Of a stretch of DNA of 64,000 nucleotides, positions 1-64,000 are shown piece after piece; positions within the stretch are counted from its first letter, which is position 1, and each line of letters begins with the position of its first letter. The notes beneath the pieces were generated by a model that was given only the letters and a program-made list of their open reading frames with translations, had not been told where the DNA came from and did not search any database. Origin of the DNA: Solemya velesiana gill symbiont (GTDB taxonomy: Bacteria; Pseudomonadota; Gammaproteobacteria; Chromatiales; Chromatiaceae); contig NZ_MPRJ01000001.1 in NCBI RefSeq assembly GCF_002020805.1, positions 1 through 64,000 of the forward strand, read 5' to 3'. The translations under genes and the position numbers were made by a program.

Positions 1-183
1 TGACCAGGACGTCCGAAGCACTAATAGGTTGTCGAAGGCCGAGTCGATTTTGGGGACTTGGATGTCCCAAAATCTTTCACGAGGTCGAAGACTCGCTTGT
101 TTTCCGCATCCCACAAGAGCTGCGGTAGCGCCCAGTGCAGCAGTACCTACAGCCGCCTTCTTGAGAAAATCGCGACGTTTCAT
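1..183 (-). CDS. Tat-exported (lipo)protein, 5' fragment
   Basis: The leftward frame opens at the ATG at 183, preceded by a good ribosome site (GAAAGGAG), and stays open to the window edge, giving the first 61 residues. The N-terminus MKRRDFLKKAAVGTAALGA is a twin-arginine signal (RRDFLKK) followed by a hydrophobic stretch and a lipobox-like LVGC, so the product is probably exported folded and may be lipid-anchored. About 35 residues of mature protein follow and are too few to name the family. Substrate-binding proteins of TRAP transporters and redox enzymes both carry such leaders. It is divergent from hemW, with 179 bases of shared upstream region. Confidence 0.7.
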   Translation of the reverse strand, partial: MKRRDFLKKAAVGTAALGATAALVGCGKQASLRPRERFWDIQVPKIDSAFDNLLVLRTSWS

Positions 184-362
184 CCAGATCTCCTTTCTTC
201 AACTTATCGGTTTTATGAGCATGAGCCTTTATGTATAGGAGATAAAGTAGTAAAGCGCAATCAGTAGTATTGCGTATTCCGGTGTCGGGTTAATATACGG
301 TGTCAGGTACGGTCAGGCTCAGACCTACCACCTGTTTTTAAGGGTTAAAGTAAGCTACCGTC

Positions 363-1511
363 ATGGCATTCATTTCTCCCCCGCCCCTGGGGCTCTACAT
401 CCATATTCCCTGGTGTCTGCGCAAGTGTCCTTATTGTGACTTCAACTCGCACGAGACTGAAGGTTGTCCGGATGCCATGGGTTATGTCCGGGCATTGCTT
501 GCGGACCTGCAGCTTGAGTTGCCGTTGGCCAAGAGGCGTGAAATCTCAACCATCTTCATCGGTGGCGGCACACCGAGCCTTTTTCCACCTGAAGCAATTC
601 GGACACTGCTCCTTGGTGTACGCAGTCGCATGGCTGTTGTGGCAGATGCAGAGATCACCATGGAGGCCAGCCCTGGAACCTATGAGTCGGGCCGCTTCGA
701 GGGATACCTGGAGGCCGGGGTGAACAGGCTCTCCCTTGGTGTCCAGAGTTTTGATGATCGGGCCCTGGGAATGCTGGGGCGAATCCATGATGCATCACAG
801 GCCAGGGCGGCTGTTACCGAGGCGATGGCTGCCGGTTTTGACAGTATCAACCTGGACCTGATGTTCGGCCTGCCCGGGCAGGTTCTTGCGGGGTCTGAAG
901 CTGATGTGGCCGAGGCGATCGCCTTCAAACCCCAGCACATCTCCTTCTACCAACTGAGCCTTGAGCCGAACACGCTATTTTATGCACGCCCCCCGAAGCT
1001 GCCGGATGAGGACCATATTATCGCCTTTCAGGAGGCAGGGCAGTCACTGCTGGCCAGTGCCGGATATCATCAATACGAGGTATCTGCCTATGCCCAGCCG
1101 GGTATGAAGTGTCGGCACAACCTCAATTATTGGCGTTTCGGGGACTACATCGGGATTGGTGCCGGTGCTCACGGAAAGCTGGCCCGGGTGGAGAGCGGAC
1201 AGGTTCAGCGTCGCTGGCGACAGAAACACCCTGTTACCTACATGGATGCCGCTGGCGCCGAGCGGGCGGTTTCCTCCAGGGAGTTGATTGCGGAAGACCT
1301 GTCCGCCGAGTTTATGCTCAACGCCTTGAGGCTGCGTGATGGCTTTGAACCGGAGCTGTTCGAGGCGCGGACTGGACTGTTGCTGGGGCAAGTAGAACCA
1401 GGCCTGCTAAAAGCCCGGGAGATGGGCCTGCTCGAACCGGGATCGGAACGGATTGTTGCAACCGATCAGGGTTGGCGCTTCCTCAATGACCTGGTTGCGC
1501 TCTTTTGCTGA
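363..1511 (+). CDS. hemW: radical SAM heme chaperone HemW
   Basis: 382 residues, normal for HemW (formerly annotated as a HemN-like coproporphyrinogen oxidase). The radical-SAM cluster motif CxxxCxxC is C18-C22-C25 within HIPWCLRKCPYCDF. The later CRHNLNYW contains HNxxYW, the motif that separates heme-binding HemW from true HemN. GGGTPSL near residue 67 is the SAM-binding glycine motif. The family binds heme and hands it to respiratory proteins rather than oxidising coproporphyrinogen; that role is taken from the family. The gene stands alone, with a HemF-like pseudogene convergent just downstream. Confidence 0.93.
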   Translation: MAFISPPPLGLYIHIPWCLRKCPYCDFNSHETEGCPDAMGYVRALLADLQLELPLAKRREISTIFIGGGTPSLFPPEAIRTLLLGVRSRMAVVADAEITMEASPGTYESGRFEGYLEAGVNRLSLGVQSFDDRALGMLGRIHDASQARAAVTEAMAAGFDSINLDLMFGLPGQVLAGSEADVAEAIAFKPQHISFYQLSLEPNTLFYARPPKLPDEDHIIAFQEAGQSLLASAGYHQYEVSAYAQPGMKCRHNLNYWRFGDYIGIGAGAHGKLARVESGQVQRRWRQKHPVTYMDAAGAERAVSSRELIAEDLSAEFMLNALRLRDGFEPELFEARTGLLLGQVEPGLLKAREMGLLEPGSERIVATDQGWRFLNDLVALFC

Positions 1512-1514
1512 TGG

Positions 1515-2293
1515 GTTCTAGCGCGCCGTCTCCCAGTCATATCCCCAGCTCAGGCGGACTGGAGCGTACTATGATTTTGACCCTGATTGTCATGCAGGGC
1601 AAAGAACGGAGAGCCCAGTTTCGTTAAAATTTCACGATTATGGAGCATTTTTCCGGTATTTTGCTGCAATTAGAGCTCAAAATTACCGTAAGGCGTGTTT
1701 TTACTCCGCTCCAGTATCGATAGATAACCCTGCAAGAATCTGTTGCCAAACTCCCTGGCCAGGCTGAATGCCTCCTCGAATTCCATTTCATGAAGCTCGA
1801 TGGCCTGGGATTCTCCATCACTACCGGTTTGTGTGTATGAGTTCTGCCATCTCACGGCATCCTCGGGGGAGCCGATGTGGGGCTTGAGCTGGAAATCGCT
1901 GTTGAACCACCAGATTGGGGCGGCATCGTCTTTTTCTGTCAGGAAATAGGCGATATGCCCGTAAGCGGGCGATACATAGGGGTTGAGCGGGTGTATGGCG
2001 AGGGAGAGTCCCATGGCAGAACGGGATCTGCCAGTGAGTTCGCTGCGGTTGGCGACCTGGGGCGGGGAGAGAGGTTTCCCTTGTATATAGGAGAAACTGA
2101 CAGCGGCGGTTTTGAAGATATCTCCGTCGGACAGCATGCGTGGGCGAACACCTCCCTGTCCTCCCCTGGTGGGTTGCCAGGGTGTTTCATGAAATCTTAC
2201 TCGCCACTCCTCTGCCTGTATGGTTTCACAGATCCGCTCCCTCAGATCCAGTAGATAACTGCGAACAGCATCTGTATCTGGATTGTCAGACAT
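1515..2293 (-). pseudogene. decayed hemF-like (aerobic coproporphyrinogen oxidase) gene
   Basis: An open frame of 207 codons (2293 to 1670) resembles HemF: VRSYLLDLRERIC, then GRSRSAMGLSLAIHPLNPYV, WWFNSDFQLKP, EDAVRW and FLQGYLSILERSKNTPYG. HemF is normally about 300 residues. Here about 40 residues are missing between EDAVRW and the FLQGYL block, and a TAA at 1670-1672 stops the frame right after GNFEL, where HemF has FQLY. Beyond the stop the same frame reads SPFFALHDNQGQNHSTL, and another frame reads PVRLSWGYDWE, recalling the HemF endings LFGLQSGGRTES and VRWRYDW. The DRGT catalytic motif is not found, and the GGGxDLTP motif is altered. A shortened non-catalytic paralogue is the alternative reading. 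Family assignment is by remembered motifs. Confidence 0.6.
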
Positions 2294-2456
2294 GACTTTA
2301 TTTCTTGTTCAAGGTGTTACATGTAACCACACCCGGATTTTACGGGAATTAAACAATTATTACTTGATGGAATGCACAAACTGACACTAACTCAGGGTTT
2401 GGTTTTTCAATTTCGGGCATTGACCGGCGCCAAGGCTTTTTTCAGTCAAAAAGCGC

Positions 2457-2485
2457 TTGCGTTGCGCATCTCTTTCCAATATCAT
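2457..2485 (+). promoter_or_regulatory. putative sigma-70 promoter of rpmE
   Basis: TTGCGT at 2457-2462 and TATCAT at 2480-2485 are separated by 17 bases, giving a leader of about 50 bases before the rpmE ATG. It lies in the 251-base gap between the hemF-like pseudogene and rpmE, where nothing else is seen. Confidence 0.5.
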
Positions 2486-2544
2486 TCACGGTCTTTCCGT
2501 TCCGGTCAGGGGCGGACGACGCAGGTTTTTTTGTAGAGGCAATC

Positions 2545-2751
2545 ATGAAAGCGGACATTCACCCCAACTACGCCGATGTGAAAGTAGTTTGCAGCTGCGG
2601 CAACGAATTCCAGACCCGTTCCACCCTGGGTGAGGAAGAACTGCACGTGGAAGTTTGCTCCTCCTGTCATCCTTTCTTCACCGGTAAACAGAAGATCGTG
2701 GATACTGCTGGACGCGTGGACAAGTTCCGCAAGCGTTACTCGCGCGGCTAA
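2545..2751 (+). CDS. rpmE: 50S ribosomal protein L31
   Basis: 68 residues, standard length for L31. The zinc-binding cysteines are present (CSC near residue 16 and CSSC near residue 37), so this is the C+ (zinc-containing) form rather than the zinc-independent paralogue induced by zinc starvation. MKADIHPNY is the usual start, and the ATG follows AGAGG. It is followed by malic enzyme, an arrangement like that around rpmE and ponA in pseudomonads. Confidence 0.97.
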
Positions 2752-2873
2752 TTGCCTGCGCAAGATCCGTGGGTGCAAAATAATTTACAAAACCCGAGAA
2801 AATTTGCCGTTGCAGCAATGTATATTGCGGCGCATCATAGTAGGGTTTACCACCTGATACCTGCGAGCCCGAG

Positions 2874-4139
2874 ATGACTGTGACAAATGATGCTGACAGC
2901 GCCCTCAACCAACAAGCACTGAAGTACCACTCCGAGCCCCGGCCCGGAAAAATCAGCGTCGAGCTGACCAAGCCGACAGAAACCCAGGAAGACCTTGCCC
3001 TGGCCTACACCCCCGGTGTGGCCGAGCCGGTTCGGCAGATTCACCAGGATCCACAGGCGGCCTATGACTACACCTCGAAGGGAAACCTGGTGGGCGTGAT
3101 CACCGACGGCAGTGCCGTACTGGGACTGGGCAACGTCGGCGCCCTTGCCGGAAAGCCTGTAATGGAGGGCAAGGGCGTGTTGTTCAAGAAGTTCGCTGAT
3201 ATCGATGTTTTTGATATCGAGGTGAATGCCGAACATCCCCAGGAGTTTATTGAGACGGTGATGCGCATTGCTCCCACCTTCGGCGGTATTAACCTGGAAG
3301 ACATCGCTGCACCACACTGTTTCGAAATCGAGGCGGCCCTCATCGACCAGTTGGATATTCCTGTTTTCCATGACGACCAGCACGGTACCGCCATCATCAT
3401 TGCAGCCGGCCTGCTCAATGCCCTGGAGTTGGCTAACAAGCAACTCGAAGATGCGAAGGTGGTGGTTCTGGGCGCCGGGGCTGCCGGTATTGCCGCGGTT
3501 CGTCTGCTCATGGCAATGGGTGCGCACCGTAACAATATCTATGTGCTGGACCGCAAGGGCGTCATCCACATCGGCCGTAAAGATCTCAATCCCTACAAGT
3601 TTGGCGTGGCGGCGGATACGGATAAGCGCACCCTTGAAGATGCCATGGATGGAGCGGATGTCTTCATCGGCGTGTCCGGACCTGATCTGGTGAGTCCCGA
3701 GATGCTCGCCTCCATGGCGCCCAATCCCGTGGTCTTCGCCCTCTCCAACCCGGTACCGGAAATCCGGCCCGAGGTGGCTCATCGGGTGCGCGACGACCTG
3801 ATCATGGCCACCGGGCGGAGCGACTATCCGAACCAGGCGAACAATGTTCTCGGTTTTCCCTTTATCTTCCGTGGTGCGCTGGATGTTCATGCCTCACGCA
3901 TCAACGAGGAGATGCAGATTGCAACTGTGAAAGCCCTGCAGGCACTTACCCATGAGCCAGCCCCCCAGTCTGTGCTGGATGCCTATGGCCTCGACAGTCT
4001 GGCGTTTGGAAAGGACTACATCATTCCCAAGCCGCTGGATCCTCGCCTCAAGGTGGCAATATCTGAGGCTGTGGCCAGGGCCGCTGTGGAATCAGGGGTG
4101 GCACGGGCGCCCTACCCGTCCCACTATCCGGAAATCTGA
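2874..4139 (+). CDS. malic enzyme, short form (oxaloacetate-decarboxylating malate dehydrogenase)
   Basis: 421 residues. It decarboxylates malate to pyruvate with NAD(P) reduction, in the cytoplasm. Signature blocks are LAYTPGVAEP, GVITDGSAVLGLGNVGA, FHDDQHGTA (metal and substrate) and the Rossmann glycine motif VVLGAGAAGIA near residue 200. The C-terminal phosphotransacetylase-like domain of the about 760-residue MaeB enzymes is absent, so this is the compact form. Cofactor preference cannot be read from sequence with certainty. It follows rpmE by 122 bases and is probably monocistronic, ending in a hairpin. Confidence 0.92.
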   Translation: MTVTNDADSALNQQALKYHSEPRPGKISVELTKPTETQEDLALAYTPGVAEPVRQIHQDPQAAYDYTSKGNLVGVITDGSAVLGLGNVGALAGKPVMEGKGVLFKKFADIDVFDIEVNAEHPQEFIETVMRIAPTFGGINLEDIAAPHCFEIEAALIDQLDIPVFHDDQHGTAIIIAAGLLNALELANKQLEDAKVVVLGAGAAGIAAVRLLMAMGAHRNNIYVLDRKGVIHIGRKDLNPYKFGVAADTDKRTLEDAMDGADVFIGVSGPDLVSPEMLASMAPNPVVFALSNPVPEIRPEVAHRVRDDLIMATGRSDYPNQANNVLGFPFIFRGALDVHASRINEEMQIATVKALQALTHEPAPQSVLDAYGLDSLAFGKDYIIPKPLDPRLKVAISEAVARAAVESGVARAPYPSHYPEI

Positions 4140-4147
4140 TTGTCCGG

Positions 4148-4175
4148 CCGACCCCAGGCCTGGGGTCGGTCTTTA
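4148..4175 (+). terminator. palindromic terminator after malic enzyme
   Basis: 4148-4169 is a perfect 22-base palindrome (two 11-base arms with no spacer; left arm CCGACCCCAGG), followed by TCTTTAC. The tip would open to form a loop. It is eight bases past the malic enzyme stop. Confidence 0.6.
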
Positions 4176-4250
4176 CATCGATTTGTGCCGGATCAATAAA
4201 ATGGCAAATTGCCGGGGTTCCCTCCCTATCCCTGGCAGGCAGATGGCATC

Positions 4251-4256
4251 TATAAT
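4251..4256 (+). promoter_or_regulatory. -10 element upstream of pyrB
   Basis: A consensus TATAAT lies 26 bases before the pyrB ATG, which would give a leader of only about 20 bases. No convincing -35 element was seen at the normal spacing, so this is a weak assignment. Confidence 0.35.
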
Positions 4257-4282
4257 AGCTGCAACAATTCCAAGGGGGACCA

Positions 4283-5272
4283 ATGCTGAACAACAGGCCA
4301 CGCCATATCCTCAGATCCGATCAATTCGATCGTGAATTTCTCGATTATCTTTACAGCCTGGTTAACCTGATTCGGCGTTATGACAAGAGCAAAGAGGGGC
4401 TGCTCTATCTCCAGTCTCTGCTTCCGCATGTCCGGGGCATGCTCTATTTTACCCAGCCGTCCACGCGCACTTTCATGTCCTTTCACTCCGCCTGCAGCAT
4501 ACTGGGCGTGAAGACATCCGAGATTCGCGACAGCGCCACCAGTTCCGAGAAGAAGGGTGAGTCTATCGAAGATTCCCTCCGTACCTTTTCCAGTTACGTG
4601 GACCTGATCGTCATGCGTTCACCCGAGGCGGGACTGTGCGAGCGGATTGCAACACTTCTGGATTCGACACCCAGGCCGGTGCCCATCATCAATGCAGGCA
4701 GTGGACCCGATGAGCACCCCACCCAGGCACTACTCGATATCTATACCCTGCGCCGTAGCTTCAAGGGCAACCAGATCGATGGCAAGAAGATCTGCATGGT
4801 GGGTGACCTGAAGCGTGGCCGTACCGTGCGCTCTCTCAGTAGGCTGCTTGCCAACTACCACGATGTCTCCATTACGTTTGTTTCGCCGGAGCAGTTCCGC
4901 ATAGAGCAGGACCTGCGGGATTGTCTCACCAATAAAGCGGTTCCGTTTACAGAGACTACCGACTTCGAAGGTGCCATCCAGGATGCGGATGCTATCTACA
5001 TGACCCGTATCCAGGATGAGTGGGATGAACATTCGGAGTCCTCATCTGTCGACCATTCCGACTTCTGCCTCCACTATGACCATCTCGATTCGATCAAGGA
5101 GGACTGCGTCATCATGCACCCGCTGCCGCGTCGCGATGAAATAGATCCCAAGATCGATGCCGACCCCCGAGCCAAGTACTGGCGCCAGGAGCGAAACGGT
5201 ATGTGGGTGCGTGTCGCATTGATTGCCATCCTGATGGGTGTCGACCACCAGGTCATGTTGCCCGAGCTCTGA
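4283..5272 (+). CDS. pyrB: aspartate carbamoyltransferase
   Basis: 329 residues. It joins carbamoyl phosphate and aspartate, the first committed step of pyrimidine synthesis. The phosphate-binding motif is FTQPSTRTFMSF, a variant of the usual FxEPSTRT. HPTQALLD, GDLKRGRTVRSL and the C-terminal HPLPR follow. The ATG is preceded by a strong AAGGGGGA site. No pyrI regulatory subunit or dihydroorotase-like pyrC' lies beside it, so subunit composition is not clear from context. A rho-independent hairpin follows the stop. Confidence 0.9.
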   Translation: MLNNRPRHILRSDQFDREFLDYLYSLVNLIRRYDKSKEGLLYLQSLLPHVRGMLYFTQPSTRTFMSFHSACSILGVKTSEIRDSATSSEKKGESIEDSLRTFSSYVDLIVMRSPEAGLCERIATLLDSTPRPVPIINAGSGPDEHPTQALLDIYTLRRSFKGNQIDGKKICMVGDLKRGRTVRSLSRLLANYHDVSITFVSPEQFRIEQDLRDCLTNKAVPFTETTDFEGAIQDADAIYMTRIQDEWDEHSESSSVDHSDFCLHYDHLDSIKEDCVIMHPLPRRDEIDPKIDADPRAKYWRQERNGMWVRVALIAILMGVDHQVMLPEL

Positions 5273-5280
5273 TCGCTGCA

Positions 5281-5307
5281 TCGGGTCTGGACCCGACATT
5301 CTTTTTG
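5281..5307 (+). terminator. rho-independent terminator after pyrB
   Basis: TCGGGT-CTGG-ACCCGA forms a six-base stem at 5281-5296. ATTCTTTTTG follows, with five T at 5302-5306. Confidence 0.65.
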
Positions 5308-5407
5308 TCCTATATTAGTTCTCTATATCGGGTAAGCGATGAAGTGGACGCTTGCCACTTTTCAGTGACTAATCAGCACATCGGTGATGTGCAAAAGCGA
5401 GGGTCAT

Positions 5408-5695
5408 ATGGCTGTCATACCAATGTGGATGTGCGACCGGGACAACAGCATGCACGAATCAAAAAAAGAGGCCGATGCACACGACAAGCTACTGGAGCTG
5501 GCGGAACAGTTCACCATGCTGATGGAAGAAAACCTCAAGGGCGTGGATGAAAAGCAGGCCGAGGAGTTCGGGCTGCTTCTGGCGCGTAACAAGGATAAAG
5601 TAGTGCAGGCCTGCAAGGGCAAACCCGATGCACTGAATGATCTTTTAGTGGAAGATGGGGCAAAAGTCACTCCCACCAAGGCAGCAAAAAAATAA
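5408..5695 (+). CDS. YebG-like DNA-damage-inducible protein
   Basis: 95 residues from the ATG at 5408 (MAVIPMWMCDRD), chosen because GCGAGGG precedes it and YebG proteins begin MAV. The match is the SKKEADAHDKLLELAE block, close to the YebG sequence SKKEADAYDKMLDLAD, and a lysine/alanine-rich tail (TPTKAAKK). In Escherichia coli yebG is LexA-controlled, but its function is not settled. No CTGT-N8-ACAG operator was found in the preceding 130 bases, so SOS control is not supported here. It stands alone between pyrB and an AT-rich orphan. Confidence 0.7.
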   Translation: MAVIPMWMCDRDNSMHESKKEADAHDKLLELAEQFTMLMEENLKGVDEKQAEEFGLLLARNKDKVVQACKGKPDALNDLLVEDGAKVTPTKAAKK

Positions 5696-5889
5696 CGTTT
5701 GGACCAGGTCATCCCGCATGCCAGCTGCGATCGTCAACGGAATGTATTGATGGGCTATGTCAGCCCCCATTGCAGGTTCGCTAGGCCGGCAATACATCAA
5801 TATTTTTGAAAATATCAATAACAACAAAACGATATTTTTAATATCATCCCCTGAATCAGTAATAAATCTTTCTTTCTGGATGACCAAAA

Positions 5890-6357
5890 ATGGACCAAGC
5901 ACTTTTAGATCAACATGAAACTCTTGTTGTGGAAATGGGTAATATGTACCTGGACAACATGGAGTTGGAGTTGGGTAAGAAATACAAGAACAATAATTAC
6001 GAGATCAATGCCAGTCTTTACGATGCCCAATACACGGAGCTGAAAACAAAGCACAACATCTCAAACAATGAATTTGCTGATGTTTATTCTGACTTTCAGA
6101 AGATGAGACCAACAAAGCACCTCAAACAGGTGATGGATGCGTTTACTGCGTCAGGTGGTCATGCTGAGGTGGAACCCATCTATGATGAAAATACCGAAAG
6201 ATTGAGTGTGTCCATCAATTTTGTCATCAAGGACAAGACGCTTGAAAAAATAGAAGGGCTTTCTCCAATAGAGGTGATTATGGTGAAAATGGATGCAATG
6301 CTCCAGATAGACGCCGTGCTTTCAGGTGCTGATCCGGATATTTCACCGTCATTTTAG
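5890..6357 (+). CDS. hypothetical acidic protein (155 aa)
   Basis: I do not recognise this protein. It has no signal peptide or membrane segment, is rich in Asn, Asp, Glu, Met and Tyr, and looks mostly helical, with a C-terminal part of alternating beta/helix (LSVSINFVIKDKTLEKIEG). Its AT content and codon use (AAA, AAT, ATA, TTT) differ plainly from the GC-rich genes on both sides. The 190-base region before it is AT-rich, with only a weak ribosome site. These are signs of acquired DNA. A cytoplasmic accessory protein is the most that can be said. Confidence 0.65.
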   Translation: MDQALLDQHETLVVEMGNMYLDNMELELGKKYKNNNYEINASLYDAQYTELKTKHNISNNEFADVYSDFQKMRPTKHLKQVMDAFTASGGHAEVEPIYDENTERLSVSINFVIKDKTLEKIEGLSPIEVIMVKMDAMLQIDAVLSGADPDISPSF

Positions 6358-6476
6358 CTGAAGTGGTCTGAGCTGAGATTCGTTTTGTCTGCCTTGGTGT
6401 GTATGGAAACTCAAACCGTATGTGTCTCGAACTTCCACTCGGGACGATGGCAGACTGTTATTAATTTGGAGCGCAA

Positions 6477-7130
6477 TTAAATTTCGTCTTCCTCGATGAT
6501 CTCTTTCTCGGCTCTTCCGGCTTCGATCCATTCGGTAATCCCTGACTGTTTCAAGACGCTTTCGACGTATGCCTTTTCGACTCCTTCCAAAAGGATGTTG
6601 TAGCCGATAAAGCGCAGAGCAATAGGGGCATACATGGCGTCTGCAATGGAATAGCTGCCAAACAGCCACTCGCCGCCTTCCCCATACTTCTCCCTCGACT
6701 CCCGCCAGAGAGACTTTATTCTCTCGATTTCGTGCTCGGCTTCGAGAGAGGGCCTGACATTGTCGAAGGTTTTGCGGCAGTTCATGGGGAACTCGCTCCT
6801 CACGTTCAAGAAGCTGGAGTGCATTTCGGCAGATATCGATCTGGCCATGGCCCTTGCCCCGGGGTCAGAGGGCCAGCCACGATTATCCAGGTACTGCTCT
6901 GATACATATTCGAGGATAGCGAGCGAGTCCCAGACCAGGAGGTCCCCGTCTTTCAGTGCGAGGACCTTGAAGTCAGAATTGAACTGTTCAAGCTCTATGT
7001 CGGTTGTTTCGGTAAACAGTGCTACCCGTTTCTCATGGAATGGAATCTCGTGGTGTCGCATAAAGATCCAGGGCCTGAGAGACCAGGAGGAGTGGTTCTT
7101 GTTTCCAATTATCAGTGTGAGATCTGGCAT
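6477..7130 (-). CDS. glutathione S-transferase family protein
   Basis: 217 residues from the ATG at 7130 (MPDLTLIIGNKNHSSWSLRPW), preferred over an upstream ATG because AGGGAGGG stands just before it. The N-terminal thioredoxin-fold half has the HSSWS active-site region and the glutathione-binding VWDSLAILEYV segment near residue 68. The helical C-terminal half carries SIADAMYAPIALRF, the N-capping/hydrophobic-staple region. The substrate is unknown. The family conjugates or reduces with glutathione in the cytoplasm. Single gene, leftward. Confidence 0.85.
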   Translation of the reverse strand: MPDLTLIIGNKNHSSWSLRPWIFMRHHEIPFHEKRVALFTETTDIELEQFNSDFKVLALKDGDLLVWDSLAILEYVSEQYLDNRGWPSDPGARAMARSISAEMHSSFLNVRSEFPMNCRKTFDNVRPSLEAEHEIERIKSLWRESREKYGEGGEWLFGSYSIADAMYAPIALRFIGYNILLEGVEKAYVESVLKQSGITEWIEAGRAEKEIIEEDEI

Positions 7131-7298
7131 TTGACCCTCCCTGGAATCGCATTCATATATCAAATCGTATTGTTGGCGGAAGCAGCGTTTCTCCAGCGGT
7201 ACCCTGTAACCTTAGCATTTCCAGCCGTCCGGTATGCGTACTAGACTTGTAGGTAATGGGGAGTATTTCTGGTTTGGGTTCACCCGGATTCTTGTTTA

Positions 7299-9151
7299 AT
7301 GGAATATGGACTTGGTGACATTCTGATCCTTCTGGGTTCTCTCGGCCTCTTCCTTTACGGCATGAAGGTGATGAGCGATGCCCTCATGGAACTGGCAGGT
7401 GACCGCATGCGCACGGTGCTTGCAAAGACCACCTCCAACCGCTTCTTCGCGGTGATGACCGGGTTTCTGATCACTGCTGCCATCCAGTCTTCCTCTGCCA
7501 CCACCCTGATGGTGGTGAGCTTCGTCAGTGCCAGCCTGCTCACCATGACTGAGGCGGTCGGGGTGATCATGGGGGCCAATATCGGCACCACGGTGACGGC
7601 CTGGTTGATCTTCATTCTCGGTTTCAAGGTCAGCATGAGTACCATTGCGCTGCCGCTGGTGGGGGTAGGTTTTCTGCTGGCACTCTCCAAAAAGAAGAAG
7701 ACCAGCAACTGAGGCTACTTCATTATCGGTTTTGCGGTATTGTTTATCGGTCTGCAGTTCCTGAAGGAATCAGTGCCCGATATCCGAAACAATCCGGAGG
7801 TTCTGGCCTTTCTCGCCGAATACACCACCAAGGGCTATCTTTCTGTGCTGATGTTCATGGTGATCGGTACGATTCTCACCCTGATCGTCCAATCCTCCAG
7901 TGCCACCATGGCCTTGACCTTGCTCATGTGTCACGAGGGGTGGATACCATTCGACATGGCAGCCGCCATGGTGCTGGGTGAAAATATCGGTACCACCATT
8001 ACCGCCAACCTTGCAGCTCTGGTGGGCAACTACCAGGCGAAGCGTGCGGCGCGGGCCCATTTCATATTCAACAGCCTGGGGGTGATTTGGGTGCTGGCGC
8101 TGTTCTACCCCTTCATCATACCGTGGGGGGCTTCGTTGAACAGGCTGAGGGTGCTTCGCCCTTTGTGAGTGCGGCTGCGGTACCGGTAGCGTTATCGCTC
8201 TTTCATACCAGTTTCAATATCCTCAATACCACGCTGTTAATGGGTTTTATCGCAGTTATCGTGAAGATGGTGGAGTGGCTGGTACCGGCAGTAGTGGAGG
8301 AAGAGGCTGAGATCCACGAGCCCCAGTTCCTGGACGTGGCCTCGCTTAAGTATCCCCAGGCCGGTATCAAGGCGCTGACAGACGAATCCCTACGCTTGCT
8401 GCAGAATGCCGCCTACAAAGCGGTGGCACATGGTCTGAGCGTGCACCGTGCCGACTTGGAGTCGGATCAGAAACTCAAAGAGATCCTGGAGTATTCGGAG
8501 ATCATCCAGATCGATATCGACCGCTTTTATGAAACCCGGATCAAGCGGATTTACGGAAAGATCCTGGAATATGCTACCCAGTTGCAGAGTAAGCACACCC
8601 TGGATGAAGAGGCGATCGAGGATATCCGCAACATCCTGCTCGCCGATCGCATGCTGGTGCAGGTGGTGAAGCAAATGAAGCCACTGCATGAGAATGTCGC
8701 CGAGTTCATGGCCAGCGATAATAAGGCGATACGCCGGGAATACAACGTGCTGCGACGCAGGATCCTGAAGGTGGTTCGGATGATCCACCGTATCGGGGTT
8801 TCAAAAGAGCTTGGTGAGTACCTCGAAAAACTGAAGAACCAGCGGCTCAAGGCGGAGCAGCTTGATGTGCTGGTTACCGGTCGCGTGGACAAGCTGGTAC
8901 TGGAGGGGGAGATCTCTGACGAGATGGCCACCTCGTTGATGAACGACAGCGTGGAGGCGGCACGGGTGGCGCGTAAGCTGGTGGATGTGGCCACCCTGCT
9001 CTACAAACCCAAGGACGTCCAGATGGATGTTATCGACGAGCATGAGGCAGAAGCGGTCCAGGACATCAAGATGCAGGCCGAAAGTGCGGACTACCGTGAT
9101 ATCGAGATGCCCCCGGTAGTGGATGACGAGGAGGTCAGTCGGGAATCCTGA
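7299..9151 (+). pseudogene. Na+/phosphate cotransporter (NptA/YjbB-like), two disruptions
   Basis: The intact protein would be a Na/Pi-cotransporter with two inverted repeats bearing QSSSATTLM and QSSSATMAL, then a PhoU-like helical domain (last about 290 residues). Codon 138 is TGA (7710-7712), and the same frame resumes at once with GYFIIGFAVLFIGL, so a Trp codon (TGG) has probably become a stop. A second break lies at a run of six G (8125-8130): one more G would join ALFYPFIIPW to GGFVEQAEGASPFVSAA. Both the membrane domain and the PhoU-like domain remain readable, so decay is recent, or the indel is an assembly error. Its 3' end overlaps the convergent yigZ by 17 bases. Confidence 0.85.
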
Positions 9152-9734
9152 TGCTGTTGGCCAGGCAGAATTTTTCAAACTCTCCCAATAGAGAGTCCTC
9201 AATGTTAAGCCGGGCGGTCACCTGGTTGCCGTAGTTCACAGCCTCCACGTTTCCGCCGTGGGTGGACGCCCAGTGACGTAGCGGCTGCTCTTGTGAAAAA
9301 TCCAGCTCGACAGTGACAACGGTTTTGGGGGTGAGCCCTTTGAGAGGCAGTTGGGACACCGCCGCTTCTGCCGCACCGCTGTAAGCCCGCATCAACCCGC
9401 CAGCGCCAAGCTTGATACCACCGAAGTAGCGGATCACCACGACCACGATGTCACCGATCCCCTTGTGTTGAATAACGTTCAGGATCGGTTTGCCCGCCGT
9501 GCCCGAAGGTTCACCGGCGTCGTTCATGCCGGCATTGCTGGCGGATGACGGATTGCCCAACAGGTAGGCCCAGCAGACGTGGCGTGCCTCAGGGTGATCC
9601 TGATGGGCCTGCTCTACGAACGCCATTACCTCTTTCCTGCTTGCGGTATGGGCGGCACGCGCGATGAAGCGGCTTTTCTTGATCTCTATGGATGCTTCTG
9701 CGGTCGCTGCGGGGACGGAGTAGGTATGTGCCAT
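9135..9734 (-). CDS. yigZ: YigZ/IMPACT family protein
   Basis: About 199 residues from the ATG at 9734 (MAHTYSVPAATAEASIEIKKSRF). The family signature ARHVCWAYLLG...NDAGEPSGTAGKPIL and IRYFGGIKLGAGGLMRAY is complete. These proteins share a domain with eukaryotic IMPACT, but their bacterial role is unresolved. No ribosome site precedes the start. Instead a leftward TATAAT (9742-9747) lies eight bases before the ATG, so a leaderless or very short-leader message is possible. An alternative ATG at 9743 adds three residues. Confidence 0.88.
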   Translation of the reverse strand: MAHTYSVPAATAEASIEIKKSRFIARAAHTASRKEVMAFVEQAHQDHPEARHVCWAYLLGNPSSASNAGMNDAGEPSGTAGKPILNVIQHKGIGDIVVVVIRYFGGIKLGAGGLMRAYSGAAEAAVSQLPLKGLTPKTVVTVELDFSQEQPLRHWASTHGGNVEAVNYGNQVTARLNIEDSLLGEFEKFCLANSIRIPD

Positions 9735-9783
9735 GGGGCGCATTATAATACGCCCTACTCCATATGCTTTAGTTCGCTACTCA

Positions 9784-10052
9784 ATGAAACCCGATACCTC
9801 CACCGCCATGCGCAACCTGGTAGACCAGGTCGGGCATCGATTCCCTTCGATGCGCCGGAGACCGCCATCTGCATGGACGAGTGCAAGGGATGCTCCATGA
9901 AGATGCTGGAGTACCTGGCATCGGAACTGGACAACTGGGAGTATCGGCTGGAGCAGGGCGAGGTACCCAGTTTCGGCGACATCAACCAGCTGGCAAAAAG
10001 CGCGAAGAAGATCTACCGGGTGCTGGAGAAGAACGGCATCGTTGGCACTTGA
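9784..10052 (+). pseudogene. small conserved protein gene with a -1 frameshift
   Basis: The ATG at 9784 reads MKPDTSTAMRNLVDQVGHRFP and then runs off frame. Adding one C to the CCC at 9843-9845 joins it to FDAPETAICMDECKGCSMKML and on to the stop at 10052, making about 90 residues with a CxxxCxxC cluster (MDECKGCSMK). The shape (disordered start, Cys cluster, LEYLASELDNWEYRL, FGDINQLAKSAKKIYRVLEKNG) resembles a small protein I recall from other gammaproteobacteria, without a name or known function. A shorter frame from the ATG at 9873 (60 residues) could still be translated. The TATAAT at 9744-9749 may serve it. Confidence 0.55.
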
Positions 10053-10062
10053 GCTGTAAGGG

Positions 10063-11644
10063 TCAGGGATTCACGCCGGCATAGGCGATACCTGTGAGAT
10101 GGTGTATTTCACGGTTGAAAGTGACCAGGTCCTGCTGGGAGAATTTTCGGAAATCATCGTGGCCGCAGGCGCGGGCGATCACCTTCATCAGCTCGTTTGT
10201 GGCGTCGAAGAAATTGCACAGCTGTTGAGTGGACTTGCCGATCACCTGGCGTCTGCGCAGCGACTCTTTCTGAGTGGCGATACCCACCGGACAGTTGTTG
10301 GTTTGGCAGGCCCTCATACCAAGGCAGCCGATGGCCTGCAGTGCCGAGTTTGAAACCTCTACTGCATCGGCGCCGAGCATCATCGCCTTGGCAAAATCAT
10401 CGGCGATTCGAAGGCCGCCGGTGATGATCAGGGTGACATCCTGGGCTCCAGAATCCTCGAGATGTTTACGCGCCCTGGCAAGGGCTGGGATGGTCGGAAG
10501 ATTGATGTTGTCCCTTAGTACAGTGGGTGCGGCCCCAGTACCGCCGCCACGACCGTCGAGGATGATCTAATCGGCGCCCGCCTCCAGGGCGAAGTCGATA
10601 TCCTTCTCAACGTGACTGGCCGCGATTTTGAAACCAATGGGGATGCCTCCGCTCTTGTCCCGCACCTCTTCCGCGAAGACGGCAAAGTCTTTGGCGCTGT
10701 TGAGGTCGCTAAATGTGGCGGGGCTGATGGCCGCTTCACTCGGTTGCAGCCCACGGACCTCAGCGATCTCACCCAGTACCTTGTTGCCGGGAAGGTGCCC
10801 GCCGGTGCCGGTCTTCGCTCCTTGGCCACCCTGTCCCAACTGAAGCCGAACTTGGCCGAGGCCAGTTCGTAGAAGTAACGGCTGTTGCGGGCCTGTTCAT
10901 CTGGCAGCATGCCGCCTTCACTGCTGCAGATGCCGGTCTGGGCCATCTCCGCTCCTTTGGCCAGGGCGATTTTCGCTTCCCGAGACAGGGCACCGAAGCT
11001 CATATCCGATACAAACAGGGGCATAGCGAGCTTGAGGGGTCTCTTTGCCCGGGGTCCGATGATGGTTTCGGTCACTACGGTGGCTTCGTCCAGCAACGGT
11101 TTTTTCCAGAGTTGAGCGGGCAGAAACTGGATATCCTCCCATTTGGGCAGTGTGTTTCGATCTACACCCATAGCGGCGGTAAAGCCGTGGTGGCCGATTC
11201 TCTTCAATCCGTTTTTGGAGAGCTCCTTGATATGGCGGGTAAAGGGCTCGGTATCTTCCGGGTGGGTGTCGGCATAGAGCCCCAGGTACTGATCCCTCGC
11301 AAAGGGTTGGGGTGTTTCTCCAGGTAGCTGTTGATCTCTGCCTCATCCACCCAGACGCCGTCGTCTTCGATCTTGGCGCTGAATTTATGCAGTACTTCGG
11401 AGTTGTTGTAGGCAGAAACGCTGGAGTCGAGCCGATAGTCCCAGCCGTGCAGTCCGCAGATCAGGTCATCGCCGCTGACATGGCCATCGGACATCAAGGC
11501 ACCACGATGGAGGCAACGGCCATAGAGAACCGAGAGCTTGTCGTCAAAGCGGGTGATGACTAGGTCCAGGCCGTTGACTTCGGCGTGTACAGGCTGATGA
11601 TCGATCAGCTCGGAGAAAGTGGCTATACGCCTGGGCTGTTCCAT
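10063..11644 (-). pseudogene. Rieske-domain / FMN-binding glutamate-synthase-like fusion, multiply disrupted
   Basis: The ATG at 11644 follows CAGGAG. The first about 110 residues form a Rieske [2Fe-2S] domain with CLH and CGLH ligands. The rest matches the central FMN-binding domain of glutamate synthase (FVSDMSFGALSREAKIAL, AKTGTGGHLPGNKV, IILDGRGGGTGAAP, NNCPVGIATQ). Three lesions are visible. One T is missing from the TTT at 11301-11303 (leftward strand). A frame change with about ten missing codons lies near 10838-10850. A TAG stands at 10567-10569, where the family has Tyr in DYIILDGRGG. The family is an orphan glutamate-synthase-like oxidoreductase without the glutaminase domain; its substrate is unknown. 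The window has an intact gltBD elsewhere. Confidence 0.85.
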
Positions 11645-11750
11645 AAGGGGCTCCTGGTTCTGTATTGTTATCTCTAACGCAGTGTTGCAAGACAATGCTC
11701 AAAGAGACCCTTGGAGCGCTGTGATTATTTCAGGCTATGCTCCCAAGCAT

Positions 11751-12074
11751 CTATTTACGTACATAGATTTCGTCGTGACCGTTTGGGTCGGTCATTATCA
11801 ACTCGTCACCTGGCAGCCTGATCTCCCGAACCACCGGCCGTGAAAAGCGCTCGAAGTTGCATGTGAGTTGGTTGCCGCCCGAGACGGTACACTGTCCCTT
11901 GTAGAGACCGTGCTTGTGATCACGCATCAGGGTCTGTCCGTCATATCCGAACTCGAAATCCTGTTTCAGGGTTCTGCCGGTCCAGCCGCCTGCCAAGTCG
12001 TCAAAGGTAACTTCCGAGGAGCAGCCTGTAAGTGCCAGGGCCAGTAGTATGCAGGCAGGTTGTTTGGCATTCAT
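11751..12074 (-). CDS. small predicted lipoprotein
   Basis: 107 residues. MNAKQPACILLALALTGC ends in the lipobox LTGC, so Cys18 would be acylated. The mature part (TFDDLAGGWTGRTLKQDFEFGY...GGNQLTCNFERFSRPVVREIRL) looks like a small beta-structured, lipocalin-like domain with two Cys, but no family was recognised. Its ATG overlaps the stop of the upstream CNNM-type gene by four bases (ATGA), so the two are co-translated and probably both envelope proteins. Confidence 0.75.
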   Translation of the reverse strand: MNAKQPACILLALALTGCSSEVTFDDLAGGWTGRTLKQDFEFGYDGQTLMRDHKHGLYKGQCTVSGGNQLTCNFERFSRPVVREIRLPGDELIMTDPNGHDEIYVRK

Positions 12075-13126
12075 TCCACATCCTCAAGCTGAAGACCCAT
12101 CTCGGTGGCACGCTTGCGCCAGAGGCGGCGGGCAAGCTGCTGCATGTCTGCAGATCTGTCGCCCTCATCGAGAATCTCCAGGCCGATCAGGGTTTCCACC
12201 ACGTCTTCCAGGGAGACGATGCCCTCCATGCCGCCATACTCGTCTACGATCAGCATCAGGTGGGCCCGCTTGCGCAGCAGGGTTTCGAAGGCGTCGTATA
12301 CCGAGGCCTTGTCAGGAAGCGTAGGCAACTCCCGGCGATAGGTGATCAGGTTGTTTTCGGTGTTGCCGCGGGCGTAGGCAAGGATGATGTCGTTACGCAG
12401 TACGAAGCCGGTAACGTGCTCCTGGTGGCCGCTATAAACCGGTACGCGGGAGAAACGGGAATTGGCGTAGCTGGCGAAGAACGCCTCCACCCCCAGGGAC
12501 TCCGGTAACGAGAAGACCACGGGGCGGGGTGTCATGATGTCGGTAATGCGGGTTTCGCGCAGCAGGAAGAGATTTTTGAGGATAGTGGACTCTTGCTCGT
12601 CGAGCTGCCCCTCTTTTTCGCCCAGTTCGGCCATCACGGCGAACTCTTCGCGGGTGAGTCCTTCCACCGTCTTGCCGTGGGAGAGGCCATTGGTAAGCTT
12701 CTCTGACATCCAGACAAAGGGGTGCAGGAACCAGACCAGGAACTTCAGTCCGTAGGCCGTGGCGGGCGCCAGTCGCCGCCAGTAGTGAGCACCCAGTGTC
12801 TTTGGAATGATCTCGGAGAAGATCAGGATCATGAGCGTCAGGACTGCGGAGGCGACACCCACCCAGGCGGTGCCGAAAACCACTGCAGCCTGGGCTCCGG
12901 CACCTGCAGCACCCACGGTATGTGCAATGGTGTTGAGGGTGAGGATGGCGGCAAGGGGTTTGTTGATGTCGCCCTTGAGCTTCCTGAGCAGAGGTCCGTA
13001 GGGTTTCTCTTCCTGTTCCACCACGGCAACGTGAGCCATGGTGACACTGAGGATCACTGCCTCTGCAATGGAGCAGAGAAAGGAGAAGCCGAGGGCGACG
13101 GAGACATAGACTATCAGGAGAATCAT
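12071..13126 (-). CDS. CNNM/DUF21 membrane protein with CBS pair (CorB/HlyC-type)
   Basis: 351 residues. The N-terminal DUF21 domain (three to four membrane segments up to about residue 150, with SIAEAVILS and LIFSEIIPKTLGA) is followed by a CBS pair (ITDIMTPRPVVFSLPESLG... and LMLIVDEYGGMEGIVSLEDVVETLIG). The C-terminal CorC_HlyC domain of longer relatives is missing. Family members are linked to Mg2+/Co2+ export or homeostasis. It is the first gene of a two-gene leftward unit with the lipoprotein. The region before it carries a strong hairpin (13187-13223). Confidence 0.87.
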   Translation of the reverse strand: MILLIVYVSVALGFSFLCSIAEAVILSVTMAHVAVVEQEEKPYGPLLRKLKGDINKPLAAILTLNTIAHTVGAAGAGAQAAVVFGTAWVGVASAVLTLMILIFSEIIPKTLGAHYWRRLAPATAYGLKFLVWFLHPFVWMSEKLTNGLSHGKTVEGLTREEFAVMAELGEKEGQLDEQESTILKNLFLLRETRITDIMTPRPVVFSLPESLGVEAFFASYANSRFSRVPVYSGHQEHVTGFVLRNDIILAYARGNTENNLITYRRELPTLPDKASVYDAFETLLRKRAHLMLIVDEYGGMEGIVSLEDVVETLIGLEILDEGDRSADMQQLARRLWRKRATEMGLQLEDVE

Positions 13127-13186
13127 GCTTTCTGGTTATTTGGCCTGTTAACAGTTACTACAGTACAGAATAGAGAGCCCATATGT

Positions 13187-13223
13187 AAAAGGCCAATCTG
13201 CAAAGAGTACAGATTGGCCTTTT
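13187..13223. terminator. orphan bidirectional terminator-like hairpin
   Basis: AAAAGGCCAATCTG (13187-13200) pairs perfectly with CAGATTGGCCTTTT (13210-13223) around a nine-base loop, with A4/T4 flanks that would work in both directions. No intact gene ends here. It lies 61 bases before the leftward CNNM gene's start and left of a Sel1 remnant, so it may have ended a lost gene, or may end a small RNA read leftward. Confidence 0.55.
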
Positions 13224-13318
13224 GAATGTTCGTTCATTTCATATTGTCAGCGTTTCACATGGTCAGTGATATGGCTTGCGAGGATGTCGGCACTGACTTT
13301 GAGTCCATTGCTTTATAG

Positions 13319-13450
13319 GGAGAAAAGCAGTCTGTATATGAGGTAGGAAGAGGCTATTACTATGGTATTGGATTTCAGCAAGATCGAAAGTTGGCTAAAA
13401 TTTGGTTTGATCGTGAGCACCTGAGTTTAGGTCAGAGTAACAACTCCTAA
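13319..13450 (+). pseudogene. Sel1-like repeat remnant
   Basis: A short frame reads YEVGRGYYYGIGFQQDRKLA then KIWFDRE, matching the Sel1 repeat pattern (A.Y.LG..Y..G.GV.QD...A..WF). It has no start codon, is preceded directly by an in-frame TAG (13316-13318) and ends at TAA (13448-13450). It is the only coding-like trace in the 950-base gap and is taken as the tail of a lost Sel1-repeat protein. Confidence 0.5.
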
Positions 13451-13520
13451 GCATTCGCATGTATAGCCTGGTCAATAGCAGTGTAGTGGTCAGGTCTTTC
13501 CGGTTTCAGTGCTCAGGTTT

Positions 13521-13729
13521 TTGCAGCATGGCGGGCAATTGGGTGCAGCGCCTGCATCGTACATTCAGAATTACGCACTTTTTACAAGCATTATAGTGAT
13601 GCAAAAGGTTCTGTAATGATGTGCAGCCTTTTCTGGATCAAGGTGCAGTCTTTTTTTGGAACGATGTGCAATATGGTCTGGAATACGCATTCTGGACATT
13701 GTAAAAAGGCTCCTCTCGGGTACAGTGCA
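13521..13729. promoter_or_regulatory. helically phased TGCA-motif array upstream of gltA
   Basis: GTGCAG-type motifs recur with TGCA at 13522, 13544, 13600, 13622, 13644, 13667 and 13726. The spacings of 22, 22, 22 and 23 bases within two clusters equal two helical turns. Several copies share a following pyrimidine/T-rich run and CTGG (GTGCAGCCTTTTCTGG, GTGCAGTCTTTTTTTGG, GTGCAATATGGTCTGG). A further GTGCAG sits in the spacer of the gltA promoter (14015-14020). It may be an operator array, but no cognate regulator is known. The rest of 13451-14007 shows only a short imperfect hairpin (13866-13891). Confidence 0.35.
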
Positions 13730-14007
13730 AAAAAACCGACTATATTTATTGCTTTTAAATTGTGTTGTTTATTTTTACTGGATTGGTAAGAGAATAGGCA
13801 AATTCGAATTTTCTATCCTGTCTTCAGGGTAGTTTGTGTTTGCCGTCTTGGTTGCGGCGCACAAAAAACGCCAATCTGTGTATGATTGGTGTCATTGTAT
13901 TGATTTTGAAATGATGTTTTGTTTAAAGAGGGTTTGTTCGGCCAGTATGCCGAGAACGAGAAGAAACTATAATAGATTGTATGTCCGTCCTAATAGCGAC
14001 CAAAAGC

Positions 14008-14036
14008 TTGTTCTGTGCAGGGGTGTTTGCTATATA
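14008..14036 (+). promoter_or_regulatory. putative gltA promoter
   Basis: TTGTTC (14008-14013) and TATATA (14031-14036) are 17 bases apart and 43 bases before the gltA ATG. A GTGCAG motif like those of the upstream array lies inside the spacer. Confidence 0.5.
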
Positions 14037-14079
14037 AGGGCACTATGCGGTCACGCTTATACCTGGAGAAGTCAGTTTT

Positions 14080-15375
14080 ATGGCTAATGATACAATTACA
14101 CTGACCAACAATAATGATGGACGCAGTGCCGAATTCTCTCTCCGTTCTGGCACGGAGGGGCCGGATGCACTGGATATTTCCAGTCTCTATAAGGACATGG
14201 GTGTTTTTACCTATGACCCCGGTTTTGTTTCAACGGCAAGTTGCCATAGCTCCATTACTTATATAGATGGCGACGAAGGTATTCTGCGCTATCGCGGTTA
14301 TCCGATTGAGCAGCTGGCGGAGAACAGCAATTTCCTCGAAGTGGCTTATCTTCTGCTTTACGGTGAGCTGCCGAATGCTGTCCAGCAAGCTGAGTTCCAT
14401 GGCATCATCCGTTACCACACGATGATCAAGGAGACCTTGAAGAACTTCTTCGACGGTTTCCATTACGATGCTCATCCCATGGGTGTGATGGTAGGGGTGG
14501 TTGGCTCCCTGTCTGCCTTTTATCACGATTCACTGGATATCAATAACCCGAGGCACCGGGAGATTTCCGCGCACCGGCTGATTGCCAAGATGCCGACCAT
14601 TGCGGCGGCGAGCTTCAAGCACAACATCGGGGAGCCGTTCATGTATCCGCGCAACGATCTCGATTATTGTGCAAATTTCCTGCACATGATGTTTGCTACA
14701 CCCTGCGAGGATTATGAGCCCGATCCCATCGCAATCAAGGCGATCAACCTGCTGTTCATCCTGCATGCGGATCATGAGCAGAACGCCAGTACCTCCACGG
14801 TCAGGTTGTCGAGCAGCTCCCAGGCCAACCCGTTTGCCTGTATCGCGGCGGGCATTGCCTCACTGTGGGGGCCGGCACACGGTGGCGCCAACGAGGCGGT
14901 TCTGGATATGTTGCAGGAGATCGGTGATGCATCCCAGATCGAGAAATACATCGCCAAGGTAAAGGACAAGGATGACCCGTTCCGCCTTATGGGATTCGGC
15001 CACCGGGTGTATAAAAACTTCGATCCCCGGGCGACAATCATTCGCAAGGTGTGCCACGAGGTGCTGAACAATCTGGCTGACAGCAACAATCCGCTGTTCG
15101 AGTTGGCGCTGAAGCTGGAAGAAGTTGCCCTGGAAGATGAATATTTCATCGAGCGCAAACTCTATCCGAATGTTGATTTCTACTCGGGCATTATCTACCG
15201 GGCACTGGGCATTCCGAACAACATGTTTACCGTAATGTTCGCCATTGCCCGTACCGTGGGTTGGGTGGCGCACTGGATGGAGATGATGGCGGATCCCCAT
15301 CAGCGTATCGGGCGTCCCCGCCAGATCTACACAGGTGCTTCTGAACGGGATTACATGCCGTTGGATCAGCGCTGA
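14080..15375 (+). CDS. gltA: citrate synthase (type II)
   Basis: 431 residues, the length of the large hexameric Gram-negative type. It condenses acetyl-CoA with oxaloacetate to open the TCA cycle. Catalytic blocks are the [15 protein letters not shown] histidine region, [12 protein letters not shown] (His) and [15 protein letters not shown]. The C-terminus [17 protein letters not shown] is typical. GGAG lies about 12 bases before the ATG. A long 5' region with a candidate promoter and motif array suggests regulated expression. It is monocistronic and convergent with the next gene by a 10-base overlap. Confidence 0.97.
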
Positions 15376-15977
15376 TCCTGTTCGAGCATCTCTAGCAGTT
15401 TGTTCAAGGGCGCCCCTCTTTCGGGGCGCTCGTCGATTCTGCTCAGGGGCGGGTTGCGCCTTTCGGGCGGCTTGAGAAGGTAAAGTTCTATTTCGGTATC
15501 TCCTGCAAGAAAATGCAGTACCGGGCGTCTCTCCCTGCTGCCGTTTGAAAACCTCAGCATGGCCTCTTTTTCTACCCATGGAATGTTTTTGTCCATGAGG
15601 TGGAACATGACTTCTTCAGGTGTTTCGGGAAACAGGTGCAGTTGTATTGGGCTGTTGCTGCTGGCGGTGCCAGAGAGAACCGGTCCTATCAGTCGAGGAT
15701 TGAAACTGGCCAGTGATTGCATGGCTTCGACAGCAAGTTTGCGCAAACGCTTCAGTGCCGCCGGTTGTCCGGTATTGGTGAAGATCGAGAGGTGGCGCTG
15801 GAGGGCCATCTCAATCTCGCTGTTGTTAGGTAGTTGGCGATCATTGCTGCAGCCGAGGCGGCGGGCGGCTTTTTGCCTGGCGGCCTGGTAGTCGAGGTCA
15901 CCGTGATGATCAGCGAGAATCCTTGCAGCCTCTGTCGCAATCTCAAGCCTGAGACTGCTCTGTTGTCGTCTGTTCAT
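15366..15977 (-). CDS. conserved hypothetical protein downstream of mrcA
   Basis: About 203 residues from the ATG at 15977 ([23 protein letters not shown]). An in-frame upstream ATG at 16052 would overlap mrcA heavily, so it was not used. The N-terminal half is basic and helical ([25 protein letters not shown]). The C-terminal half is alpha/beta ([36 protein letters not shown]). The layout is reminiscent of small proteins annotated as nucleotidyltransferase-fold next to ponA in related bacteria, but no catalytic motif was recognised. It starts 13 bases after the mrcA stop and is probably co-transcribed with it. Confidence 0.7.
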
Positions 15978-15990
15978 GATCCAGCAAGTT

Positions 15991-18441
15991 CTAAAAGAGC
16001 TCCGGTGCCCCGTCGTCAGTACCTGTGCCCTGTGGGGTTTCTCCGGATCCATTATCGCTCAAGCGAGTGCCGGCGGTCTCTTTGGGGGCGTTTTCGGTCC
16101 TGAACACTTCGAATATGCCGTCTTCCTGGTTGATGTCTGCGCGTTTCCCTGTTTTCGGGTCTATGCGAACCGTGACCATGCCGGGTGGCATCTCCAGGGG
16201 TATCTCATCGACATTCTCAAGGGCCACTTTCATGAAGGCTATCCAGGCGGGCAGGGCGGCTCTGCCCCCGACTTCGCCGCGTCCCAGGGGCTGGGATGAA
16301 TCAAACCCAACCCAGGCAACTGCGACCAGTGAGCGGTTGAAACCGTTGAACCATGCGTCTCGCTGTTCATTGGTGGTGCCGGTCTTGCCGGCGAGATCCT
16401 TTCGTCCCAGTGAGCGGGCCTTGCGTGCGGTACCTCGAGTGATGACATCACGCATCATGGAGTTCATCAGGAAGTGGTTTTCCGGTGATATGACACGGGG
16501 CGCTACCGGTAGTTGCTCTTCGTCTGCCGCATCCGGAGCATCCGGAGAGCTGGGCGTTTCGGTTGTTTCCGGCTGCTGGCAGGTGTCGCATACTGTCAGC
16601 GGGGAGGTTTTGAATACCTCCTGGTGATCGCTGTCTTCGATGTGTGTGATGAAATGGGGTTCAACCCTGTATCCGCCATTGGCGAGTACGGCGTATGCAG
16701 TTGCCATTTGCAGGGGGGTTACCGCTCCGCTACCGAGTGCCAGGGAGAGGTTGTGGGGCAGTTCATCGGTATTAAAGCCAAAGCGTTTCGCATGCTCCAG
16801 GGCAAATTTGACACCCATGTTTCTCAGCAGGCGTATGGATACCAGGTTTCTCGACTTGGTCAGTGCGTATCGCAGTCGTGTGGGGCCAAAGAATTTTCCG
16901 CTGTAGTTTTCAGGACGCCACGCGCCTTCCAGGCTGGGGTCATTGAACACCACGGGTGCATCGTTAATGAGACTGGCGGGGGTGAATCCGGCTTCCAGTG
17001 CGGCCGAGTAGATGAAAGCCTTGAAGCCAGATCCGGGTTGCCGTTTGGCCTGGGTGACCCTGTTGAACTTGCTCTGATAGAAATCGTAGCCTCCAATCAG
17101 CGCTTTGATAGCGCCGTTGTTCGGGTCCACGGACACCAGGGCGCCTGCGGCGGCTGGAACCTGGGCCAGGCGCCACCAGGTTTCATCCTCTTTTTTCATG
17201 GGTAGGAGGTAAACAAGGTCTCCGGGTTTGAGGATGTCGGTTGCTTCTTTGGGTTTCGGGCCGAGCCGGTTCTCCGTTTTATGCTCCCTGACCCATTCCA
17301 ATCCTTGCCAGGGGATTGATACGGTCTCGCCCTGGCCCAAGTAGGCATCTGCTGACTGTTTCTCGGCTTCAATGACAATGGCGGGACGCAGGTCGGCAAT
17401 AGGGCGGTGGTCCGCAAGCAATGCGTCGAGTTGTTCTTCGGCTGTGGTGTTGTCGACCTGGAAGTGCTGCAATGCGCCTCGATAGCCGTGGCGCAGGTCG
17501 TATTCCTGCAGGGCAAGGCGAATCGCTCTATTGGCCGAGTCCTGCAGTGTGCTGTCGATGGTGGTATAGACGCTATAGCCGTCAGTATAGGCGTCGTTGC
17601 CGAAGCGCTTTATCATTTCGGAACGGACCATCTCCGAAACGTAGGGTGCTTCCATTTCGGTTTCAGAGCGGTGCAGTTTGGCCGAAACCGGCGTGGCAAG
17701 TGCAGTTTGATATTCCGATTCGCTGATTTGGCCCAAATCCCTCATTCTTTCAAGGACGTAATCCCTGCGCTGCAGGGCGCGTTGAGGATTTGTGATGGGG
17801 TTGAAGCGGGAAGGGGCTTTCGGTAGTCCGGCAATCATCGCTACCTGGGAGAGGTCGAGTTGGTCGACCGTCTTGCCGTAATAGACCTGTGCAGCTGCGC
17901 CGACACCATAGGACCGGTGGCCGAGGTATATCTTATTTAGATAGAGTTCCAGGATCTGCTGTTTAGGGAGTTCGCGCTCGATCTGCAGTGCCAGCAGTAT
18001 TTCATTCAGCTTTCTGGTGTAGGTTTTCTCGCTTGAGAGAAAGAAGTTTCTGGCCACCTGCATTGTTATGGTGCTGCCGCCCTGTCTGCGCTCTCCGGTC
18101 AGTATGAGTTGGATCGCTGCCCGCATCAGGCCCTGGTAGTCGACTCCAGGATGCTCAAAGAAACGGTCATCTTCTGCGGCCAGAAAGGCATTGGTCATAT
18201 TGTCCGGGATTTCGCAGTAGGCGAGGGGAGTTCGGCGTTTTTCACCGAATTCCGCCATCAGTTTGCCGTCAGCTGAGTAGACCCGAAGCGGTACCTGGAA
18301 CTTGACGTTCTTGAGGCTTTCAGTGGAAGGTAGGTTTGGCTCGAGGTGTAAATAGAGGGATATTGCGGCTATTGCACCGGCTGTGCAGCCGATCAAAGCT
18401 GTCCAGAGCCCGAATTTGAGGAGTTTGATTAGCCACTTCAT
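15991..18441 (-). CDS. mrcA: penicillin-binding protein 1A
   Basis: 816 residues, a class A bifunctional peptidoglycan synthase of the inner membrane. A short cytoplasmic start is followed by one membrane anchor (about residues 9-31). The glycosyltransferase domain has EDDRFFEHPGVDYQGLMRA and GGSTITMQVARNFFL. The transpeptidase domain has the nucleophile motif RQPGSGFKAF (SxxK), SRN (KSRNLVSIRL) and KTG (LAGKTGTTNEQRDAWF). A proline-, acid- and Cys-containing insert precedes the KTG region (VCDTCQQPETTETPSSPDAP). It is divergent from pilM, the usual pseudomonad-like layout. Confidence 0.96.
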   Translation of the reverse strand: MKWLIKLLKFGLWTALIGCTAGAIAAISLYLHLEPNLPSTESLKNVKFQVPLRVYSADGKLMAEFGEKRRTPLAYCEIPDNMTNAFLAAEDDRFFEHPGVDYQGLMRAAIQLILTGERRQGGSTITMQVARNFFLSSEKTYTRKLNEILLALQIERELPKQQILELYLNKIYLGHRSYGVGAAAQVYYGKTVDQLDLSQVAMIAGLPKAPSRFNPITNPQRALQRRDYVLERMRDLGQISESEYQTALATPVSAKLHRSETEMEAPYVSEMVRSEMIKRFGNDAYTDGYSVYTTIDSTLQDSANRAIRLALQEYDLRHGYRGALQHFQVDNTTAEEQLDALLADHRPIADLRPAIVIEAEKQSADAYLGQGETVSIPWQGLEWVREHKTENRLGPKPKEATDILKPGDLVYLLPMKKEDETWWRLAQVPAAAGALVSVDPNNGAIKALIGGYDFYQSKFNRVTQAKRQPGSGFKAFIYSAALEAGFTPASLINDAPVVFNDPSLEGAWRPENYSGKFFGPTRLRYALTKSRNLVSIRLLRNMGVKFALEHAKRFGFNTDELPHNLSLALGSGAVTPLQMATAYAVLANGGYRVEPHFITHIEDSDHQEVFKTSPLTVCDTCQQPETTETPSSPDAPDAADEEQLPVAPRVISPENHFLMNSMMRDVITRGTARKARSLGRKDLAGKTGTTNEQRDAWFNGFNRSLVAVAWVGFDSSQPLGRGEVGGRAALPAWIAFMKVALENVDEIPLEMPPGMVTVRIDPKTGKRADINQEDGIFEVFRTENAPKETAGTRLSDNGSGETPQGTGTDDGAPELF

Positions 18442-18593
18442 GCGTCAGGTCACGGAATTTGTAATAAACGATATTCAGAATACTGTATTGGAAAGAGCGA
18501 CTATACTAGCAAATATAGGTATTAAATATCAGTTTTTAAAAAAGACTTCACAAAAAAATCATTAATTGCTATATAGTTAAGAAATCTAATTAA

Positions 18594-19724
<1,131 letters not shown>

Positions 19725-19725
19725 G

Positions 19726-20301
19726 ATGGCACGTATCAACCTCCTACCCTGGCGAGAGAATCTGCGCAAGAAGCGCCAGAGGAATTTCGGGATCGCCGCA
19801 TTCGTTGCTGTTTTGGTAACTGCCGCTGGTTGTGGCGGTGCGTACCTCTACATCGATGGGATGATCAAGCATCAGAACAAGCGCAACAATTACCTCAAAC
19901 AAGAGATTGCTTTAGTTGAGAAGAAGATCCGGGAGATCCAGGAGATCGAGAGGACAAAGGCTCGCCTGATTGCGCGAATGAATGTTATTCAGGAGCTTCA
20001 GGGGAGTCGGCCGGAAATCGTCCACCTGTTTGACGAATTGATAACGACTATTCCGGATGGCGTGTTCCTGACCAGCTTAAAGCAATCAGGGCGTTCGCTG
20101 ACCATGAAAGGCCGTGCACAATCCAATGCGAGGGTATCCACCTACATGCGTAATATCGATGCGTCAAAGTGGTTGTCTGTCCCGAATCTCGAAATCATTT
20201 CCAGCAAAAGCAAAGGCAAAGGTGGTGTAGATGAGATCAGCAGCTTCGATCTCAAGGCTAAACAAGTCACACCCAAGCCAGCCAAGAAGTCCGGGAGGTA
20301 G
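19726..20301 (+). CDS. pilN: type IV pilus alignment protein PilN
   Basis: 191 residues from the ATG at 19726 (MARINLLPWRENLRKKRQRNF). The INLLPWR motif that binds PilM is at the extreme N-terminus, which decides this start over an upstream TTG. One membrane segment (about residues 19-43) is followed by a periplasmic coiled coil and a small ferredoxin-like domain. It starts one base after pilM ends, with GGAG inside the pilM end. The usual partner is PilO. Confidence 0.95.
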   Translation: MARINLLPWRENLRKKRQRNFGIAAFVAVLVTAAGCGGAYLYIDGMIKHQNKRNNYLKQEIALVEKKIREIQEIERTKARLIARMNVIQELQGSRPEIVHLFDELITTIPDGVFLTSLKQSGRSLTMKGRAQSNARVSTYMRNIDASKWLSVPNLEIISSKSKGKGGVDEISSFDLKAKQVTPKPAKKSGR

Positions 20302-20306
20302 CAGCT

Positions 20307-20903
20307 GTGAATCTCCAAGATCTTAACGAACTGGACTTAAGTAACATCGGTGATTGGCCTATGCCGGTCAAGACGGTCCTGGTGCTGATCCTATGTATAG
20401 GTATCGGTGTGGGATGGTACTACTTCAACACCGAAGATCAGTTGAAGGCGCTGAAGAAAGTTGAGCAGCGGGAGCTGAGTCTGCGTAAGGAGTTTGAAGA
20501 GAAGCAGGCGAAAGCAGTCAACCTGGAAAAGTACAAGAAACAGCTGGAAGAGATGAAGCAGTCTTTCGGCGCCATGCTGCGGCAGTTGCCCAACAAGACG
20601 GAAGTTGCCGACCTTCTGGTGGACGTGTCTCAAACCGGGCTGGCTGCGGGGCTCGAGTTTGAACTCTTTGATCCCCAGGGAGAGGTCCGGCGGGAGTTCT
20701 ATTCCGAGTTGCCGATCAAGCTCAAGGTACATGGCAACTACCATGAACTGGGTGAGTTTGTCAGCGGTTTGTCGGCGCTGCCGCGAATTGTGACCATGCA
20801 CAATGTGGATATCACGCCGGTCAAGGATACAACAATCGAGAATCCATTGATCATGACGGCAACAGCTAAAACCTACCGGTATATCGAGGAGGGCGGACAA
20901 TGA
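20307..20903 (+). CDS. pilO: type IV pilus alignment protein PilO
   Basis: 198 residues from a GTG start five bases after pilN. It has a cytoplasmic tail, one membrane segment (about residues 22-40, VKTVLVLILCIGIGVGWYYF), a coiled coil (LKKVEQRELSLRKEFEEKQ) and a periplasmic core with YHELGEFVSGLSALPRIV, the usual PilO signature. It heterodimerises with PilN to link the inner-membrane platform to PilP/PilQ. Confidence 0.95.
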   Translation: MNLQDLNELDLSNIGDWPMPVKTVLVLILCIGIGVGWYYFNTEDQLKALKKVEQRELSLRKEFEEKQAKAVNLEKYKKQLEEMKQSFGAMLRQLPNKTEVADLLVDVSQTGLAAGLEFELFDPQGEVRREFYSELPIKLKVHGNYHELGEFVSGLSALPRIVTMHNVDITPVKDTTIENPLIMTATAKTYRYIEEGGQ

Positions 20904-21427
20904 GGAGCCCGATAACTCGATTTCTGAGATCTGTCATTATTTGCCTCGTTCCACTGTCTCTGCTGGGCTGTGCGGGCGACATGTCTGACCTCAAGAAGTA
21001 TGTGCAAGAGGTCAAGTCTCGAAAAGCTGGACATATCGAACCACTGCCAGAGATAAAACAGGTGGAGACCTATGCATTTGTAGGTGCAGGCCGGGATCCG
21101 TTTTTTCTGGTTGAGGAAGAGGCCCAGGAGGGTGAGATTGCTACAGGGGGAGTCTCGCCTGATACCATACGGCGCAAGGAAGAGCTCGAGAATTACGAAC
21201 TGGATGCCTTACGCATGGTGGGCATACTGGAACAGGATGAGGGTCGCTGGGCATTGATACAGACCAGGGAGAAAACGATTTACCGCGTGCAAGTGGGTAA
21301 CTACATGGGTAAGCACCATGGTCAAATTACCCGAATCACGGAAACGGCGGCTGATTTGACGGAAATTATACCGGATGGGCAGGGCGGCTACCGGGAACGG
21401 CAGGCCTCACTGGCGCTGACAGAGTAA
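20900..21427 (+). CDS. pilP: type IV pilus lipoprotein PilP
   Basis: 175 residues, overlapping the pilO stop by four bases (ATGA). The signal peptide ends in LLGC, so Cys24 is the lipidated residue. The C-terminal beta-sandwich domain (LRMVGILEQDEGRWALIQT... VQVGNYMGKHHGQITRI) contacts the PilQ secretin. Family length is normal. Confidence 0.95.
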   Translation: MRSPITRFLRSVIICLVPLSLLGCAGDMSDLKKYVQEVKSRKAGHIEPLPEIKQVETYAFVGAGRDPFFLVEEEAQEGEIATGGVSPDTIRRKEELENYELDALRMVGILEQDEGRWALIQTREKTIYRVQVGNYMGKHHGQITRITETAADLTEIIPDGQGGYRERQASLALTE

Positions 21428-21443
21428 TTCAGGGGTATGAACA

Positions 21444-23633
21444 ATGATTAAGAAACCGAGTGTAAGTGGACAGCTGAGACGGATGGGTCGCGATCGTCAT
21501 AATCATCGCCGGTATTCCGGGCTTTGGGGCTGCGTCTTGCTGGTTTTACTGTTGGCCGGTGCGATGCCTGTTTTTGCAGCGGATAATGTGCTGAAAGATG
21601 TCAGCTTCTCAACGCTTCCGGGAAACAGCGTAAGGATTACGCTTACTGCAGAAAATCCGGTTGCTGATCCAACAACATTTACTACCGACAACCCTGCCCG
21701 TATCGCGATGGATTTTTATGGCATGGCCAATGGCCTGGCGCAGAAAAATCAGACCATCGGCGTGGGCATGGCGCGAAGCGTCACTGCAATTGAAGCAGGT
21801 GGACGGACCCGCGTGGTGGTCAGCCTGGTTAGTTCCGTTGGGCATTCAATCGAGGTTCGGGACAACAAGGTGTTCGTTACTGTCGAAGGCGGTAGCGCAG
21901 CAGTGGCGCAGGCCCGACCGACGAAGGCCATGTCAGGCGAGGGGGGGGCGACTACCGCAGTAGCGGCAGAGCGCAGAGTGGAAAACGTCGATTTTCGGCG
22001 GGGCCCTGAAGGGGAAGGCCGGATTCAAATTCAGTTGAATGATGCCTCTGCTGTTGTTGATATGCGTGAAGAGGGCGGTCGCGTCGTGCTCGATATCCTC
22101 GATACGGCACTCCCGGAACGCCTGATGCGTAAATTCGATGTGGGCGATTTCGCCACCCCCGTTCGGGTATTCGAGGTTTCTGCGCAAGGTGACGGCGTAC
22201 ATGTTGAAATACAACCAGAAGGCCACTATGAGCATCTGGCTTACCAGGCGGACGAGCTGTTCACCGTGGAGTTCAGGCCACTGACCAAGGAAGAGGAAGA
22301 GGCCATGCAGCGCGCCAAGAAAACCTTCGAGGGTGAGCGTCTATCCCTCAATTTCCAGGACATCGAGGTGCGTTCTGTACTCCAGTTGCTGGCTGATTTC
22401 ACTGGCTTCAACTTGGTGACTTCCGATACGGTTACAGGAAACATTACCTTGCGGTTGAAAAATGTACCCTGGGATCAGGCGCTGGATATCATCCTGAAGG
22501 CCCGGGGTCTTTCCATGCGCAAGAACGGTAACGTGGTCCTGATTGCGCCTACTGAGGAAATTGCTGCGCGAGAGAAACTGGAGCTGGAATCCCAGAAACG
22601 GATAGAGGAGCTGGCTCCGCTCTATTCCGAGTTTATTCAGCTGAGCTATGCCAAGGCGGAAGATATCGCGAAGCTGCTGAAAGGTGAAAGCAACCAGTTG
22701 CTGAGTCCGGAGAGAGGCAATGTGGCGGTGGATGAGCGGACCAACACCCTGCTGGTACGGGATACAGCCGCCAAACTCGAGGATATCAGGCGACTGATAT
22801 CCAAGCTGGATGTGCCTGTCAGGCAGGTATTGATTGAATCCCGGGTGGTCATTGCCAACGACGACTTCCTCAACGAGATGGGCGTAAGGCTTGGCTTCAA
22901 TCGTTCAAACTCCATTCTGGACAATGAAGTGTTGATTGGCGGCGCTCAGCCCGGTCGCCTCGATGGTACCGCCGACCTTGATACCGGTAAATTCATGGAT
23001 GAGGGTGCGGGCATCAATACCGGAGGTAAGGAAAACCTCCTGGTGAATCTGCCGGCAGCAAACGCGCAAAAGCGAGGCGGTGGTTTCAACCTGCTTATCG
23101 GCAAGGTTGGTTCATATCTCCTCCAGCTCGAATTGCAGGCGCTGCAACAGGAAGGGCGGGGCGAGATCGTTTCCAGTCCCAGGGTGATTACCTCCGACAA
23201 ATCTCCTGCAAGCATCAAGCAGGGTGTGGAGATTCCTTACCAGGAGGCCTCTTCCAGCGGTGCTACCAGCGTTTCGTTCAAAGAAGCTGTGCTCAGGCTC
23301 GACGTAACGCCTCAGATTACTCCGGATGACCGTGTGATCATGGAGTTGAATATATCTAAGGATAATCCCGATTTCTCCAGATCGGTTGGTGGTGTGCCCC
23401 CGGTGGATACCAGGGAAATTGATACCACGGTCCTGGTCGACAATGGTGAGACGGTCGTGCTGGGTGGTGTATTTGAAAAGACCGACTCCAGCAGCATCGA
23501 GCGGATTCCTTTCTTTGGCGATCTCCCCTATGTCGGTTTTCTGTTCAAGACAGAGCTGCGGAGGGATGATAACAAGGAGCTGCTGATCTTTGTGACACCC
23601 AAGATCCTGAAGGATTCATTGGGCGCTCGATAA
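21444..23633 (+). CDS. pilQ: type IV pilus secretin PilQ
   Basis: 729 residues, the outer-membrane pore for the pilus. The order is a signal peptide after a longer than usual basic N-terminus (cleavage near PVFAADN), two AMIN domains (about residues 50-290) that bind peptidoglycan, a secretin/TonB N-terminal domain (LSLNFQDIEVRSVLQLLADF), an N1 domain (LSYAKAEDIAKLL, ERTNTLLVRDT) and the secretin beta-barrel with VSSPRVITSDKSPASIKQG and the C-terminal ELLIFVTPKIL. It closes the pil operon and is followed by a strong terminator. Confidence 0.96.
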   Translation: MIKKPSVSGQLRRMGRDRHNHRRYSGLWGCVLLVLLLAGAMPVFAADNVLKDVSFSTLPGNSVRITLTAENPVADPTTFTTDNPARIAMDFYGMANGLAQKNQTIGVGMARSVTAIEAGGRTRVVVSLVSSVGHSIEVRDNKVFVTVEGGSAAVAQARPTKAMSGEGGATTAVAAERRVENVDFRRGPEGEGRIQIQLNDASAVVDMREEGGRVVLDILDTALPERLMRKFDVGDFATPVRVFEVSAQGDGVHVEIQPEGHYEHLAYQADELFTVEFRPLTKEEEEAMQRAKKTFEGERLSLNFQDIEVRSVLQLLADFTGFNLVTSDTVTGNITLRLKNVPWDQALDIILKARGLSMRKNGNVVLIAPTEEIAAREKLELESQKRIEELAPLYSEFIQLSYAKAEDIAKLLKGESNQLLSPERGNVAVDERTNTLLVRDTAAKLEDIRRLISKLDVPVRQVLIESRVVIANDDFLNEMGVRLGFNRSNSILDNEVLIGGAQPGRLDGTADLDTGKFMDEGAGINTGGKENLLVNLPAANAQKRGGGFNLLIGKVGSYLLQLELQALQQEGRGEIVSSPRVITSDKSPASIKQGVEIPYQEASSSGATSVSFKEAVLRLDVTPQITPDDRVIMELNISKDNPDFSRSVGGVPPVDTREIDTTVLVDNGETVVLGGVFEKTDSSSIERIPFFGDLPYVGFLFKTELRRDDNKELLIFVTPKILKDSLGAR

Positions 23634-23659
23634 CAGGATGTGAATTATCCGAAATTAGA

Positions 23660-23688
23660 GGGCCTGCCGTTTGGCAGGCCCTTTTTTT
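23660..23688 (+). terminator. rho-independent terminator of the pil operon
   Basis: GGGCCTGCC-GTTT-GGCAGGCCC forms a nine-base perfect stem (23660-23681), followed by seven T. Confidence 0.9.
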
Positions 23689-23736
23689 ATCTTTGTTGTT
23701 CTTGCCAGCAGCGAAGTTATCTGGCATATCTCCTCT

Positions 23737-24252
23737 ATGACGCGCATTAAGAATATTTTCCTGGTCGGCCCCATGGGTGCAGGCAAAACAACGATAGGCC
23801 GCCAGCTGGCTGAACTGTTGGGCCTGGATTTTGATGACAGCGACAAGGAGTTGCAGCGCAGGACCGGCGTTGATATCCCGACTATTTTCGATTTTGAGGG
23901 TGAAGATGGGTTCCGGAGGCGCGAAAAAGCGGTCATCGATGAGCTGACCCAGCGCGAAGGGATTGTGCTTGCTACCGGTGGTGGTGCGGTTCTTGATCCT
24001 GAAAACCGGGGATGGCTTTCGGGGCGTGGGTTTGTCGTCTACCTGTATTGCAGTCCCGAGCAGCAGTATGAACGCACCTTGCGGGACAGGAGTCGCCCAC
24101 TACTTCAGACTGAAGATCCACTCTCCAGGCTCAAGGCCCTGATGGAGCAGCGTGATCCGCTCTACAGACAAGTCGCTGACATCGTGGTGCAGAGTGAAAA
24201 GCGTAGTGCCGCGTCTGTTGCAAAGGAGATCATGCGTAAGATTCAGGAGTGA
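23737..24252 (+). CDS. aroK: shikimate kinase
   Basis: 171 residues from the ATG at 23737 (MTRIKNIFLVGPMGAGKTTIG). Longer in-frame starts would lie in the pil terminator and were rejected. The P-loop is GPMGAGKT. The shikimate-binding DSDKELQRRTG and FR (EDGFRRREK), and LATGGGAVL, are in place. It phosphorylates shikimate in the chorismate pathway. There is no clear ribosome site. The gene is followed by aroB and damX, the conserved gammaproteobacterial order. Confidence 0.96.
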   Translation: MTRIKNIFLVGPMGAGKTTIGRQLAELLGLDFDDSDKELQRRTGVDIPTIFDFEGEDGFRRREKAVIDELTQREGIVLATGGGAVLDPENRGWLSGRGFVVYLYCSPEQQYERTLRDRSRPLLQTEDPLSRLKALMEQRDPLYRQVADIVVQSEKRSAASVAKEIMRKIQE

Positions 24253-24340
24253 CTTGGACAGTTCAGTGCCGGTTTGAAAAATTGCCGACTGTTGGCGGTT
24301 TCATGCGATTTACATTGTTTTTCATGGTTGTTAGCTAAAT

Positions 24341-25432
24341 ATGAGTGCAGATACCCGAATTTTGAATGTTGACCTGGGGGTCAGAAGTTATCCGATCTAT
24401 ATCGGCTCCGGTCTTTTGGGTGATGCAGAGATCTATCGCCGCCATATCCCGGGGGAGCGGGTGATGGTGGTTACGAATGAGACTGTCGGTCCGCTTTATC
24501 TGAAGCAGGTACTCGCAGCGCTCGGTGACTACCAGGTGGAGACCGTTGTGCTTCCAGACGGCGAAAAGTACAAAACCCTGGAGACATGGCAGCGGATTTT
24601 CGATGGCCTGTTGGAACGCAGGTTTGACAGGCAGTGTACGGTTTTGGCGCTGGGTGGCGGCGTGGTTGGCGATATAGCCGGATTTGCGGCTGCCTGCTAC
24701 CAGCGAGGCGTGCACTTTATCCAGGTGCCGACTACCCTGCTTGCCCAGGTTGACTCGTCAGTGGGAGGGAAAACCGGGGTAAACCATCCTTTGGGGAAAA
24801 ACATGATCGGTGCTTTTTATCAGCCCCGGTGTGTCATCGCGGATACGGATTCGCTGAATACCCTGGATGATCGTCAGCTGTCCGCTGGATTGGCTGAAGT
24901 CATAAAATACGGTTTGATCAGCGATTTGCCATTTTTTGAATGGTTGGAGTCCAATATTGAACGACTCCTTTCCAGGGAGCCGGAAGCCCTGATTTATGCA
25001 ATAGAGCGATCCTGTCAGGACAAGGCAGACGTTGTTGCCGCTGATGAGCTTGAAGCCGGGAAGCGGGCACTGCTCAATTTGGGTCACACGTTCGGGCACG
25101 CCATTGAAACCGGTGTCGGTTATGGGGAGTGGCTCCATGGTGAAGCTGTCGCTGCGGGCGTGTGCATGGCCGGCGAACTCTCGCGACGCCTTGGTTGGTT
25201 GTCTGCCGAGAAACTGTACCGCATTGTTGAGCTTGTCAGCAAGGCAAATCTGCCAACAGTGCCGCCTGAGAATATCGGACGTAGCCAGTTTCTGGAATTG
25301 ATGGCAGTGGATAAGAAAGTGGTCTCTGGCAAGCTGCGGCTGGTCTTGATGCAGGGATTGGGTCAGTCCGTTATAACTGGTGATTTTGATACTGCAGAAC
25401 TGCAGAATACCTTGGATGAATACGGAAGATAG
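24341..25432 (+). CDS. aroB: 3-dehydroquinate synthase
   Basis: 363 residues. It converts DAHP to dehydroquinate with catalytic NAD+ and a metal. Blocks include [49 protein letters not shown] and the metal ligands in [12 protein letters not shown] and HGEAVAAG. It lies 88 bases after aroK and is probably in one transcript with aroK and damX. Confidence 0.97.
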
Positions 25433-25460
25433 AAACCAGGAGCAACAAACTGGCGGAGCT

Positions 25461-27065
25461 ATGACTGATTTCGGCCTGAAATCAGAAGAGGACTATTTTT
25501 CGCTGCCTGAGCTGGATCAGCGTCTCGATCTGCTGTTTCACCTGGCTGAAAACAGTGACCGTATTCCCCTGGTGAGAGGCGGGCAGGGGCTAGGTAAGAC
25601 GATGATGCTTGACCGGCTTGAGCTGAAAGCGCAGCCGAATTGGCAGATGTGCAGGATTTTAGCGGATCCGATGCTGCAGCCCGAGCAGTTGTTTGATCGC
25701 CTGGGGCTGTGTGTTCAGGCGCTGGAAGGCGTAAGTGTCGATACCTTGGTGCGCCGGTTCGAGGATCTCCAAAACGAAGGCGTTTTGGTCGTTGTTGCAG
25801 TGGATGATGCCCATCTCCTACCGGTATCCACGATTATTGCATTACTGAGGCTTTCCGAGAGGAGAGTCGGTGAACTCCCGCTTGTTAAGGTGGTTCTGTT
25901 TGCGGACCCGGAGATTGATGGACACCTGAAGACACCCCAGATCCAGGCGATGAACCTGCAGTCACTGCAGATTCTGGATCTACACCCATTTGATGCGGAT
26001 CAGGCGAAGGCCTATGTTCAGCATATCCTTGCCGGGCATGGCATGGACCAAACCAGTTTTCCTGTAAAGGAGCAGGCTGTTGAGCGCCTGATCAAAGAGA
26101 GCCGTGGAATACCGTCGATAATTGAAGCCCGTGTTCGTGAGCTGTTGGGTCAAGGACCGGATCCGGATCTTCCGGAGGCAAAGGCATCAGGGAGGGGGCT
26201 CCTTTCGGATTTGTCTGGGCCAGCGCTTATTGGTATTGGCCTGGTAGTCTTGCTCGTTGTGGCTGCCTTGATATTCCAGGATCACATAAACACACTGTTC
26301 GAAGATGAAAAGTTGGCTGAGCAGGTTTTGCCTGAAATCAGCACAGCTAGAGAAAAGGTGGTTCCCCTGCAGCTTCCCGCAGAAGAGGAGGCAAAGGCCT
26401 CGGTTCCGGCCGTCAAGTCGCCCGGTGTTGAAAAGCCGCAGGAGGTGAGCGAGGCAGAGCCGTCGCGGTCGGTGGATGATGCAGCCACCCCGGTTGTTGC
26501 AGATGCGGGATTGAGCCAGGACCAGGAGGGACTGGTAGAGTCCCCGGCGGTGGATGTAGCGTCCGAGGTGACTGTCTCTGAAGAAGGGGTGAGTGTGCAG
26601 CCACAACTCGCTGAAGCAGCCAAGGAATCCCCTTCGGAGGAGGACGCGGGCTCGAGTTCACTGGCCACCCTTGCGCAAGAGGTTGAAATCAAGGGGCAGG
26701 TGACAACAGCTGTAGTCAAACAGGATGTGGCTCCGGCGTCAGCGCTGGTGAGAGAAGCCGGCCATGACCCTTACGCCTGGTTCCTGAGGCAGAAGCCAAC
26801 CGACTATACGCTTCAGCTTGTCGGCCTTGGCAGCGAGGCGGCAGCAAAAAAATTCATTTCAAAACATGGTATTACAGGTAGTGGCAGGGTCTTTCGCTCA
26901 ACCTTGAACGGGCGTCCCTGGTACTCGGTGGTTTACGGGGTATTTGCCAATAGAGAGGCTGCAGTTAAAGGTCGTGAGCAATTGCCAGCTGGTTTAAACA
27001 TAAACAAGACCGGCGTCTGGCCCAGATCCTACGCTTCGATTCAGGACACAATCAAAAAACGCTGA
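25461..27065 (+). CDS. damX: SPOR-domain cell-division protein DamX
   Basis: 534 residues from the ATG at 25461 (MTDFGLKSEEDYFSLPELDQRL), preceded by GGCGGAG. Starts at 25380 or 25416 would overlap aroB further. An AAA-like N-terminal domain (RGGQGLGKTMMLDRL Walker A, VVAVDDAHLL Walker B) is followed by one membrane segment (GIGLVVLLVVAALIF, about residue 250), a long low-complexity Glu/Val/Ser/Pro linker and a C-terminal SPOR domain (DYTLQLVGLGSEAAAKKFI) that binds denuded septal peptidoglycan. Confidence 0.9.
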   Translation: MTDFGLKSEEDYFSLPELDQRLDLLFHLAENSDRIPLVRGGQGLGKTMMLDRLELKAQPNWQMCRILADPMLQPEQLFDRLGLCVQALEGVSVDTLVRRFEDLQNEGVLVVVAVDDAHLLPVSTIIALLRLSERRVGELPLVKVVLFADPEIDGHLKTPQIQAMNLQSLQILDLHPFDADQAKAYVQHILAGHGMDQTSFPVKEQAVERLIKESRGIPSIIEARVRELLGQGPDPDLPEAKASGRGLLSDLSGPALIGIGLVVLLVVAALIFQDHINTLFEDEKLAEQVLPEISTAREKVVPLQLPAEEEAKASVPAVKSPGVEKPQEVSEAEPSRSVDDAATPVVADAGLSQDQEGLVESPAVDVASEVTVSEEGVSVQPQLAEAAKESPSEEDAGSSSLATLAQEVEIKGQVTTAVVKQDVAPASALVREAGHDPYAWFLRQKPTDYTLQLVGLGSEAAAKKFISKHGITGSGRVFRSTLNGRPWYSVVYGVFANREAAVKGREQLPAGLNINKTGVWPRSYASIQDTIKKR

Positions 27066-27088
27066 AAAGATCCTTTTCCACATTTTTT
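27064..27088 (+). terminator. weak terminator-like hairpin at damX end
   Basis: GAAAAG-ATC-CTTTTC (27064-27078) forms a small AT-rich stem, and six T follow at 27083-27088. It overlaps the damX stop codon. Confidence 0.4.
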
Positions 27089-27160
27089 GATACGAATATT
27101 TTTCCCCGATGCGGGTTCAAAAAACTGGCCTGATTGCCAATTCTCCAGTATCCTACGCGG

Positions 27161-27230
27161 TTCCGTTCGCCGGTTCCGTTCGCCGGTTCCGTTCGCCGGT
27201 TCCGTTCGCCGGTTCCGTTCGCCGGTTCCG
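27161..27230. repeat. 13-bp minisatellite, 5.4 copies
   Basis: The unit TTCCGTTCGCCGG is repeated five times without a mismatch (27161-27225) and a sixth copy stops after TTCCG. It lies in the 290-base gap between damX and gltB, about 125 bases before the gltB ATG, so it may be in the gltB leader or promoter region. Perfect identity of copies suggests recent slippage. Confidence 0.92.
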
Positions 27231-27355
27231 GCTGACTTTTGGAAAGCCGAGAATGGGTGGCATTGGTGGCCCCGGTTCAATTGCCGGGGTGTGTAGTCCA
27301 ACAGATAGAAAAAGGTAGGGGTTTCATCCCTGCCTGAAATAAGACGAGGTTTGCG

Positions 27356-31999
<4,644 letters not shown>

Positions 32000-32001
32000 T
32001 C

Positions 32002-33453
32002 ATGGGTAAGCCCACAGGTTTCATGGAGTATCCACGCCAGGACCGGAGCTACGCGCCGGTATCCGACCGGGTCACTCATTATGACGAGTTCAGCATTCCC
32101 CTGACCGATGACGAGATGGGTATACAGGGTGCACGCTGCATGGATTGCGGCATTCCCTTCTGCCACCAGGGGTGTCCGGTCAATAACATCATTCCCGACT
32201 GGAACGACCTGGTCTACAAGCAGGACTGGCAGTCGGCTATCGATACGCTGCACTCCACCAACAACTTTCCGGAGTTCACCGGTCGTATCTGCCCTGCGCC
32301 CTGCCAGGAGGCCTGTACCCTGAATCTTCAGGACGATCCGGTCACCATCAAGAACGTTGAGCTTTCCATCGTGGAGAAGGCGTGGGAAGAGGGCTGGATC
32401 CAGCCCCAGATACCCCGTCACAAGAGCGGCAAGCGTGTTGCTGTGGTGGGATCAGGCCCTGCCGGCCTGGCAGCTGCCCAGCAGTTGGCCCGTGCCGGTC
32501 ACTCTGTTGCGGTTTACGAGCGCCAGAACCGCATTGGCGGGCTGTTGCGCTACGGTATTCCCGACTTCAAGCTCAACAAGAAAGTGATCGATCGCCGCAT
32601 GGCACAGATGCGTGCCGAGGGTGTAGAGTTCCACGCCAACACCCATATCGGCGTCAATTTGCCTGCCAAGAAGCTGTCGGAGGCGTTCGATGCAGTGGTT
32701 CTGGCCGGTGGTTCGGAGCAGCCCCGTGATCTGCCGGTGCCCGGTCGTGAACTCAGCGGCGTCCATTTCGCCATGGACTTCCTGCGCACCAACAGCCGCC
32801 GGGTCCAGGGTGACGTGATTCCCGATGAGGAGTTCATCTCTGCTGAAGGCAAGCACGTTGTGGTCATCGGTGGTGGTGATACCGGCTCCGACTGTATCGG
32901 TACCTCTAACCGTCATGGTGCGGTTACCGTCACCCAGATCGAGATCTTGCCCCAGCCCCCAGAGAAAGAAGAGAAGGGCACCACCTGGCCCTATTGGCCC
33001 AACAAGATGCGCACCTCCACCTCCCAGGAAGAGGGATGTGAGCGCATGTGGTGCGTGGCCACCAAGGAGTTTCTGGACGACGGCAACGGCAATGTGAAAG
33101 CAGTGCGCTGCGTAAAGGTCGAGTGGGAAAACGAGGGTGGCAGCTGGAAAATGAACGAGATCGAAGGCTCAGAGTTCGAACTCAAAGCCGATCTGGTGAC
33201 CCTGGCCATGGGCTTTGCACACCCTGTTCACGAGGGTATGCTCAAGGAGCTGGCCGTGGACCTGGATGAGCGCGGCAACGTCAAGGGCGACACCGAGGGT
33301 GTTGATGCCTACAAGACCTCCATCGATGGCGTTTTCGCCGCAGGCGACATGCGTCGGGGCCAGTCCCTGGTGGTCTGGGCGATCCGCGAGGGTCGCCAAT
33401 GTGCCCGCGCGGTGGATGAGTACCTGATGGGTGTATCCGATCTGCCACGCTGA
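32002..33453 (+). CDS. gltD: glutamate synthase, small (beta) subunit
   Basis: 483 residues. N-terminal cysteines for two [4Fe-4S] clusters lie in [17 protein letters not shown] and [11 protein letters not shown]. The FAD site is [16 protein letters not shown] and the NADPH site is [14 protein letters not shown]. It feeds electrons from NADPH to GltB. It starts directly after gltB and ends in a UUCG-loop terminator. Confidence 0.97.
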
Positions 33454-33468
33454 TTGGTATCGAACGGG

Positions 33469-33496
33469 AATGGCGGCTTCGGTCGCCATTTCTTTT
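33469..33496 (+). terminator. rho-independent terminator of gltBD
   Basis: AATGGCG (33469-33475) pairs with CGCCATT (33484-33490). The inner bases GCTTCGGT close on a stable TTCG tetraloop, and TCTTTT follows. Confidence 0.8.
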
Positions 33497-33532
33497 GCAT
33501 AAGAATAATTAGTCACTACCGGGGATATTTCT

Positions 33533-34603
33533 GTGAGCGAACTGAAGAACGATCGTTTCCTTCGCGCCCTGATGCGCGAACCTGTTGATATGACCCCTGT
33601 CTGGATGATGCGCCAGGCCGGGCGTTACCTGCCCGAGTACCGGGCCACCCGCGCCAAGGCGGGCAGCTTCATGGATCTGTGCAAGAGCCCGGAACTTGCC
33701 TGCGAAGTCACCATTCAGCCCCTGGATCGTTTCTCCCTGGATGCGGCGATTCTCTTTTCCGATATCCTCACCATCCCCGACGCCATGGGCCTGGGTCTCT
33801 ACTTCACCGAGGGCGAGGGTCCCAGGTTTGAGCGTCCGATTCGCGATGCTGCAGGTGTGGAGGCACTGGGTGTACCCGATCCGGAGGGTGAACTGAAATA
33901 CGTGATGAATGCGGTACGCACCATCCGCCGGGAGCTGGACGGGCGTGTGCCCCTGATCGGCTTCTCAGGCAGCCCGTGGACCCTGGCCACCTACATGGTG
34001 GAGGGTGGTGGCACCAAGAACTTCGCCCAGGTGAAGGGCATGATGTTCGATCGCCCCGATCTTATGTATGCCTTGCTGGAGAAGACTGCAGACTCCGTCA
34101 TCGCCTATCTCAATGCACAGGTCGCTGCCGGTGCCCAGGCTTTGATGATTTTCGATACCTGGGGTGGCGTATTGAGTCCCAGCGACTACAAGCAGTTCTC
34201 CCTGGACTACATGCAACGCATCGTCGAGGGACTGACCCGCGAGAGTGAAGGACGCAAGGTACCTGTCATCCTCTTCACCAAGGGGGGCGGCCAGTGGCTG
34301 CAGATGATGGCCGATACCGGCTGTGACGGCCTGGGTGTGGACTGGACTACCGACCTGGCGGATGCCAGAGCAAGGGTTCAGGACAAGGTGGCCCTGCAGG
34401 GCAATATCGATCCCTGCATTCTCTATGCATCACCCGAGCGAATCCGCGACGAGGTGGGGCGTGTGCTCGCCAGTTATGGCAAGGGCACGGGGCACGTCTT
34501 CAACCTGGGGCACGGTATTCATCCTAATGTGAATCCGGAGCATGCCGGTGCCCTGGTGGATGCGGTGCACGAGTTGAGCGTGCCTTATCACGCAGAAGGC
34601 TGA
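33533..34603 (+). CDS. hemE: uroporphyrinogen decarboxylase
   Basis: 356 residues from a GTG start preceded by GGGGATATT. It decarboxylates uroporphyrinogen III to coproporphyrinogen III. Signatures are [13 protein letters not shown] (Arg clamp), the aspartate of [25 protein letters not shown] and [11 protein letters not shown]. It lies downstream of gltD, as in many gammaproteobacteria. Confidence 0.97.
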
Positions 34604-34614
34604 ACGGCCGGTCT

Positions 34615-35481
34615 ATGAAAATTGCACAGCTCGGTCTTGGCCTGATGGGTATCCCCATCGCCTTGAGGCTGCAGCAGCAGGGGTTCGACATCACCGGCTG
34701 GAACCGGGGTGGCGAGCAGCTGGAGCGGGCGGCAGAGCAGGGGTTGGCGGTCAGTCGTGATCTTGCGGCAGCCGTGGGCGCTGCTGATCTCCTGGTCCTG
34801 ACCCTGAGCGACAAGAAGGCCATTGAGGGTGTGCTTTTTTCCACAGGCAGCAAGCTGTCCCTGGCCGGGAAACGGGTGCTGCAAATGGGCACCATTGGGC
34901 TGGCAGAGAGCCGGGAGATCGCAGCCCGTTGTGAAGCGGCTGGCGCGCGCTACCTGGAAGCCCCGGTGCTGGGCAGTATCCCTGAGGCCAAGGCCGGCAC
35001 ACTGATCATCATGGCCGGAGGCGATGCCGCGGACTACGACGCCTGCCTGCCCCTGCTCGAGGCCCTGGGCCAGGCACCTGAACGGGTTGGGGCTGTGGGA
35101 CAGGGTGCGGCCCTGAAGTTGGCCATGAACCAGCTGATTGCCTCCCTTACCACCGGCTTCTCTCTCAGTTTGGGTCTTGTTCGTTCCGAAGGGCTGGATG
35201 TGGAGCGTTTCATGGCGCTGCTGCGCACCAGCGCCCTCTATGCGCCGACTTTCGACAAGAAGCTCGGCAAGATGATGACCCACGATTACGCCAATCCCAA
35301 CTTTCCACTGAAGCACCTGATCAAGGATGTGGATCTCTTTACCCGGGTGGCCCGGGAGTGCGGTATCGATCCCTCGGTGCCCGAGGCCCTCTCTGCCCAA
35401 TTGGAGAAGGGGCGCGACATGGGGCTGGCGGACGAGGATTACTCTGCGCTTTGTGAATCGGTGAATCCTCAACGGGACTAG
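34615..35481 (+). CDS. NAD(P)-dependent beta-hydroxyacid dehydrogenase family protein
   Basis: 288 residues. A Rossmann start GLGLMGIPIALRL binds NAD(P). The substrate motif is MGTIG, and the catalytic lysine lies in GQGAALKLAMNQLI. The family includes 3-hydroxyisobutyrate, glyoxylate/succinic semialdehyde and tartronate semialdehyde reductases; the exact substrate is not decided. It starts 11 bases after hemE and ends 15 bases before the DUF2058 gene, so a hemE transcript may include it. Confidence 0.88.
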   Translation: MKIAQLGLGLMGIPIALRLQQQGFDITGWNRGGEQLERAAEQGLAVSRDLAAAVGAADLLVLTLSDKKAIEGVLFSTGSKLSLAGKRVLQMGTIGLAESREIAARCEAAGARYLEAPVLGSIPEAKAGTLIIMAGGDAADYDACLPLLEALGQAPERVGAVGQGAALKLAMNQLIASLTTGFSLSLGLVRSEGLDVERFMALLRTSALYAPTFDKKLGKMMTHDYANPNFPLKHLIKDVDLFTRVARECGIDPSVPEALSAQLEKGRDMGLADEDYSALCESVNPQRD

Positions 35482-35496
35482 GACTCGGAGCAGATT

Positions 35497-36036
35497 ATGG
35501 GTAGCTCATTGCAGGATCAATTGCTGAAGGCTGGTCTGACGGACCAGAAGAAAGTCAACAAAGCGAAAAAGGCGAAACAGCAGAAAGAGAAGGCCCAGCG
35601 TCACAGCAAACAGAAACAGGTTGATGAGTCGACCCGGCGTGCCCGGGAGATTGCCGCCGAGGCCGCCCAGCGTGATCGTGAGCTCAACCGCCAGAAGCAG
35701 CAATCCGCCGAAGCGAAGGCGATTGCAGCCCAGGTCCGTCAACTGATCGAGATGAACCGACTGTCCCTGGACGAGGGTGAACAGGCGTACAATTTCAGTG
35801 ATGGCAACAAGGTTCAGCGTATCCATGTGACCGAAGCAATTCACCGCCAGTTGAGCAGGGGCCGGCTGGCCATTGTCAAACTGGATGGCCGATACGAAGT
35901 GGTACCGGCGGGTGCGGCTGAGAAGATCGGCGATCGTTCGGCGGAGAGCGTCATCGTCTGCAACGAGCCGGAAACCGAGGATGATTCGGATGATCCGTAT
36001 GCAGATTTCAAGATACCCGATGACCTGATGTGGTAA
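35497..36036 (+). CDS. DUF2058 protein (YaiL-like, nucleic-acid-associated)
   Basis: 179 residues. A highly charged N-terminal half (KKVNKAKKAKQQKEKAQRHS) is predicted as a long helix, then EMNRLSLDEGEQAYNFSDGN and IHVTEAIHRQLSRGRLAIVK form the conserved C-terminal domain. The tail is acidic. Members are annotated as nucleoprotein or polynucleotide-associated; the function is not established. Confidence 0.85.
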   Translation: MGSSLQDQLLKAGLTDQKKVNKAKKAKQQKEKAQRHSKQKQVDESTRRAREIAAEAAQRDRELNRQKQQSAEAKAIAAQVRQLIEMNRLSLDEGEQAYNFSDGNKVQRIHVTEAIHRQLSRGRLAIVKLDGRYEVVPAGAAEKIGDRSAESVIVCNEPETEDDSDDPYADFKIPDDLMW

Positions 36037-36161
36037 AAAACCGTTGAGGCCCTGCTAACAGATAGTGCGGGGCTCCAATCAAATAATCTGAAACCTGTAA
36101 GCCTGTTGTATTTCAGCTAATCGCCACTATCTTTCTCCAAAGCGTTGTTTTTGTCGGAGAG

Positions 36162-37052
36162 ATGTCCATGACCCGCATATTACTGTTTCTCGCTACCAAT
36201 GCCGCAATCCTGGTGGTGATAAGCCTGACCTTCCACATTCTCGGTATCGAAGGCCTCCTGCAGAGCAACCAGGTGGATCTGAATCTCAATGCCCTGTTGG
36301 TGATGTCGGCGGTGATCGGTTTCAGTGGTTCCCTCCTGTCGCTTTTCATCTCCAAGTGGATGGCCAAGCGAAGCATGGGGGTTCACGTGATCGAATCCCC
36401 GGCCACATCCACGGAAAACTGGTTGGTGAACACGGTGCGCCGCCAGGCCGAACAGGCAGGCATCGGCATGCCCGAGGTGGGCATCTTCAACTCCCCTGAG
36501 CCCAATGCCTTCGCCACCGGCTGGAATCGCAACAATGCCCTGGTGGCAGTCAGTGCCGGCCTGCTGCAGCATATGAACCAGGATGAAGTGGAGGCGGTGC
36601 TGGCCCACGAGGTGAGTCATGTGGCCAATGGCGACATGGTGACCCTGGCTCTGATCCAGGGGGTTGTGAATACTTTCGTGGTGTTCCTGTCGCGGGTGAT
36701 CGGCCACGTTGTGGGCCGGGTGGTGTTCAAAACAGAGCGTGGCTATGGCCCCGCCTACTACATCACGGCGATTGTGGCAGAGCTGGTACTGGCATTTCTG
36801 GCCAGTGCTATTGTCATGTGGTTTTCCAGGCGCAGGGAGTACCGGGCGGATGCCGGTGGGGCGCAGCTCGCCGGGCGGGGCAAGATAATCTCTGCCCTGC
36901 AGCGTCTCCAGTCGATGCATGAGCCCCATGCGCTTCCCGATCAGTTCGCGGCCTTCGGTATTGCCGGCGGACTGGGGGACGGCCTGAAGCGCCTGTTCAT
37001 GAGCCACCCGCCCCTGAATGAGCGTATTGCCGCGCTGCAGGCGCAAGGCTAG
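36162..37052 (+). CDS. htpX: protease HtpX
   Basis: 296 residues, a membrane zinc metalloprotease for inner-membrane quality control. Two N-terminal membrane segments (about 5-25 and 40-60) are followed by the zinc motif LAHEVSHVANGD, two further segments (about 160-220) and EYRADAGGAQLAG with the third zinc ligand. The ATG follows GAGAG. Monocistronic. Confidence 0.95.
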   Translation: MSMTRILLFLATNAAILVVISLTFHILGIEGLLQSNQVDLNLNALLVMSAVIGFSGSLLSLFISKWMAKRSMGVHVIESPATSTENWLVNTVRRQAEQAGIGMPEVGIFNSPEPNAFATGWNRNNALVAVSAGLLQHMNQDEVEAVLAHEVSHVANGDMVTLALIQGVVNTFVVFLSRVIGHVVGRVVFKTERGYGPAYYITAIVAELVLAFLASAIVMWFSRRREYRADAGGAQLAGRGKIISALQRLQSMHEPHALPDQFAAFGIAGGLGDGLKRLFMSHPPLNERIAALQAQG

Positions 37053-37160
37053 GATGACGCCGTAAGCTGGATTACAGCGCAGCTATTCCACTGAAAAGAC
37101 CGGATCAGGTGCAGTACGCGCCTGATCCAACCGGATTCAAATTGCTTTTCCGGGGGTCGT

Positions 37161-37406
37161 TTATTGCTCGTCGAAGCCCTTTTTGACCTCGATTGAGTTG
37201 CCCAGGTTGAGGCCGGTCAGGTCTTTCACGCAATCATGTATGAATTCTTCCAGGTCGGGTCCGCTCAGACCCTCTCCCTGGCCTTCAAGGTGGCAGTTCG
37301 CCTTGGTCTCTTCCAGGTTTTCGTCTGCTGTTGCGGAAAAAGATAGGGTGAGCACGAATGTGCTGATGAGCGCTATGGCGCCTCTAGTCTTTATAGAACA
37401 GTGCAT
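37161..37406 (-). CDS. small secreted protein
   Basis: 81 residues. The signal peptide (MHCSIKTRGAIALISTFVLTLSFSATADE) probably cleaves after SATA. The roughly 53-residue mature part has two cysteines (ANCHLEGQGEGLSGPDLEEF and HDCVKDL) that could form a periplasmic disulfide. I do not recognise a named family. It stands alone, convergent with htpX. Confidence 0.65.
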   Translation of the reverse strand: MHCSIKTRGAIALISTFVLTLSFSATADENLEETKANCHLEGQGEGLSGPDLEEFIHDCVKDLTGLNLGNSIEVKKGFDEQ

Positions 37407-37503
37407 GTTGAGTATTTTTTATACAGCTTTCGGAATGGGAATACTATCGCTGCCAATTATGGGTTCTAGATAACCCTTGCTTTTCATGTGGTCTTTTGGC
37501 TGC

Positions 37504-37707
37504 TCAGTAATGGGGGGGTGGCGCCTCTTCGTCGGGTGACGCTACCTGGGAGGGGGTGAGGGTCTTAACCTGTTGTCGTAGCTGCTCAATGGCCTTCTGC
37601 AGCTCCAGGATCTGGTTCTGTTGCCGGGCAACGGTACTGTTCAGTTCCTGGATGGCATCGTCCTGGAAGGCCAGCCGGGTCTGAAGGTCGATCAACTCTT
37701 CATTCAT
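37504..37707 (-). CDS. slyX: SlyX family protein
   Basis: 67 residues, a single coiled coil (LQTRLAFQDDAIQELNSTVA RQQNQI region) ending in the typical PPPHY tail. The function of SlyX is unknown. It begins 13 bases after zapE, at the end of a leftward gene run. Confidence 0.93.
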   Translation of the reverse strand: MNEELIDLQTRLAFQDDAIQELNSTVARQQNQILELQKAIEQLRQQVKTLTPSQVASPDEEAPPPHY

Positions 37708-37719
37708 GGGTTTATGTCT

Positions 37720-38826
37720 CTAGTGGGTGCGGTGGCCCTTGGCCAGGTAGTCTGTGGACTGCATCTCCTGCAGCCTGCTCACCGCACGTTGGAAATCGAA
37801 GGCAAGGCGCTCCCCCTGGTAGAGCGATTCCGGTGGTTCGGCTGCACTGATGATCAGTTTTACATTGCGATCGTAGAACTCGTCCACCAGGTAGAGGAAT
37901 CGCCTGGTGGCATCATCCAGTGCCGGGCCAAGTCGTGGAATGTCCGAGATCAGTACGGTATGGAAGCTGCGGGCCAGTTCCAGGTAATCCGCCTGGCTGC
38001 GGGGTGGTCCGCAGAGTGCCATGAAGTCGAACCAGACCGCATCGTCGGCAATGCACCTCACCGGGATATTCCGTCCGAAAACGTGGATATTGCCCCCCTC
38101 ATGGGAAACTTCCGGTGCCAGGGCGTCGAACTCCTCTTTCAGTCGCTGCCCGGTGTTCGATACCAGGGGTGTGTGATAGATGGTGGCCTGTTCTAGGTAG
38201 CGCAGTCGATAGTCGGTGCCGCCGTCGAGCTTGATGGTCTGGGTGTGCTGGTTCAGCAGGTCGATAGCAGGCAGGAAACTGGCCCGTTGAATGCCGTCCT
38301 GGTAGAGGTTGTCCGGTGGCGTGTTCGAAGTGGTGACCAGGGTTACGCCGTGGTTGAACAGTGCCTTGAGCAGTCCTGCCAGGATCATGGCATCGCCAAT
38401 GTCGGTGACAATGAACTCGTCCAGGCAGATTATCCGGGCCTTTTGGGACAGGTTTTTGGCTACATGGTCCAGGGGGTTCTGCAGGCCTTTCAGTCGGGCC
38501 AACTGCTCATGCACGTCGCGCATGAACTGATGGAAATGCAACCGCAGCTTTCTTTCGGTAGGCAGCAGGTTGTAGAAGAGATCCACCAGCCAGGTCTTGC
38601 CCCGGCCGACCCCTCCCCAGAGATAGATGCCCCGCTCCGGGGTGATGGCGTTCTTTTTACGGGGGGCAAGCAGCCCCTTCAGCAGGCCATAGCCGCTGCT
38701 CGGGGTATTGTTTTGAATCAGGCGATCGTAGAGATCCTGCAGGGCGGTGACTGCCGCCTCCTGGGCAGTGTCGGGAACCAGGTCTGTCTCTTCGAGTTGC
38801 TGCCGGTAGTATTGTTCTGGTGTCAT
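37720..38826 (-). CDS. zapE: cell division ATPase ZapE (AFG1 family)
   Basis: 368 residues. Walker A is GGVGRGKTWLVDLF and Walker B is IICLDEFIVTD, with the conserved TSNTPPDNLYQDGIQRASF sensor region. ZapE binds FtsZ and affects Z-ring stability; AFG1 relatives act in mitochondrial protein handling. It lies 42 bases after the arsR-type gene and may share its transcript. Confidence 0.95.
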   Translation of the reverse strand: MTPEQYYRQQLEETDLVPDTAQEAAVTALQDLYDRLIQNNTPSSGYGLLKGLLAPRKKNAITPERGIYLWGGVGRGKTWLVDLFYNLLPTERKLRLHFHQFMRDVHEQLARLKGLQNPLDHVAKNLSQKARIICLDEFIVTDIGDAMILAGLLKALFNHGVTLVTTSNTPPDNLYQDGIQRASFLPAIDLLNQHTQTIKLDGGTDYRLRYLEQATIYHTPLVSNTGQRLKEEFDALAPEVSHEGGNIHVFGRNIPVRCIADDAVWFDFMALCGPPRSQADYLELARSFHTVLISDIPRLGPALDDATRRFLYLVDEFYDRNVKLIISAAEPPESLYQGERLAFDFQRAVSRLQEMQSTDYLAKGHRTH

Positions 38827-38868
38827 GTCACCCGGCAGCTGGTGTCCAGCGCATAGTGTTGGCAGTCC

Positions 38869-39210
38869 CTAGTCTTCGTTGCGAGGGTAACGGTCATCTA
38901 GGTTGGCTGGGCAGAGCACGTTACGCATGGTGCCGATCAGGGTCAGCAGCTGGCCATTTCGGATACGGTAGTAGATACGGTTGGCCTCTTTGCGGGAGGT
39001 AACGATATTCTTGTTCCGCAGTTGTTCCAGGTGCTGGGAGATGTTGCTCTGTGAAGTGCCGGTTCTTTCAACGATCTCACCTACAGATAGCTCGTCATCG
39101 CCCAGGGAGCATAGAATCTTCCAGCGCAGCGGATGGGCCATGGCCTTGAGCGCATTGGCAGTGAGCGTTGTGTCTTCGTTTGGAATTGTGGGTTCTGTAG
39201 GATCAGTCAT
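38869..39210 (-). CDS. ArsR-family repressor with SqrR/BigR-like cysteine pair
   Basis: 113 residues from the ATG at 39210 (MTDPTEPTIPNEDTTLTANA), chosen for the AGGAA site and normal length. The winged helix covers about residues 18-95, with recognition helix TSQSNISQHLEQL. There is no ArsR ELCVCDL metal site; instead KILCSLGDDELSVGEI. The only cysteines are Cys34 and Cys100, 66 residues apart, the spacing of the thiol pair in SqrR (41/107) and BigR (42/108), which sense persulfide. A role as a sulfide/redox repressor is inferred from that. It starts 19 bases after the response regulator gene. Confidence 0.85.
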   Translation of the reverse strand: MTDPTEPTIPNEDTTLTANALKAMAHPLRWKILCSLGDDELSVGEIVERTGTSQSNISQHLEQLRNKNIVTSRKEANRIYYRIRNGQLLTLIGTMRNVLCPANLDDRYPRNED

Positions 39211-39229
39211 TGTGTATTCCTGTTGCGTC

Positions 39230-40102
39230 TCAGGGGAGGTTGCCGGCCGTCTTCGGCTCATGCTGGGGCTCCTCCCGGACATATCCGGTCATGTCTTTTG
39301 CAATGCAGATGATGTCAGAGATTTCTCCATTGTCGTCGGTTATGGCGGTGCGTGAAAAGAGTATCGGCACCCGGCGATCATCCTTGGCGATGAATCGGGC
39401 ATCGATCTTCTTGAGGGCGCCGACGCGAATCAGGGCCTCAAGCCAGGTGCCCATGAAGGCGCCGGCCTGCTCATCGGCCTCCTCTTCAAAGACGTCGCCG
39501 ATCTGCATGCCGATCAGTGAGCCTTCCTCGTATGCAAGCATTTCGTAGGCGGTGGGATTTGCCTGGATGATGGTGCCTTCGGGATTGAGCACCAGCAATG
39601 CCTCGCCTATGTGGCGAATGATATTCTCGAGGTGTTGCTTGGCCTGGGCCAGCTCTGCGGTGCGCGCGGCGACTTTGCGCTCCAGCACCGTGTTGAGTTC
39701 CCGCTCTTTCTCGATCAGGCGGAAATAGGTACTGATCTTATTGATGAGCTGGTTGTCGTCGATGGGCTTCAGCAGGTAGTCGACAGCGCCTACATCGTAG
39801 CCCTTCTGCTGGAACTCCTGGGTCTTGAAGGCAGCGGTCAGGAAGATGATCGGTATGTCCCGGCTCTTCTTGCGGACCTTGAGTATGGAGGCGGTCTGGA
39901 AACCATCCATTTCCGGCATCTGAATGTCCAGGATGATCAGGTCGATCTTCTGGTCGCCCAGGGCGATGTCCAGTGCCTGCTGTCCGGAGGTGGCTTCGAA
40001 AATCTCCACGTCCATATGCTGCTGAACCAGCGTACGCAGGGTAAATAGATTGTGCTCGTGGTCGTCGACAATGAGCAGCTTGAAACCGCTGTATCGTTTC
40101 AT
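39230..40102 (-). CDS. response regulator with PAS output domain
   Basis: 290 residues. The receiver domain has LIVDDHEHN, the phospho-acceptor Asp59 (LIILDIQMPEMDG), Thr89 and Lys112 (LLKPIDD). A coiled coil follows, then a PAS domain (IIRHIGEALLVLNPEGTIIQANPTA...). There is no HTH, kinase or cyclase domain, so output must be by protein contact or through an unknown partner. It is encoded 14 bases after the hybrid kinase, the likely phosphodonor. Confidence 0.9.
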   Translation of the reverse strand: MKRYSGFKLLIVDDHEHNLFTLRTLVQQHMDVEIFEATSGQQALDIALGDQKIDLIILDIQMPEMDGFQTASILKVRKKSRDIPIIFLTAAFKTQEFQQKGYDVGAVDYLLKPIDDNQLINKISTYFRLIEKERELNTVLERKVAARTAELAQAKQHLENIIRHIGEALLVLNPEGTIIQANPTAYEMLAYEEGSLIGMQIGDVFEEEADEQAGAFMGTWLEALIRVGALKKIDARFIAKDDRRVPILFSRTAITDDNGEISDIICIAKDMTGYVREEPQHEPKTAGNLP

Positions 40103-40116
40103 ATTTGATCTTCTGC

Positions 40117-42456
40117 TTAGACGGGATCAGCTGGCAAATGCCGGTTGATCGCATCTTTCAATTCCTCGGGCTCGATCGGCTTGCTGATGAAGTCATCGGC
40201 TCCTGCTTCAAGACACACCTGGTTGGACTCCCCGTGGATATCCGCGGTCAGGGCGATAATAAGCAGGTCCGCATGTTTCTTGATTGCTCTTATTTTTTTG
40301 ATCGTATCACAGCCATCCATACCGGGCACCATGAGGTCCATCAAGGCGACAGAAAAACTGTCGTCCTCCTCTATCGCCTCCAGGGCCTCGTCCTGGTCGC
40401 CGGCTGCAGTAACCTTCAGTCCCCAGGTTTCCAGCAACGGGGCCAGGGACAGCAGCGTCTGCATATCACTGTCGATTACCAGGATACTGTGACCTTCAAA
40501 ACCGATCTCGCCTGTTGGGGTGGTTTCAGGCGTCGGTGTATCGATGCTGGGTTGAGGTTCAGTCTCTTCCGGCATTTCGTCTTCGGTGTCGATGAGCCCT
40601 TCGTCCACCAGTGAGCTGTCGAACTGGAGGGGCAGGAGCAGATGAAAAGTCGAGCCCTCATGCTCCCGGCTCTGGAAATCGATGTGGCCGCCCAGCATAT
40701 GGGCGAGTTGCTGGCTGATGGTCAAACCCAGCCCGGTGCCGCCGTAACGCCGATTGGTGGCGCCATCGGCCTGGCGGAAGGCGTCGAAGATATGCTCCTG
40801 TTTTTCATCGGGAATACCGATACCGCTGTCCTGGACGCTGATGCGCAGTGGGCAGTCGCAGGCATCGCTCTTTGGCGCGCCCTCAAGAGAGAGTGTGATA
40901 CTGCCCTGGTCAGTGAATTTGACGGCATTTGCCAGAAAGTTCTTTAGTATCTGCCGTATTTTGTCGACATCGGAGACGATCCTGCGTGGTGCGTCATCGT
41001 TGATCCGTAGATCGAGATTCAATCCCTTTGCATGGCATTGGGGCTCAATCAGGGAGACCAGGTCCTGCAGCATCTCCGGCAGGGCAATGGTTTCGATGTT
41101 GAAATGGGTGCGCCTGGCTTCAATGCGGGAGAGGTCGAGAATATTATCGATCAGGGTCTGAAGATCGCTGCCTGCCTTGTTGATCACCTTGGCCTGTTGT
41201 TGCTGTTCCGGATTCAGACCGCTCTTTTCGTCTGCAAGCATCTTGGAAAGCAGGAGGATGGAGTTTAGAGGAGTTCGCAGTTCATGGCTCACGTTGGCCA
41301 GGAACTGTGACTTGTACCGGTTGGACTCTTCCAGCTCCTTGGCGTGGGCACGCAGGTTGCGGGTATTGCTGCTGTGTTTTGCCGAGAGCCGCGAGAGGTC
41401 CTCTCCCAGTTGTTTCAGCTCTTGCGGTTTTCGCCAGTTGAACGCGATTGGCTTATCCGTCTCCAGGATGCGCTGAATGCCGTCTGTCAGTTCCTGGCTC
41501 AGGCGTTCTGCTCTGCGGGCGATGAGCTGGGAGGCGAACCAGACCGCTATTGCCAGGGCGAAGACGATGCTCAGCACACGCAGTGACAGCGCATTCCGGA
41601 AATCGGCGATGGGGGAGGGATCGACGGTACGGCCAACCCAGAGTGCACCGGCGCGCTCTGTTCTGAACAGGGGTACCCACATGATCTGCTGTCCGTCACC
41701 TTCCCAGAGTGCCGGCTTCCCCTGTTTGAACATGTCAGCTAGGCCAGGGTAGCGCTGAAAGGCGTTGCCGGCGGGTGCGGCCAGGTCGGCATGCTGGAGA
41801 AATTTGCCATCGTCGTGGACCCAGAGTGTGTTTCGGTAGTAGCGGGCCATGCCGCCCACGTCGATGCTGATTATCACGGCACCCACTTTTGCCTCTGCGC
41901 CAATAGGGCTGACAAGTCGCAAGGTCATGAAACGGCGGGGGTCCTCTGCGGCCGGGTCGATACTGATCGGGCTCACCAGTGCGCGACCGCTGGTATCCTT
42001 CAAGGCCGCCTCAATAAACTCTTTGGGCGTTTGGGGCGGGCGCTCGGTGGTCGGTTGCCACTGCTGGGTGGTAATGTCCCGGTCGAGCCAGAATCGCTCT
42101 CTTCCCTCCTGGTCGAAGAAGACGATCTGCACGATATCGAGCTGATCCTGCAGAATCTGGTTGATCCACTGGCTGTACTGGGTGCGGGCCAGATCTATCG
42201 CCTCAGGGGTGGACTCTCCCTTGCCCATGGCTGCGCCAGGCTCTGGTAGCTTGGCCAACAGGCGTACCATCTCGTCACGACTTGCCAGGTGCTGGTCGAG
42301 ATCGCGGAAATCCGCACGCAGGTTCTGCAGGTGTGCCTTGTGGTAGAAAAGCTCCATCTTCTCCAGCACCAGTGGCAGGTTGATCAGCACGGCAATGATC
42401 AATGGTGCGAGGGCGAACAGGAAGAAGAACAGCAGTATCTGGGTGCGAAGCTTCAC
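40117..42456 (-). CDS. membrane hybrid sensor histidine kinase
   Basis: 779 residues. A membrane segment at about 7-31, a periplasmic dCache-like sensor (about 40-285) and a second membrane segment at about 292-312 are followed by a HAMP-like linker. The dimerisation box has His391 (FLANVSHELRTP). The ATPase has NFLANAVKFT, DSGIGIP and GGTGLGL. A C-terminal receiver has ALMDLMVPGMDG and ISKP, with acidic DSD in place of the common DD. No ligand can be read from the sensor. It is first of the leftward kinase-regulator-ArsR unit. Confidence 0.92.
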   Translation of the reverse strand: MKLRTQILLFFFLFALAPLIIAVLINLPLVLEKMELFYHKAHLQNLRADFRDLDQHLASRDEMVRLLAKLPEPGAAMGKGESTPEAIDLARTQYSQWINQILQDQLDIVQIVFFDQEGRERFWLDRDITTQQWQPTTERPPQTPKEFIEAALKDTSGRALVSPISIDPAAEDPRRFMTLRLVSPIGAEAKVGAVIISIDVGGMARYYRNTLWVHDDGKFLQHADLAAPAGNAFQRYPGLADMFKQGKPALWEGDGQQIMWVPLFRTERAGALWVGRTVDPSPIADFRNALSLRVLSIVFALAIAVWFASQLIARRAERLSQELTDGIQRILETDKPIAFNWRKPQELKQLGEDLSRLSAKHSSNTRNLRAHAKELEESNRYKSQFLANVSHELRTPLNSILLLSKMLADEKSGLNPEQQQQAKVINKAGSDLQTLIDNILDLSRIEARRTHFNIETIALPEMLQDLVSLIEPQCHAKGLNLDLRINDDAPRRIVSDVDKIRQILKNFLANAVKFTDQGSITLSLEGAPKSDACDCPLRISVQDSGIGIPDEKQEHIFDAFRQADGATNRRYGGTGLGLTISQQLAHMLGGHIDFQSREHEGSTFHLLLPLQFDSSLVDEGLIDTEDEMPEETEPQPSIDTPTPETTPTGEIGFEGHSILVIDSDMQTLLSLAPLLETWGLKVTAAGDQDEALEAIEEDDSFSVALMDLMVPGMDGCDTIKKIRAIKKHADLLIIALTADIHGESNQVCLEAGADDFISKPIEPEELKDAINRHLPADPV

Positions 42457-42551
42457 AGGTGTGCAATCTGCATTGGCCAGGTTATTTCACAACCATACCC
42501 TATCGTTGCATGGATTCAAACTGAGCGTGTTGCTCCTGTAATATACCGCGA

Positions 42552-43247
42552 ATGAGCGACTTGCAGATTGTTTACCGCGACCCATGGTATGTTGCCATTC
42601 ACAAGCCGGCCGGACTCCTGGTGCATCGTACCCGGATCGCCGACGGTGACCGGTTTGCCATGCAGATGCTGCGCGACCAGCTTGGTCAGTGGGTCTACCC
42701 GGTGCATCGGCTCGACCGCCCTACATCCGGTGTGCTGGTGTTTGCCTTGAGCTCTGAGGCGGCACGCTCGCTTGTACGGTTGTTTGAGACCCGGCAAGTC
42801 GACAAGCGCTATTTGGCAGTGGTGCGCGGTTATACCGATCTTCAGGGTCATATCGATTACCCGTTGCTTGAGGAGGAGGCAACGGAGCGCCAGGCGGCGA
42901 TAACCGACTACAGGCGGTTGGCTACGGTGGAGCTGCCGATACCGATTGGGCGTTACCAGACCGCCCGCTACTCCCTGCTGGAGGTGATGCCGGTGACAGG
43001 CCGGATGCGCCAGATACGCAAGCACATGAAACATATCTTCCACCCCATCGTTGGGGATACCTCTCACGGAGATGGCCGGCACAACCAGATGTTCCGTGAT
43101 CGTTTCAATTCTCGCCGGCTGCTGTTGCAGGCAGCGCAGTTGACTTTCGTGCACCCCTATACGGGCGAAGAGCAGATTATCCTCGCGGGAGAGGATCCTG
43201 AACTTGATAGGCTCTTTTCTGTGTTGGGGTGGGGCAGCTTTGCATAA
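42552..43247 (+). CDS. truC: tRNA pseudouridine synthase C (TruC)
   Basis: 231 residues of the RluA family. The catalytic motif is HRLDRPTSGVLVF, with the Asp nucleophile near residue 54. VTGRMRQIRKHMKHIFHPIVGD is the second conserved block. The length and the absence of an S4 domain favour TruC, which modifies tRNA U65, over RluA/C/D. It is divergent from the hybrid kinase, with 95 bases between. Confidence 0.88.
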   Translation: MSDLQIVYRDPWYVAIHKPAGLLVHRTRIADGDRFAMQMLRDQLGQWVYPVHRLDRPTSGVLVFALSSEAARSLVRLFETRQVDKRYLAVVRGYTDLQGHIDYPLLEEEATERQAAITDYRRLATVELPIPIGRYQTARYSLLEVMPVTGRMRQIRKHMKHIFHPIVGDTSHGDGRHNQMFRDRFNSRRLLLQAAQLTFVHPYTGEEQIILAGEDPELDRLFSVLGWGSFA

Positions 43248-43378
43248 ATGCGCTGCTCGGCAATTTTTGGCCAGAATCTACAGGTGCCTGGTGGTTTCTC
43301 GTGTAGCTGACTGATAATCTGTAGGAAATCCTATCTGCACAGTCCTGTTCCCCTTCTTTTACCAGTATTCGTTTTTCA

Positions 43379-44580
43379 ATGGCTAAGAAGAAAAAAACAC
43401 TGAGAACAATACATCGGCCAAGAGATGTGCTGGCCTAGTTGTGGAGACGGTGCCTGACATCAACCCAGGTGATAGGCATTACGGGCAGTTGTGGCAAAAC
43501 AAGCGCAACCCGTTTTCTTGACCATGCCTTGTCCGGAAGCTTGCAGGGGCATGGTGTCCACCTGTTCAACGGCCAAGGCTTTGTTTCAAAGAACATCCTG
43601 AAAGTAAGGCGTTCGGATCGTTACTATGTTCAGGAGGTGAGTGGGCATCGCCCGGGATTTCTCGCCACGGTCATGCCTCTGCTCAAGCCTACGATATCTA
43701 TCGTGACCGCCGTTGGGCAGGATCACTACACAAACTTTCGCAGCCGCGAGGCGACTGCCCAGGAGAAGCAAACCCTGGTGCGTGTGCTTCCACGGAAAGG
43801 CGTTGCAATACTCAATTTCGACGACCCCTTTGTGCGGCCAATGGCTGATGTGACCAATGGGCGGGTGATTGGTTACGGCCTGTCTGCGGATGCGGATTTA
43901 CGTGCGTCGGAAATTTCTGCAACCTGGCCGGGCAGGCTCTCGTTCAACGTGGACTATAACGGAGAAAAAGCCAGGGTCGAGACCAGGTTGGCCGGTGAAA
44001 TCTGGCTTAGTTCGGCATTGGCGGCGATTGCCGTGGGGCTTGATCTGGAAACCTGCGCCAAGCGAATGGCGACAGTCGAAGCTGTACCTGGCAGCATGGC
44101 TCTGTACAAAACGCCTGCGGAGAGCTGGTTCATAAACGACACGGCCAAGGCGCCATACTGGACAATTGAGTTGGCCTGTCGGACCTTGTTGAATGCAGTT
44201 TCACCACGTAAGACAGTGGTGTTTGGCCCGTTTTCCGATATGGGTGGCGGCTCCAGCAAGAAATACCGTAAAGCAGCAAGGGGGCGCTGGACATTGCCGA
44301 TCGCGTGGTTTTTGTCGGTGAGATCGCCAGTCACGTGGAGCGCATGGTCGATGGCTATGCTCCCGGTCGCCTGGTATGTATGCCTACGGTTCGGGAAGCT
44401 GCCGCTTTTCTGGCTGCAGATCAACTGGAAGGCGAGGTCACGCTGGTCAAGGCTAACGGCAAGGCGCACCTTGAGCGTTTGTCTTTATCGCAGCAAGAAC
44501 CGGTTGCCTGCTGGAAAGAGAGCTGCGGTCTCGACAGCGATTGCAGTGTTTGTGATTCAAGACGCCGCCGGGCAGGCTGA
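43379..44580 (+). pseudogene. Mur-ligase-family gene with amber codon and frameshift
   Basis: The ATG at 43379 gives MAKKKKTLRTIHRPRDVLA, then TAG (43436-43438), and the same frame continues with the ATP loop VIGITGSCGKTSAT, typical of MurC-F, FolC and cyanophycin synthetases. The central domain continues (VTAVGQDHYTNFRSREATAQEK, ILNFDDPFVRPM). At the run of five G (44280-44284) the frame is lost; one more G joins KYRKAARG to ALDIADRVVFVGEIASHVER and on to the TGA at 44580. The intact protein would be about 400 residues and lack the N-terminal UDP-binding domain. Its substrate is unknown. Confidence 0.8.
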
Positions 44581-45045
44581 TCAAAGCGCTTTAACCAGTT
44601 CCAGCACCTGTTCGACATGGCCCTTGGGCTTGGTGTCATAGAGGGGGTGCTGAACGATGCCGTTTTTATCGATGACGAAGGTGGAGCGCAGTATGCCCAT
44701 ACGCTTCTCGCCGTGGGCCTCTTTTTCGCGCCACACGTCGTAGTCCTCGCACATCACGCCATCGATATCCGCAAGCAGGCGGATGGTGAGTCCGTGCTTG
44801 TCCCTGAATGCACCGTGAGAGAGGCAGTTGTCGTGGCTGATGCCGAGGATTTCGGTATCCAGTTCAGAAAATTCATCGTGCAGATCGGAGAACTCCAGGG
44901 CCTCAATGGTACAGCCGGGGGTATCGTCCTTGGGATAAAAATAGAGCACCAGGTTTTTCTTGCCGGAAAAGTCGGCAAGCTGGGTCATCTCCAGGTCAGC
45001 ATTGGGCAGCTCGAAGTTCGGTGCGGGATCACCAAGCTTCAGCAT
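44581..45045 (-). CDS. bcp: peroxiredoxin Bcp (PrxQ)
   Basis: 154 residues. The peroxidatic cysteine is Cys45 (DDTPGCTIEAL). The usual PrxQ resolving cysteine five residues later is Leu50, so this is a 1-Cys-like or alternative-resolving form; other cysteines are in DNCLSH and VMCEDY. It reduces peroxides and lipid hydroperoxides in the cytoplasm. It is convergent with and directly abuts the broken Mur-like gene. Confidence 0.93.
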   Translation of the reverse strand: MLKLGDPAPNFELPNADLEMTQLADFSGKKNLVLYFYPKDDTPGCTIEALEFSDLHDEFSELDTEILGISHDNCLSHGAFRDKHGLTIRLLADIDGVMCEDYDVWREKEAHGEKRMGILRSTFVIDKNGIVQHPLYDTKPKGHVEQVLELVKAL

Positions 45046-45196
45046 CTATACTCTCCTCGCATAACGATCCAGCCTACAGGGCTTGCGGCGGATTCTTATC
45101 AATTCGAAAGCAAATTTATTGCTGAATTCGAATCGCGTCAACAGAATTTTGATGGAAAATGTTCCCTGTGCTTTGGGTGTGTATTTGTGTTAGCAG

Positions 45197-45217
45197 GCCC
45201 GCCATTGGGCGGGCTTT
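45197..45217. terminator. hairpin downstream of metH
   Basis: GCCCGCC-ATTG-GGCGGGC (45197-45214), with TTTGTATG on the plus side. It lies just beyond the leftward metH stop and has no T-run on that strand, so it may act as a 3' stabilising or rho-assisted hairpin. Confidence 0.45.
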
Positions 45218-45222
45218 GTATG

Positions 45223-48918
<3,696 letters not shown>

Positions 48919-49024
48919 GGTCTGTAAATCCGGACGCAATATGGGAAAAAGCCCGCAATTATAAAGCCTTGAGGTGCTTTAGGGGAAATTGAGGTGCCGA
49001 GGGGGGAAGCGCCGTCGACCCTGG

Positions 49025-49615
49025 CTACCTGTCCATGACCCGGCGGGGTTCGTTTTTGGGTACGCTCTTGCGGGGCTCACCGCCATGCTGGCGAATGTAT
49101 TCGTACATGACGATGGAGGCAGCGACACTGACATTGAGGCTCTCTATCTGGCCGTACTGGGGGATGGTCAGTTTGCGGATCTCCGGATAGTCCTCGGGAT
49201 CAAAACTCAGTCCCCGCTCCTCGTGGCCGAAGATAAAGGCGCATTCCTCCGGAAACGCCACCTGGTGCAGCATTTCGCCCTTGTCCGCTTCAAGGGTGTA
49301 GAGGGTGTAACCATCGGAAATGAGTGCCTGGTAACAGGTTTCGAAGGTTTCGTGAAAGCGGGCCGGGACGGTTTTGAAGGCTCCCTTGGCCGGCGCCGGG
49401 TCGAATGGGCCGATGTTGACCAGGTGTACCTCGGCCGCGCCGAATGCCCCGGCGCTGCGGAAAATCTTGGGTACGTTGAATCCAGCCTTAAGGTGGTCCA
49501 GGACAATGGCGAAGTTGTGCTCGCCAGGTTCTGCCAGAAGGTTGCGGCGGCGGTTTTTCTCGTAGCGGCGCAGGGCCTGGTTACGGTCGAATTTCTTGGA
49601 TTTTCTCAACGGCAT
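49025..49615 (-). CDS. SpoU/TrmH-family RNA 2'-O-methyltransferase
   Basis: 196 residues. SPOUT-fold motifs are HLKAGFNVPKIFRSAGAFGA, FIFGHEERGLS and IPQYGQIESLNVSVAASIVMYEY. The C-terminus is basic. No N-terminal substrate-recognition domain is present, and the target (tRNA or rRNA) is not determined. It lies upstream of metH on the same strand with 106 bases between. Confidence 0.88.
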   Translation of the reverse strand: MPLRKSKKFDRNQALRRYEKNRRRNLLAEPGEHNFAIVLDHLKAGFNVPKIFRSAGAFGAAEVHLVNIGPFDPAPAKGAFKTVPARFHETFETCYQALISDGYTLYTLEADKGEMLHQVAFPEECAFIFGHEERGLSFDPEDYPEIRKLTIPQYGQIESLNVSVAASIVMYEYIRQHGGEPRKSVPKNEPRRVMDR

Positions 49616-49769
49616 TTCAGGGGTGTGCTTGGCTAAAGTTCGATACCAGGGGGCGAACGTGCCATCATATACTACGTTTGGTCGTGACCAGCATTCAATG
49701 TGCGCGGCTGTTGCGGAGGTATCTCCCGGAGGTTCCTCTTAAATTCATAAAAACATCGAGGAACTTTCA

Positions 49770-50201
49770 ATGTCCGAGGCTAAATCAGGTGGTACCGTTC
49801 AGGTCCATTACACAGGCACCCTGGAGGACGGAACCCAGTTCGATTCATCCCGTGGTGCGGAGCCCCTGGGGGTGACACTGGGAGCCGGCCAGGTAATCCC
49901 CGGTTTTGAAAAAGCGCTAATCGGCATGGCGGTTGGTGAAACCAAGAGCATCCACATTCCAGTCGAAGAGGCCTATGGCGAATCCCATCCTGAACTGATT
50001 CAGGAAGTCGGCCGGGAACATATTCCGGAAGAGATCGAACTGGCTGTCGGTGTGCAGCTCCAGGCCCAGGGACCCGAAGGTCACCCCTATCTACTGACGG
50101 TTACCGCCCTGACCGACGATATGGCCACCCTCGACGGCAACCATCCGCTGGCGGGCAAGGCACTCAATTTCGAACTCGAATTGGTGGGTATCGCTGGTTG
50201 A
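49770..50201 (+). CDS. FKBP-type peptidyl-prolyl isomerase, SlyD/SlpA-like
   Basis: 143 residues. An FKBP domain (VQVHYTGTLEDGTQFDSS, LGAGQVIPGFEKALIGMAVGE) is interrupted by the insert-in-flap chaperone domain (about residues 70-125), and ends NHPLAGKALNFELELV. The His/Cys-rich metal tail of E. coli SlyD is absent. Cytoplasmic. The ATG follows CGAGGA. Its stop overlaps the start of the next gene. Confidence 0.9.
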   Translation: MSEAKSGGTVQVHYTGTLEDGTQFDSSRGAEPLGVTLGAGQVIPGFEKALIGMAVGETKSIHIPVEEAYGESHPELIQEVGREHIPEEIELAVGVQLQAQGPEGHPYLLTVTALTDDMATLDGNHPLAGKALNFELELVGIAG

Positions 50202-51355
50202 TCAAACCCGATTATCATGGCGGCAGCATAGTCAACCTGATGGCCTCCATCGCCCATGCGATGGGGGCCGATGCCCAGGGTTACGCCGCCACACCTTTGC
50301 TTTCTCTAGGCCCGTTGTCGCGGGCAAAAAATATTCTCCTGTTGGTGATCGATGGACTGGGTTACCAGTTCCTCAAGGAGCATGGCGACGGCAGTTTCCT
50401 CTCCGGCAAGCTCCGGGGGAGGATGACATCGGTCACACCTTCAGCCACGGCCACCGCCATTCCTGCATTCATGCTGGGTGTCCCTCCTCAACAACATGGT
50501 TTTTCCGGGTGGTTCACCTACTTTCGGGAGTTGGGTGACATGCTGGCGGTGCTGCCGTTTCGTTCAAGGCACGGCAGTGCTTCGCTCGGCACCATGGGTT
50601 TGAGTCCGTCGGATCTCTGCGGCTGTGAGCCGATCTTCAAGCGGATGCAGGCCAATTGTTCCGCGATCATGCCGGACTGGATTGCCGGCTCCGATTTCAA
50701 TACGGCATTCAACGACGATGCGGCAGTACTGCCTTACCGTGGATTGGACGATTTTTTTACTGCGATCGGTTCGAGGTTGGCCGGAATAGAGCGCAACTAT
50801 GTCTATGCCTACTGGCCCGAGTTCGATGCTATCGCCCATAAGTATGGGGTGGAAAGCGCGCAGGCAGTCAATCACTTCGAGCAGTTCGATGCTGCGCTGG
50901 AGCAATTCAGCCGGCGCTTGAGCGGTTCGGATACGGCCATGCTGGTGACCTCGGATCACGGTTTTATCAATACTGCCCCGGAACATACCATCCAGATGTC
51001 CGATCATCCGGATCTTGCCGAGTGCCTGGTGTTGCCCTTGAGTGGGGAGTCCCGTTTTTCCTACTGTTATCTGCGGTCGGGGTATGAGTCCCTGTTTACC
51101 GATTATGTCAGCCAGCAGCTTGGGCACTGCATCGAACTGAAATCGTCCAGTGAGATGATGGATGAGGGGTGGTTCGGGCTGGGTGACCCTCATCCCAGGT
51201 TCAAGGATCGAATCGGCGACTATATTCTTGCCATGAAGGGAGATTACAAGATCAAGGACAGGGTGCTGGGCGAACATCCTCATCTGCATCTCGGAGTTCA
51301 TGGTGGAGTAAGCGCCGAAGAGATGTACGTACCCCTTGTTGCTGCGGAGTTGTAA
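50198..51355 (+). CDS. alkaline-phosphatase-superfamily phosphodiesterase (NPP-like)
   Basis: 385 residues from a TTG start at 50198 that overlaps the FKBP stop (TTGA); MIKPDYHGGSIVNLMASIA reads as the true conserved start. Metal and active-site residues are in LLVIDGLGYQFL, the nucleophile region SVTPSATATAIPAF, YWPEFDAIAHKYG, VTSDHGF and LGVHGG. No signal peptide is seen, so it is probably cytoplasmic. The substrate is unknown (nucleotide or lipid phosphodiesters in the family). Translation is likely coupled to the FKBP gene. Confidence 0.85.
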   Translation: MIKPDYHGGSIVNLMASIAHAMGADAQGYAATPLLSLGPLSRAKNILLLVIDGLGYQFLKEHGDGSFLSGKLRGRMTSVTPSATATAIPAFMLGVPPQQHGFSGWFTYFRELGDMLAVLPFRSRHGSASLGTMGLSPSDLCGCEPIFKRMQANCSAIMPDWIAGSDFNTAFNDDAAVLPYRGLDDFFTAIGSRLAGIERNYVYAYWPEFDAIAHKYGVESAQAVNHFEQFDAALEQFSRRLSGSDTAMLVTSDHGFINTAPEHTIQMSDHPDLAECLVLPLSGESRFSYCYLRSGYESLFTDYVSQQLGHCIELKSSSEMMDEGWFGLGDPHPRFKDRIGDYILAMKGDYKIKDRVLGEHPHLHLGVHGGVSAEEMYVPLVAAEL

Positions 51356-51969
51356 TGAATATCAACCTTTCTGAATTCACGGCAAACCAGGTCTAGTTCA
51401 CGATGACCCAGGCGCTGATTCCCCGCCCTATTGCCTGGGTGTTGACGCAGAATGCCGACGGCAGCAAGAACCTGGCGCCTTTCTCCTACTTCAGTGCAGT
51501 CAGTAGTGAGCCACCGCTGATCATGCTCTCCATCGGCAGAAGGTCTGACGGGGCGCCAAAGGACACTGCTGCAAATATCGAGGCGCGAAAACATTTCGTA
51601 GTGCATATCCCGCACCGGGATGTGATGGGTGCGGTGAACGAAAGTGCTGCCAGCCTGCCTGCAGGAGAGTCCGAGGTGGAGGCGCTGGGTTTGGAGCTGG
51701 CAGAATTTCCAGGTGCTGAACTGCCTCGTCTTGCACAGTGCCGCCTGGCCATGGCTTGTGAGCTCCATGAGATCCAGCAGATCGGCGCTTCGCCCCAGTC
51801 GTTGATTTTCGGGCAGGTAAGGCAGTTGTATCTGGATGATGGGATTGTCAGCCAGGGTGATGGCGGGAGATTGAAAATACATGCCGATCGGCTCGACCCG
51901 GTCGGCAGGTTGGGGGCGGGTGAATACATGGGTATGGGTGAGATCATCGAACTGGCCAGGCCAAAATAG
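51355..51969 (+). pseudogene. flavin reductase-like (FMN-binding split barrel) gene with early amber codon
   Basis: The ATG at 51355 overlaps the upstream stop (TAATG) and reads MNINLSEFTANQV, then TAG (51397-51399), then FTMTQALIPRPIAWVLTQNA in the same frame. The remainder is an intact flavin-reductase domain (LAPFSYFSAVSSEPPLIMLSIG, HFVVHI, AASLPAGESEVEALGLE). The stop probably replaces a Tyr. An ATG at 51403 could restart and give 188 residues, but it has no ribosome site of its own. Partial function by reinitiation cannot be excluded. Confidence 0.65.
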
Positions 51970-52073
51970 TGAGTGTTGGGCATTGGTCGATTAAAATTTG
52001 CTGATTGGACTAAACTTTTGGTATTGATGTAGCTCTATCGGGCCACCTGGTGGTGTCACCACGGGTGAAATCC

Positions 52074-52095
52074 CAATGGCAAGGCATTGCCATTG
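52074..52095 (+). other. hairpin in the leader of the DUF945-like gene
   Basis: CAATGGCA (52074-52081) pairs with TGCCATTG (52088-52095) around AGGCAT, 40 bases before the GTG start. It may shape the mRNA leader. The rest of 51970-52135 shows nothing else. Confidence 0.4.
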
Positions 52096-52135
52096 TCGTT
52101 TGGGTTTGCGAAAGGAATAAGAAAAGGGGCAAGCA

Positions 52136-53437
52136 GTGAAGTTAAAGACGCTGATTCTGGTGCCTGTTATCGGTGCGGCGTTGGCCAATGGAGGGCTCAA
52201 GGCCTACATCCATTACAAGGTCACATCGGAGCTTGATAATGCCATTACCATGGCTGCGCCGTTTGCGCACATCAGCTATGGCGGCCTCAGTACCGACCTT
52301 GGCGGCAAGCTGACCATTAAACAGATAGCCATTACGCCTCTTGCAACCGGCCTGGAGGTGCGGGTGGAGGCGGTTGAAGTTCAGGGCGATGGCATAGGAT
52401 TTCTGCTGGACCTCTCCCAGGGGTTGGGTAAAGGCGAACCGCCGGAGAAGCTTTCCGCAAATATCTGGGGTGCCGAGATTCCCGTGACGGGCGATCTGAT
52501 GGATATCGGTCCAACTTTCAACTTCGGCCCGGGAACCCAGGACAAGGCTGCGCCAGAGCCCTGTAGCCTTGGTGGTGTGCTGCAGCACGCGGGGCTGTTC
52601 GACATCGGCTACAGCACCCTGGTGGCGGACTCAGGTATCGGTTTTGAATATGACAAGGATGCAGGCGATGTCGCGCTTATGTTCGACTACCAGATCGAAG
52701 GTATCGAATCCCTTGCCATGGATGTGAGTATGAGCGGCGTAAGTTCTCCCGGTATGGTTGTCATGGGGGCAATGCCGACCTTCCAGAACTTCGAGATAGC
52801 CTACCGGATCGAGCCTGATTACATGAAGAAGATGGTCAGTCACTGCGCCCAGAAGGCTGGCCAGTCATCCCAGGAGTTCATCAATACGCTTTTCAGTCAG
52901 TCCGACTCCTACTATGCACAGACCCTTGGGATTATTCCGGGCCAGGGGCTACGGACCTTGTTTAAGGAGTTGGTTACCAAGGCTGGAGATGTGCACATAC
53001 GCGCCAAGCCTTCCAGTAATTTCAATCCTTCCATGATGCCGGCGTTCAGACCGCAGGATATGATTGCAATGCTTGGGATTGAGCTGAGTGTCAACAACCG
53101 GCTGATCACGGACCTGAGTTTCACCATGCCGACAAGTGCGGACCTGATGGCTTCCCTGCAAGAGGATAGTGCTGATGCCGGTGGGGCAGAGGAGCCGCCC
53201 AAGCCAGTACTGCGCTGGCGTTATGTGGAGGTGAAGCGGTCTGAACTTGGTAGCTACCTCGGGCGCAAGGCGCGCATTTATACCAGCAGTGGCCAGGAAG
53301 CCAGGCCCAAGGAGGGGGTTATCGACTCACTCAGGAAGAATAAGTTGAGCATCCAGCAAAGGTTGCATGGTGGTGAGTTCATGGTTCATATACCGCTCGG
53401 CACCGTGGTCAAGGCAGAGGTGATGATACCTCAATAA
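52136..53437 (+). CDS. DUF945-like membrane-anchored/periplasmic protein
   Basis: 433 residues from a GTG start with AAAAGGGG upstream. An N-terminal hydrophobic segment (LKTLILVPVIGAALANGG) is a signal or anchor. The rest is a large, repetitive, mostly beta protein (YGGLSTDLGGKLTIKQIAI, PVTGDLMDIGPTFNFGPG) of the kind annotated DUF945 or AsmA-like. The C-terminal quarter has a small domain around RWRYVEVKRSELGSYLGRKARI. The function is unknown. Confidence 0.7.
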   Translation: MKLKTLILVPVIGAALANGGLKAYIHYKVTSELDNAITMAAPFAHISYGGLSTDLGGKLTIKQIAITPLATGLEVRVEAVEVQGDGIGFLLDLSQGLGKGEPPEKLSANIWGAEIPVTGDLMDIGPTFNFGPGTQDKAAPEPCSLGGVLQHAGLFDIGYSTLVADSGIGFEYDKDAGDVALMFDYQIEGIESLAMDVSMSGVSSPGMVVMGAMPTFQNFEIAYRIEPDYMKKMVSHCAQKAGQSSQEFINTLFSQSDSYYAQTLGIIPGQGLRTLFKELVTKAGDVHIRAKPSSNFNPSMMPAFRPQDMIAMLGIELSVNNRLITDLSFTMPTSADLMASLQEDSADAGGAEEPPKPVLRWRYVEVKRSELGSYLGRKARIYTSSGQEARPKEGVIDSLRKNKLSIQQRLHGGEFMVHIPLGTVVKAEVMIPQ

Positions 53438-54332
53438 TCGGTGGTCATGGCCACGTTCCTGAGCAGTGCCATCGGGCCTTCGGTTCGTATGCTGGTAATC
53501 TGTTCCTTCTCCTTGACGAACAGTGAACCGGCAAAGCCCAGGGCGTTGATGAATACTCCCCTGTGAAATTCGTGGCTGCGAGGGACCAGCAGCATCCACT
53601 CCCTTGTCAGTAGCAGGTTGTAGGGCTTCGACTGCAGCAGTCGTTCCCCGCCTGGAATCCCCGGCATGCCAAGTGCTTCGAGCAGTTTCTGAAACCAGCC
53701 GTTGATCCGGGGGGGGCGTCGCCGGCGGTCACCGGTTCGTCAAAACGAACAAAGCCATTGCTGAACGGCAGTTCGGGGATTCGCGTGACCTGCTCCCTTG
53801 TGGTGACGCTATCCAGTAGCGGTTGAGTCGGAAGTTCGGCAGCCCCTTCAGAAAGCGGGAGGGGTACCAGTTGCAGATGTTTATGCCGCTGGCTGGCGCC
53901 GGCAACTTCGCCGCCATTGTAGAAACCGAGACTGGGAAATTCGGTTAAGCAGCAGCACAGGGCTTCGAAGTCGGTTTCATTCAGTAATGAGTCCTGGGGT
54001 TCGAACGTCCGTGTGACGATCAATAGATGGTTGTCGATGACATTGAGCTTGTTGAGAACACCAAGGTGGGTGGGTGTGATTTCGCCTACGGTAAGCTCGG
54101 GCTCCGGGGGCAGGAGCGGATTCTCCTGGCGGGCGGCGCCTTCAGTTTTTGCTTCGGCTTTTCGTTGCAGGCTCGAGACCCATCGAACATGAAACCGGAT
54201 GTTGTCTTGCGCTATGACAGTCTATTCGGTTTGTATTGGCTGCAGGGCGCCGCACGCGAGGGCACGCATCGTGGTCTCGGCAATGCGTTGCCAGAGCGTG
54301 CCGGGTTGGATAGGCGTTACGGCTTGGTTCAT
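53431..54332 (-). pseudogene. ATP adenylyltransferase (Ap4A phosphorylase), disrupted
   Basis: The ATG at 54332 reads MNQAVTPIQPGTLWQRIAET to QPIQTE, then TAG at codon 37 (54222-54224), probably from CAG, and continues with TVIAQDNIRFHVRW. The body has NKLNVIDNHLLIVTR, FEPQDSLLNETDF and the HIT-like catalytic GASQRHKHLQLVPLPL. At a run of eight C on the leftward strand (53709-53716) the frame is lost; one more C restores RINGWFQKLLEALG through LLLTREWMLLVPRS to the stop at 53431. The enzyme phosphorolyses diadenosine polyphosphates. Confidence 0.85.
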
Positions 54333-54472
54333 TGCCTATTTTTACCCTGTATTTTTCGGTAGTGAAAGTTTTCGGGTGATTCCGGATGATAGGTTGTTAT
54401 GCTGGCATGGGTTTCATCGCAATGTTGGTGATGGCATTTGATGCGAGAGCTGTTTTTTAACAGAGGATTACT

Positions 54473-55084
54473 ATGACCAGGGTGCTCTATTTCGTCCACG
54501 ATCCCATGTGCTCCTGGTGCTGGGCATTTCGCCCGGTATGGGATGCCGTGGTGCGCGGGCTGCCCGAGGATGTGGAAGTCAGGCGATTGCTGGGCGGCCT
54601 TGCTCCCGACAGCGACGAACCCATGCCCCGGGAGATGCGGCAGAAGTTGCAGGGTATATGGCGTGTGATCCGGCAGAAGGTGCCGGGTACCGAGTTCAAT
54701 TTCGATTTCTGGGAAAAGTGCCGGCCCAGGCGGTCGACCTTTCCTGCCTGCCGGGCGGTTATTGCGGCGCGGTGGCAGGGGGTGGAATACAAGGAGTCGA
54801 TGATATTTGCTATCCAGCGGGCCTATTATCTAGAGGCACGAAATCCATCAGACAGTGATACCCTGGTTTCATTGGCGGGGAAATTGGGGATGGACGCGGA
54901 TCGTTTTTCACGCGACCTGGCGTTCACCGCGGCTCGTGATGAGTTGGCTGACGAGATCTACCGGTGCAGGTCCATGGGGGTAATGAGCTTTCCTTCACTG
55001 GTGCTCGAGTCAGGGGGCACTCGCAGGCTTCTTCAGCACAATTACCTTGATGCGGAGCTGATCCTTTCCCAAATAGCGGGCTGA
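54473..55084 (+). CDS. DsbA-family (FrnE-like) thioredoxin-fold protein
   Basis: 203 residues. The active site is Cys13-Ser-Trp-Cys16 (HDPMCSWCWAFRP), and the cis-proline loop is MSFPSLVL. No signal peptide is present, so it acts in the cytoplasm, like FrnE-type disulfide isomerases. A helical insert lies in the middle (residues about 60-140). The ATG follows AGAGGATT. The disrupted Ap4A phosphorylase gene lies upstream and divergent. Confidence 0.88.
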   Translation: MTRVLYFVHDPMCSWCWAFRPVWDAVVRGLPEDVEVRRLLGGLAPDSDEPMPREMRQKLQGIWRVIRQKVPGTEFNFDFWEKCRPRRSTFPACRAVIAARWQGVEYKESMIFAIQRAYYLEARNPSDSDTLVSLAGKLGMDADRFSRDLAFTAARDELADEIYRCRSMGVMSFPSLVLESGGTRRLLQHNYLDAELILSQIAG

Positions 55085-55750
55085 TTAGAATGCCAGCTTT
55101 TCTGCTGCATCCGGGGCATCGATAAACCGGTTGCGGGTTCCCTGGATTTTTTCAATCCGTTCATTTCTGCGTTGTTCCTCCCGGTCCGGCGGATCCTCCA
55201 GGTTCCACCTTTTCAGTAATTTCCCCTGGCGTTTAAAGATCTTCAATCCATAGGTTTCATGCATGTAGAACATGGCGCGGGCGATGTTCCCGCGGCTTGC
55301 GGGTCGAGGTTCGACGCGGCGTTTTCGTTCGTTCACTTCAAAGTCGCAAGGCCCGAAGCGACGGCGCTCACCGTCGACCATTCCATAGGGCATGGCCCCC
55401 CTGGCCTCGTTGATGTGGCTGCGGGATGGATAGAGATTATGCAGGTCGGCTTCGATTCGGTTGAAGCGGGAACTCGAGCGACGACACTGCTTGCGGCTGC
55501 TGCAGCCTTCGGCTTTCATTGCCCAGGCCATGGGGAAGACGTGCTCGATGTTGATGCCCTTGCCTTTGTTCGCGCCGAATTTTCTCCCGCAGTAGAGTGT
55601 TTCTCCGCCCCTCGCATAAACCTCGCCCCAGAAATAGGGGAAGACTTCCATGTATTCCTTGAGCCGGGTCTGTCCCTTCTCGGCGTTGCATGAAGTGGTT
55701 GTTACAGCGATGAGTATTGCCAGCAGGCGGTTGCGTGTTTTACTGGTCAA
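55085..55750 (-). CDS. endA: endonuclease I (EndA/NucM family)
   Basis: 221 residues. An N-terminal hydrophobic leader (RLLAILIAVTTTSC) exports it, possibly as a lipoprotein. The beta-beta-alpha metal nuclease core has NIEHVFPMAW and EADLHNLYPSRSHIN. Further marks are SRGNIARAMFYMHETYGL and a charged C-terminus. It cleaves DNA in the periplasm or outside. It overlaps the upstream rof-like gene by 11 bases. Confidence 0.93.
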   Translation of the reverse strand: MTSKTRNRLLAILIAVTTTSCNAEKGQTRLKEYMEVFPYFWGEVYARGGETLYCGRKFGANKGKGINIEHVFPMAWAMKAEGCSSRKQCRRSSSRFNRIEADLHNLYPSRSHINEARGAMPYGMVDGERRRFGPCDFEVNERKRRVEPRPASRGNIARAMFYMHETYGLKIFKRQGKLLKRWNLEDPPDREEQRRNERIEKIQGTRNRFIDAPDAAEKLAF

Positions 55751-55970
55751 TCTCTGAGATCTCCGTGATGTTGTCCAGGCGCAATTCGGTTTCGCCTTCA
55801 GGGCATTGCAGGACCAGGTGCTCTACGCCATTACGGGCTGTGATATCGATGATGATGCCAGCCTGGCTGTTCCCGGTTTCTGCAAGGGTTACCCTTACCG
55901 GCGTGCGGTGCATGGCCAGCAGTTCGTATTGACTGTGCAGGGCGCAGGGGATGGGTTTGTAATCGGTCAT
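55740..55970 (-). CDS. rof: Rho-binding antiterminator (Rof/YaeO family)
   Basis: 76 residues. YKPIPCALHSQYELLAMHRT and EHLVLQCPEGETELRLDNIT match the Rof pattern (YxPIxCxxYxxLELA... VEYLVVE...ELRLDKI). Rof binds Rho and reduces termination. It is translationally linked to endA, whose start lies inside its 3' end. Confidence 0.85.
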   Translation of the reverse strand: MTDYKPIPCALHSQYELLAMHRTPVRVTLAETGNSQAGIIIDITARNGVEHLVLQCPEGETELRLDNITEISEIDQ

Positions 55971-56071
55971 TGGTTCAAACTTGCGCTATTGTGCCAACAT
56001 CATAATGCAAGGACGTGAGATTGGTAGGGGCAGGCGCTTCCCTGCGGCCTGCCTGGAGGCGTGGTGGTTTG

Positions 56072-56500
56072 TCAGGTGTTGATGTAGTCCCGAAGGTATT
56101 TCACCTCGACGGTGACGTCTTTCAGTTTTGCCTTCACCAGGTCGCCAATGGAGATGACGCCGACGGTTTTTCCGCCTTCGAGGATCGGCAGGTGGCGAAA
56201 GCGGTGCTCGGTCATCAGGGACATCGCTTCATCGATGGAGCAGTCCGTAGTGCCGACGATCAGATCGCGGGTCAGTGCCTCGTCGATTCCAACGCCGTCG
56301 AGTCTCCCGTTGTGCTTGCTGCAAAGTTGGAGTACGCCCCTCTCGGTCGCAATGTCCAGCAACTCGCCGTCATCGGATTCAACCAGCAGCGCGCCAACCC
56401 TGTGTCTGCACATGGTGTCGATGGCCTCCAGTGCGGTGACCGAGGCCTTGATTGTAATAATGCCGGTGGATTTGCGCTCCAGAATGTCGTTTAGCGTCAT
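56072..56500 (-). CDS. CBS-domain-pair protein
   Basis: 142 residues made of two CBS domains (MTLNDILERKSTGIITIKAS... and MTEHRFRHLPILEGGKTVGVISIGDLV) with a DUF2267-free short tail. Such stand-alone pairs bind adenine nucleotides and regulate partners; none is evident nearby. The ATG follows AGGAGGAG on the leftward strand. Confidence 0.88.
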   Translation of the reverse strand: MTLNDILERKSTGIITIKASVTALEAIDTMCRHRVGALLVESDDGELLDIATERGVLQLCSKHNGRLDGVGIDEALTRDLIVGTTDCSIDEAMSLMTEHRFRHLPILEGGKTVGVISIGDLVKAKLKDVTVEVKYLRDYINT

Positions 56501-56649
56501 AAGCTCCTCCTGCGTAGTAATTACCTTGTGTAAGAGTCAAGTATAGGAGGATTTTGGGAATGGATTATTAAAATTAATAAAGTCCAGTCAATTCAGTTGC
56601 TTATTCGGCTCCGGAGGCTCAGGGTCGCCGGGGTCGGTATGCCTAGTGT

Positions 56650-57121
56650 CAGAATATATCGCTGAGGATATCCAGGATTAATCCTGTGGCCTCCTCGATC
56701 AGCAGAACGTCGTTGTCCACCACCACGCGCTTCTGCCCGGGTGTGTTGTTTCCGGAAGCATGCTTTCCAGGCTGGCAGGCAGGTCGCGTTTTTCAAGGCC
56801 GGGTGGGAGGCGGCCCTTCTCTTTCAGTTGCCTGGCCAGGCCCGGGGGCAGCTTTTCACGCTTGGCCAGTCCCGGCGGTAGACCTTTCTGCTTTTTGCCC
56901 TTGGATTTCTTGTGCTTCTTGCCTTTCCCGTTGTCGTCATCTTCATCTCGGGACTTTTCGTAGCGCTCTTTGTAGTAATCGCGGATTACCTGTTTCGCCA
57001 TTTCCGAGAAAACAGCGCCGAGGACATCATCTGCCTGGGAAGCGCCGGTAGTACCCGGGAGTAAGCCGCAGATAAGCGTGATGCTGGCAAGGAGCAGTGA
57101 GGTAATGTTGAGGTGTTTCAT
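56650..57121 (-). pseudogene. CigR/RcnB-like exported protein gene, frameshifted near the end
   Basis: The first 120 codons give a signal peptide (MKHLNITSLLLASITLICG), a charged linker (DEDDDNGKGKKHKKSKGKKQ) and repeated LPPGLAKR/LPPGLEKR motifs typical of the CigR-like family. At CCCGGG (56737-56742) the frame slips to a wrong end (stop at 56699). One extra base joins LPETTHP to GQKRVVVDNDVLLIEEATGL and the natural TGA at 56650. The last 30 residues are the conserved periplasmic element, so the product as read is altered. A sequencing indel is the alternative. Confidence 0.75.
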
Positions 57122-57190
57122 GCTGATGCCTTTTGTTGAAGCAATCTAACGATAATAGATGATTCGCTGAACTGTAACATGTGAACTGGA

Positions 57191-58048
57191 TCAAATATCG
57201 TATCTCTTCAGTTCTTCATCGTACGCATTGAAGCCGACAAGTGCTCTCAGTTCTGAAAACTCCAGCATCCTGTCAGGTGTTTTGCCTCTCTTCAGCGCAT
57301 CCAGTGCGGATAGCATTGCGGTAGCGGCGCTGCTGATCAGGGTCAGCGGATAAGCAGCGATCTTGTAGCCGATGGATTCGAGTTCGGCAGGTGGCAGAAC
57401 AGGCGTGTCGCCCTGTTCAACCATGTGTGCCATTTTGTACCCTGGGGTCTCGCGGCAGAAGCGCGCCATCTCGTCAACGGTTTGCGGGGCTTCAAGGAAG
57501 ATGATGTCTGCGCCCAGGTCTGCAAAGGCCTGGCATCTCCAGAGCGCCTCCTCCATGCCGTGTTCGTGTCGTGCGTCGGTTCGGGCCATGATCATGACGT
57601 CGCTGCCCGCTTCCTTCTGTGCAACCGCAGCCTTGATGCGATTGGTCGCCTCACGGCGGTCAACGACCCGTTTGCCCCGTGTGTGACCACAGCGCTTGGG
57701 CGCTTCCTGGTCCTCGATCATGATGCAGGCAAAACCTGCCTCGGCGTAGCTCTTTACGGTACAGCGCACGTTCATCGGGTTACCGTATCCGGTATCCCCG
57801 TCGCCGATGACCGGGATCTCCACGGCGCTGCAGATGTTGCGACCCTGGTCCACCATTTCGCCGGCTGAGATCAAGCCGGTGTCAGGAAGTCCGAGTCGGG
57901 CGGCGGAAACGGCGAAGCCGCTCATGAAGGTGAGGGGGAAGCCGGCCTGCTCGATCAGCTTTGCGCTGAATGCGTCAAAGCAGCAGGGCATGGTGATGAT
58001 GCCGGGTTGTTCGAGGAGTGTGTGTAGCTGGCTGGTCACGTTCGGCAT
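57191..58048 (-). CDS. isocitrate lyase/PEP mutase family protein (methylisocitrate-lyase-like)
   Basis: 285 residues from the ATG at 58048 (MPNVTSQLHTLLEQPGIITM), with GGAAC upstream; an ATG at 58063 adds five residues. Blocks are MPCCFDAFSAKLIEQAGF, FMSGFAVSAARLGLPDTGLI, VIGDGDTGYGN (metal) and the catalytic KRCGH in EAPKRCGHTRG. The family includes 2-methylisocitrate lyase, oxaloacetate decarboxylase and carboxyphosphonoenolpyruvate mutase. It is divergent from prpE, so a role near propionate or C3-C4 acid metabolism is likely but unproven. Confidence 0.85.
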   Translation of the reverse strand: MPNVTSQLHTLLEQPGIITMPCCFDAFSAKLIEQAGFPLTFMSGFAVSAARLGLPDTGLISAGEMVDQGRNICSAVEIPVIGDGDTGYGNPMNVRCTVKSYAEAGFACIMIEDQEAPKRCGHTRGKRVVDRREATNRIKAAVAQKEAGSDVMIMARTDARHEHGMEEALWRCQAFADLGADIIFLEAPQTVDEMARFCRETPGYKMAHMVEQGDTPVLPPAELESIGYKIAAYPLTLISSAATAMLSALDALKRGKTPDRMLEFSELRALVGFNAYDEELKRYDI

Positions 58049-58217
58049 GTATCGCTGTTCCATTCTTGGGTATTGGGAGACAGGGATTATCGCCGGATTG
58101 TCTGTGGATGTAATGCCTCGTGGCAAAGCGAATGGGTCGCTTTATTGATCTGGATTATCAAAGGGGTTTTTAAAAGGAACTATATTTCTTCGTATGTCAG
58201 TAAAAAATCGGGCTCGC

Positions 58218-58263
58218 TTTATTTGCATGTGCCTCCGTTGTATGCAAATAAATTAGCAAATAA
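58218..58263. promoter_or_regulatory. inverted-repeat operator candidate between the lyase and prpE
   Basis: TTTATTTGCAT (58218-58228) and ATGCAAATAAA (58242-58252) are perfect 11-base inverted arms 13 bases apart. A third half-site, GCAAATAA, at 58256-58263 repeats 58244-58251 at 12 bases' spacing. GCAAA half-sites recall those of short-chain acyl-CoA regulators (RamB/PccR type); that link is inference. The 397-base AT-rich gap (58049-58445) also holds a 10-base palindrome TTTACGTAAA (about 58334-58343). Confidence 0.45.
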
Positions 58264-58445
58264 CGGGGTATACCATACAGGAATGATGAAAACCATAAAA
58301 AATCTATAAAACTAAGCAGTTAGGGAGAAAAAATTACTTTACGTAAACGTGACAATGGAGTAAAAAAGTAAACTACTTTGCAGCTTGGTGTGAAGGTGTC
58401 ATGTGTCATGCCCTGTATCCAACCACCAGCGTGGAAGATAAAACA

Positions 58446-60341
58446 ATGAGCTACGAAGAGATCTATGCGCGTTCAATGGGGGATCCCGAAGGCTTCTGGG
58501 GAGAGGCTGCAGCGGATATCGACTGGGTCAAGCCCTGGGACAAGGTTCTGGATGATTCCAACAAGCCCTTTTACCGATGGTTTTCAGGTGGTGAGCTCAA
58601 CACCTGTTACAACGCGCTGGATCGACACGCCGATGGTGGCCGGGGTGATCAGCCCGCACTGATCCATGACAGCCCGGTAACTGATTCCAAGACTACGTAT
58701 ACATACAGCGAACTGCGCGATGCGGTTGCAAAGTTCGCCGGCGTGCTAAAGGCCCAGGGCGTGGATAAAGGCGATCGGGTCATCGTCTATATGCCCATGA
58801 TTCCCGAAGCGGCCATTGCCATGTTGGCCTGCGCCCGAATCGGGGCTGTCTACTCGGTGGTCTTCGGCGGCTTTGCTGCCAAGGAGTTGGCGACCCGTAT
58901 CGACGATGCCAAGCCCAAGGTGATCGTCTCCGCTTCGTGCGGCATCGAAGGTGCAAGGGTCATCGGGTACAAGCCACTGTTGGACCAGGCCATCGAGCTT
59001 TCTGCCCATAAGCCGGATCATACGGTTATCTTCCAGCGCCCCCAGGCGGTTGCCGCCATGCAGGAGGGGCGTGACGTGGACTGGGTGGAAGCTGCAGCAG
59101 CGGCTGAGCCCGCAGATTGCGTGCCCGTGGCCGCCACCGATCCGCTCTATATTCTCTACACCTCCGGCACTACCGGCATCCCGAAGGGAGTGGTACGCGA
59201 CAACGGCGGCCACGCGGTGGCGATGAAGTGGAGTATGAGGAACATCTATAACGTCGATCCGGGGGATGTCTACTGGGCGGCATCGGATGTGGGCTGGGTC
59301 GTTGGTCACTCCTATATCGTCTATGCGCCGCTGCTCCATGGCTGCACCACCATCATGTTCGAAGGCAAGCCGGTGGGTACCCCCGACCCGGGTGCCTTCT
59401 GGCGCGTCATATCCGAGAACAATGTCCGGGTGATGTTCACTGCGCCTACTGCGTTCCGTGCCATCAAGCGTGAAGATCCGGAAGCGGAATACCTGCAGAA
59501 GTACGGCATGTCGAAGTTCGAATCACTGTTCCTGGCAGGTGAGCGCTGTGACCCTGATACCCTCGAGTGGGCGCAGACCAAGCTACAGGTGCCTGTGATC
59601 GATCACTGGTGGCAGACCGAGACCGGCTGGGGCATCGCCGCCAACTGCCTGGGTATCGAGCAGTTGCCGGTGAAGGCGGGCTCTCCCACCTGTGCCGTAC
59701 CCGGCTACGACGTACAGATCCTGGACGAAAACGGCAACCAGGAGCAGGCCGGGGAGATCGGCCGTATCATGATCAAGCTGCCCATGCCTCCCGGTTGTCT
59801 GCCTACCCTGTGGCAGAACGACGAGCGCTACGTCGAGTCCTACCTGAGCGCACAGGAGGGCTACTACCTCACCGGTGATGCCGGCTACAAGGATGAGGAC
59901 GGTTACCTGTGGATCATGAGTCGTATCGACGACATCATCAACGTGGCCGGACACCGCCTCTCTACCGGCGGTATGGAGGAGGTGCTCTCCTCCCATCCAG
60001 ACGTGGCCGAGTGTGCCGTTATCGGTGCTGCGGACCAGCTCAAGGGTGAACTGCCCGTTGGCCTGGTTGTGCTCAAGGCCGGTGTCGACCGGGATCACGA
60101 GGAGATTATCGCCGAACTGGTTGCCCTGGTGCGTCAGAAAATCGGTCCTGTGGCGGCGTTCAAGAAGGTGACCGTGGTGGACCGTTTGCCAAAGACCCGT
60201 TCCGGCAAGATCCTGCGCGGCACCATGAAGAAGATCGCCGACGGTCAGGAGTACAAGATGCCGGCAACCATCGATGATCCGGCCATCCTGGACGAGATCA
60301 TCGAGGCGCTGATACGCATCGGTTACGCACAGAAATCCTGA
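58446..60341 (+). CDS. prpE: propionyl-CoA synthetase
   Basis: 631 residues from the ATG at 58446 (MSYEEIYARSMGDPEGFW), with TGGAAGA upstream. AMP-forming acyl-CoA ligase: LYTSGTTGIPKGVV (P-loop), WWQTETGWGI, LTGDAGYKDEDGYLWIMSRIDDIINVAGHRLST and the acylatable lysine in KTRSGKILRGTM. Start, length and HRLSTGGMEE favour propionate over acetate. It makes propionyl-CoA for the carboxylase and mutase genes that follow. Confidence 0.9.
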   Translation: MSYEEIYARSMGDPEGFWGEAAADIDWVKPWDKVLDDSNKPFYRWFSGGELNTCYNALDRHADGGRGDQPALIHDSPVTDSKTTYTYSELRDAVAKFAGVLKAQGVDKGDRVIVYMPMIPEAAIAMLACARIGAVYSVVFGGFAAKELATRIDDAKPKVIVSASCGIEGARVIGYKPLLDQAIELSAHKPDHTVIFQRPQAVAAMQEGRDVDWVEAAAAAEPADCVPVAATDPLYILYTSGTTGIPKGVVRDNGGHAVAMKWSMRNIYNVDPGDVYWAASDVGWVVGHSYIVYAPLLHGCTTIMFEGKPVGTPDPGAFWRVISENNVRVMFTAPTAFRAIKREDPEAEYLQKYGMSKFESLFLAGERCDPDTLEWAQTKLQVPVIDHWWQTETGWGIAANCLGIEQLPVKAGSPTCAVPGYDVQILDENGNQEQAGEIGRIMIKLPMPPGCLPTLWQNDERYVESYLSAQEGYYLTGDAGYKDEDGYLWIMSRIDDIINVAGHRLSTGGMEEVLSSHPDVAECAVIGAADQLKGELPVGLVVLKAGVDRDHEEIIAELVALVRQKIGPVAAFKKVTVVDRLPKTRSGKILRGTMKKIADGQEYKMPATIDDPAILDEIIEALIRIGYAQKS

Positions 60342-60365
60342 GTCGATACCCCGGGGCGCAAAGAC

Positions 60366-60403
60366 GCGGAGCGGGCAGTGAACTGAATAGCTGCCCACTC
60401 CGC
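60366..60403 (+). other. intercistronic hairpin after prpE
   Basis: GCGGAGCGGGCAG (60366-60378) and CTGCCCACTCCGC (60391-60403) pair with a single mismatch around a 12-base loop. No T-run follows, so it more likely stabilises or partitions the message than ends it. Confidence 0.5.
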
Positions 60404-60470
60404 GGCACCCTCGCTCTCTCTTCGCCATGGAAATCGAGAGTAATCAAACCACCATCTACCTGGAAACACT

Positions 60471-62624
<2,154 letters not shown>

Positions 62625-62640
62625 TTATTAATGGGAAGCG

Positions 62641-62709
62641 GTAGGAGCGAACTTGTTCGCGAAATGGCGCATTGTAGTCACTGCCGATCGCGAACAAGTT
62701 CGCTCCTAC
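62641..62709. repeat. REPIN-like inverted repeat
   Basis: Two 22-base arms (62641-62662 and 62688-62709) are perfect reverse complements around a 25-base spacer. The arm begins GTAGGAGCGAACTTG and ends TTCGCGA, the same pattern as the dispersed REP sequences of pseudomonads (GTRGGAGCGRRCTTG...). A copy between two operon genes is typical of REP doublets moved by RAYT transposases; no such gene is in the window. Confidence 0.8.
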
Positions 62710-62746
62710 TGAGACTGGACACAAAACCAATACTTGGTGAATAACT

Positions 62747-64000
62747 ATGCAAGAGATCATTCGCAAGCTTGAAGAGAAGCGCCAGGCGGCCCGCATCGGC
62801 AGTGGCCAGGGGCGTATCGACAAGCAGCATGCCAAGGGCAAGCTGACGGCCCGGGAGCGTATCGAACTGTTTCTGGATCCCGGAACCTTTGAAGAGTGGG
62901 ACATGTTCGTGGAGCATCGCTGCACCGACTTCGGCATGCAGGACCACAAGGTGCCAAGCGACGGCGTTGTGACAGGCTACGGCACGGTCAGTGGCCGGTT
63001 GGTGTTCGTCTTCAGCCAGGATTTCACGGTGTTCGGCGGCTCTCTCTCCATGGCCCACGCCGAGAAGATCTGCAAGGTGATGGACCACGCCATGAAGGTG
63101 GGTGCGCCAGTGATCGGGCTGAACGATTCGGGTGGTGCGCGCATCCAGGAAGGTGTCGAGTCCCTGGCCGGCTATGCCGACGTTTTTCAGCGCAATGTAC
63201 TCGCTTCCGGCGTGGTGCCACAGATCTCCATGATCATGGGGCCCTGTGCCGGTGGCGCGGTCTACTCACCCTCCATGACCGACTTCATCTTCATGGTCAA
63301 GGATACCTCCTACATGTTCGTGACCGGTCCCGACGTGGTGAAGACGGTGATCCATGAAGAGGTGACCGCCGAGGAACTGGGTGGTGCCATGACCCACGCC
63401 AGCAAATCAGGTGTGGCGGATCTCGCCTTCGAGAACGACGTGGAGGTGCTGTTGATGCTTCGCCGCTTCGTCAATTTCCTGCCTGCAAGCAACAAGGACA
63501 AGCCCCCGGTCTGGCCGACGGACGATCCTGCGGACCGCAAGATCCCCTCGCTGGATACCCTGGTGCCCGCGGACCCCAACAAGCCCTATGACATGAAGGA
63601 ACTGATCTACAAGATCGTAGACGACAACGACTTCTTTGAGCTCCAGGCCGACTATGCGGCAAACATCATCACCGGTTTCGACCGAATGGAGGGCTCCACG
63701 GTGGGCATCGTTGCCAACCAGCCGATGGTGCTGGCGGGCTGTCTCGATATCGATTCCTCCAAGAAAGCGGCGCGTTTCGTGCGCTTCTGTGACGCTTTCA
63801 ACATCCCGGCGGTGACCCTGGTGGACGTTCCCGGCTTCCTGCCCGGTACCTCCCAGGAGTATGGCGGCATCATCAAGCACGGTGCCAAGCTGCTCTACGC
63901 CTATGCCGAGGCGACGGTGCCCAAGGTGACGGTGATTACCCGCAAGGCCTACGGCGGTGCCTATGACGTGATGTCATCCAAGCACCTGCGTGGCGACGTC
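62747..64000 (+). CDS. pccB: propionyl-CoA carboxylase, beta (carboxyltransferase) subunit, 3'-truncated by window
   Basis: 418 codons from the ATG at 62747 ([20 protein letters not shown], preceded by GGTGA) to the window edge; the family has about 510. Carboxyltransferase motifs are [56 protein letters not shown] and [27 protein letters not shown]. The substrate (propionyl- versus acetyl- or methylcrotonyl-CoA) is assigned from length, motifs and its place behind the mutase. The biotin-carrying alpha subunit should follow downstream. Confidence 0.93.

Follow-up and report, generated by a model that had tools for sequence, protein, structure and literature searches.

A conserved locus of hybrid kinase, PAS response regulator and dithiol ArsR-family repressor in Chromatiales as a candidate for reduced-sulfur sensing

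In the 64,000-nucleotide stretch of the Solemya velesiana gill symbiont genome analyzed here (the window), genes for a hybrid histidine kinase, a response regulator (RR) and an ArsR-family repressor follow one another on the minus strand. The question raised by this triad is whether the three proteins form one sensory circuit or are only made together. An earlier reading of the sequence by itself (the sequence-only reading) had suggested a two-input circuit, in which a periplasmic signal through the kinase and the cytoplasmic sulfur or redox state through ArsR meet on shared targets or on each other. No description of the triad was found in the openly accessible literature searched, nor was any account of a master regulator of sulfur oxidation in purple sulfur bacteria. 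We consider the triad a good candidate for reduced-sulfur sensing in these bacteria. It is kept by about nine in every ten Chromatiales genomes sampled and carries a persulfide-type switch, which makes it a small, testable gene set. The reading that we favor, tentatively and at slightly less than an even chance, is that the triad would be a co-transcribed sensory unit in which two sensory inputs lead to a single DNA-binding output.

Gene order and distribution of the triad

The genes for the kinase (779 amino acids, 40117–42456), RR (290 amino acids, 39230–40102) and ArsR (113 amino acids, 38869–39210) are separated by 14 bases (40103–40116) and 19 bases (39211–39229), so that the coordinates agree with the closely spaced, one-strand arrangement first reported from the sequence. 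The GTG start of the kinase is in register with the starts of 30 aligned orthologues. The ATG of ArsR at 39210 has an AGGA upstream and gives the 113 residues; an alternative in-frame ATG at 39282 lies far enough upstream to make the two genes overlap, and the proteins of relatives align from 39210. Within the window the triad is flanked by zapE downstream and a divergent truC upstream, and the 95-base gap between the kinase and truC (42457–42551) is the presumed operon promoter region, in which no conserved palindrome was found. None of the flanking open reading frames scanned around the triad was found to be a sulfur gene.

The survey of gene order took in 30 loci of related genomes together with 10 named genome records, and in all of them ArsR follows RR on the same strand; strand and order were the same in every locus in which both genes were found. 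A kinase gene lies ahead of the pair in 35 of the 37 loci with enough upstream sequence. In the remaining two (sampled genomes G009 and G019) the kinase is not adjacent, which makes RR-ArsR the constant core of the locus and the kinase its usual companion. Sulfur genes are not regular neighbors of the triad, the one directly upstream case being a rhodanese gene in G019, at the usual place of the kinase. In many genomes the two junctions are short or the genes share a few bases, commonly 4 between kinase and RR (141 loci, several per genome included), and the flanking genes vary between loci (zapE/slyX, metH, truC, bcp and others). Identity across the relatives' loci is 62–94% for ArsR, 64–83% for RR and 41–64% for the kinase. 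Named carriers include Sedimenticola, Thiocapsa roseopersicina, Allochromatium humboldtianum, Candidatus Thiosymbion and Thiohalobacter.

As a separate observation, one genome (G023) contains a 1.74-kb insertion element in two copies, which interrupt its kinase and RR genes and spare arsR.

Joint occurrence was assessed in 369 gammaproteobacterial genomes sampled from the whole class, with cut-offs of at least 165 bits for the triad ArsR profile and at least 340 bits for RR. Each search detected 26 genomes, with the next best matches at 143 and 193 bits, respectively; these are the same 26 genomes in both cases, and RR and ArsR are adjacent in every one. At the level of the order, RR is present in 177 of 195 genomes (150 of the 168 of good quality). 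All 18 genomes without RR also lack the triad ArsR, and the triad ArsR was found in 22 of the 24 RR-positive genomes checked. The two exceptions are G017, in which the contig edge falls just after RR, and G504 (89% complete), in which unrelated sequence follows RR and no ArsR is adjacent. No carrier beyond the window's own genome was found in a phylum-wide sample of 398 genomes. The triad is kept in almost all sampled Chromatiales and in a few other sulfur-oxidizing gammaproteobacteria. The expectation from the sequence-only reading that the ArsR gene should co-occur with the kinase and regulator in relatives was not refuted. Matches to dsrA/dsrB-type genes or soxB were found in 38 of 38 triad genomes tested. 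The association runs in one direction only: a dsrA/soxB-type match is also present in about 31 of 42 triad-less genomes, most of which had been picked for carrying a second ArsR gene (arsR2, see below), and sulfur oxidation in general therefore does not depend on the triad.

Linkage of RR and ArsR could also result from shared expression only. In such a case the proteins would be co-expressed but separate in function, with ArsR as an ordinary persulfide-responsive repressor acting on distant genes, the kinase and RR signaling to some other partner, and the operon serving to make all three under the same conditions. An RR that has no DNA-binding domain could contact any partner, G504 retains RR with no ArsR nearby, and ArsR distances follow those of its neighbors less closely (r about 0.6, a moderate correlation, against both RR and kinase) than RR distances follow those of the kinase (r 0.87). 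However, separate functions fit poorly with the finding that, in many families, RR and ArsR are present together or lost together almost without exception, with the retention of the pair even where no kinase is adjacent, and with the overlapping genes. We regard this explanation as possible but doubtful.

The ArsR-family repressor and its cysteine pair

The window ArsR is a winged helix-turn-helix protein that matches PF01022 above the cut-off (1.7e-13) and the NCBIfam ArsR/SmtB subfamily NF033788, also above the cut-off. Its third helix (DELSVGEI) has no CxC, its C-terminal helix lacks the metal ligand set, and its only cysteines are C34 (TGC codon, 39109–39111) and C100 (TGC codon, 38911–38913), 66 residues apart, exactly as had been noted before. 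The solved structures closest to it are those of HlyU, NolR, YgaV and BigR, and C34 and C100 each align with a cysteine of HlyU. Among 81 distinct triad ArsR sequences the two cysteines are invariant, so the idea survives the possibility, raised at the outset, that they might not be conserved in orthologues; 76 of the 81 have no further cysteine. The recognition segment is likewise invariant at Q54-S55-N56 and S58-Q59-H60.

A common cysteine pair has been described for SqrR, BigR, YgaV, HlyU, SoxR and sHdrR, with tetrasulfide bridges reported (PMC12423496), and properties of the dithiol ArsR family are also covered in PMC10451225. The triad ArsR resembles these six proteins in its winged helix, the absence of a metal site and a cysteine pair that aligns with theirs in helices 2 and 5. 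The HlyU and BigR relatives and the aligned, invariant cysteines support its placement with the SqrR/BigR dithiol persulfide sensors, and, by homology, a role as a dithiol sensor of the persulfide type is very probable for the triad ArsR. It is not BigR proper, as it scores 69.6 bits against the 155-bit cut-off of the NCBIfam BigR equivalog. It also differs from the SqrR/BigR type in lying within a two-component operon and in generally having no sulfur-oxidation, rhodanese or transport genes as neighbors. Genes for sulfurtransferases, rhodaneses or sulfur transport are common near members of that type but do not strictly define it.

Sensing of another thiol oxidant by the same cysteine pair (peroxide, disulfide stress or nitrosation) is very improbable in our judgment. 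Dithiols do react with several oxidants, and a peroxiredoxin gene is a neighbor in some genomes. However, cysteines in helices 2 and 5 define the reactive-sulfur cluster (cluster 4), apart from the H2O2 sensor RexT with its cysteine in helix 3, and HlyU, a member of the persulfide cluster, ignored H2O2 and GSSG (PMC10509353). The carriers of the triad, moreover, are sulfur oxidizers. RexT-type peroxide sensing, which uses a proximal cysteine pair in helix 3, was rejected, as the third-helix segment of the triad ArsR contains no cysteine.

Most of the same genomes encode a second ArsR protein, arsR2, which is about 54–64% identical to the triad ArsR; across the class, 225 genomes gave an ArsR match, and most of these have arsR2. 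It has the same cysteine pair in 20 of 20 sequences and the same recognition-segment residues; because of the latter, the two proteins may bind related sites. Unlike the triad ArsR, arsR2 is not encoded in a two-component operon and lies beside a sulfurtransferase gene; from reading their sequences, we take its neighbors to be a YibN-like rhodanese, secB and gpsA. The two proteins form separate branches in the tree, with a split support of 100/100. W30 (81 of 81), N103 (80 of 81) and L104 (81 of 81), the latter two just past the second cysteine, are found in the triad ArsR and not in arsR2, and constraints of this kind would fit contact with a partner. The cysteine spacing stood as a feature shared with SqrR and BigR but not, by itself, as a sign of a special circuit, since it is common to the whole clade and to the arsR2 of the same genomes.

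Kinase, response regulator and a possible meeting of inputs

The kinase consists of a first transmembrane segment, a periplasmic dCache sensor domain (residues about 29–285, 41602–42372), a second transmembrane segment, HisKA with the phosphoacceptor H391 (codon 41284–41286, in the H-box SHELRTPL), HATPase_c (Pfam, 3.8e-28) and a C-terminal receiver with D707. The sensor domain was modeled with AF2 (pLDDT 86.9) and matches the fold of 2p7j (Z 16.5, 247 residues aligned, rmsd 7.5), with a Foldseek match to 3lid at 4e-11. A dCache domain, a double PAS-like extracellular fold, fits the periplasmic signal originally suggested. Since this domain is kept across orthologues with no conserved cysteine, it probably binds a small molecule from outside the cytoplasm.

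H391 is invariant in 34 of 34 orthologues. D707 is intact in the window, and the receiver carries Asp in 16 of 34 orthologues and Ala, Asn or Gly in others, so that the conserved receiver aspartate expected of a functional hybrid-kinase phosphorelay is not a family-wide property. In its HisKA, HATPase and C-terminal receiver the protein resembles the hybrid kinases TorS, BarA and LuxQ; it differs from them in having no Hpt domain, in its dCache sensor and in the degenerate receiver Asp of its orthologues.

RR comprises a receiver (residues 10–123), a signaling helix (116–164) and a PAS domain (157–272). The receiver has a fold match with Z about 21 and a complete active site, with D13, D14, D59 (codon 39926–39928), T89 and K112 invariant in 36 aligned sequences. 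Pfam and the AF2 model place no DNA-binding or enzymatic output in RR, only the PAS domain, as the sequence-only reading had it. As the kinase receiver Asp degenerates while the RR receiver site stays complete, direct transfer from H391 to D59 is the simplest, and likely, phosphotransfer route.

In the co-transcribed unit that we tentatively favor, binding of an extracytoplasmic ligand to the dCache domain would lead to autophosphorylation of H391, and the phosphate would then pass directly to D59 of RR; the kinase's own receiver would be dispensable, because about half of the orthologues no longer have its Asp. Having no output domain, RR would act by protein contact through PAS. ArsR, the sole member with a DNA-binding domain, would keep its targets repressed for as long as C34 and C100 are not bridged by persulfide or sulfane sulfur, a chemistry suggested by SqrR, SoxR, sHdrR and HlyU. 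The phospho-signal would adjust the ArsR-controlled response, either by contact with ArsR or on the same targets; this is the weakest step, and such an adjustment would be the likeliest reason for the near-obligate linkage of RR and ArsR. The two-input circuit is a plausible, testable hypothesis, in which the inputs would meet either on shared targets or by direct contact.

A more far-reaching version, in which ArsR binding to DNA is set by both the persulfide bridge and direct contact with (phosphorylated) RR, would turn ArsR into a borrowed two-component output that centrally regulates the sulfur state in purple sulfur bacteria and related organisms; we consider this unlikely. If the two inputs do meet, the triad would be unusual among two-component systems in having a separate one-component redox repressor as its DNA-binding output.

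Candidate targets and related systems

A search for an ArsR operator near sqr, sox or dsr genes had been proposed as a check; no triad-specific operator was found upstream of the kinase, bcp or dsrA. The upstream region of dsrA contains a strongly conserved palindrome, TATCCC-N4-GGGATA, with at least 10 of 12 positions in 28 of 32 regions from genomes with the triad and in 22 of 27 sampled regions from genomes without it. Its presence in triad-less genomes means that it does not point to the triad, and the dsr promoter was rejected as a triad target. The palindrome was also rejected as a mark of the sox operon, as the site near soxB in the window's genome lies inside the soxA reading frame. 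Many arsR2 promoters contain the motif TTTATTATTGTAT-N4-ATAAA; as an operator shared with the triad it was rejected, being absent near the triad and having genome-wide matches that mostly look like chance.

Because ArsR-family proteins commonly control nearby genes, ArsR could instead repress the operon that encodes it (often together with the nearby peroxiredoxin gene bcp) in local feedback. Persulfide or an oxidant would release it, and ArsR would thereby determine how much of the two-component system is made. In 12 loci a BCP/PrxQ gene is found close to the triad, in most cases on the same strand and immediately ahead of it. Yet footprinting of the regions ahead of the kinase (35 loci) and bcp (12 loci) brought out no inverted repeat common to the loci, the bcp promoters are of a plain TTGAC type, and we found no evidence of autoregulation of the triad. 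Local feedback appears improbable, and we retain the co-transcribed unit with two inputs as the preferred reading.

Such a unit has a partial counterpart in a system whose repressor, YrkD, is of the CsoR type, unlike the triad ArsR. In Bacillus licheniformis, YrkD and NreBC resemble the triad in that a sulfane-sulfur repressor and a two-component system are co-transcribed and bring two inputs to one response (PMC9918477). They differ from it in that NreC binds DNA itself, the cluster holds the targets sqr and pdo, and the proteins are unrelated to those of the triad.

A conserved palindrome upstream of dsrA

In most gammaproteobacterial reverse-dsr promoters, the region upstream of dsrA contains the palindrome TATCCC-N4-GGGATA, which is conserved and for which we know of no regulator. 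We sampled 59 dsrA 5' regions from 56 genomes (extracted loci L232-L251 and L276-L315) and, counting a match at 10 or more of 12 positions, found the palindrome in 28 of 32 cases from genomes with the kinase-regulator-ArsR triad, versus 22 of 27 from genomes without it. In the window's genome it lies at G000:C107:16611-16626. Among the 59 regions examined it is missing in, for example, genomes G033, G065, G209 and G250 and in some second dsr copies. Where the palindrome is present, a CCCCAT..GTGGGGT-like element comes after it, within approximately 10-20 bases. Separately, a LuxR-type response regulator gene precedes a cluster with soxA in the window's genome (L263, G000:C65) and is a candidate for another sulfur regulator.

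Gene neighbours of the dithiol ArsR repressors

A BCP/PrxQ peroxiredoxin gene is found close to the triad at loci L037, L039, L040, L044, L045, L047, L054, L060, L062, L076, L079 and L081, usually directly upstream of the kinase and on the same strand, and several of these triad-adjacent genes have a TTGAC-type promoter. The second dithiol ArsR gene, arsR2, is widespread across the class, with a YibN-like membrane rhodanese, secB and gpsA as neighbours (G000:C36:24500-24772 in the window's genome; other loci L066-L075, L182-L185 and L338-L345), and many arsR2 promoters contain the motif TTTATTATTGTAT-N4-ATAAA.

Altered triad loci

The G019 locus lacks the kinase; here a rhodanese gene (L056, 7477-7902, minus strand) is located about 100 bases upstream of the response regulator-ArsR pair on the same strand, and is the one direct sulfur-gene neighbour that we observed. 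In the Thiocapsa-like G023, the same 1.74-kb insertion element occurs twice, in identical copies (L050, 751-2490 and 3785-5524) that interrupt the kinase and response regulator genes; arsR is intact. G504 is the only genome seen in which the receiver-PAS regulator is present with unrelated sequence at the expected ArsR position (L346, G504:C82), which is either a genuine loss of the gene or an artefact of binning.

Possibly broken reading frames in the window

The frame of a Mur-ligase-like ORF (window 43439-44641) is seemingly broken near 44280; its last third looks like unrelated sequence, with a plausible continuation in another frame at 44305-44580, and the ORF is possibly a pseudogene or an assembly error. 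The family match of a hemF-like ORF (coproporphyrinogen III oxidase; window 1670-2293) covers the first half only, positions 2-146 of 295, and the ORF therefore looks truncated or frame-broken.
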